Of a DNA stretch of 64,000 nucleotides, positions 1 through 64,000 are shown piece after piece; the first letter of the stretch is position 1, and each line of letters starts with the position of its first letter. A program made the translations under genes and the position numbers. Under the pieces are notes generated by a model. It was not told the origin of the DNA, did no database searches, and saw nothing but the letters and a program-made list of their open reading frames with translations. The DNA lies in assembly GCA_026692845.1 (NCBI GenBank), contig JAPLNM010000098.1:1-64000 (forward strand), written 5' to 3'. This DNA comes from Planctomycetota bacterium (GTDB lineage Bacteria; Planctomycetota; Planctomycetia; Pirellulales; Pirellulaceae).

Positions 1-1548
1 CGTCGCGATCGCCACGAGCAAACCGAACAAACTCGCCGCCAGCGAGGCGATTGCTGGATTGCGTCGTATCCAACGCATGGCCGACTCGATAGGTGATTCA
101 CGGCGTGCCAAGATGGGCAAGTCGTCGAGAAATCGTTCGAGATCTTCTTGGAAATCCTTGGACCGTTCGTAGCGATTCTCTGGCTCCAACGCCGAGGCTT
201 TCAGAACGATCGTCTGGAGGTCCCGAGGAATCACTTGTCGCTCTGAGGCTGTGAATTCGAGTTGGCTGTACTTGGTCGGGTCCAACACGCGGCGTTTGGG
301 GGCATCGAGCGCAGGCCTGAGCGTGAGCAACTCGAAAAGAGTCAGGCCAAGACTATAGATATCGCTGCGCGAATCGGCCTTGGCGACGAACTGCTCAGGG
401 GCCATATACCGGAGCGTACCGAGCAACTCGCCCGTCTGTGTCTGGCCCTCGAGATCCTCCCGAAATGCCAAGCCGAAGTCTGCAACCCAAATCGTTCCGG
501 TTTGGTCCAGGAGCAAATTGCTCGGCTTGATATCTCGGTGCAAGACCCCCGATTGGTGCGCATAATCCAAGGCATCGGCCACCTTGGACGTCAAGCGAGC
601 GATGTTGCGATAGTAATGCATAGGGATCGCTCGGACCGAGCGATCGTCCTGGGAAACCTTGGAAGCCCCCGGTAAAATCGAGGTCGTTGGAATCGAAGTT
701 GATAATTGATCCGTGGCTAACGGGCTACCCCGCATCGGTTCCTGGATCGCCGCGAGTGTCAGATTCAGAGTTTGGAATGGCTGAGTCGGTTCGTTCGGTG
801 CAGATGAACTCCTGGCACCATGATTCTGCGAGGGCGTCGATGGCGTGGTGTAGCTGTTTGAACTCTTGTGGTCTCCTTTCTGCGAGCTTTGCGGCTGCCT
901 GGCGTTCGGAGAGACGGCTCGTTGCGTCAGAAGTTGATCGACCGCATCGAGTGTAAGAGCAGGTCCCAAGGGCTCTTGGGTGACCGGTTCGCCCAGTCGA
1001 GCTCGAAGCGATACGATGACATCGGCCAGCGTCGAGCCATGGATCAATTGCATCGCGTAATACTGTAGGCCGTGATCTTCTCCCGAGCCGTAAACCGGAA
1101 CGATGTTGGTGTGGTGCAAACCGGCGGCCGACTCGGCCTCGCGTCGAAAGCGTTCGCGACTCCTGGGGCTGGCTGAGGCTTGCGCATGGATGACTTTCAG
1201 CGCGACCCTGCGTTGCAAGGAACCTTGGATCGCTTCGTAAACCATCCCCATGCCTCCCTGGCCGATGCAACGGACGATTTCGAAGTCGTCGAAGGCTCTC
1301 GGGACATGCTGGGCAAGATCCGAGCGAGTCAAAGGCAGCGTCGATGCCATCGATGCGGTAAGTTCCTTAGCGCTGACTTTCTCGACGATCACCAGCGATG
1401 GAAATACGGACCGAATCATCGCCGCATGCTCGCGATGGGCTTGGGCATACTGTTCGATGCTCGGGGACTGACCGCTGCGAATTTCCGAGACGAACTGGTC
1501 GGCAAGTTCTTCAAATGGATGGCGTTCGATGGGCTCGGTCGGATTCAT
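1..1548 (-). CDS. Ser/Thr protein kinase, C-terminus beyond left edge
   Basis: Eukaryotic-type (Hanks) kinase that phosphorylates Ser/Thr on unknown targets. From the ATG at 1548 the frame stays open for 516 codons to the edge. Visible are the P-loop GQGGMG near residue 96, the ATP Lys in VALKVIH (~118), HRDIKPSN with catalytic Asp 339, DFG at 357 and APEQ near 385. A hydrophobic stretch (SLAASLFGLLVAIAT) at the edge looks like a membrane anchor, so a periplasmic sensor part probably lies outside the window. An unusual Ser/Thr/Gln-rich insert (~185-308) separates the N-lobe from the catalytic loop. The start overlaps the stop of the sigma-factor gene as ATGA, so the two are probably translationally coupled. 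Confidence 0.93.
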   Translation of the reverse strand, partial: MNPTEPIERHPFEELADQFVSEIRSGQSPSIEQYAQAHREHAAMIRSVFPSLVIVEKVSAKELTASMASTLPLTRSDLAQHVPRAFDDFEIVRCIGQGGMGMVYEAIQGSLQRRVALKVIHAQASASPRSRERFRREAESAAGLHHTNIVPVYGSGEDHGLQYYAMQLIHGSTLADVIVSLRARLGEPVTQEPLGPALTLDAVDQLLTQRAVSPNARQPQSSQKGDHKSSNSYTTPSTPSQNHGARSSSAPNEPTQPFQTLNLTLAAIQEPMRGSPLATDQLSTSIPTTSILPGASKVSQDDRSVRAIPMHYYRNIARLTSKVADALDYAHQSGVLHRDIKPSNLLLDQTGTIWVADFGLAFREDLEGQTQTGELLGTLRYMAPEQFVAKADSRSDIYSLGLTLFELLTLRPALDAPKRRVLDPTKYSQLEFTASERQVIPRDLQTIVLKASALEPENRYERSKDFQEDLERFLDDLPILARRESPIESAMRWIRRNPAIASLAASLFGLLVAIAT

Positions 1549-2240
1549 CGCTGCGGCTCCTGCTGGCCAGCCGACGACTGGCTGGTGGGTTGAAGAATCT
1601 CGGCCAAACGGTTTGCGGCGCGGACATAGCGGTTGCTGGCTGCTGTCGGTGAGATGCTAAGTGCTTGGGCCGTCTGCAGGTTCGTTAGGTATTCGAAATG
1701 GCGCATCGCGAGAATTTCGCGATCGATTTCGTTCATCGACTCCAAGGCCCTCTGGAGTCTGTGCTGTTCCTCGTCCTGGATCATCGCTTGGCTCGGAGAC
1801 GTCCTGTCATCGGCGAGCCATCGGGCCATGATAATGCTGGTGGTGTTTGCGCCTGCAAGGGGCATGGCCATCTCGCGATGCACACTGCGTTTGTCCCTGC
1901 CATGGGCTCGCTGCATGTCCCAAAGTGTTTGCAGGACCCGCTGACGGACCCAAACCATAGGGTGCACCTGGGGACTTTGCACCAACTCCTGATGCCGCTT
2001 GGCCATCTGCAAAAAAGCCTCCTGCAGCACATCCGCTGGATCGATACGAGCTTGAAAGGCTGGATCCATTCGAAAACGAACGATCTTCTCGAGCCGAGGT
2101 CGGACCGACTCAAAGTAGTCCGTCAGTTCCTCTAAATTCCCGATCCGCACGCCATCCTGGCTGGCCGCCAAAGACAAATCCGGCAGGCTAGGCTGGTTCG
2201 AGGGCATATCGGGTAGTCTCGGGGCTTTGGAATCCGTCAT
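1545..2240 (-). CDS. ECF-family RNA polymerase sigma factor
   Basis: Sigma-70 family extracytoplasmic-function factor of 231 residues. Region 2 spans about 43-112 (YFESVRPRLEKIVRFRMDP then DVLQEAFLQMAKR). Region 4 spans about 163-216, with a helix-turn-helix around TNLQTAQALSISPTAASNRY. The start is placed at the ATG at 2240 (MTDSKAPRLP); the frame can extend to 2393, but that extension does not resemble a sigma factor and would cover the upstream region shared with the divergent EF-hand gene. Its stop overlaps the start of the kinase gene. In planctomycetes ECF factors are often encoded beside Ser/Thr kinases; that the kinase controls this factor is inference. No anti-sigma factor is visible. 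Confidence 0.9.
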   Translation of the reverse strand: MTDSKAPRLPDMPSNQPSLPDLSLAASQDGVRIGNLEELTDYFESVRPRLEKIVRFRMDPAFQARIDPADVLQEAFLQMAKRHQELVQSPQVHPMVWVRQRVLQTLWDMQRAHGRDKRSVHREMAMPLAGANTTSIIMARWLADDRTSPSQAMIQDEEQHRLQRALESMNEIDREILAMRHFEYLTNLQTAQALSISPTAASNRYVRAANRLAEILQPTSQSSAGQQEPQR

Positions 2241-2394
2241 GCCAAGATTATCCAACGGTTTGACTTGGCAGGGAATAGAATTCCTAAAAATCTCTAATCT
2301 CCCAAGTGGATCCGCGAACGAACACGTCGGTAGAGTAACTAGGATCAACACGGTCGAATTCTCCCTGCAACTGAGGAATTTAAGGTCATTCAAG

Positions 2395-3135
2395 ATGAAA
2401 CGATTGCTTTTAGCGAGCCTCCTAGGCTCTTTGGCTTGGACCCTCCCTTGCCAATCCCAAGAACCCCAACCCCCAAATTCCGCAGGTGGCGAGTCCGGCC
2501 GTTCGGAGAATCAGCGCCCTGAAGGCCGACGTCCCGGCCAAGGCCGATTGCAGGAGAATCGACCCAATGGTGCCAACCCCGAAATGGCCGCCCGGGGCAT
2601 GGCGATGATGTTGAGAAACTCCCCGGTGTTTCGGGCACTCGATAGCGACGAAGACGGCCAGCTTTCGGCCTCGGAAATCGAAAACGCATCAAAGTCCCTG
2701 CTGAAACTCGATAAAAACGGTGACGGCATCCTCAACGCCGACGAGATGCGACCCGATCCAGCCCAGATGCCACAATTTGGCGGGCCTAATGGGCCTAATG
2801 GGCCAGGCCGAGCCGGTGCGCCCGGTGCTCCTGCTGGCAATGCCAATAGCCCGACCCCAGAGATGATGGCACGCATGTTCGAGAATCGCGATCAGGACAA
2901 GGACGGGAAACTCTCGGGCGACGAGATCCCTCCCCAAATGCGCGAACGACTAACCAATATCGACACCAACGGCGACGGAGCGATCGACAAGTCGGAAATG
3001 GAGCAATCGATGCGCAGGGTCGAAGCCATGCGGTCGGGCAACCGCCGTCCAGGAGGTTCTCCAGAAGGCCGTCCAGAAGGCCGAACCGAGGGTGGCGAAG
3101 GGGTCCGGCCACGCCGCCCCTCTTCGGATACCTAA
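2395..3135 (+). CDS. secreted EF-hand calcium-binding protein
   Basis: A 246-residue protein with an N-terminal signal peptide (MKRLLLASLLGSLAWTLPCQ, residues 1-20) and four canonical EF-hand loops: D83-E94, D106-E117, D166-E177 and D190-E201. They are arranged as two pairs separated by a Gly/Pro/Asn-rich linker (GPNGPNGPGRAGAPGAPAG). N- and C-terminal tails are rich in Arg, Gly, Pro and Glu with short PEGR repeats. It probably binds calcium outside the cytoplasm. The ATG at 2395 is preferred because the signal peptide starts there; the same frame is open upstream to 2227 but encodes nothing recognisable. It precedes the DUF1549 gene by 81 bp on the same strand and may be co-transcribed. Confidence 0.88.
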   Translation: MKRLLLASLLGSLAWTLPCQSQEPQPPNSAGGESGRSENQRPEGRRPGQGRLQENRPNGANPEMAARGMAMMLRNSPVFRALDSDEDGQLSASEIENASKSLLKLDKNGDGILNADEMRPDPAQMPQFGGPNGPNGPGRAGAPGAPAGNANSPTPEMMARMFENRDQDKDGKLSGDEIPPQMRERLTNIDTNGDGAIDKSEMEQSMRRVEAMRSGNRRPGGSPEGRPEGRTEGGEGVRPRRPSSDT

Positions 3136-3216
3136 TATCGGATACCTAATCGAATTCGGATACTCAATCGAATTTTCCTCAATCCTTGTCGTCCTTATCC
3201 CTTTGGAACGCATCCG

Positions 3217-5856
3217 ATGCACAAGCATTCCTTGGTCCCTCCGACGATGGCTTGCTGGCTAACGAACCTGTGGCTCGCCTGGCTCTGCGGTGCTCTGGCA
3301 ATCGCCGCAACACAGCAGGTTCAAGCTCAGCAGGTTGAAGCACCGCAGGTTGCGCCGGGAGAAACTTCGCAGGACGGGAAACTCACCCCTGAAGAACTCG
3401 ATTTCTTCGAGACCAAGATCCGGCCGGTCCTGATCGAGCACTGCTACCGTTGCCATGCTACCAGCGAGCAATCGGTCCGAGGCGGACTGTCGGTCGAGAA
3501 TCGCGACGCACTGCTGGCCGGAGGGGAATCCGGGGCGGCGATCGTACCAGGGGACATCGACGGCAGCACGCTGTGGCATGCGATCAACTATCGCGACAAT
3601 CGGATGCCTCCGAAAGGCAAACTTTCTGCCGAGGTGATTGCAGATTTTAAAACCTGGATCGAAATGGGGGCACCCGATCCTCGCACCAACCAAGGCGTGG
3701 TCGTTCGTTCCAAGGTAACTCTCGAAGACATCCAAGCGGGCAAGTCGTTCTGGGCCTTTACCCAGCCCAAACGCGTCGAGCCAAAACCCGAGCATTTCCA
3801 AAGTTGGAGCCAGTCTCCGATCGATCGCTATATCGCTGCAAAATGGGAGGCTCAAGGGATCGAGCCGACCGACGATTGCGACGCGAACACTCTGGTCCGC
3901 AGGCTCACGATGGACCTCGTCGGTTTACCTCCTAGCCCGGAGCAACGCATTGGCTTCCTTGAGGACTGGCAGTCGAGTCCTCAAGGAGCCATCGCGAGAT
4001 TGGCCGACGAGTTGCTTGAGTCTCGGCAATATGCCGAACGTTGGGCGCGCCATTGGCTCGATGCGGCACGGTATGCCGAATCCAGTGGCAAAGAATCGGA
4101 CATTTCGTTCCCTAACGCTTGGCGTTATCGCGACTACGTGATTCAATCGTTTGAACACGACAAGCCCTACGATCGTTTCGTGCTCGAGCAGATCGCTGGC
4201 GATTTGCTACCTGTTAAGGACGATTCGCAGTGGAACGAGAATCTCATCGCCACTGGATTTTTGGCCATCGGGCCAAAGTCCCTGACCGAGCAGAACCCAA
4301 GGCAATTTCAAGCGGACTTGGTCGACGAGCAAATCGATACGACGACGCGTGTGGTGTTGGGTTTGTCGGTCGGCTGCGCACGATGCCACGATCACAAGTT
4401 CGATCCGATCCCACAAAGCGATTACTACGCGTTGGCAGGTATCTTCCAAAGTACCGAGACTTTCTACGGTGGAACACGTACCATCCGGAACCGCCAACCT
4501 TCCGACTCGATCCGCTTACCGATCCAGGATCCCGAGGCGAGCAATCCGGTGATGAGTCCGCAGGACATCGCGGACTTGAAAAAGGAACTTCAAGAGCGTC
4601 AGCAAGAGTTAGTCGAAGCCCGTCGCGCGCAGCGCACCGGGGGCCCGACTGCGGGCTTGAACGCCAATATGTTGGATCAGATCGTCGGCCAACTGCGCGC
4701 ACGGATCCAAAGTGTCGATTCGACAGGGCGTCCTATTTCGGTTTGCATGGGGGTCCAAGACCGCCAATCGGTCCGCAATGCACGCGTATTGGACCGAGGC
4801 GAGATCGATCAACCTGCCCAAGAAGTCCCGCGAGGGTTCGTTCAGGTTTTAGGGAACCTACCTGACAAACTCCCTTCGTCCGGTTCGGGACGATTGGAGT
4901 TTGCCAAGTGGCTTGTCTCGAAAGAGAATCCCTTGACGGCCCGCGTGATGGTCAATCGGATTTGGCAGCATCTGATCGGCCAAGGCATCGTGCGCGAACC
5001 GGACAACTTTGGCCTCTCTGGACCGATGCCAACGCACCGCGAGCTGCTGGACCACTTGGCCATCGAAATGATGGACCAGGGCTGGTCGTTAAAGTCGATT
5101 ATTCGCAGCATCGTTACCTCGCGAGTCTACCGGCTCAAGACCGATCAGGATCCGAGTCGCTTCGAGGCCGATCCGGAGAACTTGTGGATCGCCCGTGGCA
5201 ATGTCAAGCGATTGAGTGCCGAAGCGATTCGCGACGCGATGCTTTCGGTCAGCGGATCGCTCGAGCTTAAACCACCCAAGGCATCGATAGTCGCTTCGAT
5301 GGGCTCAGCCTTGATGGGTCCGAATGGCCCACAGAATTTTCCGTTGGTCATGGCACCCGGATCGGGCGATGAGGATCGCGCAGCGAATTTGAGGCGACTG
5401 CTCGGTGGCAACCAGCGGAACCTGTCGGTCAATCTGTTGGATCTTTCCAACTACCACCGCTCCGTGTATTTACCGACCACCAGAAACAATCTGCCTCGGG
5501 CGTTGGATGTATTCGACTTTGCCGACCCGAACATGGTCACCGGAACGCGCGAAGTATCGCACACCGCCGAGCAAGCACTTTACATGCTCAACAATCCCTT
5601 TGTGTTGGAACTCAGCGATGCGTTTGCACGTCGGTTGATGCAAGCGAGCACGGACCCTCAAGTTCGAGTCGAGCGAGCCTTTCAGATCGCCTATGGCCGA
5701 TCGGCCAGCCCAGAGGAGATCCAAGCGTCCTTGAGGTTCGTGCGCAAGGCCAGAGATAGTCAATCGCAAGTCCCCTCCGATGAAGCCATGTTCAAGGCCT
5801 GGAGTCAGTTCTGCCAAGCGGTGCTTGGGTCGGCTGAATTCCGTATCGTCCGTTGA
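3217..5856 (+). CDS. secreted cytochrome c-like DUF1549/DUF1553 protein
   Basis: An 879-residue planctomycete-type protein. A hydrophobic export segment (~12-33) is followed by a c-type heme motif, CYRCH at residues 76-80, in a PSCyt1 (planctomycete cytochrome c-like) domain. DUF1549 follows (~185-400, containing RCHDHKFDP near 389), then DUF1553 (~555-830, beginning LEFAKWLVSKENPLTARVM). The biochemical activity of the family is not established; a redox role outside the cytoplasm is inferred from the heme motif and export signal. The DUF1501 gene starts 51 bp downstream, the standard pairing for this family. Confidence 0.92.
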   Translation: MHKHSLVPPTMACWLTNLWLAWLCGALAIAATQQVQAQQVEAPQVAPGETSQDGKLTPEELDFFETKIRPVLIEHCYRCHATSEQSVRGGLSVENRDALLAGGESGAAIVPGDIDGSTLWHAINYRDNRMPPKGKLSAEVIADFKTWIEMGAPDPRTNQGVVVRSKVTLEDIQAGKSFWAFTQPKRVEPKPEHFQSWSQSPIDRYIAAKWEAQGIEPTDDCDANTLVRRLTMDLVGLPPSPEQRIGFLEDWQSSPQGAIARLADELLESRQYAERWARHWLDAARYAESSGKESDISFPNAWRYRDYVIQSFEHDKPYDRFVLEQIAGDLLPVKDDSQWNENLIATGFLAIGPKSLTEQNPRQFQADLVDEQIDTTTRVVLGLSVGCARCHDHKFDPIPQSDYYALAGIFQSTETFYGGTRTIRNRQPSDSIRLPIQDPEASNPVMSPQDIADLKKELQERQQELVEARRAQRTGGPTAGLNANMLDQIVGQLRARIQSVDSTGRPISVCMGVQDRQSVRNARVLDRGEIDQPAQEVPRGFVQVLGNLPDKLPSSGSGRLEFAKWLVSKENPLTARVMVNRIWQHLIGQGIVREPDNFGLSGPMPTHRELLDHLAIEMMDQGWSLKSIIRSIVTSRVYRLKTDQDPSRFEADPENLWIARGNVKRLSAEAIRDAMLSVSGSLELKPPKASIVASMGSALMGPNGPQNFPLVMAPGSGDEDRAANLRRLLGGNQRNLSVNLLDLSNYHRSVYLPTTRNNLPRALDVFDFADPNMVTGTREVSHTAEQALYMLNNPFVLELSDAFARRLMQASTDPQVRVERAFQIAYGRSASPEEIQASLRFVRKARDSQSQVPSDEAMFKAWSQFCQAVLGSAEFRIVR

Positions 5857-5907
5857 TCTAGCCCCATTCGATCGATTCAATTATTTTCCCAGCAAGGCCC
5901 TAAAGCG

Positions 5908-7317
5908 ATGTTTTCAAGACGCGAATTGCTCAGGACGGTTTCGGCAGGTTTCGGCTACTTGGCATTTGCTGGAATGAGTACCTTGGAATCCCGACGGTTG
6001 CTCGGTGACGACCAAGAGTCGGCATCATCGACCAACCCATTGGCCCCCAAAGAGGCGCATTTTGGATCGAAGGCCAAGCAGGTGATTTTCCTGTGCATGC
6101 AAGGGGGCCCATCGCACCTGGACACGTTCGACTACAAACCACGCTTGGGGGTCGACCAGGGCAAAACGGGTCGGGCCAACGGGGCCAAGTTGATGGCATC
6201 GCCGTGGAAGTTTCACCAGCGCGGCAAAAGCGGCTTGTGGATGTCCGAGTTGCTCCCTGAGCTTGGGCAGCACGCCGACGAGATGTGTTTGATCCGATCG
6301 ATGCATTGCGATCAGCCGATCCATCCACGGGCGATGACGCAGATGCACACGGGCAATGCTCAGTTTGTTCGCCCCTCGCTCGGGGCTTGGACCCTCTATG
6401 GATTGGGGACCGAAAACGAAAACTTGCCAGGCTTTGTCGCTCTGAATCCCCAAGCGACCGCTTCGCAGAATTATGGCAATGCATTTCTTCCCGCGATCTA
6501 TCAAGGCACCAAGGTCGGCAGGCCGCAGGGACCGCGCCCTGGAATAGCACGGAACATGCAGGCTGGCAATGCAGCGGCGGTCCCGGACATCAGCAACCCG
6601 AGATTGAACCGTCGCTCGCAGCGCTCGCAAATCGACTTTCTCCAGCAGCTCAACCAAAGCGCGCTGGATCGCGCCGGGGCAGATCCGAACGTCGAGGGCG
6701 TTATCGAGTCTTATGAGCTAGCTTTTCGGATGCAAGACGCCTTGCCCAAGCTAATGGATCTCGGGGATGAGACTCAAAAGACCTTCGACATGTATGGGAT
6801 CAACGAGAATCCTACCGATGGGTTTGGACGGCAGTGCTTGATGGCCCGAAAGTTCATCGAAGCAGGCGTGCGATTTGTGGAGCTCAACCATGGCAATTGG
6901 GATCATCACCAGCGACTCCGTGAGCAATTGCCGGGCAAGTGCAGTGAGATCGACAAGCCGATTGCTGGGTTGCTCGCGGATCTCAAGCAGCGGGGGCTAT
7001 TGGATCAGACGTTGGTCATTTGGGGAGGAGAGTTTGGCAGGACGCCCGATGCGCAGAATGGGGATGGCCGGGATCACAACAACAAGGGTTATACGACGTG
7101 GATGGCAGGCGGTGGGGTTCGCGGTGGATTGAGCTATGGGGCTACCGACGAGCATGGCCGCGAGGCGGTCGAGGACAAGTGCCACATCCACGATTGGCAT
7201 GCGACGATCCTGCATTTGTTGGGCTTGGATCATGAACGATTGACCTATCGGTATGCGGGTCGAAATTTCCGCTTGACTGACGTGTACGGCAACGTGATCG
7301 ACCGAATCTGCAGTTAG
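5908..7317 (+). CDS. DUF1501 secreted protein
   Basis: A 469-residue DUF1501 protein, related to the alkaline phosphatase/sulfatase superfamily. The N-terminus MFSRRELLRTVSAGFGYLAF has twin arginines before a hydrophobic core, suggesting Tat export. Family signatures include CMQGGPSHLDTFDYKP near residues 60-75, the WGGEFGRTP segment near 370 and the His-rich stretch CHIHDWHATILHLLGLDH toward the C-terminus. It lies 51 bp after the DUF1549/DUF1553 gene and is presumed to act with it. The family's substrate is unknown. ATG at 5908 is the natural start because it opens the twin-arginine signal. Confidence 0.92.
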   Translation: MFSRRELLRTVSAGFGYLAFAGMSTLESRRLLGDDQESASSTNPLAPKEAHFGSKAKQVIFLCMQGGPSHLDTFDYKPRLGVDQGKTGRANGAKLMASPWKFHQRGKSGLWMSELLPELGQHADEMCLIRSMHCDQPIHPRAMTQMHTGNAQFVRPSLGAWTLYGLGTENENLPGFVALNPQATASQNYGNAFLPAIYQGTKVGRPQGPRPGIARNMQAGNAAAVPDISNPRLNRRSQRSQIDFLQQLNQSALDRAGADPNVEGVIESYELAFRMQDALPKLMDLGDETQKTFDMYGINENPTDGFGRQCLMARKFIEAGVRFVELNHGNWDHHQRLREQLPGKCSEIDKPIAGLLADLKQRGLLDQTLVIWGGEFGRTPDAQNGDGRDHNNKGYTTWMAGGGVRGGLSYGATDEHGREAVEDKCHIHDWHATILHLLGLDHERLTYRYAGRNFRLTDVYGNVIDRICS

Positions 7318-7448
7318 CAGTTAAAGGGGGCAAAGGACGCAAACGGGGAACAGCGAAGGAGTCCAGACGTTGCCTCCGAGTGTTTTGACGTTAGCATTGG
7401 TTTCCGTCGAGAAAGCCATGACAGAACCACGGCCCAAAGGGGACCAAC

Positions 7449-7817
7449 ATGACCAAGATTCAAGTTTATGATCCTGCACTTTGTTGCAGCACAGGCATTT
7501 GTGGCGTAGATGTTGATCAGGAGAAGGTCACTTTTGCGGCCGATGTAGACTGGTTCAAGAGCCAGGGGGGAGAGATAGAGCGTTTCAATCTGGCACAACA
7601 ACCGATGGCTTTTGTCGAAAACCCTACAGTAAAAGGTTTTCTGGGGCGCTCAGGCGCCGAGGCGCTCCCATTGATTTTGGTAGATAGCGAAGTCGCCTTG
7701 GCTGGCCGTTATCCCCGCCGCGCTGAATTAGCGAAGTGGGCGAAGATCCGCTTGGCCTTGACGGACCCCCAACAAGGTGTCTGTTGCAGTGGGAATCGAA
7801 GCGAGCCTAGCTGCTAA
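7449..7817 (+). CDS. arsD: arsenic metallochaperone ArsD
   Basis: ArsD delivers trivalent arsenic or antimony to the ArsA ATPase. At 122 residues it has the usual length. The metalloid-binding Cys12, Cys13 and Cys18 are in place (LCCSTGICGV). The C-terminal pair Cys112-Cys113 and a final Cys122 are also present. A purine-rich AAAGGGGA lies 7-14 bases before the ATG. The arsA gene follows after 27 bp, the classical arsDA order. No arsR, arsB, acr3 or arsC is seen beside it, which is unusual. The chaperone itself looks intact. Confidence 0.95.
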   Translation: MTKIQVYDPALCCSTGICGVDVDQEKVTFAADVDWFKSQGGEIERFNLAQQPMAFVENPTVKGFLGRSGAEALPLILVDSEVALAGRYPRRAELAKWAKIRLALTDPQQGVCCSGNRSEPSC

Positions 7818-7844
7818 AACCATTTTTGATAGGAGCATGGCCTG

Positions 7845-9389
7845 ATGAAGTTTCTCGAACAACTCCCAAACTTTCTGTTCTTCACCGGGAAAGGGGGAGT
7901 CGGCAAAACTTCACTGGCATGTGCTACGGCGGTTCAACTTGCAGATTCAGGGAAAAGAGTGCTTCTGGTCAGCACGGATCCTGCCTCGAACGTTGGGCAG
8001 GTATTCGGAATTACCATAGGAAACAAGATCACCCCATTCGACTCAGTGCCACGTTTGTCCGGCCTGGAAATCGATCCCCAAGCCGCTGCGCAGGTCTACC
8101 GCGACAAGATCGTTGGACCAGTTCGCGGAGTGCTGCCAGAGAATGTGGTCAAGGGGATTGAGGAACAACTCTCGGGTGCCTGCACGACGGAGATTGCCGC
8201 CTTTGATGAATTCACGGCGCTGTTGACCGATGAGGTTATCCATAGAGATTTCGACCACGTCATCTTCGATACTGCACCAACGGGTCACACCATTCGGCTG
8301 TTGCAGTTACCTGGGGCATGGAGCGGTTTTCTGGATGAAGGCAAAGGAGACGCTTCCTGCCTCGGCCCACTTGCGGGTTTGGAAAAACAGAGGGAAAAAT
8401 ACAAGTCTGCGGTGGAAGCTTTATCGGATCCTAATCGGACACGATTGATTCTCGTGACGCGTGCTCAAGCTTCTTCACTGCGCGAGGCCAATCGCACGCA
8501 CGATGAATTGTCCGCAATTGGTTTCAAACGGCAGTATTTAGTGGTCAACGGAGTTCTTGCGCAAGCAGATACCAAAGAAGATCCGTTGGCCTTGGCCGTA
8601 TGGAGGCGGGAGCAAGCTGCGCTGGGCGTTATGCCAGATGGCCTTAGAACGCTACCAATCGATTTTGTTTCGCTTAAATCATTCAATCTCGTTGGTCTAC
8701 CGGCTCTCCGGCAACTTCTGGTTGAGGGCGTTGTTGTTGTTTCTCAGGATGCCGTCGTCACGTTGCCACCACTGCAAGCACCCGATCTTGCCACGCTTGT
8801 TGACAGTCTCGTGGGCGAAGGGCACGGCTTGATCATGTTGATGGGTAAAGGGGGAGTCGGCAAGACAACGATTGCTGCCGCTGTAGCCGTCGAGTTGGCC
8901 AGTCGAGGCTATCCGGTCCACCTGACCACCTCCGATCCGGCCGCACTTGCCGAAACGCTCGAGGGCTTTCTTGAAAATCTGACCGTCAGTCGAATCGAGC
9001 CTCATGCTGAAACAGAACGTTACCGTCAGCATGTCATGGAGACCAAGGGCAAGGATTTGGATACTCAAGGCAAAGCTCTGCTGGAGGAAGATTTGCGATC
9101 GCCATGTACCGAAGAAATCGCGGTGTTCCAAGCCTTTTCGCGAATTATCCGCGAGGCAGGAAAGAAATTCGTTGTGATGGATACTGCACCGACAGGTCAC
9201 ACCTTGCTTTTGCTCGATGCGACAGGAGCTTATCATCGCGAGACAGCGCGCCAGCTGGGTCCAAGCGGCATTACTTTCACCACGCCGATGATGCAGTTGC
9301 AGGATTCCAAGAAAACCAAAGTTCTGATCGTTACCTTGGCGGAAAACACACCGGTGCTTGAGGCGGTGATCAAGCCCTGCTCGAGCTAG
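7845..9389 (+). CDS. arsA: arsenite-transporting ATPase ArsA, C-terminally truncated
   Basis: ArsA is the soluble ATPase that normally powers an ArsB or Acr3 efflux pump. Both halves of the tandem ATPase are visible: P-loops GKGGVGKTS (residues 15-23) and GKGGVGKTT (334-342), each followed by a DTAPTGHT signal-transduction motif. The three metalloid-ligand cysteines are recognisable in SGACTTE, DASCLGP and SPCTEE. The protein ends at residue 514 in ENTPVLEAVIKPCSS, whereas ArsA is normally about 580 residues. In the -1 frame the DNA continues as ALLELENDLAQRK then stop, which resembles the expected continuation, so a frameshift or deletion removed roughly the last 65 residues. Function is doubtful. 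Confidence 0.9.
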   Translation: MKFLEQLPNFLFFTGKGGVGKTSLACATAVQLADSGKRVLLVSTDPASNVGQVFGITIGNKITPFDSVPRLSGLEIDPQAAAQVYRDKIVGPVRGVLPENVVKGIEEQLSGACTTEIAAFDEFTALLTDEVIHRDFDHVIFDTAPTGHTIRLLQLPGAWSGFLDEGKGDASCLGPLAGLEKQREKYKSAVEALSDPNRTRLILVTRAQASSLREANRTHDELSAIGFKRQYLVVNGVLAQADTKEDPLALAVWRREQAALGVMPDGLRTLPIDFVSLKSFNLVGLPALRQLLVEGVVVVSQDAVVTLPPLQAPDLATLVDSLVGEGHGLIMLMGKGGVGKTTIAAAVAVELASRGYPVHLTTSDPAALAETLEGFLENLTVSRIEPHAETERYRQHVMETKGKDLDTQGKALLEEDLRSPCTEEIAVFQAFSRIIREAGKKFVVMDTAPTGHTLLLLDATGAYHRETARQLGPSGITFTTPMMQLQDSKKTKVLIVTLAENTPVLEAVIKPCSS

Positions 9390-9474
9390 AGAATGATTTG
9401 GCTCAGCGTAAGTAGCGTAAACGTTGGTTAGGTTTAGTTTAGTAAATGATTGAACAAACAGATGCTGGGCATTC

Positions 9475-9493
9475 TTGGGGGCTCTGCCCCCAA
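9475..9493. repeat. REP-like perfect hairpin
   Basis: TTGGGGGC and GCCCCCAA form a perfect 8-bp stem around a TCT loop. The next bases are ACCCCCGGG, not a T run, so a Rho-independent terminator is unlikely. It resembles short extragenic palindromic elements, but only one copy was noticed here. Confidence 0.5.
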
Positions 9494-9827
9494 ACCCCCG
9501 GGATTTATCGCATTGTGGCCAAAGGCAAGTGGCAGGTACCGGGCAAGAGAGCCCCATTTCGTTTAACAGTCAGCCGCAGGCGTACTGGCCGGCGAAGATG
9601 GCGATGAAATTCGATGGTGTCTCGGAATCATCGAGCGAGTACAATTCTTCGATTACGAGCACGAGCACCGTCCGCCGCGGCGGACTGAGCACGAGCACGA
9701 CGAAGAGTCAGAACAAAACCATGCACCGAAGTGTCCGGCCGACGGCGCTTGAAATCGTGACTGTTTTGGCGGCCACTCGGTGATGGTTGCCGATCGGCAT
9801 CGAGGAAAACGCTACAGTTCAGAGTTC

Positions 9828-10149
9828 TTAGACCTTAACAAGATCAGGGAAAAAACACAAAAGACCCACCGGTGCCGGTTCATGTAACTCGACGCCCCAG
9901 GGCGTCGGACCATGGGTACGGTTCCGTGCGATGCCATTGGTTGTCACGCTTGTCCAGTCTCCGACACTCGTGAGATTCCAAGACTGGTTGTAGATTCGGC
10001 CAACGCGGGCATAGCCCGTCAAAACCCTCGAAGTCGTAGGTGGTTCCCCCAGAGGTAAATCCGTACCCACTCATCACGCCGGTGATCGACTCGGAGGTCT
10101 TGTTCTTGTTCGCGTCCCAGGTGTAGGCCGCGTTGCAAAAGGTCGCCAT
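9828..10149 (-). pseudogene. RHS/YD-repeat protein relic, frameshifted
   Basis: On the minus strand one frame reads YTWDANKNKTSESITGVMSG and GYGFTSGGTTYDFEGF. The adjacent frame then continues QSWNLTSVGDWTSVTTNG and ARNRTHGPT. Together these match the repeat language of planctomycete RHS/YD-repeat proteins (DANKNKT, QSWNL, GDW, NRTHGP), but they are split by a frameshift near 10020-10040. There is no start, no upstream repeats and no C-terminal toxin-like tip. It is a decayed fragment of a much larger gene. The family identification rests on motif recognition alone. Confidence 0.7.
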
Positions 10150-10171
10150 GTGGACTGGATTTGTATGGAAA

Positions 10172-11089
10172 CTATGTCATCCGCTTGCGCAGCTGAGCTT
10201 GCAGTTCGGTTGCTAACGTCTCAAGTTCGGTCCTCGATCTGGGGTGCAGTTCCTGGTCGGTCGACTGAGGGAGACTCAACAAATTTTGCAACATGCGTAT
10301 CTTGCCGAAAAGTTCGCCTTCCTCACGGCCTTCCTCGCGGCCTTTGATCTCGCCTTCTTCACGACCTTCGCGGCGAGCGGCGTTCAAGATCCATTGCTGG
10401 TCGCGGATGGCTTTTTCACGTGTATCGTACATGGCTTTGTCCTCGGTCTTCTTGGCAATCCGGTCAATCGAGTCGGTCGCCTTCTGGAATTCCGGCTGGG
10501 AGAACAAACTCCCAAGCGTCTGTGCATCGTACTGGTGGGCGTGCAACAACCAATAGAGCCAACGGTCCAGAAGGCTAGCGGTCTCAAGCTCGCTCTCCTG
10601 GAGATTATACCACCCAAGCTCGAGCGTGTGAATTTCTAAAGTCTCCGCGAGCAAACGCCCCGAATCCTGATCCACCAGTCGAAATGCATGATGCACCTTG
10701 GCGGAATCGTCCCAAAGTTGACCCTCCAGCAGGCAGATCGAATAGACCGGCTTAAGCACAGAGTAATCATCCCCAGCCTTGAGTTGACCTGCGTAGACTT
10801 CACATCCGTAGAAAACGATCCGCTTGACGAGTCCAGAATGCGTCGACAACTGCATCTCGACGTCGTAGATCGCACCCCGCTGGTCGACGGCGCGAATGTC
10901 GAGGATCGACAGTTTGTCGTTTTGGAAATCCTGCAAGTTGTACGGGTTCTCGATCGTCACATCGACGATTGAAACCGGTAGAGTAAGGATCGCATTGAGC
11001 AAGCTGATCAAAGCCAGCTTGTTCTCGGGGGACCCAAAGGTTTTCTTGAATGCGAAATCGTTGGTAGGACGGATACCAATCGGCTGCAT
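10172..11089 (-). CDS. Rpn-family recombination-promoting nuclease / putative transposase
   Basis: A 305-residue member of the Rpn/PDDEXK_2 family. The N-terminus GIRPTNDFAFKKTFGSPENK is the family signature. The nuclease core lies around residues 55-80, with an Asp in SILDIRA and an E-x-Q in DVEMQ. The C-terminus (~235-270) carries the typical Arg/Glu/Gly repeats (REGREEGEIKGREEGREEGE) before a leucine-rich tail. These proteins cleave DNA and are implicated in recombination; many are mobile or selfish. It appears intact. It lies between the RHS relic and tRNA-Arg, consistent with a mobile-DNA neighbourhood. Confidence 0.88.
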   Translation of the reverse strand: MQPIGIRPTNDFAFKKTFGSPENKLALISLLNAILTLPVSIVDVTIENPYNLQDFQNDKLSILDIRAVDQRGAIYDVEMQLSTHSGLVKRIVFYGCEVYAGQLKAGDDYSVLKPVYSICLLEGQLWDDSAKVHHAFRLVDQDSGRLLAETLEIHTLELGWYNLQESELETASLLDRWLYWLLHAHQYDAQTLGSLFSQPEFQKATDSIDRIAKKTEDKAMYDTREKAIRDQQWILNAARREGREEGEIKGREEGREEGELFGKIRMLQNLLSLPQSTDQELHPRSRTELETLATELQAQLRKRMT

Positions 11090-11411
11090 CTGGCAATCTC
11101 CCTGTTACTCCAAGAAATGTTTTCCACGAATACAGCTCTTCGATTATCCGAGCGACATCAATAATACCACAAACCCTTCCTCGTTTGGGACGATCCTTGG
11201 CGAGCTTGGCGCCTTGGCGAGAAACACTCTTGCGGCCGTCCTGGTTGCTGCCCGGGATCCTGAGTCTCTCGCAAAGGCGTCAAGTACGCCAAGGGAGATA
11301 GCCCCCGCCGGTCCCCCCATTGATGCCCAATTAGGCACAATTAGCGACCATCACGAAATCGAGGATACCAATGAAATGATTGGGGATGATGGTATGTGCT
11401 ACTCGATCGAG
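11090..11411. other. intergenic region between the Rpn gene and tRNA-Arg
   Basis: No gene is supported in these 322 bases. Around 11205-11300 there are several TTGGCG-type words and their complements (ttggcgagc, ttggcgcc, ttggcgag, then acgccaagg). They look like a degenerate short repeat. No copy of the tRNA 3' end was found in it. Confidence 0.5.
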
Positions 11412-11485
11412 TACCCCAGACAGGATTCGAACCTGTGACCTCAGCTTTAGGAAAGCCGCGCTCTATCCATCTGAGCTACTAGGGC
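11412..11485 (-). tRNA. tRNA-Arg (anticodon CCT)
   Basis: The minus strand folds as a standard tRNA. The 7-bp acceptor is GCCCTAG with CTGGGGT (including G-U pairs), and the D stem is GCTC/GAGC. The anticodon stem CGGCT/AGCTG encloses the loop TTCCTAA with anticodon CCT, reading AGG codons. The T arm is ACAGG TTCGAAT CCTGT. The discriminator base is A and CCA is not encoded. The tRNA 3' end faces the accessory strip at 7318-11411, the side where integrative elements insert. Confidence 0.95.
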
Positions 11486-11606
11486 ATCAAGATCGCCTCA
11501 CGGCGACGTGCCTGGATTTTAGCTCATGCCCTCGATTTGTCCACCTTGCCAATACCGACGGATTTCCTGGAAATCTGTCGGCTTATCGACCTGTCGGCTT
11601 ATCGAT

Positions 11607-12695
11607 CTACAGGGAGCCCAGACGTGTCGAACGGACGTGGCCGTCAAAGTGCGCCGTGTACAGATCGATTTGGTTAGGATGCAAGTCGCAGTCGAAGATT
11701 TCGCTCGGAGTGGCGGCAAGGTGAAAAGCATCTGGGCTGCCCGAATGCCAAAAAGCGATTTGCTTCTCGAGGATCCCAATGATCGTGCCGCTTGGATGAT
11801 AAATCGCTCGCCACATCGTCGCGTCGATCTCCTTGGTCAAACACTCCTGCTTGGGTAGTTTCTCCCCGGTCTGCCAATCGAAGCTCAGCGCAACGGCGCG
11901 TCGGTTGCCCGCTGGGGCATTGGTGCATTGATGCAGTCCGGTCACCGTGAGTTTCTTGCCATCAGGACTAAACGCCATATTGACGATCCCCCCAAAGGGG
12001 GCGATGTCGCCGATGTGGAAAAACAGCTCGCTGGCATCGAACTTGCGCGATGGGTTGGCGACCTGAGAGTTGGCTTGCTCACCGGGCCAATGGTACACGT
12101 TCCCGACGACATCCCCACTGACGACATCCCCACTGAGAGTCTTATCGGTCTGCGGAACAAACAGGACGCAGTAAGGAATATTCGGGTGCCCGGACCATTG
12201 GCCGATCTGCTGCCCATCGTCTGTCGACCATAGCTTGACCAATCGGTCATTACCGCAGGTGACGATCCGTTGGCCATCGGGGCTGACGTCCAAGCTTCGC
12301 AGCCATCCTCGGTGCGCATCGACGATGCGCAATGGCTCGGGCTTCGCAGAGGCGATATCCCAGGTGATCCACCGTCCGTCATAACTACCAGAATAAAGTC
12401 GCTTGCCGTCGGGTGAGAAATCCAGGGAACGAATCCAATTGGCGTGTCCTATCAATGTAGATTTAACTCCGGTAGCGATCTCCCAGCGTTGGAGGGTGTG
12501 GTCGATTCCGCCGGCGACAACATAAGTACCCGTCGGATCGACGCGGCAGCACAGGAGTTGCGACGTATGCGCCCAATCGGCTAGCGGTTTGGCTCCGTTG
12601 GGATCGAATCGGGGTAGCTCGTCGGCTTGTGTTGTTTGCTGTGCTGTTGTTTGCTGTGCTGTTGTTTGTTCATGGGTGGAGTTTGTGAAAGTCAT
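11607..12695 (-). CDS. WD40-repeat protein
   Basis: A 362-residue beta-propeller protein. WD40-type blades are visible as LIGHANWIRSLDFSPDGKRL with YSGSYDGRWITWD, then AHRGWLRSLDVSPDGQRI with CGNDRLVKLWS, plus weaker blades to the C-terminus. There is no evident signal peptide, so a cytoplasmic location is likely. The N-terminus contains a TTAQQ repeat made by a 15-bp tandem duplication, and SGDVV is duplicated internally in the same way. Its start overlaps the DUF1501 stop by four bases. It is the last gene of a four-gene operon. WD40 proteins beside DUF1501/DUF1549 genes are common in planctomycetes; the partner is unknown. Confidence 0.9.
   Translation of the reverse strand: MTFTNSTHEQTTAQQTTAQQTTQADELPRFDPNGAKPLADWAHTSQLLCCRVDPTGTYVVAGGIDHTLQRWEIATGVKSTLIGHANWIRSLDFSPDGKRLYSGSYDGRWITWDIASAKPEPLRIVDAHRGWLRSLDVSPDGQRIVTCGNDRLVKLWSTDDGQQIGQWSGHPNIPYCVLFVPQTDKTLSGDVVSGDVVGNVYHWPGEQANSQVANPSRKFDASELFFHIGDIAPFGGIVNMAFSPDGKKLTVTGLHQCTNAPAGNRRAVALSFDWQTGEKLPKQECLTKEIDATMWRAIYHPSGTIIGILEKQIAFWHSGSPDAFHLAATPSEIFDCDLHPNQIDLYTAHFDGHVRSTRLGSL
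12105..12134. repeat. 15-bp tandem duplication in the WD40 gene
   Basis: Two exact head-to-tail copies of gacgacatccccact, in frame, duplicating the peptide SGDVV. Confidence 0.95.
12631..12669. repeat. 15-bp tandem repeat at the WD40 gene start
   Basis: Two exact copies of gttgtttgctgtgct plus a 9-base partial copy, in frame, giving TTAQQ-TTAQQ-TTQ near the N-terminus. Confidence 0.95.
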
Positions 12696-13987
12696 GCCAA
12701 CAACTCCTCGATGGGTCCAAAGGCTGGATCGGCGATGGGGAATTTTCTGCCTGCGACGTCGAATTCGCCGGACGAATCGATGCCGACGGCACGCAAGTAC
12801 GTATGGAATAGATGGCGGTGGTCGACTCTCCGATCCGTCACTTCGACTCCTTTGGCGTCAGTACTGCCGATGACTGCGCCGTGCTGGATCCCGCAACCTG
12901 CAAGTGCGATCGACCAGGCGTTGGGATAATGATCTCGCCCATATCCTGCGTTGATCGTCGGGGTGCGGCCAAACTCGGTCATGACGATCACGAGCGTCCT
13001 TTCGAGCAATCCGCGTTGGGAGAGGTCTTCGATGAAATGAGCAAACGGCCGATCGAAGTCAGCGACGTAGTGCAAGTGAAACTCGAAGTTATTGTGATGA
13101 AAATCCCATCCACCGTGTTGGATTTCGACGAAGGGAACTTCTTGTTCGACCAACCGTCGGGCCAAGAGCATTTGCTTGCCGAACTCGGACTTACCGTAGG
13201 CTTGCTGATAGGCTTCGGGTTCGCGTGAGATGTCGAACAATTCCCTCTTTTCCATCAACCGCAAGGCTTGCTCGTAGCACTGCGTGTACGCATCGATTTG
13301 GGCCGATTGCACCTTGCTGCGATGTTGGTTGTTGACGAACCGACGCCAATCTTGGCGTCGGCTATCGACGGTAACGGACATGCCATCGGGAAGCTGTGTA
13401 TTGACGATTCCACCTTTTTCGGCGCCGACGGCCACGCTGGCAAAGCGGGGGCCGAGGTAGGCTGCATTGTTGGCTCGCCCGCCGACTCCGCCCAACATGG
13501 TAGTGATGTGACCGGGCAGTGGAAAATCCGCTCGGTCTAAACCCTTGGCCACCACAGCTCCTAAATCCGGATACTCGGTTGCCGAGCGGGTCGTTCGTCC
13601 GCTGCGGACGATGTTGTTGGCCAGGGCGTGGTCGTCTAGATCGGTACTGATGCTCCGAATCAAAGCCATGTGATGCATCTGCTTGGCCGTATGGGGGATC
13701 AGCTCCGAGACGTGGATGCCCGGTACGCTCGTCACAATGGACTTGAACGGCCCACCGGTCTGTAGATCCGATTTGGGGTCCCAGGATTCGAACTGACTGA
13801 CCCCGCCGTTTAAATAGACAACCACCACCGACTTGCCCTGTTTGGCGACCTGGCCTGCCCCTAGCGGGTGCGAGAACAGACTCGTACCTGCGACGGCTCC
13901 GAGCCCGGTGAGGAACTCGCCCATGAATTGTCTCCGAGCGATCCGGTGATCGATCGAGCCGCAGGGTTTGTATTGACGGTTGTTCAT
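12692..13987 (-). CDS. DUF1501 secreted protein
   Basis: A 431-residue DUF1501 protein of the alkaline-phosphatase superfamily. Twin arginines (ARRQFMGEFLTGLGAVAGTS, ~residues 18-37) precede a hydrophobic stretch, suggesting Tat export. Family signatures include VVVYLNGGVSQFESWDPK near 55-72 and IVMTEFGRTPTINAGYGRDH near 335. It sits 18 bp after the DUF1549/DUF1553 gene and overlaps the WD40 gene by ATGA. It is the partner of the secreted DUF1549 protein; the substrate of the pair is not known. Confidence 0.92.
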   Translation of the reverse strand: MNNRQYKPCGSIDHRIARRQFMGEFLTGLGAVAGTSLFSHPLGAGQVAKQGKSVVVVYLNGGVSQFESWDPKSDLQTGGPFKSIVTSVPGIHVSELIPHTAKQMHHMALIRSISTDLDDHALANNIVRSGRTTRSATEYPDLGAVVAKGLDRADFPLPGHITTMLGGVGGRANNAAYLGPRFASVAVGAEKGGIVNTQLPDGMSVTVDSRRQDWRRFVNNQHRSKVQSAQIDAYTQCYEQALRLMEKRELFDISREPEAYQQAYGKSEFGKQMLLARRLVEQEVPFVEIQHGGWDFHHNNFEFHLHYVADFDRPFAHFIEDLSQRGLLERTLVIVMTEFGRTPTINAGYGRDHYPNAWSIALAGCGIQHGAVIGSTDAKGVEVTDRRVDHRHLFHTYLRAVGIDSSGEFDVAGRKFPIADPAFGPIEELLA

Positions 13988-14005
13988 GGCTTGATCACAA
14001 CTTGA

Positions 14006-16414
14006 TCACATGGAAAAACGGAATTCGGACGAAGCCAGCAGTCCCCAAACCAGTTCTTGGACGATCGCTGCGCGTTGTTGTGAATTTTGATCTAAAAGCT
14101 CACCGACGCGTTGGGCTTCTTGGGAATTTGGCATTCGGCACAGGACGCACAGGTAGAGCTGCTGGGCGAATTGTTGATGGTTTTCAATCGCCATGAGTCG
14201 ATCGACTAGGTGGCATTGTTTGGCTTGGAGCCATGATTGGTAATTCGCGTCGTTTTGGATCATTAATGCCTGATCAACGGTAGCGAAAAAGGCATCTTGA
14301 GGAGCACCTGCGGGAGCTGAAAACCGCGTCACGATTGGGTCTTCGACGGTGTCCCACAGGTTCGTTGCCAACGCGGCGCTGAGCAAGGCATTTTGTTTCT
14401 GATCATTCTCGGGCAGTGCAGGACCATCTCCATGGCTAGCCTGCCGATCGGCGTGCGCCTTGACCCGAACGGGTTGGTCCATCTCCAGGGCAAAGTAAGT
14501 CGCACCGGCGATTTGTTCAGGGGTCAGGCTGCGGACGGTGCGCAGCGCGTAGGTGCGGCGCCACGATTCGATCAGTTCTTGTGTTTGCAACTCGAACTGG
14601 GCAAGCAGTGGGTTTGCCGCATCGGCTCTATCGCTGGGATCGAGTCGCTGGATTTGAGCTCGCGTATCGAGCCACTGAGCGATGGCAAGAATCCTCGATT
14701 GCTGCTGCTTGCAATCGGCTTGCGCATCGAGGATCGCTTGGATGCGTTTTTGCACAGTGCGTTGGAGTCCTCGCGCCTCGGCGGCAAATTCTCCGAGAGC
14801 TAATCGTCGGTTGGCCAATGCTACGATACGGTTGCGTTGATCCTCGAGCCGCTCTTTGGCGGCCTGAGCGATTTCCTTTTGCTCCGGATCCATTTGCTCG
14901 GGAGTCTGCGTATCTACCGTCTGCTTGGCGGCCTTTTGGTCGTGTTGCTCGGTGAGTATTCGGAAGAGTTCTTTCGCTTGGTCGATTTGGAGCTGGAGTT
15001 TTCGAATATCGGCTTGGGACAGCTTGAGTTTTTTTGAGGCATTTTGAAGCTCGACTTGCAGGCTTTCGATCTGCGGTGCCAAGCTTAGCATTTGTGCCTC
15101 GAGGGCCGCGCGCTGCGAGTCGAGCGATTCGACGCCGCCTAGAGGACCCTTCCAAAGGGCTAGATCCGGGGCGAGAACGGAGCGTTGGTATGCTTTGGAA
15201 AGCGCGATCTGCCGCAGGAACGTTCGCAAGTCGTAGTGTCCATCGACAAGTTGCTCGGCCAAGGCTTGCAGAAGTGAAGCGCAGACGGCGGGGTTGTCCG
15301 AATGGTGCATGTCGACTGGATGGACCAACCCTTGGCCCATCATGTTGGCCCATAAGCGGTTGGCCAAGTTTCGGTTGAACGCTTGGTTTTCAGGATGGGT
15401 CGCTAAAACTGCTAGTTGCTGCCTTCGGCTATAGCGAGGGACTCCGCGCTGGTCTTTTTGGGGTGCGACGACGTAGGCATCGAGCGAATCGACAAAGTCC
15501 GGTTCGGCATCCATTGCCATCGCCATCGGAAGCATCGGTTGGGCAATGGACTTGCCGGCTTGCGGCTCGAACACCGAGGCGAATTCCAACGAGCCTTCGG
15601 CTTTTTCTCCCAGGTAGGGCAGATTTCCCCGGTTCGGGTCCGTGAACACATAAGTCCGATTGACGAACGAGAGGATTCCGTAGTATTCCGATTGCTTGTA
15701 ATCGGAGACCAAGGGGTGATCGTGGCACTGGGCGCACTGGACATCGCGACCTAAGAAGATACGGGCCACATCGCGGGTCAGGAGGTTCGGATCGGCATTG
15801 CGGTTAAGAAAGAAGCAAGCCGCCGCGCGGGACGATGCTCCGGTACCATCGGCAGCGAGCATTTCCATGCAAAGCTCGTCGATGGGTTTTTGATCTTTGA
15901 GCCACTGGTAGATCAGAGCTCGAACCTCCAGGAGCCCGATGACCTCGCGTCGTTCGGTGAACATCACCTCGAGCACTTTGGCGTAGTAGCGTGCAAATTC
16001 GTCGCGTGCCAAGAGATCGTCGATCAATTCCTCGCGCACGTGCGACTTCGGTTGCGGGGACTCGATCAAGCGTTTAAAAAAATGCTCCGACTCAGCAAGC
16101 GTCGGACCGCGTCCGACGAAATCGAGGTAAATCCGACGTTGAAACTCTTCGTCGCTGGCCAAAGGGAACTCGGGACCGAAGCAGATTGCCGAGACAAGCT
16201 GGTCGATTCGCTGGCTCAAACTCCCTTTGTCCGGTGCGTTTTGCAGGTTGTTTTGGGCCTGAGTTTCCGATCCCCACAAGCCAAGGCAGGCGAGCGCTAG
16301 AGTGCAAAGACGGTTTTGGATATTGGCTTGCTTAGGGAAGATTTTCGAAGCGCAGTTGCCAGATCGGAGGTGCATCGAGGATCGTTTCGGGGTCTGACGT
16401 GCGGGATTCAGCAA
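14006..16414 (-). CDS. secreted DUF1549/DUF1553 protein with central coiled coil
   Basis: An 802-residue planctomycete protein with an N-terminal hydrophobic segment (LCTLALACLGLWGSETQAQ, ~36-54) and then DUF1549 with CAQCHDHPL near residue 225. DUF1553 is split: its first part (RRQQLAVLATHPENQAFNR) begins near 328 and its end lies at the C-terminus. Between them is a long Gln/Leu/Lys-rich coiled coil (~430-570). Unlike the copy at 3217 it has no N-terminal CxxCH, so this version looks heme-free apart from the CAQCH near 225. An alternative ATG lies at 16375. It starts 9 bp after the solute-binding gene and precedes DUF1501 by 18 bp. Confidence 0.88.
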   Translation of the reverse strand: MLNPARQTPKRSSMHLRSGNCASKIFPKQANIQNRLCTLALACLGLWGSETQAQNNLQNAPDKGSLSQRIDQLVSAICFGPEFPLASDEEFQRRIYLDFVGRGPTLAESEHFFKRLIESPQPKSHVREELIDDLLARDEFARYYAKVLEVMFTERREVIGLLEVRALIYQWLKDQKPIDELCMEMLAADGTGASSRAAACFFLNRNADPNLLTRDVARIFLGRDVQCAQCHDHPLVSDYKQSEYYGILSFVNRTYVFTDPNRGNLPYLGEKAEGSLEFASVFEPQAGKSIAQPMLPMAMAMDAEPDFVDSLDAYVVAPQKDQRGVPRYSRRQQLAVLATHPENQAFNRNLANRLWANMMGQGLVHPVDMHHSDNPAVCASLLQALAEQLVDGHYDLRTFLRQIALSKAYQRSVLAPDLALWKGPLGGVESLDSQRAALEAQMLSLAPQIESLQVELQNASKKLKLSQADIRKLQLQIDQAKELFRILTEQHDQKAAKQTVDTQTPEQMDPEQKEIAQAAKERLEDQRNRIVALANRRLALGEFAAEARGLQRTVQKRIQAILDAQADCKQQQSRILAIAQWLDTRAQIQRLDPSDRADAANPLLAQFELQTQELIESWRRTYALRTVRSLTPEQIAGATYFALEMDQPVRVKAHADRQASHGDGPALPENDQKQNALLSAALATNLWDTVEDPIVTRFSAPAGAPQDAFFATVDQALMIQNDANYQSWLQAKQCHLVDRLMAIENHQQFAQQLYLCVLCRMPNSQEAQRVGELLDQNSQQRAAIVQELVWGLLASSEFRFSM

Positions 16415-16423
16415 AAATAGGGG

Positions 16424-17473
16424 TTAGGGGTTTGGGATTAGAAACGCGTTCGAGAAGGAGGCTTGGACGTTGAGGTTCGCTGGATCGATCAGTTTCAAAT
16501 CGACAAGCGTTTGTGCAAGTTGGGTCCAGCGTTCGGAGTTCATTTCGCCGATGAGGCTCATGTCGTTGTTTTCGTAGCACAGGGGCTTGAGGGCCTCGAC
16601 TCCATACTCAAGGGCTTCCTTGGAGAGACCTTGTTTGTTGGCGGCCAAGATCACGGCGTTGGTCTCTTGAGGATCGCTGAGGTATTTTTGCCAACCTTCG
16701 ACACAGGCTTTGACCATCCGCTGGCTGATATCGGCATTGTCTTTGACGTAGGACTCGGTGCTTACAAGGAGGCTTGCATAGGGGTTATAGCCGATGTCGG
16801 CCATCATCAATTGGTGGACTTCGACCCCTTGCTCTTTGGCCATGAACGGTTCGCTGAACGAGTAGCCTTGGGCGGCAAATCCTGGACCGGCGACGATTTG
16901 AGCGACGCTACCAAAGTAGGGAGCGAGTTTGACCGACTCGTCCAGGAGTCCTTTGCTTTTGAGGAATGGGACGTAGGGACGTCCGGAGTCGATTTGCAGG
17001 GTGATGTTCTTGAGTTGGTCGAAAGCCGTGATTCCCGAATCGGCGCGGACCATGATGCATCTGGGGCCTTTTTGGATCGGAGCCATCAGGGCCACGATGG
17101 GGGCTTGTTGATTTCGGGCCATGAGAACATCGTCGGCATTGATCACACCGAACTGAGTTCGTCCGAGGGTGAGGGTTTGAGGCACGACGGTGGTTTTACC
17201 TCCGGGTTGGATATCGACGTCGAGCCCATACTTCTCGAAGATGCCGTGGACTTTGGCTGCATAGAAGCCGCCGTGTTCGGCTTCGGGGTACCAGTTCAAT
17301 ACCAAGGCGACTTTGGTCAGGGGCTTTTTGGAATCCGAAGTCGTCGGAGATTTGGGCGTTGGCTTGGAATCGCAGCCTGCCGAGGCCAGCAGTCCGATGA
17401 AGGTCACTAGCAAGGCGTAGGATAGGGCAGCGGGTTTGAGGAACTGGCTTGGAAGATTTCTCGAAAGATTCAT
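16424..17473 (-). CDS. NMT1/THI5-like solute-binding lipoprotein
   Basis: An ABC-transporter-type periplasmic binding protein of the NMT1/THI5 family, usually specific for thiamine precursors or related small molecules. It is 350 residues from the ATG at 17473, which starts a lipoprotein signal ending in LLASAGC (Cys34). Family features are VALVLNWYPEAEHGGFYAA near residue 55 and GVINADDVLMARNQ. No permease or ATPase gene is adjacent, so it is an orphan binding protein here. The frame is open upstream to 17659 through a 15-bp repeat (GLQPV units), but the signal peptide argues for 17473. The next gene starts 9 bp downstream. Confidence 0.85.
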   Translation of the reverse strand: MNLSRNLPSQFLKPAALSYALLVTFIGLLASAGCDSKPTPKSPTTSDSKKPLTKVALVLNWYPEAEHGGFYAAKVHGIFEKYGLDVDIQPGGKTTVVPQTLTLGRTQFGVINADDVLMARNQQAPIVALMAPIQKGPRCIMVRADSGITAFDQLKNITLQIDSGRPYVPFLKSKGLLDESVKLAPYFGSVAQIVAGPGFAAQGYSFSEPFMAKEQGVEVHQLMMADIGYNPYASLLVSTESYVKDNADISQRMVKACVEGWQKYLSDPQETNAVILAANKQGLSKEALEYGVEALKPLCYENNDMSLIGEMNSERWTQLAQTLVDLKLIDPANLNVQASFSNAFLIPNP

Positions 17474-17520
17474 AGGAGGGCAAGGATCGGTGGAAGTAGG
17501 GTGGGGGTAGATTTTTGGTA

Positions 17521-17595
17521 GGCCCACTGGTTGTAGGCCCACTGGTTGTAGGCCCACTGGTTGTAGGCCCACTGGTTGTAGGCCCACTGGTTTTA
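17521..17595. repeat. five-copy 15-bp tandem repeat in the leader of the binding-protein gene
   Basis: Five head-to-tail copies of ggcccactggttgta, four exact and the last diverging at its end. They lie 48-122 bases upstream of the minus-strand start at 17473. There are no spacers, so it is not a CRISPR array. It is in the probable 5' leader and could vary in copy number between strains. Confidence 0.9.
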
Positions 17596-17724
17596 GACAT
17601 AAGGGGGATATCCAGTTCCCCGAGCAGGGTCCCTGAGCGTACCCTGTCAGAATAATCATAGGGTATGCGACGCGTCTAGACGGGAAACTCCTGGAAAGTT
17701 GTTCGTGGATTTTGGGAATCGATG

Positions 17725-17752
17725 TTGGCGAAGTTCAAGGCTGGTTTAAAAT
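17725..17752 (+). promoter_or_regulatory. candidate sigma-70 promoter for tgt
   Basis: TTGGCG and TAAAAT are separated by 16 bp, 50 bases before the tgt ATG. The match is by eye; planctomycete promoters are poorly conserved. Confidence 0.4.
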
Positions 17753-17795
17753 CCTTGCGCCCTTCGATTCCCGAATCCACCGGTCGGCTTGTTGA

Positions 17796-18944
<1,149 letters not shown>

Positions 18945-18987
18945 AACCGTAGCAGCAACTTAGGATTCGCAAGGGGATAGATTGGTA

Positions 18988-20247
18988 ATGGGAATGACCA
19001 AACGCGTATTGATTATCGGAAACGGCATCATCGGTTTGTCTTCAGCGCTCTCGGCGCTGCGTCGAGGATTCGACGTGACGGTCTTGGACCGCAACACCGA
19101 GCACATTGAGAACTGCTCGTTTGGGAATTCGGGGATGATCGTCCCGAGCCACTTTGCACCCTTGGCACAACCCGGAGTGATCTCCCAGGGGCTACGATGG
19201 ATGCGGGACCCGGAGAGTCCGTTTTATGTGCAGCCTCGCTTGAGTTGGGATTTGATGAAGTGGGGGATGCGTTTCTACATGTCGACCCACAAAGACCAGG
19301 TAACTGCCGGATCTGCCCTTTTGAAAGAAATGCACTTAGCATCTCGCGAACTTTATTGCCAATGGCAAGACGAGGGGATTGAATGTTCGCTTGCCACGCG
19401 TGGCTTGTTGATGCTCTGCAAGAGTGACCATGGTCTCGAGGAGGAAGCCGCACTGGCGCACAGGGCCCGAGAGCTTGGGATCCCAGCATCGGTGCTCGAT
19501 CCTCAAGAGACAGCGGCCTTGGATCCGAACATCACGATGACGGTCCGAGGGAGTGTGTACTACCCCAAGGATTGCCATTTGAATCCTAGCCAATTGATCG
19601 GTTCCTTGCGGAGCAAAATCGATTCGCTCGGGGGTAAATTCGTTTATGGCGAACACGTTGTCGGTTGGGATGAACAAGCCGGAACGGTTCGGACGGTGCG
19701 AACGACCCGAGGGGAGTTTCAAGCCGACGAATTCGTCCTCAGCACGGGCGTGTGGTCCGATGGCATGTCGAAGCCTTTGGGGTTAAAGATCCCGATGCAA
19801 CCGGGCAAGGGCTATTCGCTGACGCTGCCCGATCCGGTGGAGTTGCCCAAGGTCTGTTCGATCTTGGTGGAGTCCAAGGTGGCCGTCACTCCGATCGGAT
19901 CGTCGCTTCGCTTCGGTGGCACCATGCAGCTTGGGGAGCTCAACGAATCGATCGATCCGAGGCGATTGAGTGGGATTTTAAAGAGCATTCCTCAGTACAT
20001 GCCTAAGTTCAAATCATCGCACTTCGAGGGCATTGAGCCTTGGGTCGGTCTTCGCCCCGTATCGCCCGACGGATTGCCTTATATCGGTCGTCCCAAGGGT
20101 CTGCGCAATCTGGTGGTAGCCACCGGGCATGCGATGATGGGAGTGAGTTTGGGGCCGATCACCGGCGAGCTTGTCGGTCAGATCCTCACGGGCGAGCCAA
20201 CGAGCATTGAACTTAAGCAAGCCGCAGTCGATCGGTTCCGGGATTGA
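18988..20247 (+). CDS. FAD-dependent amino-acid oxidase/dehydrogenase (DadA-like)
   Basis: A DAO-fold flavoenzyme of about 420 residues related to D-amino acid dehydrogenase. The N-terminal dinucleotide motif VLIIGNGIIGLSSAL is followed by the acidic end of beta-2 (VTVLDR). The C-terminal FAD motif is GLRPVSPDGLPYIGR with ATGHAMMGVSLGP. It likely oxidises an amine of an amino acid, passing electrons to the respiratory chain. The ATG at 18988 follows AAGGGG at 18971; a TTG at 18982 and an ATG at 18994 are alternatives. It ends 6 bp before the epimerase gene, so the two are probably co-transcribed. Substrate is not predictable from the sequence. Confidence 0.88.
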   Translation: MGMTKRVLIIGNGIIGLSSALSALRRGFDVTVLDRNTEHIENCSFGNSGMIVPSHFAPLAQPGVISQGLRWMRDPESPFYVQPRLSWDLMKWGMRFYMSTHKDQVTAGSALLKEMHLASRELYCQWQDEGIECSLATRGLLMLCKSDHGLEEEAALAHRARELGIPASVLDPQETAALDPNITMTVRGSVYYPKDCHLNPSQLIGSLRSKIDSLGGKFVYGEHVVGWDEQAGTVRTVRTTRGEFQADEFVLSTGVWSDGMSKPLGLKIPMQPGKGYSLTLPDPVELPKVCSILVESKVAVTPIGSSLRFGGTMQLGELNESIDPRRLSGILKSIPQYMPKFKSSHFEGIEPWVGLRPVSPDGLPYIGRPKGLRNLVVATGHAMMGVSLGPITGELVGQILTGEPTSIELKQAAVDRFRD

Positions 20248-20253
20248 TGCGTT

Positions 20254-21312
20254 ATGAAAGTCTTGGTCACTGGATCTAGCGGCTTGATCGGTTCGACAGC
20301 CGTAAGGCATTGGGATGCGCAAGGATCCGATGTCATCGGAGTCGACAACGACATGCGTCAGGTATTTTTTGGGGACCAAGGCAGCACGCTTAGGAATCTC
20401 GAGCTGCTCAAAGCGCAGACCAAGCGTTTTGAGTCGCATGCGATCGACGTGAGAGATCGCGAGGCGATCTTCGAGTTGATACGCAAGCATCGCCCCGAGT
20501 TGGTGATCCACTGCGCGGCGCAACCCTCCCACGACAAAGCCAGAGACATTCCGTTGGTCGATTTCGAGGTCAACGCCGTCGGAACGCTCAATATGCTCGA
20601 GGGGGTAAGGAGGCATTCGCCAGACGCGGTGTTCTGCCACATGAGTACCAACAAAGTCTATGGGGATGCGCCCAATGAGGTGCCGTTGATCGAGCAAGCC
20701 ACCCGTTTCGATTACTCCCGCAAAGAGGATCATCATGGTATCGACGAGACGTGTCGGATCGATCAGACGCTCCATTCGGTGTTTGGAGCATCGAAGACCG
20801 CCGCCGATGTGATGGCCCAGGAGTACGGCAGGTACTATGGGCTCAAGGTCGGGGTGTTTCGGGGAGGGTGTTTGACCGGACGAGCCCACTGCGGTGTGGA
20901 GTTGCACGGATTTCTATCGTACTTGGTCCACGTCGCCGTCCATGGCAAGCCCTATACGATCTTCGGATACGCAGGCAAGCAGGTTCGCGATCAGATCGAC
21001 AGTTCGGATGTGATTGCCGCGTTGGAAGCGTTTTGGCGCAGGCCACGAGCCGGGGAGGTTTATAACCTTGGAGGGGGGCGTGGGAACTCTGCATCGGTGC
21101 TCGAATGCATCGATTTGATTCACAAGCTCAGTCCTTATCAAGTCGAGTACCGTCTGAGCGATCAAAATCGGGTTGGAGACCATATTTGCTACATTTCTGA
21201 CTGCAGGAAACTCCAGCGAGACTATCCCGAATGGCGCGTCCGGATCGGATTGGAGCGCATCGTTCACGAGATGATCCAAGACGAAGAACTCCATCGAGCC
21301 GAGTTATCCTAG
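20254..21312 (+). CDS. NAD-dependent nucleotide-sugar epimerase/dehydratase (CDP-paratose epimerase-like)
   Basis: Extended short-chain dehydrogenase of 352 residues acting on nucleotide sugars. Features are the NAD motif VTGSSGLIGSTAV (residues 5-17), VIHCAAQPSHDKA near 88, STNKVYGD near 131, and FGASKTAADVMAQEYGRYYG at 177-196. The usual catalytic Tyr of YxxxK is Phe177, while Lys181 is kept. The GGCLTGRAHCGVELHGF region resembles CDP-paratose/tyvelose epimerase relatives. It would supply a cell-surface sugar, but no glycosyltransferases are adjacent. It starts 6 bp after the FAD oxidoreductase gene. Confidence 0.87.
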   Translation: MKVLVTGSSGLIGSTAVRHWDAQGSDVIGVDNDMRQVFFGDQGSTLRNLELLKAQTKRFESHAIDVRDREAIFELIRKHRPELVIHCAAQPSHDKARDIPLVDFEVNAVGTLNMLEGVRRHSPDAVFCHMSTNKVYGDAPNEVPLIEQATRFDYSRKEDHHGIDETCRIDQTLHSVFGASKTAADVMAQEYGRYYGLKVGVFRGGCLTGRAHCGVELHGFLSYLVHVAVHGKPYTIFGYAGKQVRDQIDSSDVIAALEAFWRRPRAGEVYNLGGGRGNSASVLECIDLIHKLSPYQVEYRLSDQNRVGDHICYISDCRKLQRDYPEWRVRIGLERIVHEMIQDEELHRAELS

Positions 21313-21355
21313 GAGCCTAGTATTCCTGAGAGTTCTGCTCAAGAAAAATCGAGAG

Positions 21356-21384
21356 TTGAAGCCGATAGGGCTTTAGGCTACACT
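21356..21384 (+). promoter_or_regulatory. candidate promoter of the gcvP riboswitch leader
   Basis: TTGAAG (21356-21361) and TACACT (21379-21384) are separated by 17 bp, ending about 16 bases before the first riboswitch aptamer. Spacing and position fit a sigma-70 promoter. Confidence 0.5.
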
Positions 21385-21399
21385 AGTTCAATCTCTGAA

Positions 21400-21620
21400 C
21401 GTCCAGCGCGAGAGGGCTCCAACGAGCCGCCGAAGGTGTAAAGTGTCCCACAAACACTCAGGCAAAAGGACCGCTGGACCGATACAGAATCTCTGGAGAG
21501 CGGTCGCCCTAGTCTTCTAGGCGACCCACCGAAGGGGCAAACCAAACTGGACGCATTGGCTCATCGGCGATGCGTCTCGAACGGTGAATCTCTCAGGTCA
21601 ATTGGACAGAGGGGCAAGCA
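21400..21620 (+). promoter_or_regulatory. tandem glycine riboswitch
   Basis: Two glycine aptamers lie in series upstream of gcvP. The first has gcgagagggctcc, then gccgccgaagg, then aaacactcaggcaaaaggac and gctggac. The second has ctctggagagcgg, then cccaccgaaggggc, then gaatctctcaggtcaa and ggacagagggg. The ACTCAGGCAAAAGGAC and CTCTCAGG...GGACAGAGG signatures are diagnostic of the class. Glycine binding normally switches on the glycine-cleavage gene downstream. About 90 bases separate it from the gcvP ATG; no clear terminator with a T run was seen there, so control may be at translation. Confidence 0.95.
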
Positions 21621-21709
21621 ACCGACAAGCGTTCGACGCGGTTCGCAAAAGCGAACTCGTCTTCCGCCGACCCGGGGAACTTGTACCCTAATCCCAATGC
21701 GACCTGCTC

Positions 21710-24580
21710 ATGAACTCAGCCCACCGTAGCTTCAAAACCTCTGCGCCTGTGCATAGGTCCGCACCGTTCGTCGGCCGACACATCGGTCCTCGCGAGCACG
21801 AAATCCAAGAGATGCTCAGCAAGCTTGGCTATACCAGCCTTGATGAACTGACCCAACGGGTCATTCCCGAACGCATCCTGGACCTTAGCCCCCTGAAGCT
21901 CGCCGAGGGTCTGAGTGAAGAAGAAGCGCTGGCACAACTGCACCAGATCGCTAGCAAGAATCGAATCTTCAAATCATGGATCGGTGCTGGGTACTACAAC
22001 GCCTACCTCCCGAAAGTCCTACAACGCAACGTTCTTGAAAACCCAGCTTGGTACACCGCTTATACCCCCTACCAACCCGAGATCTCCCAAGGTCGCTTGG
22101 AGGTATTGTTCTACTACCAGACCATGGTGTGCGAATTGACCGGCATGGACATCGCCAATGCATCGCTGCTGGACGAAGCCACAGCGGCTGCAGAAGCCAT
22201 GGCCTTTGCGTTGAGAAACGCGAAAGCAGGCAAGCGATTTTTGATCTCCAAGTGGTGCCACCCGCAGACGATCGACGTCGTTAGAACGCGCGCGGCTGCG
22301 TTGGATGTCCAAGTCGTCGAGTTCGATGAAACCGCCGGTCCTGAGACTTGGGAAAACGTCTTTGGCGTACTGGCCCAATATCCGACGACCGACGGCCGAG
22401 TGATTTGCCCGAAGGGTTGGATCGCAGAGGCAAAGAAGCATTCGGTCTTGGTGATCTTGGCCAGCGATCTGCTCGCGCTGATGCTCTTAGAGTCCCCGGG
22501 CTCCCTGGGCGCAGATGTCGCCGTTGGGTCTTCGCAACGCTTCGGCATACCGCTGGGCTTCGGTGGTCCGCATGCAGCTTTTTTTGCCACACGCGACGCG
22601 TTGAAGCGCACGATTCCCGGGCGTTTGGTCGGCCAATCGATCGACCGGCATGGCGATCGAGCCTATCGCCTTGCACTTCAAACCCGCGAGCAACACATCC
22701 GTCGAGAAAAAGCCACCTCGAACATCTGCACGGCCCAGGCCCTGCTTGCGATCCTGGCGACCCTTTATGCCTGCTATCACGGCCCAGATGGACTTCGAGA
22801 AATCGCCTTGCGAACGCATCGCAAAACCTCGAGGCTCTACCGCACGCTCAAAGCCGCTGGCATGAAACTCAAAAGCGACCGATTCTTCGACACACTAGCG
22901 ATCGAAGTCCCCGGAAGGGCTGATGCGTTGATCCAGGCCGCTGAAAAACTGGGGATGAATCTACGAAAACTCGATCCAGATACCCTAGGGATCAGTTTCG
23001 ATGAGACCACCACCGACCAAGACGTCGCGTTGGTCGCCAAAGCCTTGGGCGTCGAGCAACTTCACAACGACGACTCAAGCCTTCTGCACGAAGATACCTT
23101 TCGCTCCGATGCGATCCTGACCCAAGAAGTCTTCCATCGGTATCGAAGCGAAACCGAGATGATGCGCTACGTCCGATCCTTATCGGACAAAGACATCGCC
23201 TTGGACCGCGCCATGATCCCCTTGGGCTCGTGCACCATGAAACTCAACTCCGCCTCGGAATTGACCGGCGTGACATGGCCCGAATTCAACGCGATCCATC
23301 CGATGGCACCGGCCGATCAGACCGAAGGTTATCGGATTCTGATCGATCAACTCGAAGCGATGCTGTGCGAAGCGACCGGATACGACGAAATCTCCTTGCA
23401 ACCCAACGCGGGCTCCCAAGGCGAGTACGCAGGCTTGCTGGCCATCATGCAATACCACGAATCGCAAGGCCAAGGCGATCGCAACATCTGCTTGATCCCA
23501 AGCTCGGCCCACGGCACCAATCCAGCCAGTGCGCAGATGGCCAACATGCAAGTCGTCGTCGTCGCATGCGACTCCCAGGGGAACGTCGACTTGTTGGACT
23601 TGGATCAAAAGATCCAGCAGCATGGATCCAAAATCGCCGCAATCATGATCACCTACCCATCGACCCACGGCGTGTTCGAAGAAGGGGTCACGGCAATCTG
23701 TGAAAAAGTCCATGCGGTAGGTGGACAGGTCTACATCGACGGCGCCAACCTCAATGCGCTCGTCGGCGTGGCAAGACCCGGAAAGTTCGGAGGGGACGTC
23801 TCGCACCTGAACCTCCACAAAACCTTCTGCATACCCCACGGTGGTGGAGGACCGGGCGTCGGACCCGTCGGAGTCAAGAAGCACTTGGCACCGTTCCTGC
23901 CCCGCGATGGCGTTCATACCCAACGCCGCGGACCGATGGTCTCTGCCACCGCGTTTGGCTCAGCCAGCATCCTGCCGATCTCCTGGATGTACATCCGAAT
24001 GATGGGAGCCGAAGGTTTGAAACGAGCCACCCAAGTTGCGATCTTGAGCGCCAACTATGTCGCATGGAAGCTCAAAGACTACTACCCCATTCTCTACACC
24101 GGCAACGATGGACTCATCGCCCACGAGTGCATCATCGACACGCGACCCTTGGACCGCGATGCGCACATCGGAGTCGACGACATCGCCAAGCGGTTGATCG
24201 ACTATGGATTCCATGCACCGACGATGTCCTTCCCCGTCGGCGGGACGCTCATGATCGAGCCCACCGAGAGCGAGTCGCTCCAAGAGCTCGACCGATTCTG
24301 CCGCGCGATGATCCTGATCCACGGCGAGTATCTCAAAGTCCGCTCGGGGCAGTGGGATGCTAGCAATAACCCGTTGAAAAACGCACCCCATACCCTCCAG
24401 GATATTCTGGCCGAGTCAGGCCTGGGCTACCCGCGCGCGTTGGCCGCGGTTCCAGACCCTGAATCCAAGGGTTCCAAGTACTGGCCTGCGGTGGCTCGGA
24501 TCGACAATGTCTATGGCGATCGCAACCTAGTGTGCGCCTGCCCACCGATGTCGAGCTATGAACCGCCGATTCAACCGTAA
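21710..24580 (+). CDS. gcvP: glycine dehydrogenase (decarboxylating), P-protein
   Basis: The P-protein of the glycine cleavage system decarboxylates glycine with PLP and transfers aminomethyl to the lipoyl H-protein. At 956 residues it is the long fused form (alpha plus beta halves in one chain). Family landmarks are [17 protein letters not shown] near residue 21, the glycine-rich [27 protein letters not shown] near 505 and the PLP lysine Lys704 in [16 protein letters not shown]. No gcvT or gcvH is present in the window, so the other subunits must be elsewhere. The gene has its own tandem glycine riboswitch and probable promoter. Confidence 0.98.
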
Positions 24581-24752
24581 TTGGGACACGAGAATCCAGA
24601 TCAAGATTGGAAATCTGGGCAAGCTCGAGAAAACAGAAAGATTTTCCATTTTGGGGGTTGCCTTTCCATGCCTTTGCCGCGAACGATAGGCACTGGAAGG
24701 GTCAGAGCACACACTGATACCGACGAAGTAGCATTACATTTCGTCATAGCTC

Positions 24753-25373
24753 ATGGAAAAAAAGAGCCCACCTACCTACGGCCAACCTACGGACGGCCAG
24801 CCTTCCGAATCCCCCGCCAGCGCCAAGAGTGAAAGATCCGCCGCGGAAAAACCACAGCTTGCAAAACCTGCTCCTAGGAAACGGGTTTGCAAAAAGCTGT
24901 CGGAATCCAAGCATGCATTTCTTTTGAATCGGATCGCTGAGGTGAGACTTCAGCAAGGGATATCGCTGCGAACGGTTTCTCGCAGAACAGGACTTCCGGT
25001 GCGAGAGCTCCGGGTCCAAGAACGGCCCAGCGCGAATCTGAGCCTCAAAGAACTCCATCTTTGGAAGGAAGCCCTCGAGGTTCCCCTCGAACACCTGCTG
25101 ATAGATCGCGATTTATCTATTTGCGAATCGATCCAATCGCGAGCAAGTCTGGTCAAGATCATGAAAACGGTCGCCTCGGTTCGAGAGATCGTTGTGAGCC
25201 AACGCTTGGTCCGATTGATCGATATGCTCAGGCATCAACTCGTTGAATTGATGCCTGAACTCAGCAGTGTTCATGCTTGGCCAGCCAACGGAAATCGTCG
25301 TGCGCAAGAGGAATTAGGCAAGATCGCGGTCGAACCGATCGCCATTGCCAAATTGTCTTTTCAAGGGGACTGA
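24753..25373 (+). CDS. HTH-containing protein, function unknown
   Basis: A 206-residue protein not recognised as a named family. Residues 1-50 are Pro/Ala/Lys-rich and disordered, with YGQPTDGQP repeats. Residues about 57-116 look like an XRE/Cro-type helix-turn-helix (LLNRIAEVRLQQGISLRTVS, then RTGLPVRELR). A helical, Leu/Val-rich tail follows (~120-190). It could be a DNA-binding regulator. It ends 4 bp from the end of the convergent fliF gene, so it is a neighbour but not co-transcribed. The start at 24753 is the first ATG of the frame; no clear Shine-Dalgarno sequence is seen. Confidence 0.7.
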   Translation: MEKKSPPTYGQPTDGQPSESPASAKSERSAAEKPQLAKPAPRKRVCKKLSESKHAFLLNRIAEVRLQQGISLRTVSRRTGLPVRELRVQERPSANLSLKELHLWKEALEVPLEHLLIDRDLSICESIQSRASLVKIMKTVASVREIVVSQRLVRLIDMLRHQLVELMPELSSVHAWPANGNRRAQEELGKIAVEPIAIAKLSFQGD

Positions 25374-25377
25374 CTAT

Positions 25378-26943
25378 TCAGTTTTGCGAAATCCAAGAGG
25401 CCAATCTCGACGCGACCTGCTCGGGTTGCGATTGGATCTTTTCATGGAGTTTCCATGAAGGCTTCAGCAACGGCTCATCGTTTTCGATCAAGGGGGCTTG
25501 CTCTCTAAGATCCAAAAGCGATGGGCCGTTTGCTTTTTGGATGGCTACCGAGCGCAAAAGAAGCATTGCAAGCATCACTAACCCGAAGAGCCCAAGTGTC
25601 TTCCAGGATTCGGCAAACCACAGCCAAGCCGAATGCCAAGGGGTCGAGGCGATCGGCATCGATTCGCTCGCATGGATGTGATCGGTGATGCTGATCGAGC
25701 TTTCGATCTGCTTGCTCGATAACCATGCGTTTGCGACCAAAGGGGTGAGTTTTTGGCGAATGGTTTGGACCGTCTGCGTTTTGATTTCGTCCAAGGCCCG
25801 TTGGGTGATCGGCGGGATGTGCGATGCGACGGCCGACATCGTCGCGCCGCCGGAAGAGTCTGAGCTATCCGTGCTACCCGTGCTATCCGTGGAATTGGAG
25901 GGTTCCGTGTCCCCCTCAGATGCTTGCCACTGGTGTCGGTACGCGCGGTAGTAGTAGGACGTAGGAATGGAGACCGAGATGCGACTGCTGTAGAGGATCG
26001 GTGGTTTGGACATTTGGTTTAGCGACGCGTATTCGCTAAGCCGAGCTTTGCGGTTGGCGACCAAGCTAGGGCTTGTGTCGTTGTCGGAACCACCTGTCGA
26101 AGAGGCCGATGGAGTGCTTTCGGCGAAATCAGCCGGGTGGACCGGTTCGCTGGAAATGACTATTTGCACATCACCGTAGCCTGCCAACAGCTCGGTCGCT
26201 TTTTTCTTGATGTCCTCTTCGTGCTCTCGGCGGCGGTCGGTCCAAAGGGTATCGTTTTGGCCGAGGCTCGGTTCGGTGAAGGTCTCACCGAGGCCCAGGT
26301 CGACCAAGACGACTTCGGAGGCTTGCAGGCCCGGGAAGTGCATTTGGACGAGTCGTACGATATTGCGGCGCTCGGTCCGTGATAGGTAAGGTTTATTTTT
26401 CGGATGGATTGCGACGGTCGCTGCGCGTTTTTTGTCGGGGGAAAAACCTTCGGATTTTTCGTCGTAGGTCACCACCGCTTGGCGAACGAAAGGGAACTCT
26501 TTGAGCGTGTTTTGGATCTGCAGTATCCGCTCCTTGCGCTCGCGTTGCTGCGCGACGCTTCGCGGTTCAAGGAACCGCAGCGGATCGCTCGAACCGGCGA
26601 GTTCTTGATCCAAACGAACCGGTAAGCATTTGGCTTGGGCCAGCGCTTTGAGGTAAGCGTCCTTGGAGGTGGAAGGAACGCGCATGCGATTTCCAGTCCG
26701 TTCGTAGTTTCGCAGGCTCGCGTTGCTGAAAGCCAACTCGAACTGGTCGAGTTGTTCGGGTGCGAAATCCTGGCCGTCGAGCAGATACTCCATCCGGTTC
26801 GACAGGAGGTTGGCGTTTTGGACCAGGAGCCCCAAGCCCACCGCGAGCAGGGCCGTGCAGAAGACCATCGCCATGCGGGTTTGGGGATTGCTGCGAATAA
26901 ACAGGCTTCGTAGCGATTCAAAGATTTGGATGAGGCTTTTCAT
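25378..26943 (-). CDS. fliF: flagellar MS-ring protein FliF (divergent)
   Basis: FliF forms the inner-membrane MS ring of the flagellum. This 521-residue copy has a first membrane segment at ~24-42 (MAMVFCTALLAVGLGLLVQN) and a ring-building region with EFPFVRQAVVTYDEK and a mucin-like Ser/Thr/Asp stretch (~345-370). A second membrane segment lies at ~446-462 (LGLFGLVMLAMLLL), followed by a short cytoplasmic tail ending QPEQVASRLASWISQN, which fits the FliG-binding end. AAGGGAG lies just before the ATG, a clear ribosome-binding site. No other flagellar gene is in the window, unusual since fliF usually heads an operon. Confidence 0.78.
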   Translation of the reverse strand: MKSLIQIFESLRSLFIRSNPQTRMAMVFCTALLAVGLGLLVQNANLLSNRMEYLLDGQDFAPEQLDQFELAFSNASLRNYERTGNRMRVPSTSKDAYLKALAQAKCLPVRLDQELAGSSDPLRFLEPRSVAQQRERKERILQIQNTLKEFPFVRQAVVTYDEKSEGFSPDKKRAATVAIHPKNKPYLSRTERRNIVRLVQMHFPGLQASEVVLVDLGLGETFTEPSLGQNDTLWTDRRREHEEDIKKKATELLAGYGDVQIVISSEPVHPADFAESTPSASSTGGSDNDTSPSLVANRKARLSEYASLNQMSKPPILYSSRISVSIPTSYYYRAYRHQWQASEGDTEPSNSTDSTGSTDSSDSSGGATMSAVASHIPPITQRALDEIKTQTVQTIRQKLTPLVANAWLSSKQIESSISITDHIHASESMPIASTPWHSAWLWFAESWKTLGLFGLVMLAMLLLRSVAIQKANGPSLLDLREQAPLIENDEPLLKPSWKLHEKIQSQPEQVASRLASWISQN

Positions 26944-27148
26944 ACTCCCTTAGATCTTTAGCAAATCCTCGAGCGTGAGCCCAAGCCCACCTGCCCCTAA
27001 ATTCGTGCCAACTGGCCGCGAATTCCTGCCTGCGTCTCTGACAATTCACCCTTAGAAGCGATCCAAAGGGTGCAGAAAATGGAGAGCTAAGGTAAATTAG
27101 GGGGAGTTCCGAGCAAGCACCTACCACTCAACGCACTGTCCAATAGGT

Positions 27149-28504
27149 ATGTCGACCGAAGCCACGAAGACCGAAGTTGGAAGCTACTTCATCTCGAATT
27201 ACCCACCCTATTCGCAGTGGACCCCCGAGGCGATTCCCGAAGCCCTCAGTGCCTTGGCCACCTTGCCCGGGTCTGTAAGCAACCCCGAGCAAGCCGCCGA
27301 GCTACCTCCGTTGGGTTTGTATCTGCATATCCCCTTTTGCCGCAAACGCTGCAAGTTTTGTTACTTCAAGGTTTTCACCAACGTCAACGCCGAGGCCATC
27401 GAGCGCTACGTATCGGCCCTGTGCCAAGAAATCAGCCTTGTCGCCCAGCAACCTCTGATGCAAGACCGCCAGTTCCGCTTCGTCTATTTCGGCGGGGGAA
27501 CCCCGAGCTTCCTCTCGGTCAAGCAACTGCAGTCTCTGATGGATCGCCTTCACCGCCACGTTTCTTGGAACGGTGCTGAAGAAGTCACCTTTGAGTGCGA
27601 GCCAGGAACGCTCAGCGAATCGAAGGTACAGATCCTCAAGGAACTTGGCGTAACTCGCTTGAGCCTGGGTGTCGAAAACTTCTCCGATGCGATCCTCGAA
27701 GAGAACGGTCGAGCTCATCTATCGAAAGAGGTTTACCGAGCGTGGGAATGGATCTCTAAAGCGGAATTTGCCAATGTGAACATCGACTTGATTTCTGGCA
27801 TGGTCGGAGAGACTTGGGAGAATTGGAAGCAGAACATCCAAAAGACGCTCGAACTGTCCCCTGAGAGCGTGACGATCTACCAGATGGAACTTCCCTTCAA
27901 TACCGTCTACTCCAAAGGGATGCTTGAATCCCAAAGCGAATCGGCCGTTGCGACTTGGCCGACCAAGCGGGACTGGGTCCGTTACGCATTCGATGTCTTT
28001 CAAGACAACGGTTACTCGATCAGCAGTGCCTATACGGTCGTCAAGGACCCGACGAAGGTCAGTTTCTCGTATCGCGACAATCTCTGGAGAGGCTCGGATC
28101 TGCTTGCCACAGGCATCGCGAGCTTTGGACATGTCGGCGGCGTGCATTACCAAAACGTTCCGGAATGGGATCGTTACTTGAGCATCATCCTCGATGAAAA
28201 TCGACTTCCGATCGGCCGTGCCTATCGTCCCACGGTGCAACAGCGATTGATCCGCGAGATGATCTTGCAACTGAAAAAAGGGTACTTGAACGTCGAGTAC
28301 TTCCGCCGCAAATTCCAGGTCGACATCCTCGAGCATTGGCAATCGGAGTGGAATGCTTATGCCGCCGATGGATACGTCCAGTTGCCTGCCGATTCGAAGG
28401 CCCAGGATGCAGACATCCGTTTGACGACCGACGGGCTCTTGCGAGTCGACGGACTTTTGCAGGCGTTTTTTGAACCTGAGTTTCGCAACGTACGGTACAC
28501 CTGA
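27149..28504 (+). CDS. HemN/HemW-family radical SAM protein
   Basis: A 451-residue radical SAM enzyme of the coproporphyrinogen III oxidase-like family. The 4Fe-4S ligands are Cys64, Cys68 and Cys71 in IPFCRKRCKFCYF. The SAM-binding GGGTPS and the motif TRLSLGVENFSDAILEENGR follow, and a C-terminal HemN-type domain begins around residue 350. Members include the heme chaperone HemW and true anaerobic oxidases; the sequence does not decide which applies, and the GVENF variant and CKFCYF suggest a distinct subgroup. It is followed by a DUF2752 gene overlapping by one base (TGATG). Confidence 0.85.
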   Translation: MSTEATKTEVGSYFISNYPPYSQWTPEAIPEALSALATLPGSVSNPEQAAELPPLGLYLHIPFCRKRCKFCYFKVFTNVNAEAIERYVSALCQEISLVAQQPLMQDRQFRFVYFGGGTPSFLSVKQLQSLMDRLHRHVSWNGAEEVTFECEPGTLSESKVQILKELGVTRLSLGVENFSDAILEENGRAHLSKEVYRAWEWISKAEFANVNIDLISGMVGETWENWKQNIQKTLELSPESVTIYQMELPFNTVYSKGMLESQSESAVATWPTKRDWVRYAFDVFQDNGYSISSAYTVVKDPTKVSFSYRDNLWRGSDLLATGIASFGHVGGVHYQNVPEWDRYLSIILDENRLPIGRAYRPTVQQRLIREMILQLKKGYLNVEYFRRKFQVDILEHWQSEWNAYAADGYVQLPADSKAQDADIRLTTDGLLRVDGLLQAFFEPEFRNVRYT

Positions 28505-28944
28505 TGACAAGCCCTGGGCTGGGCAAGGCAGAGCGGGCTAGCCTCGCGGTGCTAACCGCAGCTTTGGTCTCCGTGCTGGGCGTTGCAGCTTGGCTGGTCC
28601 CAGAGCCCAGTGGCCTGGGCACCCATCAGCAATTGGGATTGCCTGCCTGCACATCGGTTTCGATATTGGGGATTCGCTGTCCGGCCTGCGGGATGACGAC
28701 CTCCTGGGCCTTGATGGCCGAGGGTCGAGTCCCTGAGGCGATCCGAGCCAATCTCGGAGGATCGCTGCTGTTTATTGTCGCTGCCTGTTCGGTCCCATGG
28801 CTCGTGGGCATTCTATGGACCTCAAGCTGTCGACTCCGAGATCAATGGGGACTTTTTGCCCTGAGCGGATCGCTCGTGTCGATGGCCATCGCCTTGGTCC
28901 TTTGGGCTTGGAATCTGGTGACCACTAAGCTGCAAAACCTTTGA
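28504..28944 (+). CDS. DUF2752 membrane protein
   Basis: A small 146-residue integral membrane protein. The DUF2752 signature CPACGMTTSWALMAEGR is at residues 59-75 with the Cys59/Cys62 pair. About three hydrophobic segments are visible (~14-32, ~79-100, ~117-138). The function of the family is unknown; the CxxC may bind metal or be redox-active. The start codon overlaps the radical SAM stop (TGATG), implying translational coupling. Its 3' end overlaps the convergent SNF2 gene by 20 bases. Confidence 0.85.
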   Translation: MTSPGLGKAERASLAVLTAALVSVLGVAAWLVPEPSGLGTHQQLGLPACTSVSILGIRCPACGMTTSWALMAEGRVPEAIRANLGGSLLFIVAACSVPWLVGILWTSSCRLRDQWGLFALSGSLVSMAIALVLWAWNLVTTKLQNL

Positions 28945-30808
28945 AACGGGGCGGGACGTTCAGGCCGAAGAGGCCGAAGATTTCGTTGCGATTGAGCCCC
29001 AAGTTCGTCGGCGTACCGGCTTCGGCAAAAAGGGTCTTGAGCAATTCCCTTTTCTCCGACAAGACTGCATCGATCCGCTGCTCGATCGTTTCGACGGCCA
29101 TCATCCGAGTGACCGTCACGGCCTTTTTGACCCCCAATCGATGGGCACGATTGATGGCCTGGTCCTCGACGGCCGGATTCCACCACCGATCGAACAGGAA
29201 CACGTAATGGCAGAACTGCAAGTTCAAGCCCACGGCACCGGCTCCATAGCTCATGAGGATCACATTGCACGAAGGATCGTTTCGGAATCGTTCGATCACT
29301 CCATCGCGGCGGTTCGACGCGATACGGCCGTGGTACTCGACGGGATTGAAACGTGCGAGCCTCTCGGAAATCACATCCAGAGTCGACACCCATTGGCTAA
29401 AGACGATCGCTTTTTGTCCGCTTGCGGCGATCTCTTCCATATCGGCTTCCAAGCGTTCGAGTTTGCTGCTCGCGCCGGTGACTGGATCGAAGTTGCAGAT
29501 CTGCTTGAGCCGTAGCACCAATTCGAAAACGTGCTGAACGGTCACCGATTCGCCGAGGTCCGCAAGATGCACGACACCTTCCTCCTCGGCGATCTTGTAG
29601 CTGGCGCGTTGCTCGGGGGACAACTCCAGATCCGCGTTGCGGTAAAGACGCGGCGGCATGTCCTTGAGCACCTTGTCTTTGGTCCGTCGCAAAATATGGT
29701 CGCGCGTAGCGTGGCCAAGCGACTTCAAATGCATATCGTCGCGCAGGTGCCCTGGCGAGAGGAACTCGAAGATGCTCACAAGGTCTTCGATGGAGTTTTC
29801 GATCGGCGTTCCGGTCAGCGCCCATGAACGGCTTCGTGGGATCGATCGGACCACTTCGCTCGTCGTGCTATTGCGGTTCTTGATCCTCTGCGCTTCGTCC
29901 AAAAGGACCAAATCAAAAAAGAGCGATTCGCCATCGATGATCGATGAGTCCTTGAGCATCAGCTCATAGTTAGCGATTTTCACTGGAGCCTGCGGGTTCG
30001 ACCAGACCCAGGCCCTTTTGCTTGAATCCCCTTCGATCACCGCGATAGGGATTTCAGGAGCCCACTGCCGAAACTCCCGCATCCAGTTGGTCACCAAGGG
30101 TTTCGGGCACACCAGCAGCGCGTTGCGAATTTCACCCGAAAGCAAAAGCATGCGGATCGCAGTGATCGCTTGCATCGTCTTTCCCAATCCCATTTCATCG
30201 GCAAGGATCGCCGAGGATCGAGCATAGAGAAATGCGATGCCATCCATCTGATAAGGAAACGGCTGAAACGGGAACGTCAACTTCGCGTTCTGAACGATCG
30301 ACTCCAAGGGCGGTTGCAACACATAGTACAGACGGTCCTCCAAGCGGATCAGGTTCCGCGGAGGCTTGATTCGTGTTTTCTTGCCAGTGTTGTTCGGTCC
30401 CTGGGAGCCACAATCCGTCGTTGGATCCTCGGCCGTCGAGTCCTCCGCACAGGCGCCGTTCACTTCGGGGCCTTGAGCCTCGGACCCCTTCCCATGGTTT
30501 GGACCAATTGCCAACGGAGTCTTGATGGCCCAATGGGGCGACTCGGGAAACGAAAAGCCAATGGCCTTCGGGAGTGGATGCGCAAGTTGGATCGCAAGGA
30601 CCTTCGGGGCAGCAGCCACACAGAGTCCCGAGTACTCGGCCATGGCGTTGTGCATTCTGGGCAGCGTTTCGACGACAAGCTCGCTTTGCCAGAGGTCAAC
30701 GGTAGGCCAGAGGTCAACGGTAGGTAAGTCCGCAAGTTCGCTCCAAAGCGTCGTCGGGTAGAACTCCGAGACAACCTCGAGAGGCACAGACCCCTGGGAG
30801 TCGTTCAT
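28925..30808 (-). CDS. SNF2-family DEAD/DEAH-box helicase
   Basis: A 627-residue SWI2/SNF2 ATPase that translocates on double-stranded DNA. Motif I is DEMGLGKTMQ with Lys210, motif II DEAQ near 304, motif III WALTGTPIENSIEDL near 330, and motifs V/VI LMSYGAGAVGLNLQ and QAINRAHRLGVKK toward the C-terminus. The N-terminal ~180 residues are family-specific and poorly conserved; no SWIM zinc finger is seen. A duplicated TVDLWP/TVDLWQ (18-bp repeat) lies near residue 30. It starts 2 bp after a small gene of unknown function and is probably co-expressed with it. A role in chromatin-like remodelling or repair is inferred. Confidence 0.93.
   Translation of the reverse strand: MNDSQGSVPLEVVSEFYPTTLWSELADLPTVDLWPTVDLWQSELVVETLPRMHNAMAEYSGLCVAAAPKVLAIQLAHPLPKAIGFSFPESPHWAIKTPLAIGPNHGKGSEAQGPEVNGACAEDSTAEDPTTDCGSQGPNNTGKKTRIKPPRNLIRLEDRLYYVLQPPLESIVQNAKLTFPFQPFPYQMDGIAFLYARSSAILADEMGLGKTMQAITAIRMLLLSGEIRNALLVCPKPLVTNWMREFRQWAPEIPIAVIEGDSSKRAWVWSNPQAPVKIANYELMLKDSSIIDGESLFFDLVLLDEAQRIKNRNSTTSEVVRSIPRSRSWALTGTPIENSIEDLVSIFEFLSPGHLRDDMHLKSLGHATRDHILRRTKDKVLKDMPPRLYRNADLELSPEQRASYKIAEEEGVVHLADLGESVTVQHVFELVLRLKQICNFDPVTGASSKLERLEADMEEIAASGQKAIVFSQWVSTLDVISERLARFNPVEYHGRIASNRRDGVIERFRNDPSCNVILMSYGAGAVGLNLQFCHYVFLFDRWWNPAVEDQAINRAHRLGVKKAVTVTRMMAVETIEQRIDAVLSEKRELLKTLFAEAGTPTNLGLNRNEIFGLFGLNVPPRFKGFAA
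30689..30724. repeat. 18-bp tandem duplication in the SNF2 gene
   Basis: Two exact copies of ccagaggtcaacggtagg in frame, duplicating TVDLWP near the N-terminus. Confidence 0.95.
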
Positions 30809-30810
30809 AC

Positions 30811-31455
30811 TTAAGCCGCCTTGGTTCGGGGGTGCGCCTCGGCCAACGCTTCGATGATCCGTTCGAATGGCTCGCGCAGATCATGTTCGCTCGCATACGA
30901 TTCGATCAACCCATCGACCGAGTCGAGGTCGCAGCGGTAGGACTCCAAACAGCAAAACTGATAGTGCTCGGCAGACCTTTGTGCGTACTCCGAAGCATTC
31001 CGCTGATAACTCGGTGTTTGAAAACCATGATCGAGGCTCGTGGGGTCCGAAGGTTCCCCGGTGGGCGAATGGTCCGCCGGGGTCCGAGTCTGGCTCGGTA
31101 GGTTGCGGACCCATAGGATGGGCAAGTCGATCCAATGGCGAACGCACAAGGCCGCGGGCGAATCGACCAAAACCACCTGGGGCTGAAGCTTTGCTCGCGA
31201 GAGCAACGCTCTGCAGATCTGCTCGCCGCAGAGAAATTCCTCGAGTGTCGGTCCAAAGAGGATCGACTGAGCCCGAGTCGGCTGAACCGGCACGGTGCAA
31301 TGGAATTCCAGGGGGCGGGCCACACTGTTGATCAGCAAATAGCCTCCGAAGTAGCCTTGGTCCAACCGCTGTCGGACCGAGACGAAACCCAGCGATTTTT
31401 GTGACAAAACGTTGTCTGATGCCATGCGACTTTGTTGTAAATCTTGCGAAACCAT
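30811..31455 (-). CDS. hypothetical protein upstream of SNF2 helicase
   Basis: A 214-residue soluble protein that I do not recognise. It contains mixed alpha/beta sequence (GFVSVRQRLDQGYFGGYLLI near 28, then ILFGPTLEEFLCGEQICRAL near 65) and a helical C-terminus ending in EALAEAHPRTKAA. The coding start is uncertain: ATG at 31455 (MVSQDLQQSR) or the internal MASDNV. Its stop is 2 bp from the SNF2 ATG, so the two genes form a pair and the product may be a SNF2 partner. The frame lacks competing overlaps and codon use matches its neighbours. Confidence 0.75.
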   Translation of the reverse strand: MVSQDLQQSRMASDNVLSQKSLGFVSVRQRLDQGYFGGYLLINSVARPLEFHCTVPVQPTRAQSILFGPTLEEFLCGEQICRALLSRAKLQPQVVLVDSPAALCVRHWIDLPILWVRNLPSQTRTPADHSPTGEPSDPTSLDHGFQTPSYQRNASEYAQRSAEHYQFCCLESYRCDLDSVDGLIESYASEHDLREPFERIIEALAEAHPRTKAA

Positions 31456-31582
31456 CTGCGATGAAGGTCAAAGACCCCGCCCTAAGCTTCGACGCGCCGA
31501 GCAGGATCTGTCCAGACATCGCCTCCCAAGCCGACTTGTCGACACAAATTCGCCAAATTAACAAGCCACTCGTTCCGAAAAC

Positions 31583-31612
31583 TCGACTTTTGAGCACCCT
31601 CGACGATATACT
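31583..31612 (+). promoter_or_regulatory. candidate promoter for the coiled-coil gene at 31685
   Basis: TCGACT and TATACT are separated by 18 bp, 73 bases before the ATG. The -10 is identical to those seen at 42993 and 63271. Confidence 0.4.
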
Positions 31613-31684
31613 GAATATCCAGAGAGCTTTCTGGCGATCTCCGGCTTGTTTCTCCATCTAGAGCCTCTTTGCAAGCAAATCACC

Positions 31685-32182
31685 ATGTCTAACGACCCAG
31701 GACCATTTTCTCCCATTTTTTCGATCAATGTGTCGGCCGAGGCCTCCAGCGGGCAAAACGCCCCGGCTCAGGCTGCCAACGCGCCGGCGACGAATCGAAA
31801 CCTGGATGTCGGCACGGCCATGATCGCCCTGATGAGGCAATTGGTCGACGCTCAGAACCGTCAAAATCAGATGGTCGAGCAGATGCTTCAAATCAATCGC
31901 CAAGTCCTCCAAAACACCCAGCAAGCCAATACGCAGCGCCAAAACGAGATGAACCAGTGGCGAAGCGCCAACCCGGAGTTGGTCCAAGCCTGCCGCAGTG
32001 CGCTTGAAACGCTCTCGGCGGTTCAAACCGATTTTTTAGAGAAGATGACCTCGGAGGTCGAGGACACCCAGGAGCAACTCGTAGACAGTGAATACATGTT
32101 CGCCGACTTCCTCGATCGCTTCGGTCCTCGCATGGCCCATCTCAATGGGATCCTTCAAATCCTCAATCACTTAGTCGGCTAG
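31685..32182 (+). CDS. coiled-coil protein, function unknown
   Basis: A 165-residue protein without signal peptide. Residues 1-40 are Ala/Asn/Pro-rich. The next region (~50-85) is Gln/Asn/Met-rich and likely coiled coil (RQLVDAQNRQNQMVEQMLQI, then NRQVLQNTQQ). The C-terminal ~80 residues are acidic and helical with conserved-looking Tyr/Phe positions (EDTQEQLVDSEYMFADFLDR). The ATG at 31685 (MSNDPGPF) is preferred to the in-frame start at 31646, whose extra residues look like leader DNA. It precedes the RidA gene by 70 bp on the same strand. No family is recognised. Confidence 0.75.
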   Translation: MSNDPGPFSPIFSINVSAEASSGQNAPAQAANAPATNRNLDVGTAMIALMRQLVDAQNRQNQMVEQMLQINRQVLQNTQQANTQRQNEMNQWRSANPELVQACRSALETLSAVQTDFLEKMTSEVEDTQEQLVDSEYMFADFLDRFGPRMAHLNGILQILNHLVG

Positions 32183-32252
32183 CCAATTAGTCGGTTAGCC
32201 ACTGCGTCGGCTCGCTAGCGGCTGTCGAATCGCATCGCTCCGGAATGGAACT

Positions 32253-32729
32253 ATGGAATCTCTCGAAACAAAACTTCAATCGCTAGGCTGGACACTTCCG
32301 CCTGCCCCCAAGCCCGTCGGGCTCTACAAACCCGTCTTGATCGTCGGCAACTTAGCTTACGTGTCCGGACACGGTCCACTGCTTGCCGATGGCTCGCTGA
32401 TGCTCGGGCGCGTCGGCCTGGACCTGGACGTCACGGCAGGCCAAGCCGCCGCCAAGCAGACTGCATTGGCCATGCTCGCTACATTGCGAAAAGAGCTTTC
32501 GAGTCTCGATCGTCTTGTTCGCATCGTCAAGACGCTCGGATTGGTCCGTTGCACCGATGAGTTTGGCCAAAGCCCTCTGGTCATCAATGGATTCAGCCAA
32601 GTCTTCGTCGACCTACTTGGAAACGACCTTGGGATCGGCGCTCGAAGCGCCCTGGGTACCAACTCGCTACCCAACGGAATGGCCGTCGAGGTCGAAGCGA
32701 TATTCGAGATCAAGCCCCTTGCAGAATAA
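32253..32729 (+). CDS. RidA family protein (YjgF/YER057c/UK114)
   Basis: RidA-type protein of 158 residues, expected to act as a trimer that deaminates reactive enamine/imine intermediates of PLP enzymes. Recognisable are PVGLYKPVLIVGNLAYVSGH (~25-44), GRVGLDLDVTAGQAAAKQTA and the C-terminal GARSALGTNSLPNGMAVEVE. It belongs to the longer subfamily, where the catalytic Arg of classical RidA may differ (GARSALG is kept here). It is followed 6 bp later by rsmA, so they are likely co-transcribed. Confidence 0.9.
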   Translation: MESLETKLQSLGWTLPPAPKPVGLYKPVLIVGNLAYVSGHGPLLADGSLMLGRVGLDLDVTAGQAAAKQTALAMLATLRKELSSLDRLVRIVKTLGLVRCTDEFGQSPLVINGFSQVFVDLLGNDLGIGARSALGTNSLPNGMAVEVEAIFEIKPLAE

Positions 32730-32735
32730 GTCCTG

Positions 32736-33644
32736 ATGAGCGATCGGCAAACACTCAGTTTTCTCTCCCGGACGCTCCAACGCGCAGGCCTCCATCCGAA
32801 AACCAAGTACGGTCAAAATTTTTTGATCGACCTGAATTTGCTCAACCTGCTGGTCGATGGAGCGGACCTTTCGTCTCGCGACGTCGTACTGGAAATCGGG
32901 ACCGGTATGGGCTCGCTGACCAAAGCGCTCGCGACGCGCGTCGGGGCGGTTTTGACCGTCGAGGTCGACCGGGACCTCCAAGCGATTGCAGCTCGCGAAC
33001 TAGCCGATCATCCGAATGTGCGACTGCTGTGCTGCGATGCTTTGCGGAATAAAAACCACTTGCGGGCCGAGTTGCTCGATAATATCCGCGATGCGATGTC
33101 GCGGATCCCAGGATCGAAATTCAAACTCGTCGCGAACTTGCCCTACAACGTCGCGACACCCATCATCAGCAACCTGCTGAACGAAACTCCCCTGGTCGAA
33201 CGGATGGTCGTGACGATCCAAAAGGAACTCGGCGAAAGGATCATCGCTCCACCTAGTTGCAAAGACTACAGCGCGCTTTCGATCTGGATGCAGTCGCAGT
33301 GCGATTGCGAGATCTTGAGGATTTTGCCGCCGAGTGTTTTTTGGCCAAGGCCCAACGTCGACTCGGCCATCATCAGGATCATCCCCAATGCCACCAAGCG
33401 CGTACGAATCGTCGATTTGGAGTTCTTCCATACTCGACTTCGAGCGATGTTCTTGCACCGACGCAAGTTCCTCCGCAGCCAAGTCATCTCGGCCATGCAA
33501 GAGCACCTAACCAAAGAGCAGGTCGATGCGGTCTTGGCCCAACAGCACCTGGAACCCAACCTGCGAGCCGAGCAATTAACCGTCGAGCAGATGATCGCTC
33601 TGCTCGAGGCATGCCGCACCCACGCGCCACTGCCGACACCCTAA
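32736..33644 (+). CDS. rsmA: 16S rRNA dimethyladenosine transferase
   Basis: Also called KsgA; dimethylates two adjacent adenines in the 3' hairpin of 16S rRNA during 30S assembly. At 302 residues it is somewhat longer than the E. coli enzyme. Motifs are KYGQNFLIDLNLL near residue 25, the SAM site LEIGTGMGSLTKAL near 53, VEVDRDL and the catalytic NLPYNVATPIISNLL near 132. The C-terminal RNA-binding domain (FFHTRLRAMFLHRRKFLRSQ) is present. It lies 6 bp after the RidA gene and 49 bp before a secreted DUF1549 gene. Confidence 0.97.
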   Translation: MSDRQTLSFLSRTLQRAGLHPKTKYGQNFLIDLNLLNLLVDGADLSSRDVVLEIGTGMGSLTKALATRVGAVLTVEVDRDLQAIAARELADHPNVRLLCCDALRNKNHLRAELLDNIRDAMSRIPGSKFKLVANLPYNVATPIISNLLNETPLVERMVVTIQKELGERIIAPPSCKDYSALSIWMQSQCDCEILRILPPSVFWPRPNVDSAIIRIIPNATKRVRIVDLEFFHTRLRAMFLHRRKFLRSQVISAMQEHLTKEQVDAVLAQQHLEPNLRAEQLTVEQMIALLEACRTHAPLPTP

Positions 33645-33693
33645 GCCCACCCACTTAAGCCCACCCCCTAAGCCCCATTGAGTCGGACCTACC

Positions 33694-36237
33694 ATGCGGA
33701 CCACCTCAACGTTTCGTCTTGTTGCGATCCTGTTTGCCGCCCTGCTCTTTGAGTTCTGTGGATCGACGGATCTGATAGCCCAAGACTCCGATGCGATCGA
33801 CTTCAATCGCGATATCCGACCGATCCTTTCGGAGAATTGCCTCTACTGCCACGGCCAAGACGCCAACAAACGCCAAGCCGATGTGCGACTCGATCAGCCC
33901 ACCGATGCAGTCCATCAAATCGTAGATCGCATCGATTCGACCGACCCAGAGACACTCATGCCTCCGCCGAAATCGAATCGGCGACTGAATCAAGCACAAA
34001 AGGATCTTCTCAAACGTTGGATCGCAAGCGGCGCAAAGTATTCGAACCACTGGGCCTTTGAATCCCCCCGGCGAACGGTGGTTCCAACACAGCCGATAGC
34101 CGCAAACACGGCCCCGTGGGCCAACGAACCGCTCGATGCATTCATCGCCCAAGGGCACCTAGAGCAAGGCCTCCGGCCGAGCGAACCGGCCGACCGACAC
34201 ACTCTGATCAAACGCCTCTATGCAGACCTGATCGGATTGCCACCCGATCCGCAAACCGTCGACGCGTTTGCCAACGACTCCGATCCGATGGCCTACGAAC
34301 GGACCGTCGACCAACTCCTTGCCCATCCTGCTTACGGCGAACGGATGAGCCTCCCTTGGCTCGATGCTGCTCGCTATGCCGATAGCAATGGATTCCAACA
34401 AGACGGGGATACTTGGCAATGGCTCTGGCGCGATTGGGTGGTGCGCGCTCTCAATGAGAATCTCCCCTTCGATCAATTCACCCTTTGGCAACTCGCCGGC
34501 GACCTTTTGCCCGATGCGACGATCGATCAAAAGATCGCTAGCGGATTCAATCGCAATCATTTGCTCAATGGCGAAGGAGGAGCGATTGCCGAAGAACAAC
34601 GCTTTGTGATCCTCTTCGATCGGATCGATACGACAGCCACCACTTGGCTAGGCTTGACGATGGCCTGCGCGCAGTGCCATGACCACAAGTACGATCCGAT
34701 CACGATGCGCGACTATTATGCGATGATGGACGCCTTCAATCGGGTCCCCGAAAGCGGTGTGCCGCAGTATTTTTCCAGCCGCGTTCGGGTCGCTCCCCCT
34801 GTGCTCGAACTGCCCACCGAAGAAAACAAAAGACGGATCGAGGAGTATGAGTCCAAGCTCACCGGACTTCAGAAAGAAGCGCAACCGCTGATCGATGCGG
34901 CCTTCAACGGCTGGCGATTGGGAATCGTTCCAAGCACTCCAGGAGTACCTGAAACGATCGTCGCGGTGCTGAACAAACCCGAAGCGGACCGAACCGATGA
35001 GGAAAAAAAGAATCTTGAACCCTCGCTGCGGAAGCATTTCGATGAGAAGGTGCTGAGCAATCTGACGGCCAAGATTCCACCGCTGGCAGCACAGCAACCG
35101 GTTCGAAATGAACTCAACGCGTACCGCGCCGACCAAATCCCTCGACCGATGATCATGAGCGACGCGCAACCGCGTCCAACCCACATGCTCGAACGCGGCG
35201 AGTACCTCAAACCCCGCGACCCTGTCGCGTTTGATACTCCAGCCTTCCTGCCGAAACTTCCCGAGAACGCTCCCCGCAATCGGCTCGGGCTCGCGCAATG
35301 GCTCGTCGCACCGCAACACCCACTGACGGCACGCGTGGCTGTCAACCGCGTCTGGCAGCATTTCTTCGGCATAGGACTGATCAAAACCACCGAAGACTTT
35401 GGGGTCCAAAGCCAGTACCCAGTCCATGGGCCACTGCTGGATTATCTTTCCGTCGAGTACCGCGACCAAGGGTGGGATACCAAACGCCTTCACCGCAGCT
35501 TGGTCCTAAGCTCGACCTACAGGCAATCGAGTCGAGCAACTCAAGAGCAACGATCCAAAGACCCAGAGAACCAATGGGTCGCCCGCGCAGGCCGCTTCCG
35601 CATGCCCGCGATGGTCCTGCGCGATTGGGCTTTGGCCTCCTCGAATTTGATGGACTCTCGTATCGGTGGAGTCCCGGTCTATCCCTACCAACCCGAGGGG
35701 ATCTGGGATTCGCTGGCGATCACCAAGGAACGCGATTTTACTTATCCTAAATCCTCCGGCGCGAATCTTTACCGCAAAAGCTTGTACACATTTTGGCGAA
35801 GGACCGTAGGACCTGCTAACATGTTCGATGCTTCGAATCGCCAAGCCTGCCGCGTGCGAGCCTCGCAGACGAGCACTCCGCTGCATGCCCTGACGACCTT
35901 GAACGATCCGACCTGGGTCGAAGCAGCCAAGAACTTAGCGATTCTTGCCGCCCAAGACACCCGCGATGCGGGAGATCAATTGCAATTCATCGCCCGGCGA
36001 ATCCTATCGCGAAATCTCAGCCAGGAGGAACTTCAGATCCTGCGCAAGGCGTTGGTCAAACAACAAGACCTCTATGGCTTGGATCGCGATTCGGCACTGG
36101 CGCTGCTGAGCAACGGGGAAAGCAAGCCCAGTTCGGCCCCCTCCCCGATCGAACTGGCCTCCCCGATCGAACTGGCCTCGCTTTGCAACGTGTGCTTGAC
36201 CTTGATGAATCTCGACGAAGCCTTGTGCCGGGAGTGA
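33694..36237 (+). CDS. secreted cytochrome c-like DUF1549/DUF1553 protein
   Basis: An 847-residue planctomycete protein with signal peptide (LVAILFAALLFEFCGSTDLIA, residues ~9-29 overall). The PSCyt1 heme motif is CLYCH at residues 49-53. DUF1549 follows with CAQCHDHKYDP near 326, then DUF1553 from about 529 (LAQWLVAPQHPLTARVAVNR). Near the C-terminus an 18-bp duplication repeats SPIELA. Unlike the other loci there is no DUF1501 partner next to it; instead an exported asparaginase-like gene begins 9 bp downstream. Exported redox-type role inferred; activity unknown. Confidence 0.91.
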   Translation: MRTTSTFRLVAILFAALLFEFCGSTDLIAQDSDAIDFNRDIRPILSENCLYCHGQDANKRQADVRLDQPTDAVHQIVDRIDSTDPETLMPPPKSNRRLNQAQKDLLKRWIASGAKYSNHWAFESPRRTVVPTQPIAANTAPWANEPLDAFIAQGHLEQGLRPSEPADRHTLIKRLYADLIGLPPDPQTVDAFANDSDPMAYERTVDQLLAHPAYGERMSLPWLDAARYADSNGFQQDGDTWQWLWRDWVVRALNENLPFDQFTLWQLAGDLLPDATIDQKIASGFNRNHLLNGEGGAIAEEQRFVILFDRIDTTATTWLGLTMACAQCHDHKYDPITMRDYYAMMDAFNRVPESGVPQYFSSRVRVAPPVLELPTEENKRRIEEYESKLTGLQKEAQPLIDAAFNGWRLGIVPSTPGVPETIVAVLNKPEADRTDEEKKNLEPSLRKHFDEKVLSNLTAKIPPLAAQQPVRNELNAYRADQIPRPMIMSDAQPRPTHMLERGEYLKPRDPVAFDTPAFLPKLPENAPRNRLGLAQWLVAPQHPLTARVAVNRVWQHFFGIGLIKTTEDFGVQSQYPVHGPLLDYLSVEYRDQGWDTKRLHRSLVLSSTYRQSSRATQEQRSKDPENQWVARAGRFRMPAMVLRDWALASSNLMDSRIGGVPVYPYQPEGIWDSLAITKERDFTYPKSSGANLYRKSLYTFWRRTVGPANMFDASNRQACRVRASQTSTPLHALTTLNDPTWVEAAKNLAILAAQDTRDAGDQLQFIARRILSRNLSQEELQILRKALVKQQDLYGLDRDSALALLSNGESKPSSAPSPIELASPIELASLCNVCLTLMNLDEALCRE
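36141..36176. repeat. 18-bp tandem duplication in the DUF1549 gene
   Basis: Two exact copies of ctccccgatcgaactggc, in frame, duplicating SPIELA near the C-terminus. Confidence 0.95.
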
Positions 36238-36246
36238 AAAAACAGC

Positions 36247-37437
36247 ATGCCTTGGAACCTCCAACCCGTCGAGATTCCCGTTAAATCCTGCGATCCAGAT
36301 GCCCTCTGGCGAATCCTCGCTCGGTCGATCACTCGCCTTGCAGGGTGGGCAAGTCTCCTGGCGGGTATTGCGAATTGCTATGGTCAAAATCCCAACGAAG
36401 TCCATTCTGCCGAGTTAACCTGCACCGTGACCGAATCCCAAACGCATCCTTCGAACTCCAACCAACCCCGCTGGACGATCGCCATCCATGGTGGCGCAGG
36501 AGGCGACCTGGATCGCTGGACAGCGGCCCAGCGCCAGGTTCGCATCGAAGGGCTCGGCAAAGCCCTGCGTACCGGGACGCAGATGCTTGAAAAATCCGCC
36601 AAAGCGATCGATGTGGTCGAAGCCGTCGTGCGCGTTCTCGAAGACGATCCGAACTTTAATGCCGGCCGCGGTGCGGTTCTGAATGAAATCGGTGAACATT
36701 CGCTCGATGCGAGCCTCATGGACGGCTCGGACCTGAGTTGCGGTGCCGTCGCCAACGTGCGCAAGTCCCGCAACCCGATCTCCCTTGCCAGGGCCGTTCG
36801 GGACAAAACCCCACACGTCTTTTTGGTCGGCCAAGAAGCCGACGCTTTTGGCATCCAATTGCAATTGCCCACCGAAGAGAGCCAATATTTCAAAACCCAA
36901 GAGCAAATCGAAAGCTGGAACGAATGGAAGAAACGCCAAGCGACCAAGCCGCAGGCCACCTCGCGGTTCGATCACGATCGAGGCCAAGATCGACTGTTCT
37001 ATCTGGGTACCGTCGGATGCGTGGCGATGGACACGCACGGGAATCTCGCCGCGGCCACAAGCACAGGCGGCCTGCTCGGTAAAAAATACGGTCGCATCGG
37101 CGACACTCCAATCATCGGGGCCGGAACCTATGCCAACAACGCGACCTGCGCCGTCAGTTGCACAGGCGTCGGCGAATTGTTCATCCGAAACCATATCGCC
37201 TCAGCCATCTCCTCGCGGATGGAGTACCTCAAAGAATCGTTGCACGATGCGGCTCAGCACGCGATCGAAAAAACCTTACCCTCCGACTCCGGTGGCGTGA
37301 TCTGCGTCGATGCCCAAGGGAACATCGAGACGATCTACAACACCCCGATCATGGCCCGGGGACAAGCCAACAGCGAAGGCCTTTTCCGAGTGGGCTTGGC
37401 CGACTTTGCGGGTCCTGACGATTCCTCTCAACGATAG
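36247..37437 (+). CDS. isoaspartyl peptidase / L-asparaginase (Ntn-hydrolase), exported
   Basis: Type-2 asparaginase of the N-terminal nucleophile family; hydrolyses isoaspartyl dipeptides or asparagine. The catalytic domain begins WTIAIHGGAGGDLDRW near residue 78, with NAGRGAVLNEIGEHSLDAS near 138. The autocleavage nucleophile is Thr255 in YLGTVGCVAMD, with the substrate loop GGLLGKKYGRIGDTPIIGAG and TGVGELFIR. The first ~47 residues include a hydrophobic segment (ARSITRLAGWASLLAGIA), suggesting export. It follows the DUF1549 gene by 9 bp, so it is probably in that operon. The start at 36247 is the first ATG; shorter starts lack the hydrophobic leader. Confidence 0.92.
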   Translation: MPWNLQPVEIPVKSCDPDALWRILARSITRLAGWASLLAGIANCYGQNPNEVHSAELTCTVTESQTHPSNSNQPRWTIAIHGGAGGDLDRWTAAQRQVRIEGLGKALRTGTQMLEKSAKAIDVVEAVVRVLEDDPNFNAGRGAVLNEIGEHSLDASLMDGSDLSCGAVANVRKSRNPISLARAVRDKTPHVFLVGQEADAFGIQLQLPTEESQYFKTQEQIESWNEWKKRQATKPQATSRFDHDRGQDRLFYLGTVGCVAMDTHGNLAAATSTGGLLGKKYGRIGDTPIIGAGTYANNATCAVSCTGVGELFIRNHIASAISSRMEYLKESLHDAAQHAIEKTLPSDSGGVICVDAQGNIETIYNTPIMARGQANSEGLFRVGLADFAGPDDSSQR

Positions 37438-37495
37438 CACCCATGCCTTCCGATCTAGCACGGTAGGATTTCGTGTACCTCTTAAGGTTCCTTCT

Positions 37496-38971
37496 ATGCT
37501 AGCAAATGCCTTATTTCGATCGTCCCGACGTCACTGGCTCCGCAACGCTCTGTGCGCTGCGGTGGTCCTTCGGTCCGACCGGTATGCCAAAGCTCTCGGG
37601 CAGACCGATGGCCAAGGGGCATTGGCATTCAGGGTCCGTTCGATGATCGAGCTTGTCGGCGAGGTCCACCTCAAAGCGCAGAACGCTCCTTCGACGCGCA
37701 AGGACGGCAAGCCGATGGTGGCCAGGACGGCGCCGGTCGAATCGAAATCGACTTTGGATTTCGATCAGCAATACGATTTGGGCGCCAACGATGATTTGAC
37801 TCGCGGCTACATGGTATTCCACGAAGCGCATTCGGAAATCACGGTGGATCGCCATACGACGCAAACGGTGCTGCGGGACAACTGCAAAGAGATCGTCAAG
37901 TTATCGACCCAGCGTGGCTTGCATCCGGTTGCGCTTGTTGCTCCGCTGTTTGCAGCCGAGCGAGAGTTGGTCAACGGGGCTGTCGATTCGATGTACCTCG
38001 ACCAGCTATTGACCGAGAAAGACGTCGCGATCGCTGACAAGTGGATAGTCGATCGTGTTTCGGCGGCAAGACTATTGCATCTGGATGCGATCCTCGAAGG
38101 GGATCTGATCGTATGCTTGATCGACACCGATGAGGAAAAAGCGCACTTGGAGATCACTGGCAAAATGCAAGCCACGGCGCACGATGTGGCCACCGAGTTG
38201 GAGGTCCGGGGCAAGGCATTGATGGACCGCAAGGGTGGCTTTATCTCGTGGCTAGCCCTGCAAATCGACGAGACCCGCGAGATTGGAGAATCCGAGCCGG
38301 GTTTCAAAGTCACAGCGCAGGTCCGGGTCCTGCGCGCTCCAATCCAAGCCATGAGTTCAGGCAAAACGCTGGCTGAGGTTTGGGCCCAAGCCCCGAGTGC
38401 ATCGAGCGCCGAATTGCTTCAGTTCCAATCCGACTTGGGCTTCTACCGGTTCCTTGCCGATCGTCGCTGGTCGACCTATCGCGACAACGGCGAAGAAGCC
38501 ACGTTGCGCTACATCGTCAACAATCGTCGGATCGCTCAATGCAACATCACCAACTTGGTCGATTTCCAGGTCGGCGAGCAGTTGAGCCTCGAAGGATTCC
38601 AAGCCGATATGGAGCGATTGGCATCTCGAACCCAACGCGATGTTCTTGAAGCCACCGAGCGATTGACCAGCAGCAAGCATCGATTGATGCGAATCACGAT
38701 GTCCGGAAGTGCTGAGGGAATCGCCTTGCGTTGGGTGCACTACCACATCTCCAACGATTCGGGTCGCCGACTCTCGTTGGTCTTTACTACCGACGAATCC
38801 TCGCTCGAACTTTTCGGCGAGCAGGACTCGCAGATCATCGATTCGCTCGAACTGCTCGAATGGCCCACGAAGCTCGATCGCGATTCTCTCGAATCGGCTG
38901 GATCCGAATCGTCTGAATCCGAAGCGGCGAGAACCGAATCGGCATCCAGCCTCAATTCGATCAAGAAATAG
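37496..38971 (+). CDS. hypothetical protein, possibly exported
   Basis: A 491-residue protein not assigned to a family. From the ATG at 37496 the N-terminus is basic (SSRRHWLRNALCAAVVL), which may be a short signal or anchor. The body is alpha/beta with regular segments such as MIELVGEVHLKAQNA, LEITGKMQATAHDVATELEV and LRYIVNNRRIAQCNITNLVD. The C-terminus is acidic and Ser/Glu-rich (ESAGSESSESEAARTESASS). The frame is open upstream to 37310, but that part overlaps the asparaginase gene. It lies 58 bp after that gene on the same strand. Confidence 0.78.
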   Translation: MLANALFRSSRRHWLRNALCAAVVLRSDRYAKALGQTDGQGALAFRVRSMIELVGEVHLKAQNAPSTRKDGKPMVARTAPVESKSTLDFDQQYDLGANDDLTRGYMVFHEAHSEITVDRHTTQTVLRDNCKEIVKLSTQRGLHPVALVAPLFAAERELVNGAVDSMYLDQLLTEKDVAIADKWIVDRVSAARLLHLDAILEGDLIVCLIDTDEEKAHLEITGKMQATAHDVATELEVRGKALMDRKGGFISWLALQIDETREIGESEPGFKVTAQVRVLRAPIQAMSSGKTLAEVWAQAPSASSAELLQFQSDLGFYRFLADRRWSTYRDNGEEATLRYIVNNRRIAQCNITNLVDFQVGEQLSLEGFQADMERLASRTQRDVLEATERLTSSKHRLMRITMSGSAEGIALRWVHYHISNDSGRRLSLVFTTDESSLELFGEQDSQIIDSLELLEWPTKLDRDSLESAGSESSESEAARTESASSLNSIKK

Positions 38972-38984
38972 TCGAACCCGGTCG

Positions 38985-39944
38985 TTATTTCGAACCGATC
39001 CCTGCGAATCGAACCGGGACGATATAGACGCTATCCGATGCGGTGACAAATAGCGTCTTGCGATCTTTTCCTCCCAAGCAGACGTTGGCTGTCCAGGGCT
39101 TGGGGATCGCAATCGTTTCGATCAGTTCCCCTTCGGCGTTGTAAACATAGACGCCTGCCGATCCGGTCAAGTACAGATTCCCTTCCGAGTCGATCGTCAT
39201 CCCGTCGGAACCTTGGCGACAAAACACTTGCCGATCGAGCAACTCTCCATCGCGGCCGATCTTGTAGCGATAGGTTTTGCGATCGCCGATATCGGCGACG
39301 TACAGCAGCTTGCGCGCCGAATCGCCGATGATGCCGTTGGGTTGCACGAGCGCGTCGTCGACACACACCAAATTCGATCCGTTGCGATCGGCCTTGTACA
39401 GCGACTGCTTGCGCTGCGGCTGTTTCTTGTGCTCCCACCAGGGCCTTTGGTAATAAGGGTCGGTAAAGTAGATCGTGCCCCCTTGGTCGACCCATACATC
39501 GTTGGGACCGTTGAGCTTGGTCCCCTCGAATTCCTTGAGCAACACCCCATGCTTGCCCGAAAGATCCAGTTCCCAGAGCTCGTTGGCCTCGTCGGCACAG
39601 GCAAGAAGTTTTCCGTCGGGCGCAAAGTACATGCCGTTGCTGCGTCCAGCGGGTTTAAGGAAATCGCTCAGTTTGCCATCGACGGTCCATAGGACGATTC
39701 GGTCGTTAGGCTGGTCGGTAAAGTAGACGTTTCCCTTGGGGTCGACCGTCGGGCCTTCGGTGAATTTGAATCCATCGCCGGCGAGTTTGGCCTCACCCAA
39801 ACTCACTGCGGTTTTGTTTTTGGCAGGCGTTTTGCTATCGGTTTCCTGGCCGGATGCTAGACTTATCCAGCTCAAAGCGAGCAAACTTGCTAAACTCAAG
39901 ACCGCAAGCCGACTGTTTGCACGGTTGCTTTTTGTTCGCCGCAT
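38985..39944 (-). CDS. SMP-30/gluconolactonase-like secreted propeller
   Basis: A 319-residue six-bladed beta-propeller of the SMP-30/gluconolactonase/LRE family, expected to hydrolyse sugar lactones with a bound divalent metal. A signal peptide is present (RLAVLSLASLLALSWISLAS). Blades and ligands are suggested by KFTEGPTVDPKGNVYFTD near 57, KLNGPNDVWVDQGGTIYFTD near 143 and GSDGMTIDSEGNLYLTGSAG near 240. It is convergent with the hypothetical gene at 37496 and divergent from the PQQ gene at 40026. Acts outside the cytoplasm. Confidence 0.9.
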   Translation of the reverse strand: MRRTKSNRANSRLAVLSLASLLALSWISLASGQETDSKTPAKNKTAVSLGEAKLAGDGFKFTEGPTVDPKGNVYFTDQPNDRIVLWTVDGKLSDFLKPAGRSNGMYFAPDGKLLACADEANELWELDLSGKHGVLLKEFEGTKLNGPNDVWVDQGGTIYFTDPYYQRPWWEHKKQPQRKQSLYKADRNGSNLVCVDDALVQPNGIIGDSARKLLYVADIGDRKTYRYKIGRDGELLDRQVFCRQGSDGMTIDSEGNLYLTGSAGVYVYNAEGELIETIAIPKPWTANVCLGGKDRKTLFVTASDSVYIVPVRFAGIGSK

Positions 39945-40025
39945 GATTTCCTCGCCTCGCTGTTTTCGCTTGGGTCCTGGAAGTCCAGAGAACCCAAACG
40001 TCTAGAACACTCCACAGAACAGAAT

Positions 40026-41375
40026 ATGAATCACTCGATCCGAATGCAGTGTAACGCACTTTCGTACCGCCTTGTAGGGTGCGCGCTGCTGGGCGGCTTG
40101 GTCTTTGCGCTTGCGGGAACCGCCCAAGCCGATTGGCCTGAGTTTCGTGGACCGGCTCAAAACGGTGTGGTTGCTAATGGTGCAAAATTACCTGTCGAAT
40201 GGCAGGTCCAAGACAACCAGCGGAAGAACGTTCGGTGGCATACGCCCACCGAAGGGCTCGGCTGGTCCTCGCCGGTGGTTGTCGGCAACTCGATCTATGT
40301 GACATCGGCGCGTCAAGGCACGGCTGGTTCCGACGCAAAACCGCTTGCCGAATCGCTCACCGGCCCGCAGTCCCTTTACTTGAGCTGCTACAACGCTTCG
40401 AATGGTTTGTTGATCTTCGACCAAAAAATATTCGACCAACCCACCGACGCGCCGAACATCCACAAGAAGAACTCGCATGCGAGCCCCACGGTTCTGGCCT
40501 ATAAAGACCCAACGACCAACGCGACGCAACTGTTCGTTCATTTCGGTCACCAAGGAACCGCATGCCTAGCGCTCGATGGCAAGATCCTGTGGACCGATCG
40601 CGAGCATTCCTACAATCCAGTCCATGGCAATGGCGGCTCGCCGATCGTTGTCGGAGATCTCCTGATCCTCACCTGCGACGGCTCCGAAAAACCTTACACG
40701 CTCGCATTGGACGTTCGGACCGGCAAAGAGGTTTGGCGAACACAACGAGACATCGCAACCGATCGGACATTTTCTTTCGCGACGCCTCTGGCCATCACTG
40801 TCGATGGGCAGGTCCAAGTCATCTCGCCCGGCTCGGACATCGTTCAATCGCTCGATCCAAAGACCGGCAGGGTCCTTTGGTCGGTCCGCTACAGCGGTTT
40901 CTCGCTGATCGTCAGGCCCGTGTACCACCAAGGATTGGTATTGATCAGCACCGGCTATATGTCCCCGAAACTCCTTGGGATCGATCCGAGAGGAACCGGG
41001 GATGTGACCGACACGCATGTTCGCTGGAGTGTACCAACGGCCGTACCGAACACGCCTAGCCCAGTGCCCGTGGGCGATCAGCTCGTCATGGTCAGCGATG
41101 GCGGGGTAGCGACGGGAATTTCCGTCGCAGATGGAACTAAGGTTTGGCAAAAACGATTGGGTGGAAACTATTCGGCTTCTCTAATCGCCATCGGAAACCG
41201 CGTGTACTTCCAGAGCGAGGCTGGCGAAGCGATCGTCATGGAGATCGGCCAAACACCGACCGAAATCGGACGTTGCTCGTTGCCCGGTCGCGTGTTTGCT
41301 TCCTATGCAGTCGATCAGGACGATTTGATCATTCGAACCGAAGACGGACTCTATCGCATCGGTGAAGACCAGTAG
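40026..41375 (+). CDS. PQQ-like beta-propeller protein, secreted
   Basis: A 449-residue protein with a signal peptide (LVGCALLGGLVFALAGTAQA) followed at once by the planctomycete hallmark DWPEFRGPAQNGV. PQQ-type propeller blades recur (LDVRTGKEVWRTQRD, LDPKTGRVLWSVRYSG, VADGTKVWQKRLGGNYSA). It may bind a cofactor or act as a scaffold; a true quinoprotein dehydrogenase is not demonstrated because the PQQ active-site residues cannot be identified. The signal peptidase gene overlaps its 3' end by 14 bases, so the pair is co-transcribed. Confidence 0.9.
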   Translation: MNHSIRMQCNALSYRLVGCALLGGLVFALAGTAQADWPEFRGPAQNGVVANGAKLPVEWQVQDNQRKNVRWHTPTEGLGWSSPVVVGNSIYVTSARQGTAGSDAKPLAESLTGPQSLYLSCYNASNGLLIFDQKIFDQPTDAPNIHKKNSHASPTVLAYKDPTTNATQLFVHFGHQGTACLALDGKILWTDREHSYNPVHGNGGSPIVVGDLLILTCDGSEKPYTLALDVRTGKEVWRTQRDIATDRTFSFATPLAITVDGQVQVISPGSDIVQSLDPKTGRVLWSVRYSGFSLIVRPVYHQGLVLISTGYMSPKLLGIDPRGTGDVTDTHVRWSVPTAVPNTPSPVPVGDQLVMVSDGGVATGISVADGTKVWQKRLGGNYSASLIAIGNRVYFQSEAGEAIVMEIGQTPTEIGRCSLPGRVFASYAVDQDDLIIRTEDGLYRIGEDQ

Positions 41376-42747
41376 CCCCCTGCCCTGCCCTGATCCCCTG
41401 AATCGCCACGGGCATCGTCCAAGCCGCTGGTTTGTCGTTGCAACCATCGGGCTACTGGGGCTTTTGACCCTGGGCATGATCGGTCCGTACCTGCTGCTGC
41501 TGCGACACTCCGGCCCATTGCGCGTCGGTGTCATCGCTGGCTCATCGATGGAACCGGCTCTTCGTGGACCGAGGCTCGAGCTTGTTTGCACCAACTGCCA
41601 GTCGATCAACTCCTGGACCTACGACGCTTGGAATCCGAACCGGGAGGTGCGCTGCCGATTCTGCCGTGAGTATCTCGACACCTCGGATCCAAAAACCACC
41701 CAAGGCGAAACGGTCCTGTATGTCCCGATGCTGCGGCGGAAGCGACTCGCTGCAAACGCCTCGGAGTCCCGAGACGATCCCTCAGGACCACTCGAGTCCG
41801 ACCGCGTTGGCCGATGGGACATCGTCGTACTCGAAACGCTGCAGGACGAAAGCCTCGAGTCGAGCAAAGCGAGCCAAATCAAGCGCGTCGTCGGATTGCC
41901 AGGCGAAACGATCCGCATAGACCAAGGGCGGATCTATGCCGATGGCAAAGAGGTCCTTCCGACGCTCATCGAGTTTATGCACCAAGCCGTCTTGATGGCC
42001 AACTGGGAAGTCGGCTCGAAATACCCAGCCTCGAAATACCCTGACTCAAAATACCCAGACTCAAAATACCCAGCCAAGACGCTCCCTGAGTTCCTCTCCT
42101 GGGTTGCCGCTCCGATCGACAACGAGCTGCCGATCAATGCCCACGACTCGCACCAGCGGATCGCGGTAAGGGACATCGGGATCGCCATGCGAGTTGCCCA
42201 ACCCCAAAGCAGCTGGAACATCAAGCTTCAGTTGCGCCATGGCGACCAAAAGATACCGATCGAGCTTTCGTGCTATGAGAAAAACGCCCAAGTCACTTTG
42301 ATGGCACACGAGACTCAAAAAGAAACCGGTTCCTGGCAATCCCCCTCTGCGAAGATCGGTTCGATCCCTTCGTGGCAGCCGACCTGGATCAACTTGGTCG
42401 TCCTCTCTGGCCGATTGATCGTGCTCGATGAGAGGCAAGAGCGATGGTCGGTCGCCTTGGGGCCGATTCAAGAGGGACTCGGTTGGACCGAGATGAGTTT
42501 GGTCGAGCCCCAGGGACTGATCGACCGGTGTATGATTTATCGGGGGTTGCATTACCGTGGGGTCAGAGACACCCAGGAGCAGGAATTTGCGGCGGCTGAG
42601 GGTTGGATTGTGCTTGGCGACAACGCTTCGATTTCCGAGGACTCCAGGTATTGGGAGCAGCCTCGAGTCGTTCGAGACGCGCTCCGTGGAATCCTCGAGC
42701 CGCCGGCAACCCTGATGGAGGGGCTTGTCAAACAACTCCCCCGCTGA
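41362..42747 (+). CDS. lepB: signal peptidase I with zinc-ribbon insertion
   Basis: Inner-membrane signal peptidase that removes export signal peptides. A membrane segment (FVVATIGLLGLLTLGMIGPYLL, ~24-45) leads to box B, GSSMEPALRG, with nucleophile Ser62. The general base is Lys174 in IKRVVGLPGETI, and box E is GDNASISEDSR near the C-terminus. Two additions are unusual: a four-Cys ribbon (CTNC and CRFC, ~77-104) between Ser and Lys, and about 190 residues before box E containing a SKYPA/SKYPD repeat. At 461 residues it is far longer than typical enzymes (~250-330). It starts at a GTG overlapping the PQQ gene; no ATG is suitably placed. Confidence 0.88.
   Translation: MKTSSPLPCPDPLNRHGHRPSRWFVVATIGLLGLLTLGMIGPYLLLLRHSGPLRVGVIAGSSMEPALRGPRLELVCTNCQSINSWTYDAWNPNREVRCRFCREYLDTSDPKTTQGETVLYVPMLRRKRLAANASESRDDPSGPLESDRVGRWDIVVLETLQDESLESSKASQIKRVVGLPGETIRIDQGRIYADGKEVLPTLIEFMHQAVLMANWEVGSKYPASKYPDSKYPDSKYPAKTLPEFLSWVAAPIDNELPINAHDSHQRIAVRDIGIAMRVAQPQSSWNIKLQLRHGDQKIPIELSCYEKNAQVTLMAHETQKETGSWQSPSAKIGSIPSWQPTWINLVVLSGRLIVLDERQERWSVALGPIQEGLGWTEMSLVEPQGLIDRCMIYRGLHYRGVRDTQEQEFAAAEGWIVLGDNASISEDSRYWEQPRVVRDALRGILEPPATLMEGLVKQLPR
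42016..42075. repeat. four-copy 15-bp repeat in lepB
   Basis: Four 15-bp units of the type tcgaaatacccagcc, differing at one to three positions, encode SKYPA-SKYPD-SKYPD-SKYPA. In frame. Confidence 0.95.
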
Positions 42748-43089
42748 GCAAACCCGCTGAGCAAGAGAGACCATGTTCGTTCCTACCCTAAAGCTGCATA
42801 AGCCTACCGTCGGGCTCGTCCCGGCGGAGGCGTAACTAACTGCTACCAGCGTTTAAGTAGCGGTGAGTCTTTGCCCTGCCGGCATGAAGCCGACGGAGGC
42901 CAAGGAGAGCTCGATGGCTGTTTGAACTGCGGCGATGCCGATCGTTGATCGAAGCGGTTCGCGGTAACTTGCGGACCAATGGGCCGGATAGCTATACTAG
43001 TTCGCTCCGAGCACGAGCAACTCGATGCTGAGTACGAGAAGCAGCAACATCGATCCGAATCCCACGTCCTTCTTCAGCGGAATCCTGCG
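42748..43089. other. intergenic region upstream of the M48 protease
   Basis: No gene is supported in these 342 bases. It contains a candidate promoter (42969-42998) and, just after it, gagcacgag and gagtacgag words similar to those near 9650. Two imperfect ccgtcgggctc.../...agccgacgg segments suggest weak secondary structure. Confidence 0.5.
42969..42998 (+). promoter_or_regulatory. candidate promoter of the M48 gene
   Basis: TTGCGG and TATACT are separated by 18 bp, 91 bases before the preferred ATG at 43090. Confidence 0.45.
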
Positions 43090-44217
43090 ATGGCAATGCC
43101 GACGAGTCGAGAGAGTTTCCAGGGTGGAGTATTCCATGCATCGATTCCTGGGGGTCGATCCGGGGCGACCCTATCGATCGCGCGAGGAGAGTTGATCGCC
43201 GATACGATCGGCGAGCCGAGCATGCGATTTAGCATTCCGCTGAATCAGTGCCAGATCGATCTGGGGGGGGCTTCGGGTCGCATGGTTTTCTGTCGGACCA
43301 AGGACGGCAGTTTGACGATCTTTTGTGAGGAGAGGAATTTCGCCAAGGAGCTGGACTTTCAGTCCGGTGGCGCGCTGGCCGCTCCGTTGAAACAGCTCAA
43401 GAAGGGGCTTGCGGCCGATGCGAATCGATTTCGGTTTTGGCTGGCCATCAGCGCACTGGCTTGCGCGCTGCTTTTATTTGTTGGTTACTTTGGAGTGCTT
43501 TGGACCGCCAAGACCGCCATACGAGCCTTGCCCGTCTCGGTCGATGAGAAGATCGGCTCGATGGCGTTCAGTGGGATGGAGATGGGACGCAAGCTCGATG
43601 CGAACCATCCGGCTAGTCGATTGGTCCAAGAGATTGTCGACAAGCTTAAACCTCATGCGGCGATCCCTGATTTAAAGTTCAAGGTCACGGTTGTCGAGGA
43701 CGCGGACATCAATGCCTTTGCGTTGCCCGGTGGGCAGATTGTGGTATTTACGGGTTTGATCAAGGAGGCCAAATCGGCCGAGCAGATCGCGGGGGTTTTA
43801 GCGCACGAGATGTCCCATGCGACGCTGCGCCATGGGATTGAACGCGTCAGCCAATCTCTGGGGATCGTCGCGGCGATTCAAATCATGGTCGGCGATGTCG
43901 GCGGGCTCGTGGCACTCGGAGCGCAAGTCGCACAGACATCGATCTTGACAAGCTACAGCCGAGCTTCGGAAACCGAAGCGGATTTGGAAGGAGCGCGCAT
44001 GTTGAATGCGGCCAAGATCGATCCGAAGGCGATGGCGGACTTTTTCGAAATGCTCAAGGAAAAGATGGGCGATTTGCCCGATGCGATGGCTTGGATCAGC
44101 ACCCATCCTCAGCACGAAACCCGGGTCCAAAATATTCAAAATCACGAAAAAAAGCTTCCTGTAATCCAGTATGAACCCTTGCTGCTGGACCTCAAGGCCG
44201 CTCAAGACGCGTTATAA
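43090..44217 (+). CDS. M48-family zinc metalloprotease, membrane-anchored
   Basis: Membrane protease of the M48 (HtpX/Oma1/BepA-like) family. The zinc motif is HEMSH at residues 239-243 with the third ligand Glu296 in SETEAD. One membrane segment lies at ~116-138 (AISALACALLLFVGYFGVLW) after an N-terminal ~110-residue domain that is not recognised. The sequence after the membrane begins VSVDEKIGSMAFSGMEMG. It likely degrades or processes envelope proteins. The ATG at 43090 is preferred because the upstream 37 codons are promoter and repeat-like DNA; MPTSRES at 43096 is an alternative. Three AIM24-like genes follow on the same strand. Confidence 0.9.
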   Translation: MAMPTSRESFQGGVFHASIPGGRSGATLSIARGELIADTIGEPSMRFSIPLNQCQIDLGGASGRMVFCRTKDGSLTIFCEERNFAKELDFQSGGALAAPLKQLKKGLAADANRFRFWLAISALACALLLFVGYFGVLWTAKTAIRALPVSVDEKIGSMAFSGMEMGRKLDANHPASRLVQEIVDKLKPHAAIPDLKFKVTVVEDADINAFALPGGQIVVFTGLIKEAKSAEQIAGVLAHEMSHATLRHGIERVSQSLGIVAAIQIMVGDVGGLVALGAQVAQTSILTSYSRASETEADLEGARMLNAAKIDPKAMADFFEMLKEKMGDLPDAMAWISTHPQHETRVQNIQNHEKKLPVIQYEPLLLDLKAAQDAL

Positions 44218-44218
44218 T
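44213..44218 (+). promoter_or_regulatory. TATAAT box before the AIM24-like genes
   Basis: A consensus TATAAT overlaps the M48 stop codon, about 103 bases before the first AIM24-like start. The -35 side is weak (TCAAGG or TGGACC at poor spacing), so this is tentative. Confidence 0.35.
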
Positions 44219-44320
44219 TTCGATGAAATTCCGCTCAGGCCTCTTAGGATTATGCCGAAGTGGAATTAGCCACCGAGAAACCCGAAAATCAAAACTCAGA
44301 ACATCGTCGCGAGGCATGTG

Positions 44321-44977
44321 ATGCAAGTGGATATACGAAATCGCCCGTCGTTCGCGAACTTGCGGGTCCAATTCCAGCCCGGGGATCGGATCATTGCTGA
44401 GGCAGGTGCGATGGCCACGATGAGTTCGAACATCGAGATGAAGACGCGATTCAACGGTGGATTCTTTGGTGGGATCGCCCGCCGCTTCCTGGGCAATGAA
44501 TCGATTTTCGTCAATGAGTTTTCCGCCAGCAGCCCGGGCGAGTTGGTCCTGACGCAGCCGTTCCCGGGCGACATGATCTGCACGGAACTGAAAGGCAATA
44601 CGTTGTTCTTGCAGCCCGGAGCATTCATCGCCTGCGAACCGGGCGTACGGATGTCTTTGGGTTTGGCAGGGCTTCGGAGTTGGATCGCGGGCGAAGGGCT
44701 ATTTCGATTGAAGCTCTCGGGCAATGGCCGACTGTGGTTCGGTGCCTATGGGGCGATCTTTGATCGAGAGATCACAGGCGAGCACATCGTCGATTCGGGT
44801 CACTTGGTGGCTTATGAACCGACGATCTCGATCAACGTCGCGATGGCCGGCGGGATCTTCACGAGTTTCTTCAGCGGCGAAGGATTGGTCACGCGCGTTC
44901 GTGGCCAAGGCAAGATCTACATGCAGTCACGCTCATTCGATGGCCTGGCAGCTTGGACCAACTCCCATTTGATGTAG
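44321..44977 (+). CDS. AIM24/TIGR00266-family protein, copy 1
   Basis: A 218-residue member of the AIM24 (TIGR00266) family, which has a double-stranded beta-helix-like fold. The N-terminus reads SFANLRVQFQPGDRIIAEAG, then AMATMSSNIEMKTRFNGGFF, and the C-terminus AGGIFTSFFSGEGLVTRVRG. The yeast namesake is a mitochondrial inner-membrane protein; bacterial members have no defined activity. GAGG lies 6 bases before the ATG at 44321; a GTG at 44318 is possible. It heads three tandem paralogues (gaps of 20 and 12 bp), likely an operon. Confidence 0.9.
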   Translation: MQVDIRNRPSFANLRVQFQPGDRIIAEAGAMATMSSNIEMKTRFNGGFFGGIARRFLGNESIFVNEFSASSPGELVLTQPFPGDMICTELKGNTLFLQPGAFIACEPGVRMSLGLAGLRSWIAGEGLFRLKLSGNGRLWFGAYGAIFDREITGEHIVDSGHLVAYEPTISINVAMAGGIFTSFFSGEGLVTRVRGQGKIYMQSRSFDGLAAWTNSHLM

Positions 44978-44997
44978 ACCATTTCAACACGGATTGA

Positions 44998-45699
44998 ATG
45001 ACGGATTGCATCATCATGCGACACCAAATGCTATGCCAGCCCGCAGCGACCGCTTTAAGGTTCGAGCTTGAACAAGGCGAATCGATCACATGCGAGGTCG
45101 GTGCGATGATCGCCATGACCACCGGCTTGACCGTCGAGACGACCTCCAAGAGCCGCGGTGGTAGCGGCGGGATCATCAAGGGTCTCAAGCGGATGTTCTC
45201 GGGTGAAAGCTTTTTCCTCAACCACTTCACCGCCCAGCGACCCGACCAATCGCTCTTGATCGGCCCGACCCTTTTGGGCGATTGTGTCCATCACAGCATG
45301 CGGGGCGGGACGATGATTGTCCAAGGATCGAGTTGGTTGGCATCGACGCCTGGGATCGAAATCGATACGGCATGGCAAGGCTTCTCATCGGCTTTGTTCA
45401 GCGGTAAGTCGACGTTTTGGGTCAAGTGCTCAGGGGGTGGAGAGTTGTACTTGAGCAGTTACGGTGCGATCCATAGCATCGAGGTCGACGGTGACTACAC
45501 CATCGACACCGGACACATCGTCGCTTTTGAAGACACGTTGGAATTCAACATCGGCAAAGCCAGCCGCAGCTTGATCGGCAGTTTTTTAGGAGGCGAAGGC
45601 CTCGTGTGCAAATTCCACGGCCAAGGCAAGCTTTACTACCAAAGCCATACGTTGCCATCGTTAGGCGCTTTGTTGGGCCCGAAACTCAAAGCCAAATAG
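44998..45699 (+). CDS. AIM24/TIGR00266-family protein, copy 2
   Basis: A 233-residue paralogue of the gene before it. The family pattern repeats: FELEQGESITCEVGAMIAMT near residue 21, GGSGGIIKGLKRMFSGESFF near 48, SSYGAIHSIEVDGDYTIDTG near 155 and FLGGEGLVCKFHGQGKLYYQ at the C-terminus. No signal peptide or membrane segment is seen. The annotated ATG at 44998 may be upstream of the true one; MRHQMLCQP at 45016 gives a length closer to its paralogues. It probably forms a hetero-oligomer with the flanking copies, which is inference from tandem arrangement. Confidence 0.9.
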   Translation: MTDCIIMRHQMLCQPAATALRFELEQGESITCEVGAMIAMTTGLTVETTSKSRGGSGGIIKGLKRMFSGESFFLNHFTAQRPDQSLLIGPTLLGDCVHHSMRGGTMIVQGSSWLASTPGIEIDTAWQGFSSALFSGKSTFWVKCSGGGELYLSSYGAIHSIEVDGDYTIDTGHIVAFEDTLEFNIGKASRSLIGSFLGGEGLVCKFHGQGKLYYQSHTLPSLGALLGPKLKAK

Positions 45700-45711
45700 G
45701 AAATCCCTCGC

Positions 45712-46407
45712 ATGACATCGAACCTTCAGCACGAAATCCAAATGAGGCCTGATTTTTCCATGCTCAAGGTCTCCTTGGAGCAGGGCCAAAAGGTGCATGC
45801 CGAGCCATCGGCGATGGCGGCCATGACCCCAAATATGAAACTCAAAGCGGGCTTAAAGGGGGGAGCCCTCAAGTCGCTCGGGCGTCTGATGGGTGGCGAG
45901 AGCATGATCGTCAACACATTCACCGCTGAGAACGGGCCAGGCGAAATCCTCTTCGCACCAGGTCACTTAGGAGATACCCAACACTACCGACTCACCGGCG
46001 GGACGCTCTACCTGCAACGTGGGGCTTACATGGCCAATAGCGATGGGGTCGAGATCAGTGGCAAATGGCAAGGAGCCAAAGGTTTTTTTAGCGGCGAAGG
46101 TTTGGTGCTGCTCAAAGCCAGTGGGGTCGGAGATGTTTTTTTCAACTCCTATGGTGCGATTTTAGAAGTCGATGTGACGGATGACTATCTTGTCGATACA
46201 GGATACATCGTCGCGTTCGAAGATACGCTTCAATACAGCGTATCGGTCTTACCCGGACTCCGCGGGGGCGGATTTAAGCGGTTGTTCTTCAGCGGCGAAG
46301 GATTGGTCTGCCGGTTTGCAGGTCAGGGTAAAGTTTGGGTACAAACCCGATACGTGGTTCCTTATCTATCCTGGATTGATCGATTCCGTCCGACAAGCAG
46401 CAAGTAA
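45712..46407 (+). CDS. AIM24/TIGR00266-family protein, copy 3
   Basis: A 231-residue third paralogue starting 12 bp after copy 2. Shared features are FSMLKVSLEQGQKVHAEPSA near 16, GGALKSLGRLMGGESMIVNT near 46, FNSYGAILEVDVTDDYLVDT and FFSGEGLVCRFAGQGKVWVQ at the C-terminus. The copies are clearly diverged, so the triplication is old rather than a recent duplication. A 213-base intergenic region without a recognisable gene follows before the next operon. Confidence 0.9.
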   Translation: MTSNLQHEIQMRPDFSMLKVSLEQGQKVHAEPSAMAAMTPNMKLKAGLKGGALKSLGRLMGGESMIVNTFTAENGPGEILFAPGHLGDTQHYRLTGGTLYLQRGAYMANSDGVEISGKWQGAKGFFSGEGLVLLKASGVGDVFFNSYGAILEVDVTDDYLVDTGYIVAFEDTLQYSVSVLPGLRGGGFKRLFFSGEGLVCRFAGQGKVWVQTRYVVPYLSWIDRFRPTSSK

Positions 46408-46620
46408 ATCGACCACCGGCTCGCTTCGGCTGTTTGATAACAACGAAGCAGCCTCACGCGCCGATCGATTGGGGACAATCGATCTACCATCACGCGCAGC
46501 CGAGGCGGCTTCAGGTTTTCGTACGTCCAGAAACCACCCAATTCGTGCATTGGCCTCTCGGATCGATTATCATAGAACCTCCCTCCCCGGCCGTTTCCTG
46601 CCCACCACCCAGTGCAAATC

Positions 46621-49600
46621 ATGCGAGCTTGCGTCTCACCTGCCACAAAGCGAACGACACTCCCAGGCGTCCTACTGGCGATTGTCTTTCTCTTGGCCGC
46701 GTGCCCACAACACGCCCATGCGGTTGCGGAAGATCCAAGCCAAGACAAGCTCGAAAGCTCCTTCCCGACCTCGGTGCAAACGCTTGTCCAAAAACACTGC
46801 ACCAAGTGCCACAACCCCCAACGGTCCGAAGCCGACGTCGACCTGACCCAATGGTCCAACTGGAACTTCGTCCAACGCGATACGCGAACCGTCCAACGGG
46901 TACTCGAACAGTTCCAGTCCCAACAGATGCCCCCCCCAGAGGAAGCCCAACCCGCAGAACAAGACCGCTTGGTCGCCGTCGGCTGGATGGAAGCTTGGTT
47001 GACCCTCCAAGCCCAACGCAACGCCGGCGACCCAGGACCCGTCCTATTGCGACGACTCAACAACGCCGAATACACCAACACCATCAAAGACCTTACCCAT
47101 CTGCTGGATATTCAACCCGCAAAGGAATTCCCAGCCGATAGCGCCGCAGGCGAAGGCTTCTCCAACACCGGAGCCGCCCTGGTCATGTCTCCCTCCTTGG
47201 TCCGCAAATACCTCGATGCGGCCAAGGCCGTATCCGAACATGTCGTCCTGCTGCCCCATGGAATCTCTTTTGCCGACGACCCCTCGCAATCCGATCGGAC
47301 CAACGCGACCCTCGAACAAATCCGAAGCTTCTACGCTCCGTTTACCGACCAATCCGACGGTTCAAAAGTCAACCTCCAAGGCATCGTCTTCGAAACCAAC
47401 CAAGGGGGTCGGCTACCCGTCGAGAAGTATCTCGTCGCTACGCTGAAAATTCGCGATACTTTAAACTCCAAACCAACGGCCGGACCCGAGGAACTTTCGC
47501 AATTCATCGAATCGATCGCTCAGTCCGAAGGACTAAACTCCAAGTACCTCAAAACCCTTTGGAACCAATTCCATCAGCCCGACGCCCAAGGCTTACTGGC
47601 TGCCCTTCAAAAACGCTGGCAATCCACCCGGCTCGAATCGCCCGATCCTCTGATTGCTGAAGTCCTCTCCTGGCAAAAGGCACTTTGGAAATTCGCAAGC
47701 GTCGGACATATCGGAAAACGAGATGGCCCAAAAGCGTGGCAAGAACCGGTCAATCCGATCCGCAACCAACAAGAACTTCGACTGGCCATCCCCAAAGAGG
47801 TCCAAGACGGCCCGAATCAAGACCTGAGCTTGTATCTGCAAATCTCCGATGCCGGGGACGGCAACGATCAAGATGCGGTCGTGATCTCGAACCCAAGACT
47901 CGTTGCAGCCGGACGTCCCGACCTGCCCTTGAGCAACCTCGATGCCTTGGCCAAAACCCTCCGATCCCAACAAGACTCCTGGGTTGAACAAACCCAAGCG
48001 ATCCTCTCGGCCCTCGATGGCTGGCTCGAAGACCCACGCGGTCGGACCATCGACGAACTCGTACCCAATTCCGAAATCCCACCGGCTCTGATACGGGCCT
48101 GGGCCAGCACCCTGGGTCTCTCGGAGTTCGCCAGCACCGACGCGCCACCCAATGCTCAAGCGCCCAATGCTCAGGCTTCCAACGGCCAGATAGCCAATCG
48201 CCGACTGCTCGTGAATCCTTCCGAAGGCACCGGCGGCCACGCATTCATCACCGGTTGGGTCGCTGAGGACGCGCTGAGCATCCTCGCAAACTCCTCGGAC
48301 CAGCACGTCCGTATCCCCGGAAACATGCGCCCCAAAAGCATCGCCGTGCACCCATCTCCGTCGCGATCGATTTGCACGGCTTGGAAATCCCCCTCAGCCA
48401 TGCGGATCGACTGCCAAGCGACCGTGCGGCACGCGCACACCGAATGCGGCAACGGAATCGCTTGGCGTTTGGAGCTCCGACGCGGCTCGCTGCACCAAGT
48501 CCTCTCGTCGGGCTTTTCCAACGGCGCAAACGATGTTCCGATCGGCCCACACACTTCGCTTCGTATCCGACCCAACGACCAGATCGTGCTGGTGATCGAG
48601 CCCCGCGATGCAAACCACTCCTGCGACCTGACCCAAATCGACCTGATGGTCACCTCACTTCAAAACGAAAGCTCCCCGAGTGAGTCTTGGGACCTCGCCC
48701 AAGAGCTTCATCCCAACCTCCTTGCAGGCAACCCGCACGCCGATTCCCGAGGCCGAGCAGGAGTTTGGGAGTTCTTCACCGAACCGACCCTCGGTGCCAA
48801 ACAGACCAACCAAAGTGGCCTGATCCCACCCGGGAGCCTGCTGGCAAAATGGTTCAACGAACCCGAGGCATCGAAACGCCAAACGATCGTAGAAGATCTT
48901 CAAAAACGATTGATCCAGGCTAGCCGAGCCGCAAGCGGAGCATCGAAGGATGCAGCCAACGCGCCAACCAATGAGCAAGCCAACAGCGATCCAGATGCGG
49001 TCCTCGTGCGACGGCTTTTATCCGCCTCGGGTCCATTCTTCCTAGCGGCGATCGAATCGACTCCGATTCTCCCCTCGATTACCCCCTCGAAGATCCCATC
49101 GGAAACCCTGGGCTATGGCTGGCCTGCTTCGATGTTCGGTACCGAGGTCGCAGGAGTCAAGCTCGGCCCCAACGAGGCTTTGATCCAGGGCCCGAAGATT
49201 CTTGAAATCCGACTCCCAGCGGGGATCGCCGCCGGCACCGAATTGGTCGCCTCAGCTTCCTTGCATCCGACGGCCGGTAAGAACGGGAGCGTTCAACTGA
49301 GCCTGAGCGATCGAAAACCCGAACCAGGCACTGCACCGATCCCCGAGACGGCCGAGGTCTCGAAAGACCCGAATTGGACCAACGTCTCTCGCCAATGGAT
49401 GGTCTCCTCGCCGGTTCTAGTCTCTGCCAGCGGCGAGGCTCAAGCCCGAACGCTGGAGTCCTTTGAACGGTTCCGTGACCTTTTCCCCATCGCCCTGTGC
49501 TACAACAAAATCGTCCCGGTCGACGAAGTCGTCACCTTGACCCTGTTCTATCGCGAAGACGATCGGTTGAGAAAGCTGATGCTCGACGAGCGACAGAGCG

Positions 49601-51063
49601 AAACCTTGGATAACCTCTGGGCGCAACTCCACTTCGTCAGCCAAGACGCCCTGAAGTCCGTCGATGCCTATGAACAACTTTGGCAGTTTGCGACCCAGGA
49701 CGCCGACCCCAGCGCGTTCGAACCGTTGCGTGAACCCCTCCTGCGCAAAGCCGCCGAGTTCCGCCAAACGATGCTCGATGCGCAAGCCAAACACGTCGAA
49801 TCGGTACTGGAGTTTGCGCAAAAAGCGTATCGACAACCACTGACCGACGAGCAGCGTCAAACGCTCTGGAACCTCTATAAGAATCTTCGCAACACCGAAA
49901 TGCCTCACGAGGAGGCGATCAAGCTCCTCGTGGCCCGCGTTTTGGTTTCCCCAGAGTTTCTCTATCGCGTCGAACTGCCGAAGGAGGGAACCGATCAACC
50001 GACGAATATCTCCGATCTGGAGCTCGCCAACCGCTTGAGCTACTTCCTATGGTCCTCGATGCCCGACGAGCCGCTCATGGACTTGGCGCGTTCCCAAAAA
50101 CTCTCGGAGCCCGAGACGCTCCGAGCCCAAGTCCGTCGGATGCTCAAGGACCCCAGAGCCCAGCGGATGGCCGTCGAATTCGGAACCATGTGGCTTCATA
50201 TCCGAGACCTCGATACGCTCGATGAAAAAAGCGAAAGTCACTTCCCTGAGTTCTCGCAGATTCGCGGCGATCTGTATCAAGAAGCCATCCTGCTCTTTAC
50301 CGATGCGATCGCCAACGACCGCTCGGTATTGGACTTGCTCTCAGGTGACTATACCTTTGTCAACGGCCGACTGGCGCACTTCTACGGAATACCCGACGTC
50401 GGACCCGCTGAGGCGAGCGAACCGTGGCAGCGAATCGAGGGTGTGCGCAAGTACGCTCGGGGCGGGATCTTGACGCTAGGTGCCACGCTGGCCAAACAAT
50501 CCGGTGCGTCCCGAACAAGTCCGATCTTGCGAGGAAACTGGTTGTGCGAAGTCGTCCTTGGGGAGAAACTACCCAAGCCGCCCAAGAACGTACCGGTGCT
50601 TGCTGAATTGCCCCCCGAAGGCTTAACCGAACGCCAACTGACCGAACGCCACAGCAGCGATCCGGCTTGTTCGAAATGCCATCAACGGATCGATCCTTAT
50701 GGGTTCGCGATGGAAAACTACGACGCGATCGGACGTTACCGAGTGCGCGATGCGGCAGGCAATCCGATCGATGCGTCGTCGCGGCTTCCTACCGGTGAAC
50801 AAATCCGCAGCTTCGATGACTTGCGTTCGCACCTGGAGACCCATCGCAAGGAGGACTTTGTCCGGCAGTTCAACCGCAAGCTCCTGGGCTACGCCCTGGG
50901 CCGATCGGTGCAACTGTCCGACGAGCCGATCCTCAAAGAGATCCTCGATCAGCAGTCCCAAAATTCCTTTAGCATCCAGGAAACGATCTGCCAGATCGTT
51001 TTGAGCAAACCATTTCGGCAAATCCGAGGAAAAGATTTCCGAGATCCGGCGATGGAGCAATAG
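46621..51063 (+). CDS. giant secreted cytochrome c-like DUF1587/1595/1592/1588/1585 protein
   Basis: A 1480-residue planctomycete protein. A signal segment (LPGVLLAIVFLLAACPQHAHA) precedes a PSCyt1-type heme motif CTKCH at 60-64. In order: DUF1587 (~145-205, NAEYTNTIKDLTHLLDIQ), a long middle region, DUF1595 (~1060-1120, FAQKAYRQPLTDEQRQTLW), DUF1592 (~1130-1260, ELANRLSYFLWSSMPDEPL), DUF1588 with a second heme motif CSKCH at 1350-1354, and DUF1585 (~1385-1475). ATG at 46621 is preferred to the GTG at 46612. Exported, putatively di-heme; the family's reaction is unknown. The DUF1552 partner follows after 78 bp. Confidence 0.92.
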   Translation: MRACVSPATKRTTLPGVLLAIVFLLAACPQHAHAVAEDPSQDKLESSFPTSVQTLVQKHCTKCHNPQRSEADVDLTQWSNWNFVQRDTRTVQRVLEQFQSQQMPPPEEAQPAEQDRLVAVGWMEAWLTLQAQRNAGDPGPVLLRRLNNAEYTNTIKDLTHLLDIQPAKEFPADSAAGEGFSNTGAALVMSPSLVRKYLDAAKAVSEHVVLLPHGISFADDPSQSDRTNATLEQIRSFYAPFTDQSDGSKVNLQGIVFETNQGGRLPVEKYLVATLKIRDTLNSKPTAGPEELSQFIESIAQSEGLNSKYLKTLWNQFHQPDAQGLLAALQKRWQSTRLESPDPLIAEVLSWQKALWKFASVGHIGKRDGPKAWQEPVNPIRNQQELRLAIPKEVQDGPNQDLSLYLQISDAGDGNDQDAVVISNPRLVAAGRPDLPLSNLDALAKTLRSQQDSWVEQTQAILSALDGWLEDPRGRTIDELVPNSEIPPALIRAWASTLGLSEFASTDAPPNAQAPNAQASNGQIANRRLLVNPSEGTGGHAFITGWVAEDALSILANSSDQHVRIPGNMRPKSIAVHPSPSRSICTAWKSPSAMRIDCQATVRHAHTECGNGIAWRLELRRGSLHQVLSSGFSNGANDVPIGPHTSLRIRPNDQIVLVIEPRDANHSCDLTQIDLMVTSLQNESSPSESWDLAQELHPNLLAGNPHADSRGRAGVWEFFTEPTLGAKQTNQSGLIPPGSLLAKWFNEPEASKRQTIVEDLQKRLIQASRAASGASKDAANAPTNEQANSDPDAVLVRRLLSASGPFFLAAIESTPILPSITPSKIPSETLGYGWPASMFGTEVAGVKLGPNEALIQGPKILEIRLPAGIAAGTELVASASLHPTAGKNGSVQLSLSDRKPEPGTAPIPETAEVSKDPNWTNVSRQWMVSSPVLVSASGEAQARTLESFERFRDLFPIALCYNKIVPVDEVVTLTLFYREDDRLRKLMLDERQSETLDNLWAQLHFVSQDALKSVDAYEQLWQFATQDADPSAFEPLREPLLRKAAEFRQTMLDAQAKHVESVLEFAQKAYRQPLTDEQRQTLWNLYKNLRNTEMPHEEAIKLLVARVLVSPEFLYRVELPKEGTDQPTNISDLELANRLSYFLWSSMPDEPLMDLARSQKLSEPETLRAQVRRMLKDPRAQRMAVEFGTMWLHIRDLDTLDEKSESHFPEFSQIRGDLYQEAILLFTDAIANDRSVLDLLSGDYTFVNGRLAHFYGIPDVGPAEASEPWQRIEGVRKYARGGILTLGATLAKQSGASRTSPILRGNWLCEVVLGEKLPKPPKNVPVLAELPPEGLTERQLTERHSSDPACSKCHQRIDPYGFAMENYDAIGRYRVRDAAGNPIDASSRLPTGEQIRSFDDLRSHLETHRKEDFVRQFNRKLLGYALGRSVQLSDEPILKEILDQQSQNSFSIQETICQIVLSKPFRQIRGKDFRDPAMEQ
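48148..48177. repeat. 15-bp tandem duplication in the DUF1592-type gene
   Basis: Two near-identical units, cccaatgctcaagcg and cccaatgctcaggct, in frame, giving PNAQAPNAQA in the middle region of the protein. Confidence 0.9.
50626..50655. repeat. 15-bp tandem duplication in the DUF1588 region
   Basis: accgaacgccaactg followed by accgaacgccacagc, in frame, giving TERQL-TERHS just before the CSKCH heme motif. Confidence 0.85.
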
Positions 51064-51141
51064 TTTCCGCAATAGAGCATCGATAGACTGAACATCGGTT
51101 TCGCAAACTCCAATAAGCAAACGCGAAGATAGGTATCTGAA

Positions 51142-52539
51142 ATGAATTCCATGGCCAACTACGATGCGCACCGGCGCGATTCTAGAGCCCTGTCCAGGCG
51201 AGCTTGGCTTCACGGCGTCGGGGTGACCATGGCACTGCCTTGGATGGAGTCGATGTCCGTCTGGGGTCAGGAAACGCAAAACGGGCAACCCTCCTCGGAG
51301 GCCCCGGTCCGACTTGCGATCCTCTTTGCAGGCAACGGATTCCATGCAGGCCAATGGTGGGCCAAGGAAAACACCGCTGGCGAGACCTCCAAGGATCCAC
51401 CGTCGACGGATCAACCGACGGATCGGGCCAAGTCCAGCAAGCTCGAGCTCGGACGCGTCTTGGCTCCCTTGGAGGAGTTCAGCGACTCGACCCTCTTTAT
51501 CAAAGGGCTCTACAATGCCGAGGCGCTCAAAGGAAATATCCACAGCTCGCAGACAGGGAACTTGCTGTCCGGAGCACCGCTGAGCGCCGGCGGCGAGATC
51601 CGATCCGGGACTAGCATCGACCAGATGCTAGCCCAGAGTGTCGGACGGCAAACGAAGGTTCCGAGTTTGGTCTTGGGTTGTGAGAAGTCCAATCCATCGG
51701 TGCACAAGAACTATTCGATGATTTACTCGTCGCACATCTCGTGGTCGAGCCCTACGACGCCCACCCCGTTGGAGCTTTATCCCGCCTTGGCCTTTGATCG
51801 GCTCTTCAAGGACGAGAACCATCGAGGCGACCAGAGCGTGCTCGATTCGGTCCTGGAACACGCTGGCGACATCCGACGGCAGATCAGCAGCAGCGACCGG
51901 CAAAAATTCGATGAATACCTCGACTCGGTCCGAGACGTCGAGCAGCGGATCGCCAACGCCGGACAGCGTGGGGAGTTGCAGGGCTGGAAGCCGACGCTCG
52001 ATAAACCCAACATCGATCGACCTGCCGACGGGATTCCCCAAGACATCTCCGAGCACATGCGTCTGATGTGCGATATCTTGGTTTTGGGCTTCCAAACCGA
52101 CACCACCCGCATCACCACCTTGAAACTCAACAACGACCACTCTTCGTTGCGATTCCCGCATCTGGGGATCGACTACATGATCCACCATTTGCTCTCGCAC
52201 TCCGACACCGAGGACTGGTTGAAAGTCAATCAGTTCTTCACCGAACAAGTCGCTTATATCGCACGGCGATTGAGCAAGATCCAGGAAGGGGAACGCACCG
52301 CGTTGGACAACTCGATGATCATGCTCTGTTCGAGCATGATGAGTGGCAGCCACGACGCAACCCAGCTACCGGTGGTGATGGTTGGCAAGGGGGGTGGCAA
52401 GATCCAGACCGGCAAGGTGCTCGACTACCGCCAAAACTCCGATCGGCAAATGTGCCGACTGTATCTCTCGATGATGCAAAAGATGGGAATTCAAAAGCCA
52501 AGCTTCGGCGACGCGACCTCTGCGCTTCCTGAAGTCTGA
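51142..52539 (+). CDS. DUF1552 secreted protein
   Basis: A 465-residue DUF1552 protein, the usual partner of DUF1587/1592-type proteins. The N-terminus has twin arginines in LSRRAWLHGVGVTMALPWME (~17-36), typical of this family and suggesting Tat export. Family text includes LAILFAGNGFHAGQWWAKEN near 57, HSSQTGNLLSGAPLSAGGEI near 133 and DNSMIMLCSSMMSGSHDATQ near 390. It starts 78 bp after the giant heme protein and is presumed to be co-expressed and functionally linked. Substrate unknown. Confidence 0.92.
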   Translation: MNSMANYDAHRRDSRALSRRAWLHGVGVTMALPWMESMSVWGQETQNGQPSSEAPVRLAILFAGNGFHAGQWWAKENTAGETSKDPPSTDQPTDRAKSSKLELGRVLAPLEEFSDSTLFIKGLYNAEALKGNIHSSQTGNLLSGAPLSAGGEIRSGTSIDQMLAQSVGRQTKVPSLVLGCEKSNPSVHKNYSMIYSSHISWSSPTTPTPLELYPALAFDRLFKDENHRGDQSVLDSVLEHAGDIRRQISSSDRQKFDEYLDSVRDVEQRIANAGQRGELQGWKPTLDKPNIDRPADGIPQDISEHMRLMCDILVLGFQTDTTRITTLKLNNDHSSLRFPHLGIDYMIHHLLSHSDTEDWLKVNQFFTEQVAYIARRLSKIQEGERTALDNSMIMLCSSMMSGSHDATQLPVVMVGKGGGKIQTGKVLDYRQNSDRQMCRLYLSMMQKMGIQKPSFGDATSALPEV

Positions 52540-52604
52540 TCGGCGCGACCCCCAAACGCTACATCGCGATCGATTCCTCTATTTGATCCTAGAAAGACTA
52601 CTCG

Positions 52605-53465
52605 ATGGTTAAACTCGGTGCCCACATGAGCATCGCCGGCGGCTATTACAAGGCCGTCGATGCAGCATCGCAGTTCGATATGGATGTCGTGCAGCTATTT
52701 ACCAAGAACAACAACCAATGGAACGCCAAGGAGATCCTTGGCACGGAGGTCGATCGGTTCGCCCAATCCCTCAAAGAATCCGGGGTTAGCAACCCCCTAT
52801 CGCACGCCTCGTATCTGATCAATCTGGCCTCACCCAAAGAGGAACTCTGGAACAAGAGCATCGATGGAATGGTCATCGAATGGCAACGGGCAGAGCTGTT
52901 GGGACTCGATGGCGTCGTGGTCCATCCCGGAGCCTTTGTCGACTCGGATGAAGCATCGGGAATGCAGAGGATTGTCGATGCGGTGGCCAAGGTAGCCGAG
53001 CAAGTCAGCGCCAAGGACTCTTGGCTGCTGCTCGAAAACACCGCTGGCCAAGGATCGTGTTTGGGCTGGAGCATGGAACAGCTCGGCTGGATGCTCGCGC
53101 GGACAGGCGAGTCGATGCGCGTCGGGGTCTGTTTCGATACCTGCCATGCGCACGCGGCAGGTTATGATTTCTCGAGTCTCAGCGGGTTCCAGGCATGGGA
53201 GAAGGACGCCAAGAAGCATGGAGTGCTCGAAGCGATTCGCGCACTGCATTTGAACGACAGCAAGAAAGGTTGCGGATCGCGCGTCGATCGGCACGAACAT
53301 ATCGGCCTGGGCACCATCGGCCGCGAGGGCTTTGAACGCGTCCTCAAGCACCGGGTCTTGAAGAAATGGCCGATGTATCTTGAGACCGAAAAAGGACAGG
53401 ACGACAGCGGCCAGGAATGGGACGCGATCAACCTTCGCGCCCTTCGCGAACTAGCCAACGCCTAG
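52605..53465 (+). CDS. nfo: endonuclease IV (AP endonuclease)
   Basis: Cuts DNA 5' of abasic sites in base-excision repair using three zinc ions in a TIM barrel. At 286 residues it is full length. Conserved zinc and barrel motifs are GAHMSIAGGYYKAV near residue 5, VVHPGAFVDS near 105, LLLENTAGQGSCLG near 143, GVCFDTCHAHAAGYDF near 170, LHLNDSKKGCGSRVDRHEHI near 208 and YLETEKGQDD near 258. It is convergent with a lipoprotein gene 15 bp away. It is not linked to the DUF1552 operon by function. Confidence 0.97.
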   Translation: MVKLGAHMSIAGGYYKAVDAASQFDMDVVQLFTKNNNQWNAKEILGTEVDRFAQSLKESGVSNPLSHASYLINLASPKEELWNKSIDGMVIEWQRAELLGLDGVVVHPGAFVDSDEASGMQRIVDAVAKVAEQVSAKDSWLLLENTAGQGSCLGWSMEQLGWMLARTGESMRVGVCFDTCHAHAAGYDFSSLSGFQAWEKDAKKHGVLEAIRALHLNDSKKGCGSRVDRHEHIGLGTIGREGFERVLKHRVLKKWPMYLETEKGQDDSGQEWDAINLRALRELANA

Positions 53466-53480
53466 TCGCCGCCCGGTGGC

Positions 53481-54608
53481 TTAAGGGCTCAAGTTGGCTT
53501 TGGCCAAGCGATCGCGGTAGATACGCAGTCCGCTCAGACCGTGGTAAAGTCCCCCGCATTCGAGCTCGACGTCGGAGGCCGACTCGAGCCAATCGCAAAG
53601 TCTTTCCACGGACCGTTGCATCCAAGGCGCAGTGAGCTCACCGGGTTCGATCGCATAGGCGAGGAACTCGAGCGTATGGCCGGTAGTCCCGATGCGCGTG
53701 CTCAAATCGGCGCTGGTTCCAGGTCGGATGGTGTAGTTGGTCGAAAAGCTGCCGTCGGTGTTCTGGTACTTCTTGATCGTCTCGACGGCTTGGTCGACGG
53801 CCTGCTTGGCTGCTAGCCATCCGCCTCGGAATGGCAAATCCCTTTTCTTCCAGTAGCGAACCGTATGGGCAAGCCCCATCAATCGGTGCATACCACCGCA
53901 TGGGCTCTCTGCAAGATCCTGTTTGGCTTCGAACTCCGCGAGCGGTTCGAGCGTCCATTCTTTGCCGTCGGCAGCCGTCCAGGTGAGCTCATCGGGAAAC
54001 AGGTTCGTCAGTGCAATCAAGGTCCAGCTATACTCGCGGTAGGGATTGTTGGGAACCAAATGCTGCGCTGTGCGACCCCAATCGGCGATCGTCAGGGTTT
54101 GATCGCCCAGGCGAATCGGTGTGCTCAATGGCAAGGATGCTTGGGACAGATATCCGAGAAATTGATCGACGTGGCCTTGGCCGACATAACTACCGGCCTC
54201 GACGTAGGCTTGAACACTCGGCCGTTGCGTGCTAGCGAGTACCGCTCCGGTATCGATTTCCCATCCGCGCATCTGGCCACCTTGGAGCAGGTACTCCAGA
54301 GCCGGAACGCTTTTTCCATCGACCTGGAGTTTTAGATCGTTTCCATAAGCCACCACACCATGGGCAACTTGCCAAGCGGCGTTGCGGTCGACGTCGAGCA
54401 ATCGTCGATCGCGATTGAAGGCAAGGGTCTGATCGATCCGTTCGACAAGCGAGCCGTTAGAGACCAGTCGATTCGAATCGGCCGGTTGCGTAGGGTCCGA
54501 GGCGAGCGGAGCATTCGGTTCGCACCCGCCCAAGAGCAGGCAAAGCCCAGCGGTGGCAAATGCGATTCGATGTGGTATCAAGCGTGTTGGTAGGACACGT
54601 GCTGGCAT
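53481..54608 (-). CDS. lipoprotein, alpha/alpha-toroid-like, function unknown
   Basis: A 375-residue protein with a lipoprotein signal (IAFATAGLCLLLGGC, lipid Cys29). The rest is helical with periodic aromatic and Gly positions, e.g. AAWQVAHGVVAYGNDLKLQV near 76, GGMHRLMGLAHTVRYWKKRD near 238 and NTDGSFSTNYTIRPG near 283. The NTDGSFS and GTTGHTLEFLAYA motifs recall terpene-cyclase/prenyltransferase-like toroid repeats, but no catalytic residues were identified. It is the 3' gene of a minus-strand series, 5 bp after the APP1-like phosphatase gene; the close spacing suggests co-transcription. Confidence 0.75.
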   Translation of the reverse strand: MPARVLPTRLIPHRIAFATAGLCLLLGGCEPNAPLASDPTQPADSNRLVSNGSLVERIDQTLAFNRDRRLLDVDRNAAWQVAHGVVAYGNDLKLQVDGKSVPALEYLLQGGQMRGWEIDTGAVLASTQRPSVQAYVEAGSYVGQGHVDQFLGYLSQASLPLSTPIRLGDQTLTIADWGRTAQHLVPNNPYREYSWTLIALTNLFPDELTWTAADGKEWTLEPLAEFEAKQDLAESPCGGMHRLMGLAHTVRYWKKRDLPFRGGWLAAKQAVDQAVETIKKYQNTDGSFSTNYTIRPGTSADLSTRIGTTGHTLEFLAYAIEPGELTAPWMQRSVERLCDWLESASDVELECGGLYHGLSGLRIYRDRLAKANLSP

Positions 54609-54613
54609 AACGA

Positions 54614-55636
54614 TTAGGTAGGCGAGGCGCCGAGTTGCTTAGCGTTGGAATAGACTTGGATCGGAGCGATCATTCCGTAGCGTTTATAGATCTTGTGCAA
54701 ACGCGGCGGATCGATCGGGTTGGCATCGATTTGGCGGATGCAGATACGGACGATTTGTTTGGGATACTTCGATGCGATCTTGGCATACATCTCCGGATCC
54801 TTTTCACCGCTGTCGCCGACGAGCACAAAGTGACGGTAGGGCATGCGTTTGACCATGTTGTTGATCACACCAAACTTGCTTTTGCGGCGGATGATCAGCC
54901 ATTTTTTGATCAGCTCGTCCCTGAGTCGGAACCATTTCAGGTGCATGCTGCCGACGGGGAATTCCGCGGCGCAGAGAAACTCGTTGAGCGCGTCATAGAT
55001 TTGCCAGGGGCTGCTGCTGACGTAGTGGAACGTCGCGCCGCGGGATGCCCATTCTTGGTAGATCTCGGCCATCCCCTCGATGGCCGTAAAGGGTTCGGCG
55101 AAGGTTCGCCGGAGCATCTTTCGGCGGCTGCACACATCGGTCTGTTTGATCGTATCATCGATATCGGTGATCACGCTCACGCCGGTATCATCGGTCAAGA
55201 ACACAGGGCTGCTGATCGGTCGCATGCCGTTGTCCCATTGGATCGTGCATTGGCTGTGGGAATCGAGTTGGGATCGAGGCAGATCGAGTCGGCATTGGAA
55301 CAGGCCGCTGGACTTGGACTTTCCAGACAGGACATACTGTTGGTTTGCGATCGAGACGCGGATTCGTTCGTGCGCGATGGGGCTGACGAGGAACCCGTGG
55401 ATTCGATCCTGAAACAGTGCGCTCTTGGCCGTGGACTCATCGAGATCCAGCGCTCGGATGAAGGCTTTGAGCATAAGCCGTTTTCCTAGCGACGGAGCGG
55501 CATTTAGGCAGATACGGCCTTGGACCTGAATCCGCCAGAGCGAACCTCGTTCGATGGGATAGCCAATCGTCGGGTAGAGTTGGACTTCGGTTTGCGGCTC
55601 CAGGGATGCTGGGTCCCATGATCGGTTGGCATCCAA
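54614..55636 (-). CDS. DUF2183/APP1-family HAD-like phosphatase
   Basis: A 340-residue protein of the APP1 (DUF2183) family. The HAD catalytic motif is DIDDT at 158-162 (nucleophile Asp158). Further motifs are YVSSSPWQIYDALNEFL near 205, a conserved Lys region, and HFVLVGDSGEKDPEMYAKIA near 265. The yeast relative is a phosphatidate phosphatase, so lipid phosphate hydrolysis is plausible but unproven here. The N-terminal ~150 residues are a beta-rich domain. It is 5 bp upstream of the lipoprotein gene; an envelope-lipid link between the two is speculation. Confidence 0.87.
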   Translation of the reverse strand: MDANRSWDPASLEPQTEVQLYPTIGYPIERGSLWRIQVQGRICLNAAPSLGKRLMLKAFIRALDLDESTAKSALFQDRIHGFLVSPIAHERIRVSIANQQYVLSGKSKSSGLFQCRLDLPRSQLDSHSQCTIQWDNGMRPISSPVFLTDDTGVSVITDIDDTIKQTDVCSRRKMLRRTFAEPFTAIEGMAEIYQEWASRGATFHYVSSSPWQIYDALNEFLCAAEFPVGSMHLKWFRLRDELIKKWLIIRRKSKFGVINNMVKRMPYRHFVLVGDSGEKDPEMYAKIASKYPKQIVRICIRQIDANPIDPPRLHKIYKRYGMIAPIQVYSNAKQLGASPT

Positions 55637-55684
55637 GGGCTAAGCGTCTCCGGGGTTAGGTTGCATTGGCAATGTCGCGAGTGA

Positions 55685-56767
55685 CTATCCCAATTGTACT
55701 TGGCGTCGTTCATGGATCGAACGGAAAATCGCTTCGGCGAGCACAACGTCCTGAAGGGCTTCGTGGGCATCGAGCGGATTGAAACGATTGTCGGGAATAA
55801 CGGGTTTTCCTTGAATCCAGCCCGCGAAGGCTAGGAGTTGGTCGGCCCTGGACCACTTGCTTTGGGATGGGAATTCCGAGCTGAGGCTGGCCAACTGGCC
55901 TTGGACTCGCAGATGGCCTTGGCCCTTGTAGTTCAGGCTCACGGCCCCGTGGGCGATTGTCCCGTTGGCGAAACCGAGGGTCCAAGTGACCGACTCATCG
56001 AGGGAGGCGAATTTCCGAGCATCGGTCTTGGTTTCTTGGGCGATGATCCAAACGGGATCCGATCCGGCCCAAAGCCGAGAGGTGCGAAGCACATCGATGC
56101 CGGCTTGAAGGACCGCACCGCCGCCGCAAAGGGCCCGATCCAGACGCCAGGAGTTCGGTTGGTCGATTCGAAGGGATTGGGCCGCATCGATCGACGCAAT
56201 GGTGCCAAAGCACTTCGAGGACAGAGCAAGCGGCGCGCTTGCCACGGCTAAGCGTCGCGAGTGTCTGGACGACGCATCGATCATCTTGCGGCACTCGACC
56301 GAGTCGGTGGCCATAGGGGATTCGCAAAAGACGTGCTTGCCAGCCTCGGCAGCCCGGACGGCCAACTCGCAGTGCATTCCTGTGGGGACTGCTAGGTAAA
56401 CGATATCGATCGCATCGTCGGCGACGATACGGTCGAATGACTCGTAGTCATAGACGTGGCTCCGATCGATACTCCAGGCCTTTGCGTAGGCTTGTGCTTT
56501 GCTCGCATCGCCTGAGACGAGTGCCGAGATGCGGCAAAGGGGATGATTGGCAAGCAGCGGGCCGACGTTTCGTGTGCTCTGAGCGCCCAGGCCGACCAGG
56601 GCGATCCCAAATGGACCAGCAAGAGGCGCCCCAGCAAGACGCGCGGGCGCAAGGCTCGCCGGGCCAAGACGCGCTGGAGTCTCTGAGGCCCCCACCTGGG
56701 TGTGCACAGCTCCCAGGACAGCGGCAGAGGAAACGGCTGAGAGAAACTCGCGTCGTGTGTTGGTCAT
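55685..56767 (-). CDS. Gfo/Idh/MocA-family oxidoreductase, Tat-exported
   Basis: NAD(P)-dependent oxidoreductase of about 360 residues. A Tat signal (TNTRREFLSAVSSAAVLGAV) begins at the ATG at 56767; the frame is open to 56812 but the extra residues are unlikely. The Rossmann part reads GIALVGLGAQSTRNVGPLLA near 52. EKP-like catalytic context is GKHVFCESPMATDSVECRKM, where CESPM replaces the more usual CEKP, so the usual Lys is a Ser. Twin-arginine export is common for planctomycete members of the family. An Ala/Pro/Leu repeat (RLGPASLAPARLAGAPLAG) follows the signal. Substrate unknown. Confidence 0.85.
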   Translation of the reverse strand: MTNTRREFLSAVSSAAVLGAVHTQVGASETPARLGPASLAPARLAGAPLAGPFGIALVGLGAQSTRNVGPLLANHPLCRISALVSGDASKAQAYAKAWSIDRSHVYDYESFDRIVADDAIDIVYLAVPTGMHCELAVRAAEAGKHVFCESPMATDSVECRKMIDASSRHSRRLAVASAPLALSSKCFGTIASIDAAQSLRIDQPNSWRLDRALCGGGAVLQAGIDVLRTSRLWAGSDPVWIIAQETKTDARKFASLDESVTWTLGFANGTIAHGAVSLNYKGQGHLRVQGQLASLSSEFPSQSKWSRADQLLAFAGWIQGKPVIPDNRFNPLDAHEALQDVVLAEAIFRSIHERRQVQLG

Positions 56768-56842
56768 GTCGATTTGCTTTCGGATTCGGGGAGCGGATAT
56801 TCGGATCGCCATTATAACCTAAAGCATCGGCATGCTTAGGAT

Positions 56843-57925
56843 TCAGGACGAAGACAATGGGGTTTCGGGGGATTCCTTGGCATTTGTCAAAATCGAAGGC
56901 TCCTTGGCAAGCTCAGGGGCTCCTGCTGGTTTGCCATGCGGTGCGGCTTTCGGTGCGTTCAACAGAACAGTCACAGCGCCGAGGATCCCCAGCAGTAGAG
57001 AACCTGCGAACATCGCATTGAGACTATCGAACTTTCCTTTTTCGACGATGCTCGCGATGGTGTTGATCACCGGAGCAAAACCGAAGACAAGCGGCATGAT
57101 GAAGATCGGCTTGCCGCCGTAGGTAAATGCCAGGATGATCCCAAGGGCGCCCATCGCACCGCAGGTTCCCGCTAAGATCGACCAGATCATCCCTGGCAAT
57201 TGGTAGGCGCTGGTTTGATGCATCGCCATCGATTCAAGCAGCACAACCGGGATGATCACGGCGATGAGGAAATAGGCGATGCCGACGCAGCAGAAGGGTC
57301 GGAGTCGCGAACCGCCCATCTTGGATTGTCCGATGTGCAAGAAAGGTCCGTAGGAGCCCCAGCACAGCACAGCCATGGCGATCGAGAGTCCGACTGCCAA
57401 CCAATTCAAAGCGACCTCACCATCAACGGCTTTCGGCTGCGGCTTGTTCAAAAACACTCCGATCATCCCCAAGGCGACCATGCCCATACCGACGAGAAAC
57501 ATCGGCTTGATCTGCTTGAAGGATTTGTTCAGGTACGATGTAAGCAGCGTGTTGACTACCGGAGCGCCACCAAAGACGATCGGCATGACAAAGATGGCTT
57601 GGGCTTTGAACGCCAGAGCCAGGGTCACTCCGAGGGCTCCTAAAGCTCCGACGGTCCCGGCAAACAACGCCATGATCGTCCCGCTGACGGACCAGAATCC
57701 GGTTTCGCGTTTGCGGTTCAGTAAGGCCACTGGGACCAGGACGGCGATAAGAAAATACGCCAGTCCGACACCGACAAACGCACGCAGGGAAACACCGATT
57801 TCACCTTGAAAGGTTTTCTCTTTGAGCTCCATCAAGGAAGTGCCTTTGTGGAGCACGATGCCGTAGATGCCCCAAAAGAAGGCGGTCATTGCGGTAAAGA
57901 GCAAGACGAAAGGGAGTTTGGACAT
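56843..57925 (-). CDS. multi-pass membrane protein, DMT/RhaT-like
   Basis: A 360-residue integral membrane protein with about ten hydrophobic segments and two homologous halves. FFWGIYGIVLHKGTS in the first matches LCWGSYGPFLHIGQS in the second; FVMPIVFGGAPVVNTLLTS matches FIMPLVFGFAPVINTIASI. This internal duplication is typical of drug/metabolite-transporter and RhaT-like sugar transporters. Transport of a sugar or metabolite is inferred; the substrate is unknown. The C-terminal tail is Ala/Pro/Ser-rich and cytoplasmic. It lies 104 bp downstream of nadA and 75 bp upstream of the oxidoreductase gene, on the same strand. Confidence 0.8.
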   Translation of the reverse strand: MSKLPFVLLFTAMTAFFWGIYGIVLHKGTSLMELKEKTFQGEIGVSLRAFVGVGLAYFLIAVLVPVALLNRKRETGFWSVSGTIMALFAGTVGALGALGVTLALAFKAQAIFVMPIVFGGAPVVNTLLTSYLNKSFKQIKPMFLVGMGMVALGMIGVFLNKPQPKAVDGEVALNWLAVGLSIAMAVLCWGSYGPFLHIGQSKMGGSRLRPFCCVGIAYFLIAVIIPVVLLESMAMHQTSAYQLPGMIWSILAGTCGAMGALGIILAFTYGGKPIFIMPLVFGFAPVINTIASIVEKGKFDSLNAMFAGSLLLGILGAVTVLLNAPKAAPHGKPAGAPELAKEPSILTNAKESPETPLSSS

Positions 57926-57986
57926 GGATGCTCTATCTAGTCTATCTAGGAAGTGGGATAGGAATATCAGGGGAATCGGTCAACTG

Positions 57987-58041
57987 TAATCTAGCGACGG
58001 TAATCTAGCGACGAATTTATTTCACGGCTTTATTTCACGGC
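57987..58041. repeat. two adjacent tandem duplications at the nadA 3' end
   Basis: A 14-bp unit (taatctagcgacgg) is doubled at 57987-58014 and a 13-bp unit (tttatttcacggc) is doubled at 58016-58041. The second copies the end of nadA including its stop codon. Confidence 0.9.
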
Positions 58042-59166
58042 GAGCATGCGTTCCAAGGCGATCAGCGACCAGCGAGCGACGTCCTCTTTGACGTGGATCT
58101 GGTTGACGACGGTTCCTTGAACGATGTTTTCGAGGCACCAGCAAAGGTGCGCAAGATCGATTCGATACATCGTCGCGCACATGCAAACCAGCGGAGACAG
58201 GAAGTGGATCTGTTGTTCGGGGTGTTGTTCTTTGAGGCGATTGACCAAGTGGAGTTCGGTACCGATGGCCCATTGGGTACCGGGTGGAGCCTTCTTGACT
58301 GTCTCGATGATTTTGCTCGTCGAGCCTGAGATATCGGCGATGTCGTTGACCTCTTGGGGGCATTCGGGGTGGACGAGGATCTGGATGCCGGGATACTTTT
58401 TACGAAATTCATGAACGTGGGACGCTTGGAACATTTGGTGGACCGAGCAGTGCCCCTTCCAGAGGATGACTTTCGAGTCCTCGATGGCTTGTCGGCTGTT
58501 TCCGCCGTGTTCTTCTTCGTGTGGATTCCAGATGGGCATTTGGGAATTGGGGATTCCCATCTTCAGGGCGGTGTTTCGACCGAGGTGTTGGTCGGGAAAA
58601 AAGAAGACCCGTTTGCGTTGTGCGAAGGACCATTCCAAGACGGCTTTGGCGTTGCTGCTGGTGCACACGATGCCGCCATGCTTTCCGCAGAAGGCTTTGA
58701 GGCTCGCGGCGCTGTTGATGTAGGTCACCGGGGTGAGGTCTTGGGTGTCGATGACTTCGGAGAGTTGACTCCAAGCCGACTCGACTTGACGGATCGCGGC
58801 CATATCGGCCATCGAGCATCCGGCGGCCATGTCGGGCAGGACGACGGCCACGCGTTGACCGCTGCGCTCTTGGAGCTTCTCGGGGCGATTGGCCAGGATG
58901 TCGGCCGTTTCGGCCATGAAGTGCACGCCGCAGAAAACGATGCTGCGGCAATCGGGGCTGTCGGCAGCGAGCTTGCTCAATTGATAGGAATCGCCTGTCA
59001 GGTCTGCATGCTTGATGACTTCATCTTGTTGGTAATGGTGGCCGAGGATGAGCAAGCTTTTACCGAGCGTTTTTTTCGCTTGTGCGATCCGCTCGCAAAG
59101 CTCCTCGTTACCCAGCTGGCGATAGGGTGCAAAGGGTTTGGAAGAGTCGAGGGTTGCGTTGATCAT
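58030..59166 (-). CDS. nadA: quinolinate synthase
   Basis: Condenses iminoaspartate with dihydroxyacetone phosphate to quinolinate in de novo NAD synthesis, using a 4Fe-4S cluster. From the ATG at 59166 it has 378 residues. Motifs are LGHHYQQDEVIKHADLTGDS near residue 42, FCGVHFMAETADIL, GCSMAD with one cluster cysteine, HPECPQEV and the C-terminal CMCATMYRIDLAH with others. A TTG 12 bases upstream is also in frame. nadB and nadC are not in the window. The gene follows accD by 50 bp, and the last 12 codons carry a tandem duplication at the DNA level. Confidence 0.96.
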   Translation of the reverse strand: MINATLDSSKPFAPYRQLGNEELCERIAQAKKTLGKSLLILGHHYQQDEVIKHADLTGDSYQLSKLAADSPDCRSIVFCGVHFMAETADILANRPEKLQERSGQRVAVVLPDMAAGCSMADMAAIRQVESAWSQLSEVIDTQDLTPVTYINSAASLKAFCGKHGGIVCTSSNAKAVLEWSFAQRKRVFFFPDQHLGRNTALKMGIPNSQMPIWNPHEEEHGGNSRQAIEDSKVILWKGHCSVHQMFQASHVHEFRKKYPGIQILVHPECPQEVNDIADISGSTSKIIETVKKAPPGTQWAIGTELHLVNRLKEQHPEQQIHFLSPLVCMCATMYRIDLAHLCWCLENIVQGTVVNQIHVKEDVARWSLIALERMLAVK

Positions 59167-59216
59167 GCTGATTCCCAAAGCGCAAGGCCGGTGGGTCGGC
59201 CGGGGGTGAGTTTGAG

Positions 59217-60074
59217 TTATTGTTTACCGCAGTAGTCGATAGCGGCTGCGATTTCGGTTTTGAGGCGGAAGCGTTCGACGATACGATCGATGTAGCCATG
59301 CTCGAGTAAAAATTCGCTTGTTTGGAAGCCTTCGGGAAGCTCGATTCGGATGGTGGCTTTGATGGTCCTTGGACCTGCAAACCCGATAAGGGCTTTGGGT
59401 TCGGCGAACACCAGATCCCCGAGGCTTGCGAAACTTGCGGCCACGCCTCCCATGGTGGGGTTGGTCAGGACGCTGATAAAGAAACCACCCGAGGCATCGT
59501 AGCGAGCCAAGGCCGCAGAGACCTTGGCCATCTGCATAAGCGATAAAATCCCTTCGTGCATCCGTGCTCCGCCCCCCGAACCGCTGACGATGATCAAGGG
59601 CAGATGATGCTCGGTGGCCCGTTCGATCAGTCGCGTGAGCCGTTCGCCGACAACCGAGCCCATGCTGCCCATGATGAAAGCCGAGTCGGTCACTGCGATC
59701 GCCACGCGCCGAGCGCGGATCATCCCCGTTCCACATAGAGCCGCGTCGGTCAGGCCCGTGCGCGACTGTTCGGCGGTGAGTCGATCGGCGTACGATTTTT
59801 TATCCGAGAATTTCAGCGGGTCGGAAGGCAAAACGTGTTCGTCATGGGCCTCAAACGTCCCATCGTCGAGCAATTGGGCGATTCGCTCCCAGGCCGATAC
59901 GTAGTTGTGATAGCGGCACTTGGGGCAGATGCTCAGGTTTTTCTCGAGTTCTTTGCGGTAGATCGACTCTCCGCATCCTGGGCATCGGACCCAGAGTCCC
60001 TCGGGAATTCCTCGTTTCATAGCGGGCGATGGCCCGGAAGTCGGTTCGGTATTGGACGGATCAGCGATGGCCAT
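59217..60074 (-). CDS. accD: acetyl-CoA carboxylase carboxyltransferase subunit beta
   Basis: Beta subunit of the carboxyltransferase making malonyl-CoA for fatty-acid synthesis. At 285 residues it has the normal length. The zinc ribbon is Cys31, Cys34, Cys50 and Cys53 (CPGC and CPKC). The crotonase-fold core reads [20 protein letters not shown] near residue 140 and [20 protein letters not shown] near 165, then [20 protein letters not shown] near 210. It pairs with AccA, which is not in the window. It is 50 bp upstream of nadA and 94 bp downstream of the histidine-phosphatase-like gene. Confidence 0.97.
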
Positions 60075-60168
60075 GACTCGAGGGTTGCTAGGGGGATTTC
60101 ACCAAGGGCCCGTGGGTCCTAGTTTTAGCCTGAGTGTAGCGCTAGGGCAATTGATCCTCGTGGGCAAT

Positions 60169-60750
60169 CTAGGCCATGAGTTTCAAGGAGTCTTTGTCCG
60201 AGTCGATCAATTCCCAGGTTCCGTCGTCGCATTCGGACTTCCAAAAGTCATCGAACGGCGAGGATTTCAGTTGCGTCGCGACCATGGAAGCAAGCGGCTC
60301 GGGGATAACGACCGCAATGACCTCTTTGGCGTGCTTTCTCTGAAGTTTTTGGAGTTGTTTGGCGACCCGGCGCAGGGCTTCTGCCACCGTTTCTCCTTCG
60401 GGAGGGTGAAAAGAACTGGGGTCTTCCTGGACTTGGCGGTAGACTTTGGGCTGATGGCGCTTGATCTCCTCGATGCACTTGCCTTCCCAAAGCCCGTGGT
60501 CGAGGTTTCGGAGCCAATCGCAGATTTTCCACCTGCAGTTGGCTTTTTCCGCCAGCATCTTGGCCGTATCGCTGGCCGATTCGCAAGGACCGCAGTAGAT
60601 CATCGCGATGGGGTATTTAGAGATCTGATCGATCGCTAAGAGGACTTGCTGTTTCCCGACTTCGGATAAAGGAATATCTAAACTCCCTTTCATCCGTTCC
60701 TGCTCGTCCAAGGCCGTGGCACCGGGACGAACGACCAACACTTGACTCAT
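60169..60750 (-). CDS. histidine-phosphatase-fold protein lacking catalytic histidines
   Basis: A 193-residue protein with the phosphoglycerate-mutase-like fold. The start LVVRPGATALDEQERMKGSL corresponds to the usual LVRHGET..., but the nucleophilic His is Pro9. Near residue 45 IYCGPCESASDTAKMLAE aligns with the family's SxxxRAxQTA, with the Arg replaced. LRNLDHGLWEGKCIEEI matches LxExxxGxWEG. The second catalytic His (normally SHGG) is replaced in IAVVIPEPLASMVA. With both histidines gone it is unlikely to be a phosphatase and may bind a phosphorylated ligand or regulate a neighbour. It lies 21 bp after rpe and before accD. Confidence 0.82.
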   Translation of the reverse strand: MSQVLVVRPGATALDEQERMKGSLDIPLSEVGKQQVLLAIDQISKYPIAMIYCGPCESASDTAKMLAEKANCRWKICDWLRNLDHGLWEGKCIEEIKRHQPKVYRQVQEDPSSFHPPEGETVAEALRRVAKQLQKLQRKHAKEVIAVVIPEPLASMVATQLKSSPFDDFWKSECDDGTWELIDSDKDSLKLMA

Positions 60751-60771
60751 ATACCTAGAACTCCAAAAAGA

Positions 60772-61494
60772 CTACGCGTCGGACCCGGCCCCAAAGGCCT
60801 TGATTTGGCATCGCAATCGCGTCATCGCTTGGCAGTAATCTGCCTCGCGGAAAATAGCCGAACCTACGACAAGTAGGTCGGCACCATGGGATGTGACCGA
60901 CGCGATGGTCTGGCTATTGACCCCACCATCGACCTCCAACAGAAGGCTCGGTCCATAAGTTTCACGAAGATATTTCAAGCGTTCCAAGGCGATCGGATTG
61001 AAGGCTTGACCCCCAAATCCGGCTTGGACACTCATGACCAACACCAGATCGCATTCAGGGACAAATCGGAGCAATGCCTCCATCGGAGTCGATGGATTGA
61101 TGGCAAGTCCTGCAGCCACCCCCGCTCCGCGGAGCTGGGCAAGCAAGTCCGAGGGCTCAGGCTCAGCCTCGATGTGAAACGTGATGCAATCGGCCCCTGC
61201 ATCGACAAAGGCTTTGGCAAACCTCTGCGGCGAAGCGATCATCAAGTGCACGTCGATCTTGAGCGTCGTGACGCGACGCAACGACTCGACTATAGGCATG
61301 CCATACGTCAGGTTCGGTACGAATTGACCGTCCATGACATCCAGATGAAGCGCTTCGACACCCGCTTCTTCGAGCCGCTCGACTTCTTGCTGCAGATTGG
61401 CAAAATCGCAAAGAAGCAACGAGGGCAGAATCGCGGGGCGAATCCCCCGGAATAGTTTAAGAGTTTGCTCGACACGCGAACCGATTTGGCTCAT
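60772..61494 (-). CDS. rpe: ribulose-phosphate 3-epimerase
   Basis: Interconverts ribulose-5-phosphate and xylulose-5-phosphate in the pentose phosphate pathway. From the ATG at 61494 it has 240 residues, normal length; a longer frame to 61737 would overlap the divergent uvrC gene and is rejected. TIM-barrel motifs are ILPSLLLCDFANLQQEVERL near residue 22, LHLDVMDGQFVPNLTYG near 51, DVHLMIASPQ near 80, AGFGGQAFNP near 152 and LLEVDGGVNSQTI near 182. Divergent from uvrC with a 142-bp gap, and followed 21 bp later by the histidine-phosphatase-like gene. Confidence 0.96.
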   Translation of the reverse strand: MSQIGSRVEQTLKLFRGIRPAILPSLLLCDFANLQQEVERLEEAGVEALHLDVMDGQFVPNLTYGMPIVESLRRVTTLKIDVHLMIASPQRFAKAFVDAGADCITFHIEAEPEPSDLLAQLRGAGVAAGLAINPSTPMEALLRFVPECDLVLVMSVQAGFGGQAFNPIALERLKYLRETYGPSLLLEVDGGVNSQTIASVTSHGADLLVVGSAIFREADYCQAMTRLRCQIKAFGAGSDA

Positions 61495-61626
61495 AAAGGA
61501 TATGCATGCAAGGAATGGCAGGTTCGAATCGACCCGCTCGACACAAACCACCATAAAGCCCCACGGGGGCTTGTACAAGAGGCAAAATTTTGTGTAGCGG
61601 GAAAGCAACGCGAAAAACCACCCAAA

Positions 61627-61632
61627 AGGAGG
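61627..61632 (+). promoter_or_regulatory. Shine-Dalgarno sequence of uvrC
   Basis: AGGAGG lies 4 bases before a GTG codon at 61637. Strong Shine-Dalgarno sequences are rare in this window, so this one decides the GTG start of uvrC. Confidence 0.8.
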
Positions 61633-61636
61633 GGAC

Positions 61637-63157
61637 GTGTCGGAAGGAAAATCAAGCGATTCTGGGCCTTTAGAGCCAGAACAAGCCAACGAACCCCAGA
61701 TTCCAGAAACCGAGAAATCTTCGAGCCCATCCCCCATCGATCCGACCCCGTCCGATCCGCTATCCGGGAACCTCGGCTACCGAAGAGCCGCGCAAAAGGT
61801 TCGGGATTTCCCTCAGACTCCAGGCGTCTACCTGATGAAAGACGTATCGGGCGTGGTGATCTACATCGGCAAAGCCAAAAACCTAAGGTCGCGCGCCGGA
61901 AGTTATTTCCAATCGACCGCAGCGCAAGAAGCCCGAACCGCCGAATGGATCGCCGAGATCGCCGATATCGACTTCATGGAGTGCGACAGCGAAGTCGACG
62001 CGCTGCTGACGGAAAACCGACTCGTCAAAGACATCCAACCGCGCCACAACAAAGATCTCAAGGACGACAAGTCCTTCCCCTACCTGATGATCACCACCCA
62101 CGAAGACTTTCCAAGAGTCGAGGTGACCCGGTCCCCGAAGACCAAAGGGGCCAAGTTGTTTGGGCCGTTTACCAGCGCCGGACAATTGCGAGGGGCTTTG
62201 CAAGTCATGCAACGCGTCTTTCAATTCCGAACCTGCTCGCTAGATATCGAAGAAAATGACCCGCGATGGCAATGGTTCCGACCCTGCCTCTTGGCATCCA
62301 TCGAGCAATGCTCGGCTCCCTGCAACCTGAGAATCAGTAAAGAGGACTACAAGCGCGATATTCGACGCCTCCAGACGTTCCTCGAAGAAGGCGGCAAAAA
62401 ACTCCTCGGCCAGATGCGCCAGGAAATGCTCGATGCCTCCAAACAACTCGACTTCGAACGCGCCGCGAAACTCCGCGACGAAATCCAACTCTTGGAAAAT
62501 CTCAACCGACGCGGCCAGATCGATACCCATGCACAACCCGAAGTCTTCTACATCGACCCAAAACGCGGCATGCGCGGTCTGCGAAAAATCCTCGGTATGG
62601 ATCGAGACCCTCGCGTGATCGAAGGAATCGATATCGCCCACTTAGCCGGCCAAGACACCGTCGCCTCACTGGTCCAATTCCTCGACGGTCTACCCTTCAA
62701 GCCCGGATACCGCCGCTACAAAATCCAAGGCGTCGAAGGAATCGATGATTATCGATCGATCCACGAAGTCGTCGCACGACGCTTTCGTCGCATGGCCGAC
62801 CAAGAGGATACCTTCCCCGATCTACTCATGATCGATGGCGGAAAAGGCCAACTCAATGCCGCTCTGGCCGCCTTTCGCGACTGCGATCTGACCCCACCGG
62901 TCCTGGTCTCCCTTGCCAAACAAAACGAAGAGATCTTTCTGCCCGGCCAAAAAGAGCCCATCCGACTCGGACGCGACTCCTTCGCCCTGCGTTTGCTCCA
63001 GTACGTGCGCGACGAAGCCCACCGATTCGCCCAACATTATCACCACCTGCTCCGCCGCAAAAGCGCCTTTAGCAGCGCCAAGGATCCCAAAAAAGGGGAT
63101 TCGCCCAGCCCAAAACCTACCAAACGCGAAAAAGACCCCGACATCGAAAGCCCCTAA
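61637..63157 (+). CDS. uvrC: excinuclease ABC subunit C, short form
   Basis: Makes both incisions of nucleotide-excision repair. The 506-residue protein starts at a GTG preceded by AGGAGG. After a Ser/Pro-rich leader comes the GIY-YIG nuclease (PGVYLMKDVSGVVIYIGKAK, ~60-79), the UVR helical region (ASKQLDFERAAKLRDEIQLL, ~267-286) and the RNase H-like C-nuclease (IEGIDIAHLAGQD near 335, LLMIDGGKGQLNAA near 395, HRFAQHYHHLLRRK near 465). The tandem helix-hairpin-helix repeats that normally follow (proteins of ~600 residues) are absent; a Lys/Pro/Ser tail ends the protein. The incision domains look intact. Confidence 0.93.
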   Translation: MSEGKSSDSGPLEPEQANEPQIPETEKSSSPSPIDPTPSDPLSGNLGYRRAAQKVRDFPQTPGVYLMKDVSGVVIYIGKAKNLRSRAGSYFQSTAAQEARTAEWIAEIADIDFMECDSEVDALLTENRLVKDIQPRHNKDLKDDKSFPYLMITTHEDFPRVEVTRSPKTKGAKLFGPFTSAGQLRGALQVMQRVFQFRTCSLDIEENDPRWQWFRPCLLASIEQCSAPCNLRISKEDYKRDIRRLQTFLEEGGKKLLGQMRQEMLDASKQLDFERAAKLRDEIQLLENLNRRGQIDTHAQPEVFYIDPKRGMRGLRKILGMDRDPRVIEGIDIAHLAGQDTVASLVQFLDGLPFKPGYRRYKIQGVEGIDDYRSIHEVVARRFRRMADQEDTFPDLLMIDGGKGQLNAALAAFRDCDLTPPVLVSLAKQNEEIFLPGQKEPIRLGRDSFALRLLQYVRDEAHRFAQHYHHLLRRKSAFSSAKDPKKGDSPSPKPTKREKDPDIESP

Positions 63158-63242
63158 ATACCGGCCCTCCCGAACACTCCGCCAGCACCAAGCTTCCTGA
63201 GGCTCCAACCAACCGGCACAGCCCGCAGAAACCCAACCAGAT

Positions 63243-63276
63243 TTCCGAATTCTTTTCGGGCCTTTCGGAATATACT
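63243..63276 (+). promoter_or_regulatory. inverted repeat abutting a TATACT box
   Basis: TTCCGAA (63244-63250) and TTCGGAA (63264-63270) form a 7-bp inverted repeat separated by 13 bases. It ends immediately before TATACT (63271-63276), about 100 bases before the secreted-protein start. The arrangement suits an operator over a promoter, but no regulator is adjacent. Confidence 0.4.
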
Positions 63277-63373
63277 AAAGACCGCGTTGACCATCGGACC
63301 TAGCATGGAATCTGATACCCAAAGTCCCGGCAACGTCCCGTGACTTTTCGGACTCCCTATTCGGACTCCCTCC

Positions 63374-64000
63374 ATGAACTACCTTATCCACTCCGCCAGA
63401 CTCGCCCTCGGCTCGGCAATCGCCCTAGGCTCGAGCCCTTGGACCCTCTCGGAAAAAGCCCAAGCGCAATGCTGCTGGGGCTGCAAACCCCAAGCACCCT
63501 ACGCAGTCGGTAGCCCCTACCCAGTCGCCAATCCCGCCCAGCCCGGTAGCTATGCAGCCCAGCCCAACAGCTATGCTGCCCAGCCCAACAGCTATGCAGC
63601 CGGCCGACCCATGATCCCCGTGGTACCTATCACCCCATCCTACGGCTCAACCGCCAGCTACTACGGCAACTACGGCATGCTCCCGCCGTCGAGCGGGAAC
63701 GTCCTACCCAATGGCTTGCCCCAATCCGTCGCTTCTGCCCTGCCCACGGCCGCCTACGATACCCAATGGCAACGCACCCCTGTGACCTACTACAGGCCCG
63801 TTACCCAGTTCGATCCAAACTACGGTACAACCGTCACCTCGCTCCAACCTTGCACCTCGTATCAGTACCAAGCCCAACGCGTGCCGATGGTCGCTCCGAC
63901 GCCCATCGGTGGTGCTTATGCCCAAGCCTCCAATCAATGGCCTGCGATCAACCAACCCGGATACTACCCAACGGGGGCAGCCAACGCTTATGCCATGAGC
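63374..64000 (+). CDS. secreted Tyr/Pro-rich protein, C-terminus beyond right edge
   Basis: The frame is open from the ATG at 63374 to the edge (209 codons). The N-terminus is a signal peptide (ARLALGSAIALGSSPWTLSE, about residues 8-27) leading to EKAQAQCCWGC, with likely cleavage after AQA. The mature part is rich in Tyr, Pro, Ala, Asn and Gln, with a 21-bp tandem repeat giving AQPGSYA-AQPNSYA-AQPNSYA and later TPVTYYRPVTQFDPNYGTT. Such low-complexity Tyr/Pro proteins occur in planctomycetes and may be cell-surface components; no domain is recognised. It is preceded by a possible promoter at 63271. Confidence 0.8.
   Translation, partial: MNYLIHSARLALGSAIALGSSPWTLSEKAQAQCCWGCKPQAPYAVGSPYPVANPAQPGSYAAQPNSYAAQPNSYAAGRPMIPVVPITPSYGSTASYYGNYGMLPPSSGNVLPNGLPQSVASALPTAAYDTQWQRTPVTYYRPVTQFDPNYGTTVTSLQPCTSYQYQAQRVPMVAPTPIGGAYAQASNQWPAINQPGYYPTGAANAYAMS
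63539..63601. repeat. three-copy 21-bp repeat in the secreted Tyr/Pro-rich gene
   Basis: Three 21-bp units of the type cagcccaacagctatgcagcc, differing by a few bases, in frame, encode AQPGSYA, AQPNSYA and AQPNSYA. Confidence 0.93.

Follow-up and report, generated by a model that had tools for sequence, protein, structure and literature searches.

The question raised by this locus is whether a small gene lying between a pentose-phosphate gene and a lipid-synthesis gene, hereafter called X, still encodes an enzyme and, if it does not, what its product may do. The window (the whole stretch of DNA analysed, 64,000 nucleotides from a Planctomycetota bacterium) had been given a first-pass annotation, in which X was described as a histidine-phosphatase fold with both catalytic histidines lost (RPG for RHG, IPEP for SHGG, and GxWEG kept), as an intact gene tightly placed between rpe and accD and therefore a probable pseudoenzyme under maintenance, and as a possible sensor of a sugar phosphate for the neighbouring pathway. 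The features of the locus are listed in Table 1.

Table 1. Gene X, its altered active-site residues and its neighbours (positions in the window)
Feature	Position	Strand	Basis
X, pseudo-histidine-phosphatase gene	60169..60750	-	ORF; Pfam His_Phos_1 5.3e-33; AlphaFold model
R8-P9-G10 in place of RHG motif	60721..60729	-	no H at 9 in 89 distinct order-level rows
Asp15 (Asn in His-bearing homologues)	60706..60708	-	D in 81/89 order-level rows; N in 30/31 His-bearing homologues
Ser58 replacing second phosphate-binding Arg	60577..60579	-	S49, A22, P11, C3, H2, D1, R1 of 89 order-level rows
Asn82 replacing catalytic Glu	60505..60507	-	N in 89/89 order-level rows; E29, D2 of 31 His-bearing homologues
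GLWEG fold landmark, residues 86-90, retained	60481..60495	-	G86, W88, G90 in 89/89 rows; L87 in 88/89
I149-P150-E151-P152 in place of SHGG	60295..60306	-	position 150 without His in all 89 rows; P152 invariant (89/89)
rpe, ribulose-phosphate 3-epimerase, upstream neighbour	60772..61737	-	TIGR01163 9.6e-73; PF00834 over stretch 103-296
accD, acetyl-CoA carboxylase carboxyltransferase beta, downstream neighbour	59217..60074	-	TIGR00515 7.7e-111, over cut-off
nadA, quinolinate synthase, following gene, same orientation	58030..59178	-	PF02445 1e-98

X is an uninterrupted open reading frame of 193 amino acids with an ATG start and a TAG stop, separated by 21 nt from the stop of rpe and by 94 nt from the start of accD, and the description of an intact, tightly set gene therefore holds. 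The Pfam family His_Phos_1 (PF00300) scores 114.8 bits (cut-off 21.7), and the match spans profile positions 2-187 of 194; it was the only family above the cut-off in the Pfam scan of X (E<=0.1), in which the branch-2 profile PF00328 was absent. The structure prediction proposed by the first-pass annotation gave an AlphaFold model (pLDDT 92.9, pTM 0.89) in which the histidine-phosphatase fold is retained. Its best match in the PDB is 4ij6_B, a structure of PSP1/PspA from Hydrogenobacter thermophilus, which shares the fold over the full model (VIA Z 24.9 for 4ij6 and 24.4 for 4ij5, rmsd 1.9 A, 188 and 187 residues), and the best Foldseek match was likewise Hydrogenobacter phosphoserine phosphatase 1 (TMq 0.86). 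The identity of X to PSP1 (4ij5/4ij6) is 26%, with profile E-values of 1.1e-38 and 2.6e-38. Both the profile match and the overall fold of the predicted model place X among the branch-1 histidine phosphatases, a fold shared with PhoE/YhfR of Bacillus stearothermophilus and the CobC alpha-ribazole phosphatases.

NCBIfam models for PspA, CobC and others also match X, all under their curated cut-offs, and none of the equivalog cut-offs is reached: the scores are 96.3 of 350 bits for PSP1/PspA, the best, 91.6 of 162.9 for CobC and 51.2 of 261 for GpmB. All 72 members of the X alignment match the PspA, CobC or GpmB models at E<=1e-3. A match in PHROGs (phrog_12933, 4.8e-17) is annotated as function unknown. 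The nearest named relatives come from Pirellula and other Planctomycetota MAGs (seven loci, 61-97% identity). Long open frames around X at two loci (L159 and L162) were considered as fusions; Pfam gave His_Phos_1 alone, and they were taken as chance frames.

Two phosphate-binding arginines and one acid/base glutamate are typical of branch-1 histidine phosphatases, and in this fold both histidines and the second arginine hold the phosphate. When X was aligned with PSP1 and with His-bearing homologues of planctomycetes, the alignment on which all statements on the pocket rest, R8 was found to be kept, and H9 is changed to P, N15 to D, R58 to S, E82 to N and the second histidine to P150. The structure 4ij5 has R-H at 8-9, R58, E82 and the second histidine where X has R-P, S58, N82 and P-E-P; Ser58 stands at the arginine position of the 'RA..TA' motif, and Asn82 at the glutamate position that precedes GxWxG. 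X is thus without the phospho-acceptor histidine of the RHG motif, the second catalytic histidine of the SHGG-type motif, and the full set of two arginines and a glutamate (R58 in 1 of 89 order-level rows, N82 in all 89), unlike the PhoE/YhfR and CobC enzymes. R8, T12, R19 and G22 are still present. The three motifs were read in X just as the first-pass annotation had reported them.

The 89 order-level rows are the distinct ones among the window, L001-L007 and L008-L097, of which L001-L007 add names and no genomes, their contigs having the lengths of those that carry L009-L014 and L016. Position 9 in these rows is P in 81, S in 4, A in 2 and T in 1, with one gap in a shortened row (L090), and position 150 is P in 75, S in 8, A in 5 and R in 1. 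Glutamate at position 151 was found in 72 rows and R8 in 80. Position 58, which is variable in X (Table 1), is arginine in all 31 His-bearing homologues and in all 16 homologues from genomes devoid of X (see below).

The alignment of orthologues proposed by the first-pass annotation extended this loss far beyond the window. A histidine at position 9 or 150 was found in none of 145 genomes (one copy has a gap at 9), each genome being counted once: 105 from the order of the window (90 plus 15), 32 from its class and 8 from farther away. The 90 order-level genomes correspond to L008-L097, and the other 15 were obtained from the best loci of two wider searches, the reading of which covered the top 30 loci and a choice of regions. 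No copy that was read departs from the loss, and none of these orthologues has RHG in the same place. Among 99 genomes, comprising that of the window and those of relatives, a profile search matched 94, at orthologue level in 90; four matched genomes (G033, G040, G055 and G086) hold His-bearing homologues alone, and X is absent from nine of the 99. Of the 90 top matches within the order, a single one (L015) contains an internal stop, located near the C terminus.

The second arginine is missing from all copies read but one. Asn82 was found in all 90 and all 15 order-level genomes and in all 32 class genomes (137 together), and the eight distant members have E in seven and G in one at this position. 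These eight are the members without the histidines among 20 regions fetched, the other 12 of which carry RHG or RHA. In the distant members both histidines and Arg58 are gone as well, and the change from Glu to Asn82 is confined to the class of the window. Since Glu82 is mostly present in members that have already lost the histidines and arginine, the loss of these residues, as judged from these counts and the tree described below, probably preceded the replacement of Glu by Asn in the lineage leading to the class of the window. The distant members, which mostly keep Glu82, represent naturally occurring intermediate stages on the way to a non-catalytic protein, and the stepwise series (both histidines and arginine first, Glu to Asn later) provides a good natural example of an enzyme turned into a non-enzyme.

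The dead-site motifs of the distant members (L173, L174, L175, L178, L180, L181, L185 and L192) include RAG, RDA, RSG, KSE, RCS, RGS and TSS, and the residues at 150-152 are other than those of order-level X. A diverged X (profile E 1e-28 to 1e-32) lacking both histidines was also found between rpe and accD at three loci of a single f22 genus (L224, L249 and L252).

In a maximum-likelihood tree of 82 rows, all 50 pseudo members (26 from the order, 16 from the class and 8 distant) share one side of a single branch, with support of 100/100 and 100% of 200 bootstraps, the bootstrap of this tree being not fully settled. The branch uniting X keeps an SH-aLRT value of 98 when the catalytic columns are removed (81 rows, quick method). 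The 20 paralogue rows of the 82-row tree (19 in the 81-row tree, from which L245 was left out) were picked by the pattern RH[GA], and thus carry His9 by construction; L278, a homologue outside this selection pattern, also shows R-H and the second histidine.

The dN/dS ratio of X was 0.007-0.10 in the 13 measurable of 19 pairs. For rpe, values of 0.061-0.133 were obtained in 12 of the 13 pairs measurable for X, and, of the 10 pairs with both genes measured, accD had a lower value than X in 8. Because the loss is conserved, the neighbours are fixed, all members form one clade and dN/dS is low, X is considered a real, old pseudoenzyme family of Planctomycetota, predicted from its sequence to be inactive: the enzyme fold is kept in the predicted model, the catalytic residues are lost and the gene is under selection. 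The proposal of a maintained pseudoenzyme in the first-pass annotation is strongly supported by these results together with the intact reading frame.

The conservation of the old pocket was estimated from 19 positions, a set named partly after conservation was seen, for which the mean JS was 0.705 vs 0.523 elsewhere, a value reached by none of 10,000 random sets and none of 180 circular shifts. Among 181 positions, position 82 ranks 2nd and 152 ranks 8th, followed by 15 (35th), 9 (36th), 150 (51st), 151 (80th) and 58 (92nd). Since 82 and 152 rank high and 58, 150 and 151 far lower, the old active site appears to be held as a whole, though not residue by residue, a pattern that fits either a site in use or a structural need.

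The neighbours of X are fixed. With a neighbour defined as a gene on the same strand within 1 kb, rpe and/or accD adjoin X in 145 of 145 genomes. Within the order (105 genomes), rpe upstream and accD downstream were both found in 83, rpe only in 15, accD only in 5, and accD with a contig end on the rpe side in 2; within the class (32 genomes), both neighbours were found in 30 and accD only in 2; and among the eight distant members, both in 5 and accD only in 3. Taken together, the genomes with a broken cluster comprise 15 in which X has kept rpe as its sole neighbour and 10 in which it has kept accD.

The pair of rpe and accD also exists by itself. A total of 38 accD loci were picked from outside the class, genomes known to carry X being excluded, and in 21 of them rpe lies within 1 kb upstream of accD without X (contig ends upstream in three). 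On account of these pairs, X may have been inserted into a pre-existing rpe-accD pair, its neighbourhood being inherited instead of functional. Within the order, seven of the 11 accD loci that lack X keep rpe as the neighbour of accD, and an rpe-accD pair without X was found in one f22 genome (L225). In the rest of the class, no X was detected within about 1.5 kb of accD in six genomes of f23, three of f26 and one of f25; four f23 genomes additional to the 20 scored as X-less (see below) were checked for X solely within this distance of accD. Within the order X has a scattered distribution: on the AccD plus Rpe tree its presence and absence requires nine changes, at least two of which are forced by well-supported branches. 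When the 484 AccD and Rpe columns were tested for association with the loss of X, none survived correction (best p 0.0017).

Some of the broken clusters have other genes close to X. Two other families of the order contribute four loci (L069, L081, L093 and L094) in which rpe does not adjoin X and scpB (PF04079) is found upstream of X at a distance of up to about 0.6 kb. In L079 (G076:C1:910623-921180), from a one-contig genome, accD is distant from rpe-X, at G076:C1:85475-86275, and a gene of the OMP-decarboxylase family (PF00215) is located near X.

The His-bearing homologues served as a control. In 20 genomes X was scored as absent, meaning that nothing besides His-bearing homologues matched the X alignment at E<=1e-8; accD was not found in two of the 20 (G086 and G107). 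From 14 of these genomes, 16 further matches to the X profile were obtained at E<=1e-8, chosen irrespective of residue, and all 16 carry H9, R58, E82 and H150. Within the stretch covered, rpe was not seen upstream, nor accD downstream, of any of the 16 (the contig of one, L287, stops short of the downstream gene), and neither gene was found beside any of the 12 His-bearing (RHG) homologues of the distant genomes.

As to the function of X, we lean, by a narrow balance of probability, to a non-catalytic binding or regulatory protein with a remodelled pocket that acts as a dispensable modulator, a role suggested by the several lineages that live without X. The ancestor of X would be a small PSP1/PhoE/CobC-type phosphatase, and X would no longer perform phosphohistidine chemistry. 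The remodelled old pocket, predicted to comprise R8, P9, T12, D15, R19, G22, N82, W88, E120 and P-E-P at 150-152, may now bind a metabolite that is non-phosphate or weakly held by its phosphate, or else a protein loop. X would probably be produced together with Rpe and AccD, for which the control of acetyl-CoA carboxylase or the flux through the pentose-phosphate pathway would be natural targets.

The suggestion of a sugar-phosphate sensor for the neighbouring pathway gained no support: the phosphate-holding histidines and arginine have been removed, the closeness of X to rpe is explained in part by rpe-accD pairs that exist without X, and no AccD or Rpe residue follows the loss of X. Since the second arginine and both histidines are lost and Asp15 and Glu151 are gained, the inner site is expected to be poor for phosphate, and the sensor idea is weakened; since R8, T12, R19 and G22 remain, X may still bind phosphate weakly. 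In its most specific form, which we hold to be quite unlikely as it stands, the binding-protein reading would have X sense a metabolite in the former active site and tune either the carboxyltransferase of acetyl-CoA carboxylase or the pentose-phosphate branch, as founding member of a bacterial family of pseudo-histidine-phosphatases with a single origin in Planctomycetota. If this were true, the committed step of fatty-acid synthesis or the pentose-phosphate branch would be under a dedicated metabolic regulator of which no description was found.

That X serves exclusively in scaffolding or assembly, its fold acting as an interface to a protein such as AccD/AccA or Rpe and its pocket binding no small molecule, is a possible but rather unlikely alternative. 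The constant presence of rpe and/or accD beside X agrees with such a role, and the new prolines and altered charge of the pocket fit a closed site; however, conservation is higher in the pocket set than in the remainder of the protein, with the proviso given above on how the set was named, and AccD and Rpe show no signature of partner residues when genomes that lost X are compared.

A neofunctionalised enzyme of different chemistry, with R8, D15, N82, E120 and E151 as the new catalytic set, seems improbable. The acid-rich set is largely conserved, and N82 in 137 of 137 order- and class-level genomes is what such an enzyme would display, but E151 (72 of 89 rows) and D15 (81 of 89) are not invariant, and the distant members mostly keep Glu82 in combination with other residues at 150-152.

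Still less do we credit the idea that X serves a process unrelated to Rpe and AccD and owes its position to insertion into an old, order-stable rpe-accD pair. Adjacency of rpe and accD without X in 21 of the 38 chosen loci outside the class, and the survival of X beside either gene alone in broken clusters (15 with rpe, 10 with accD), are in line with it; nevertheless, in none of the 145 genomes is X away from both genes. Gene decay or an error of local sequencing, which the missing histidines alone would suggest, can be given practically no weight, because the same loss recurs in every copy read, dN/dS is at most 0.10 in the measured pairs and internal stops are absent from 89 of the 90 top matches within the order.

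The binding or regulatory role favoured here has a working analogue elsewhere in the superfamily. Members of the histidine phosphatase superfamily are described as sharing a core built on two histidines, and salivary proteins of fleas that belong to this superfamily have lost both, the catalytic histidines being replaced by Gly and by Ser or Pro, and bind amines and leukotrienes; this loss is described there as recent and limited to fleas (PMC10728186). These XcAP-type proteins resemble X in the replacement of both histidines, there turned to ligand binding, and are the closest working analogue found. They are insect salivary proteins of acid-phosphatase branch 2, whereas X is a bacterial branch-1 protein spread class-wide and beyond; because they belong to the other branch, they are only an analogue of X and not a family assignment.

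Proteins linked to the control of bacterial acetyl-CoA carboxylase include PII/GlnB (PMC5080355) and YqhY (PMC5437119); for X such a link is a candidate. In the available main text of a TraDIS paper on Planctopirus limnophila, the terms 'histidine phosphatase', 'phosphoglycerate', 'accD' and 'acetyl-CoA carboxylase' do not occur (PMC10632474), and the X family is not treated in the accessible parts of PMC2964296 or PMC11836120. No prior description of a planctomycete pseudo-histidine-phosphatase was found in open-licence PubMed Central among the matches listed, as far as titles and the starts of abstracts tell. Pseudo-histidine-phosphatases are already known as a kind, and a bacterial family of single origin, extending over a class and farther and fixed beside rpe and accD, was not found described in the same portion of that open-licence collection.

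We take PII/GlnB and YqhY to belong to protein families other than that of X. Family models match X genes as phosphatases or phosphoglycerate mutases, which would very probably be the wrong function for the X family, and the persistence of X, with its dead site, in many planctomycete lineages beside genes of lipid synthesis and the pentose-phosphate pathway offers a concrete handle on the regulation of central metabolism in these unusual bacteria.

Two other open reading frames of the window deserve mention. The first (56843-57925, minus strand) encodes a protein of 360 amino acids that by eye seems hydrophobic and transporter-like, with no Pfam family at E<=1e-3. The second, uvrC (61637-63157, plus strand, 506 amino acids), is divergent from rpe, and its 5' end is overlapped by the rpe ORF as listed. 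Because the homology of rpe begins at about residue 102, the true rpe start is probably located downstream of the listed one. The uvrC ORF contains the Pfam domains GIY-YIG, UVR and RNase H and ends soon past the RNase H domain; as no C-terminal helix-hairpin-helix was matched in Pfam at E<=1e-3, it is possibly a short form of UvrC or a truncation.
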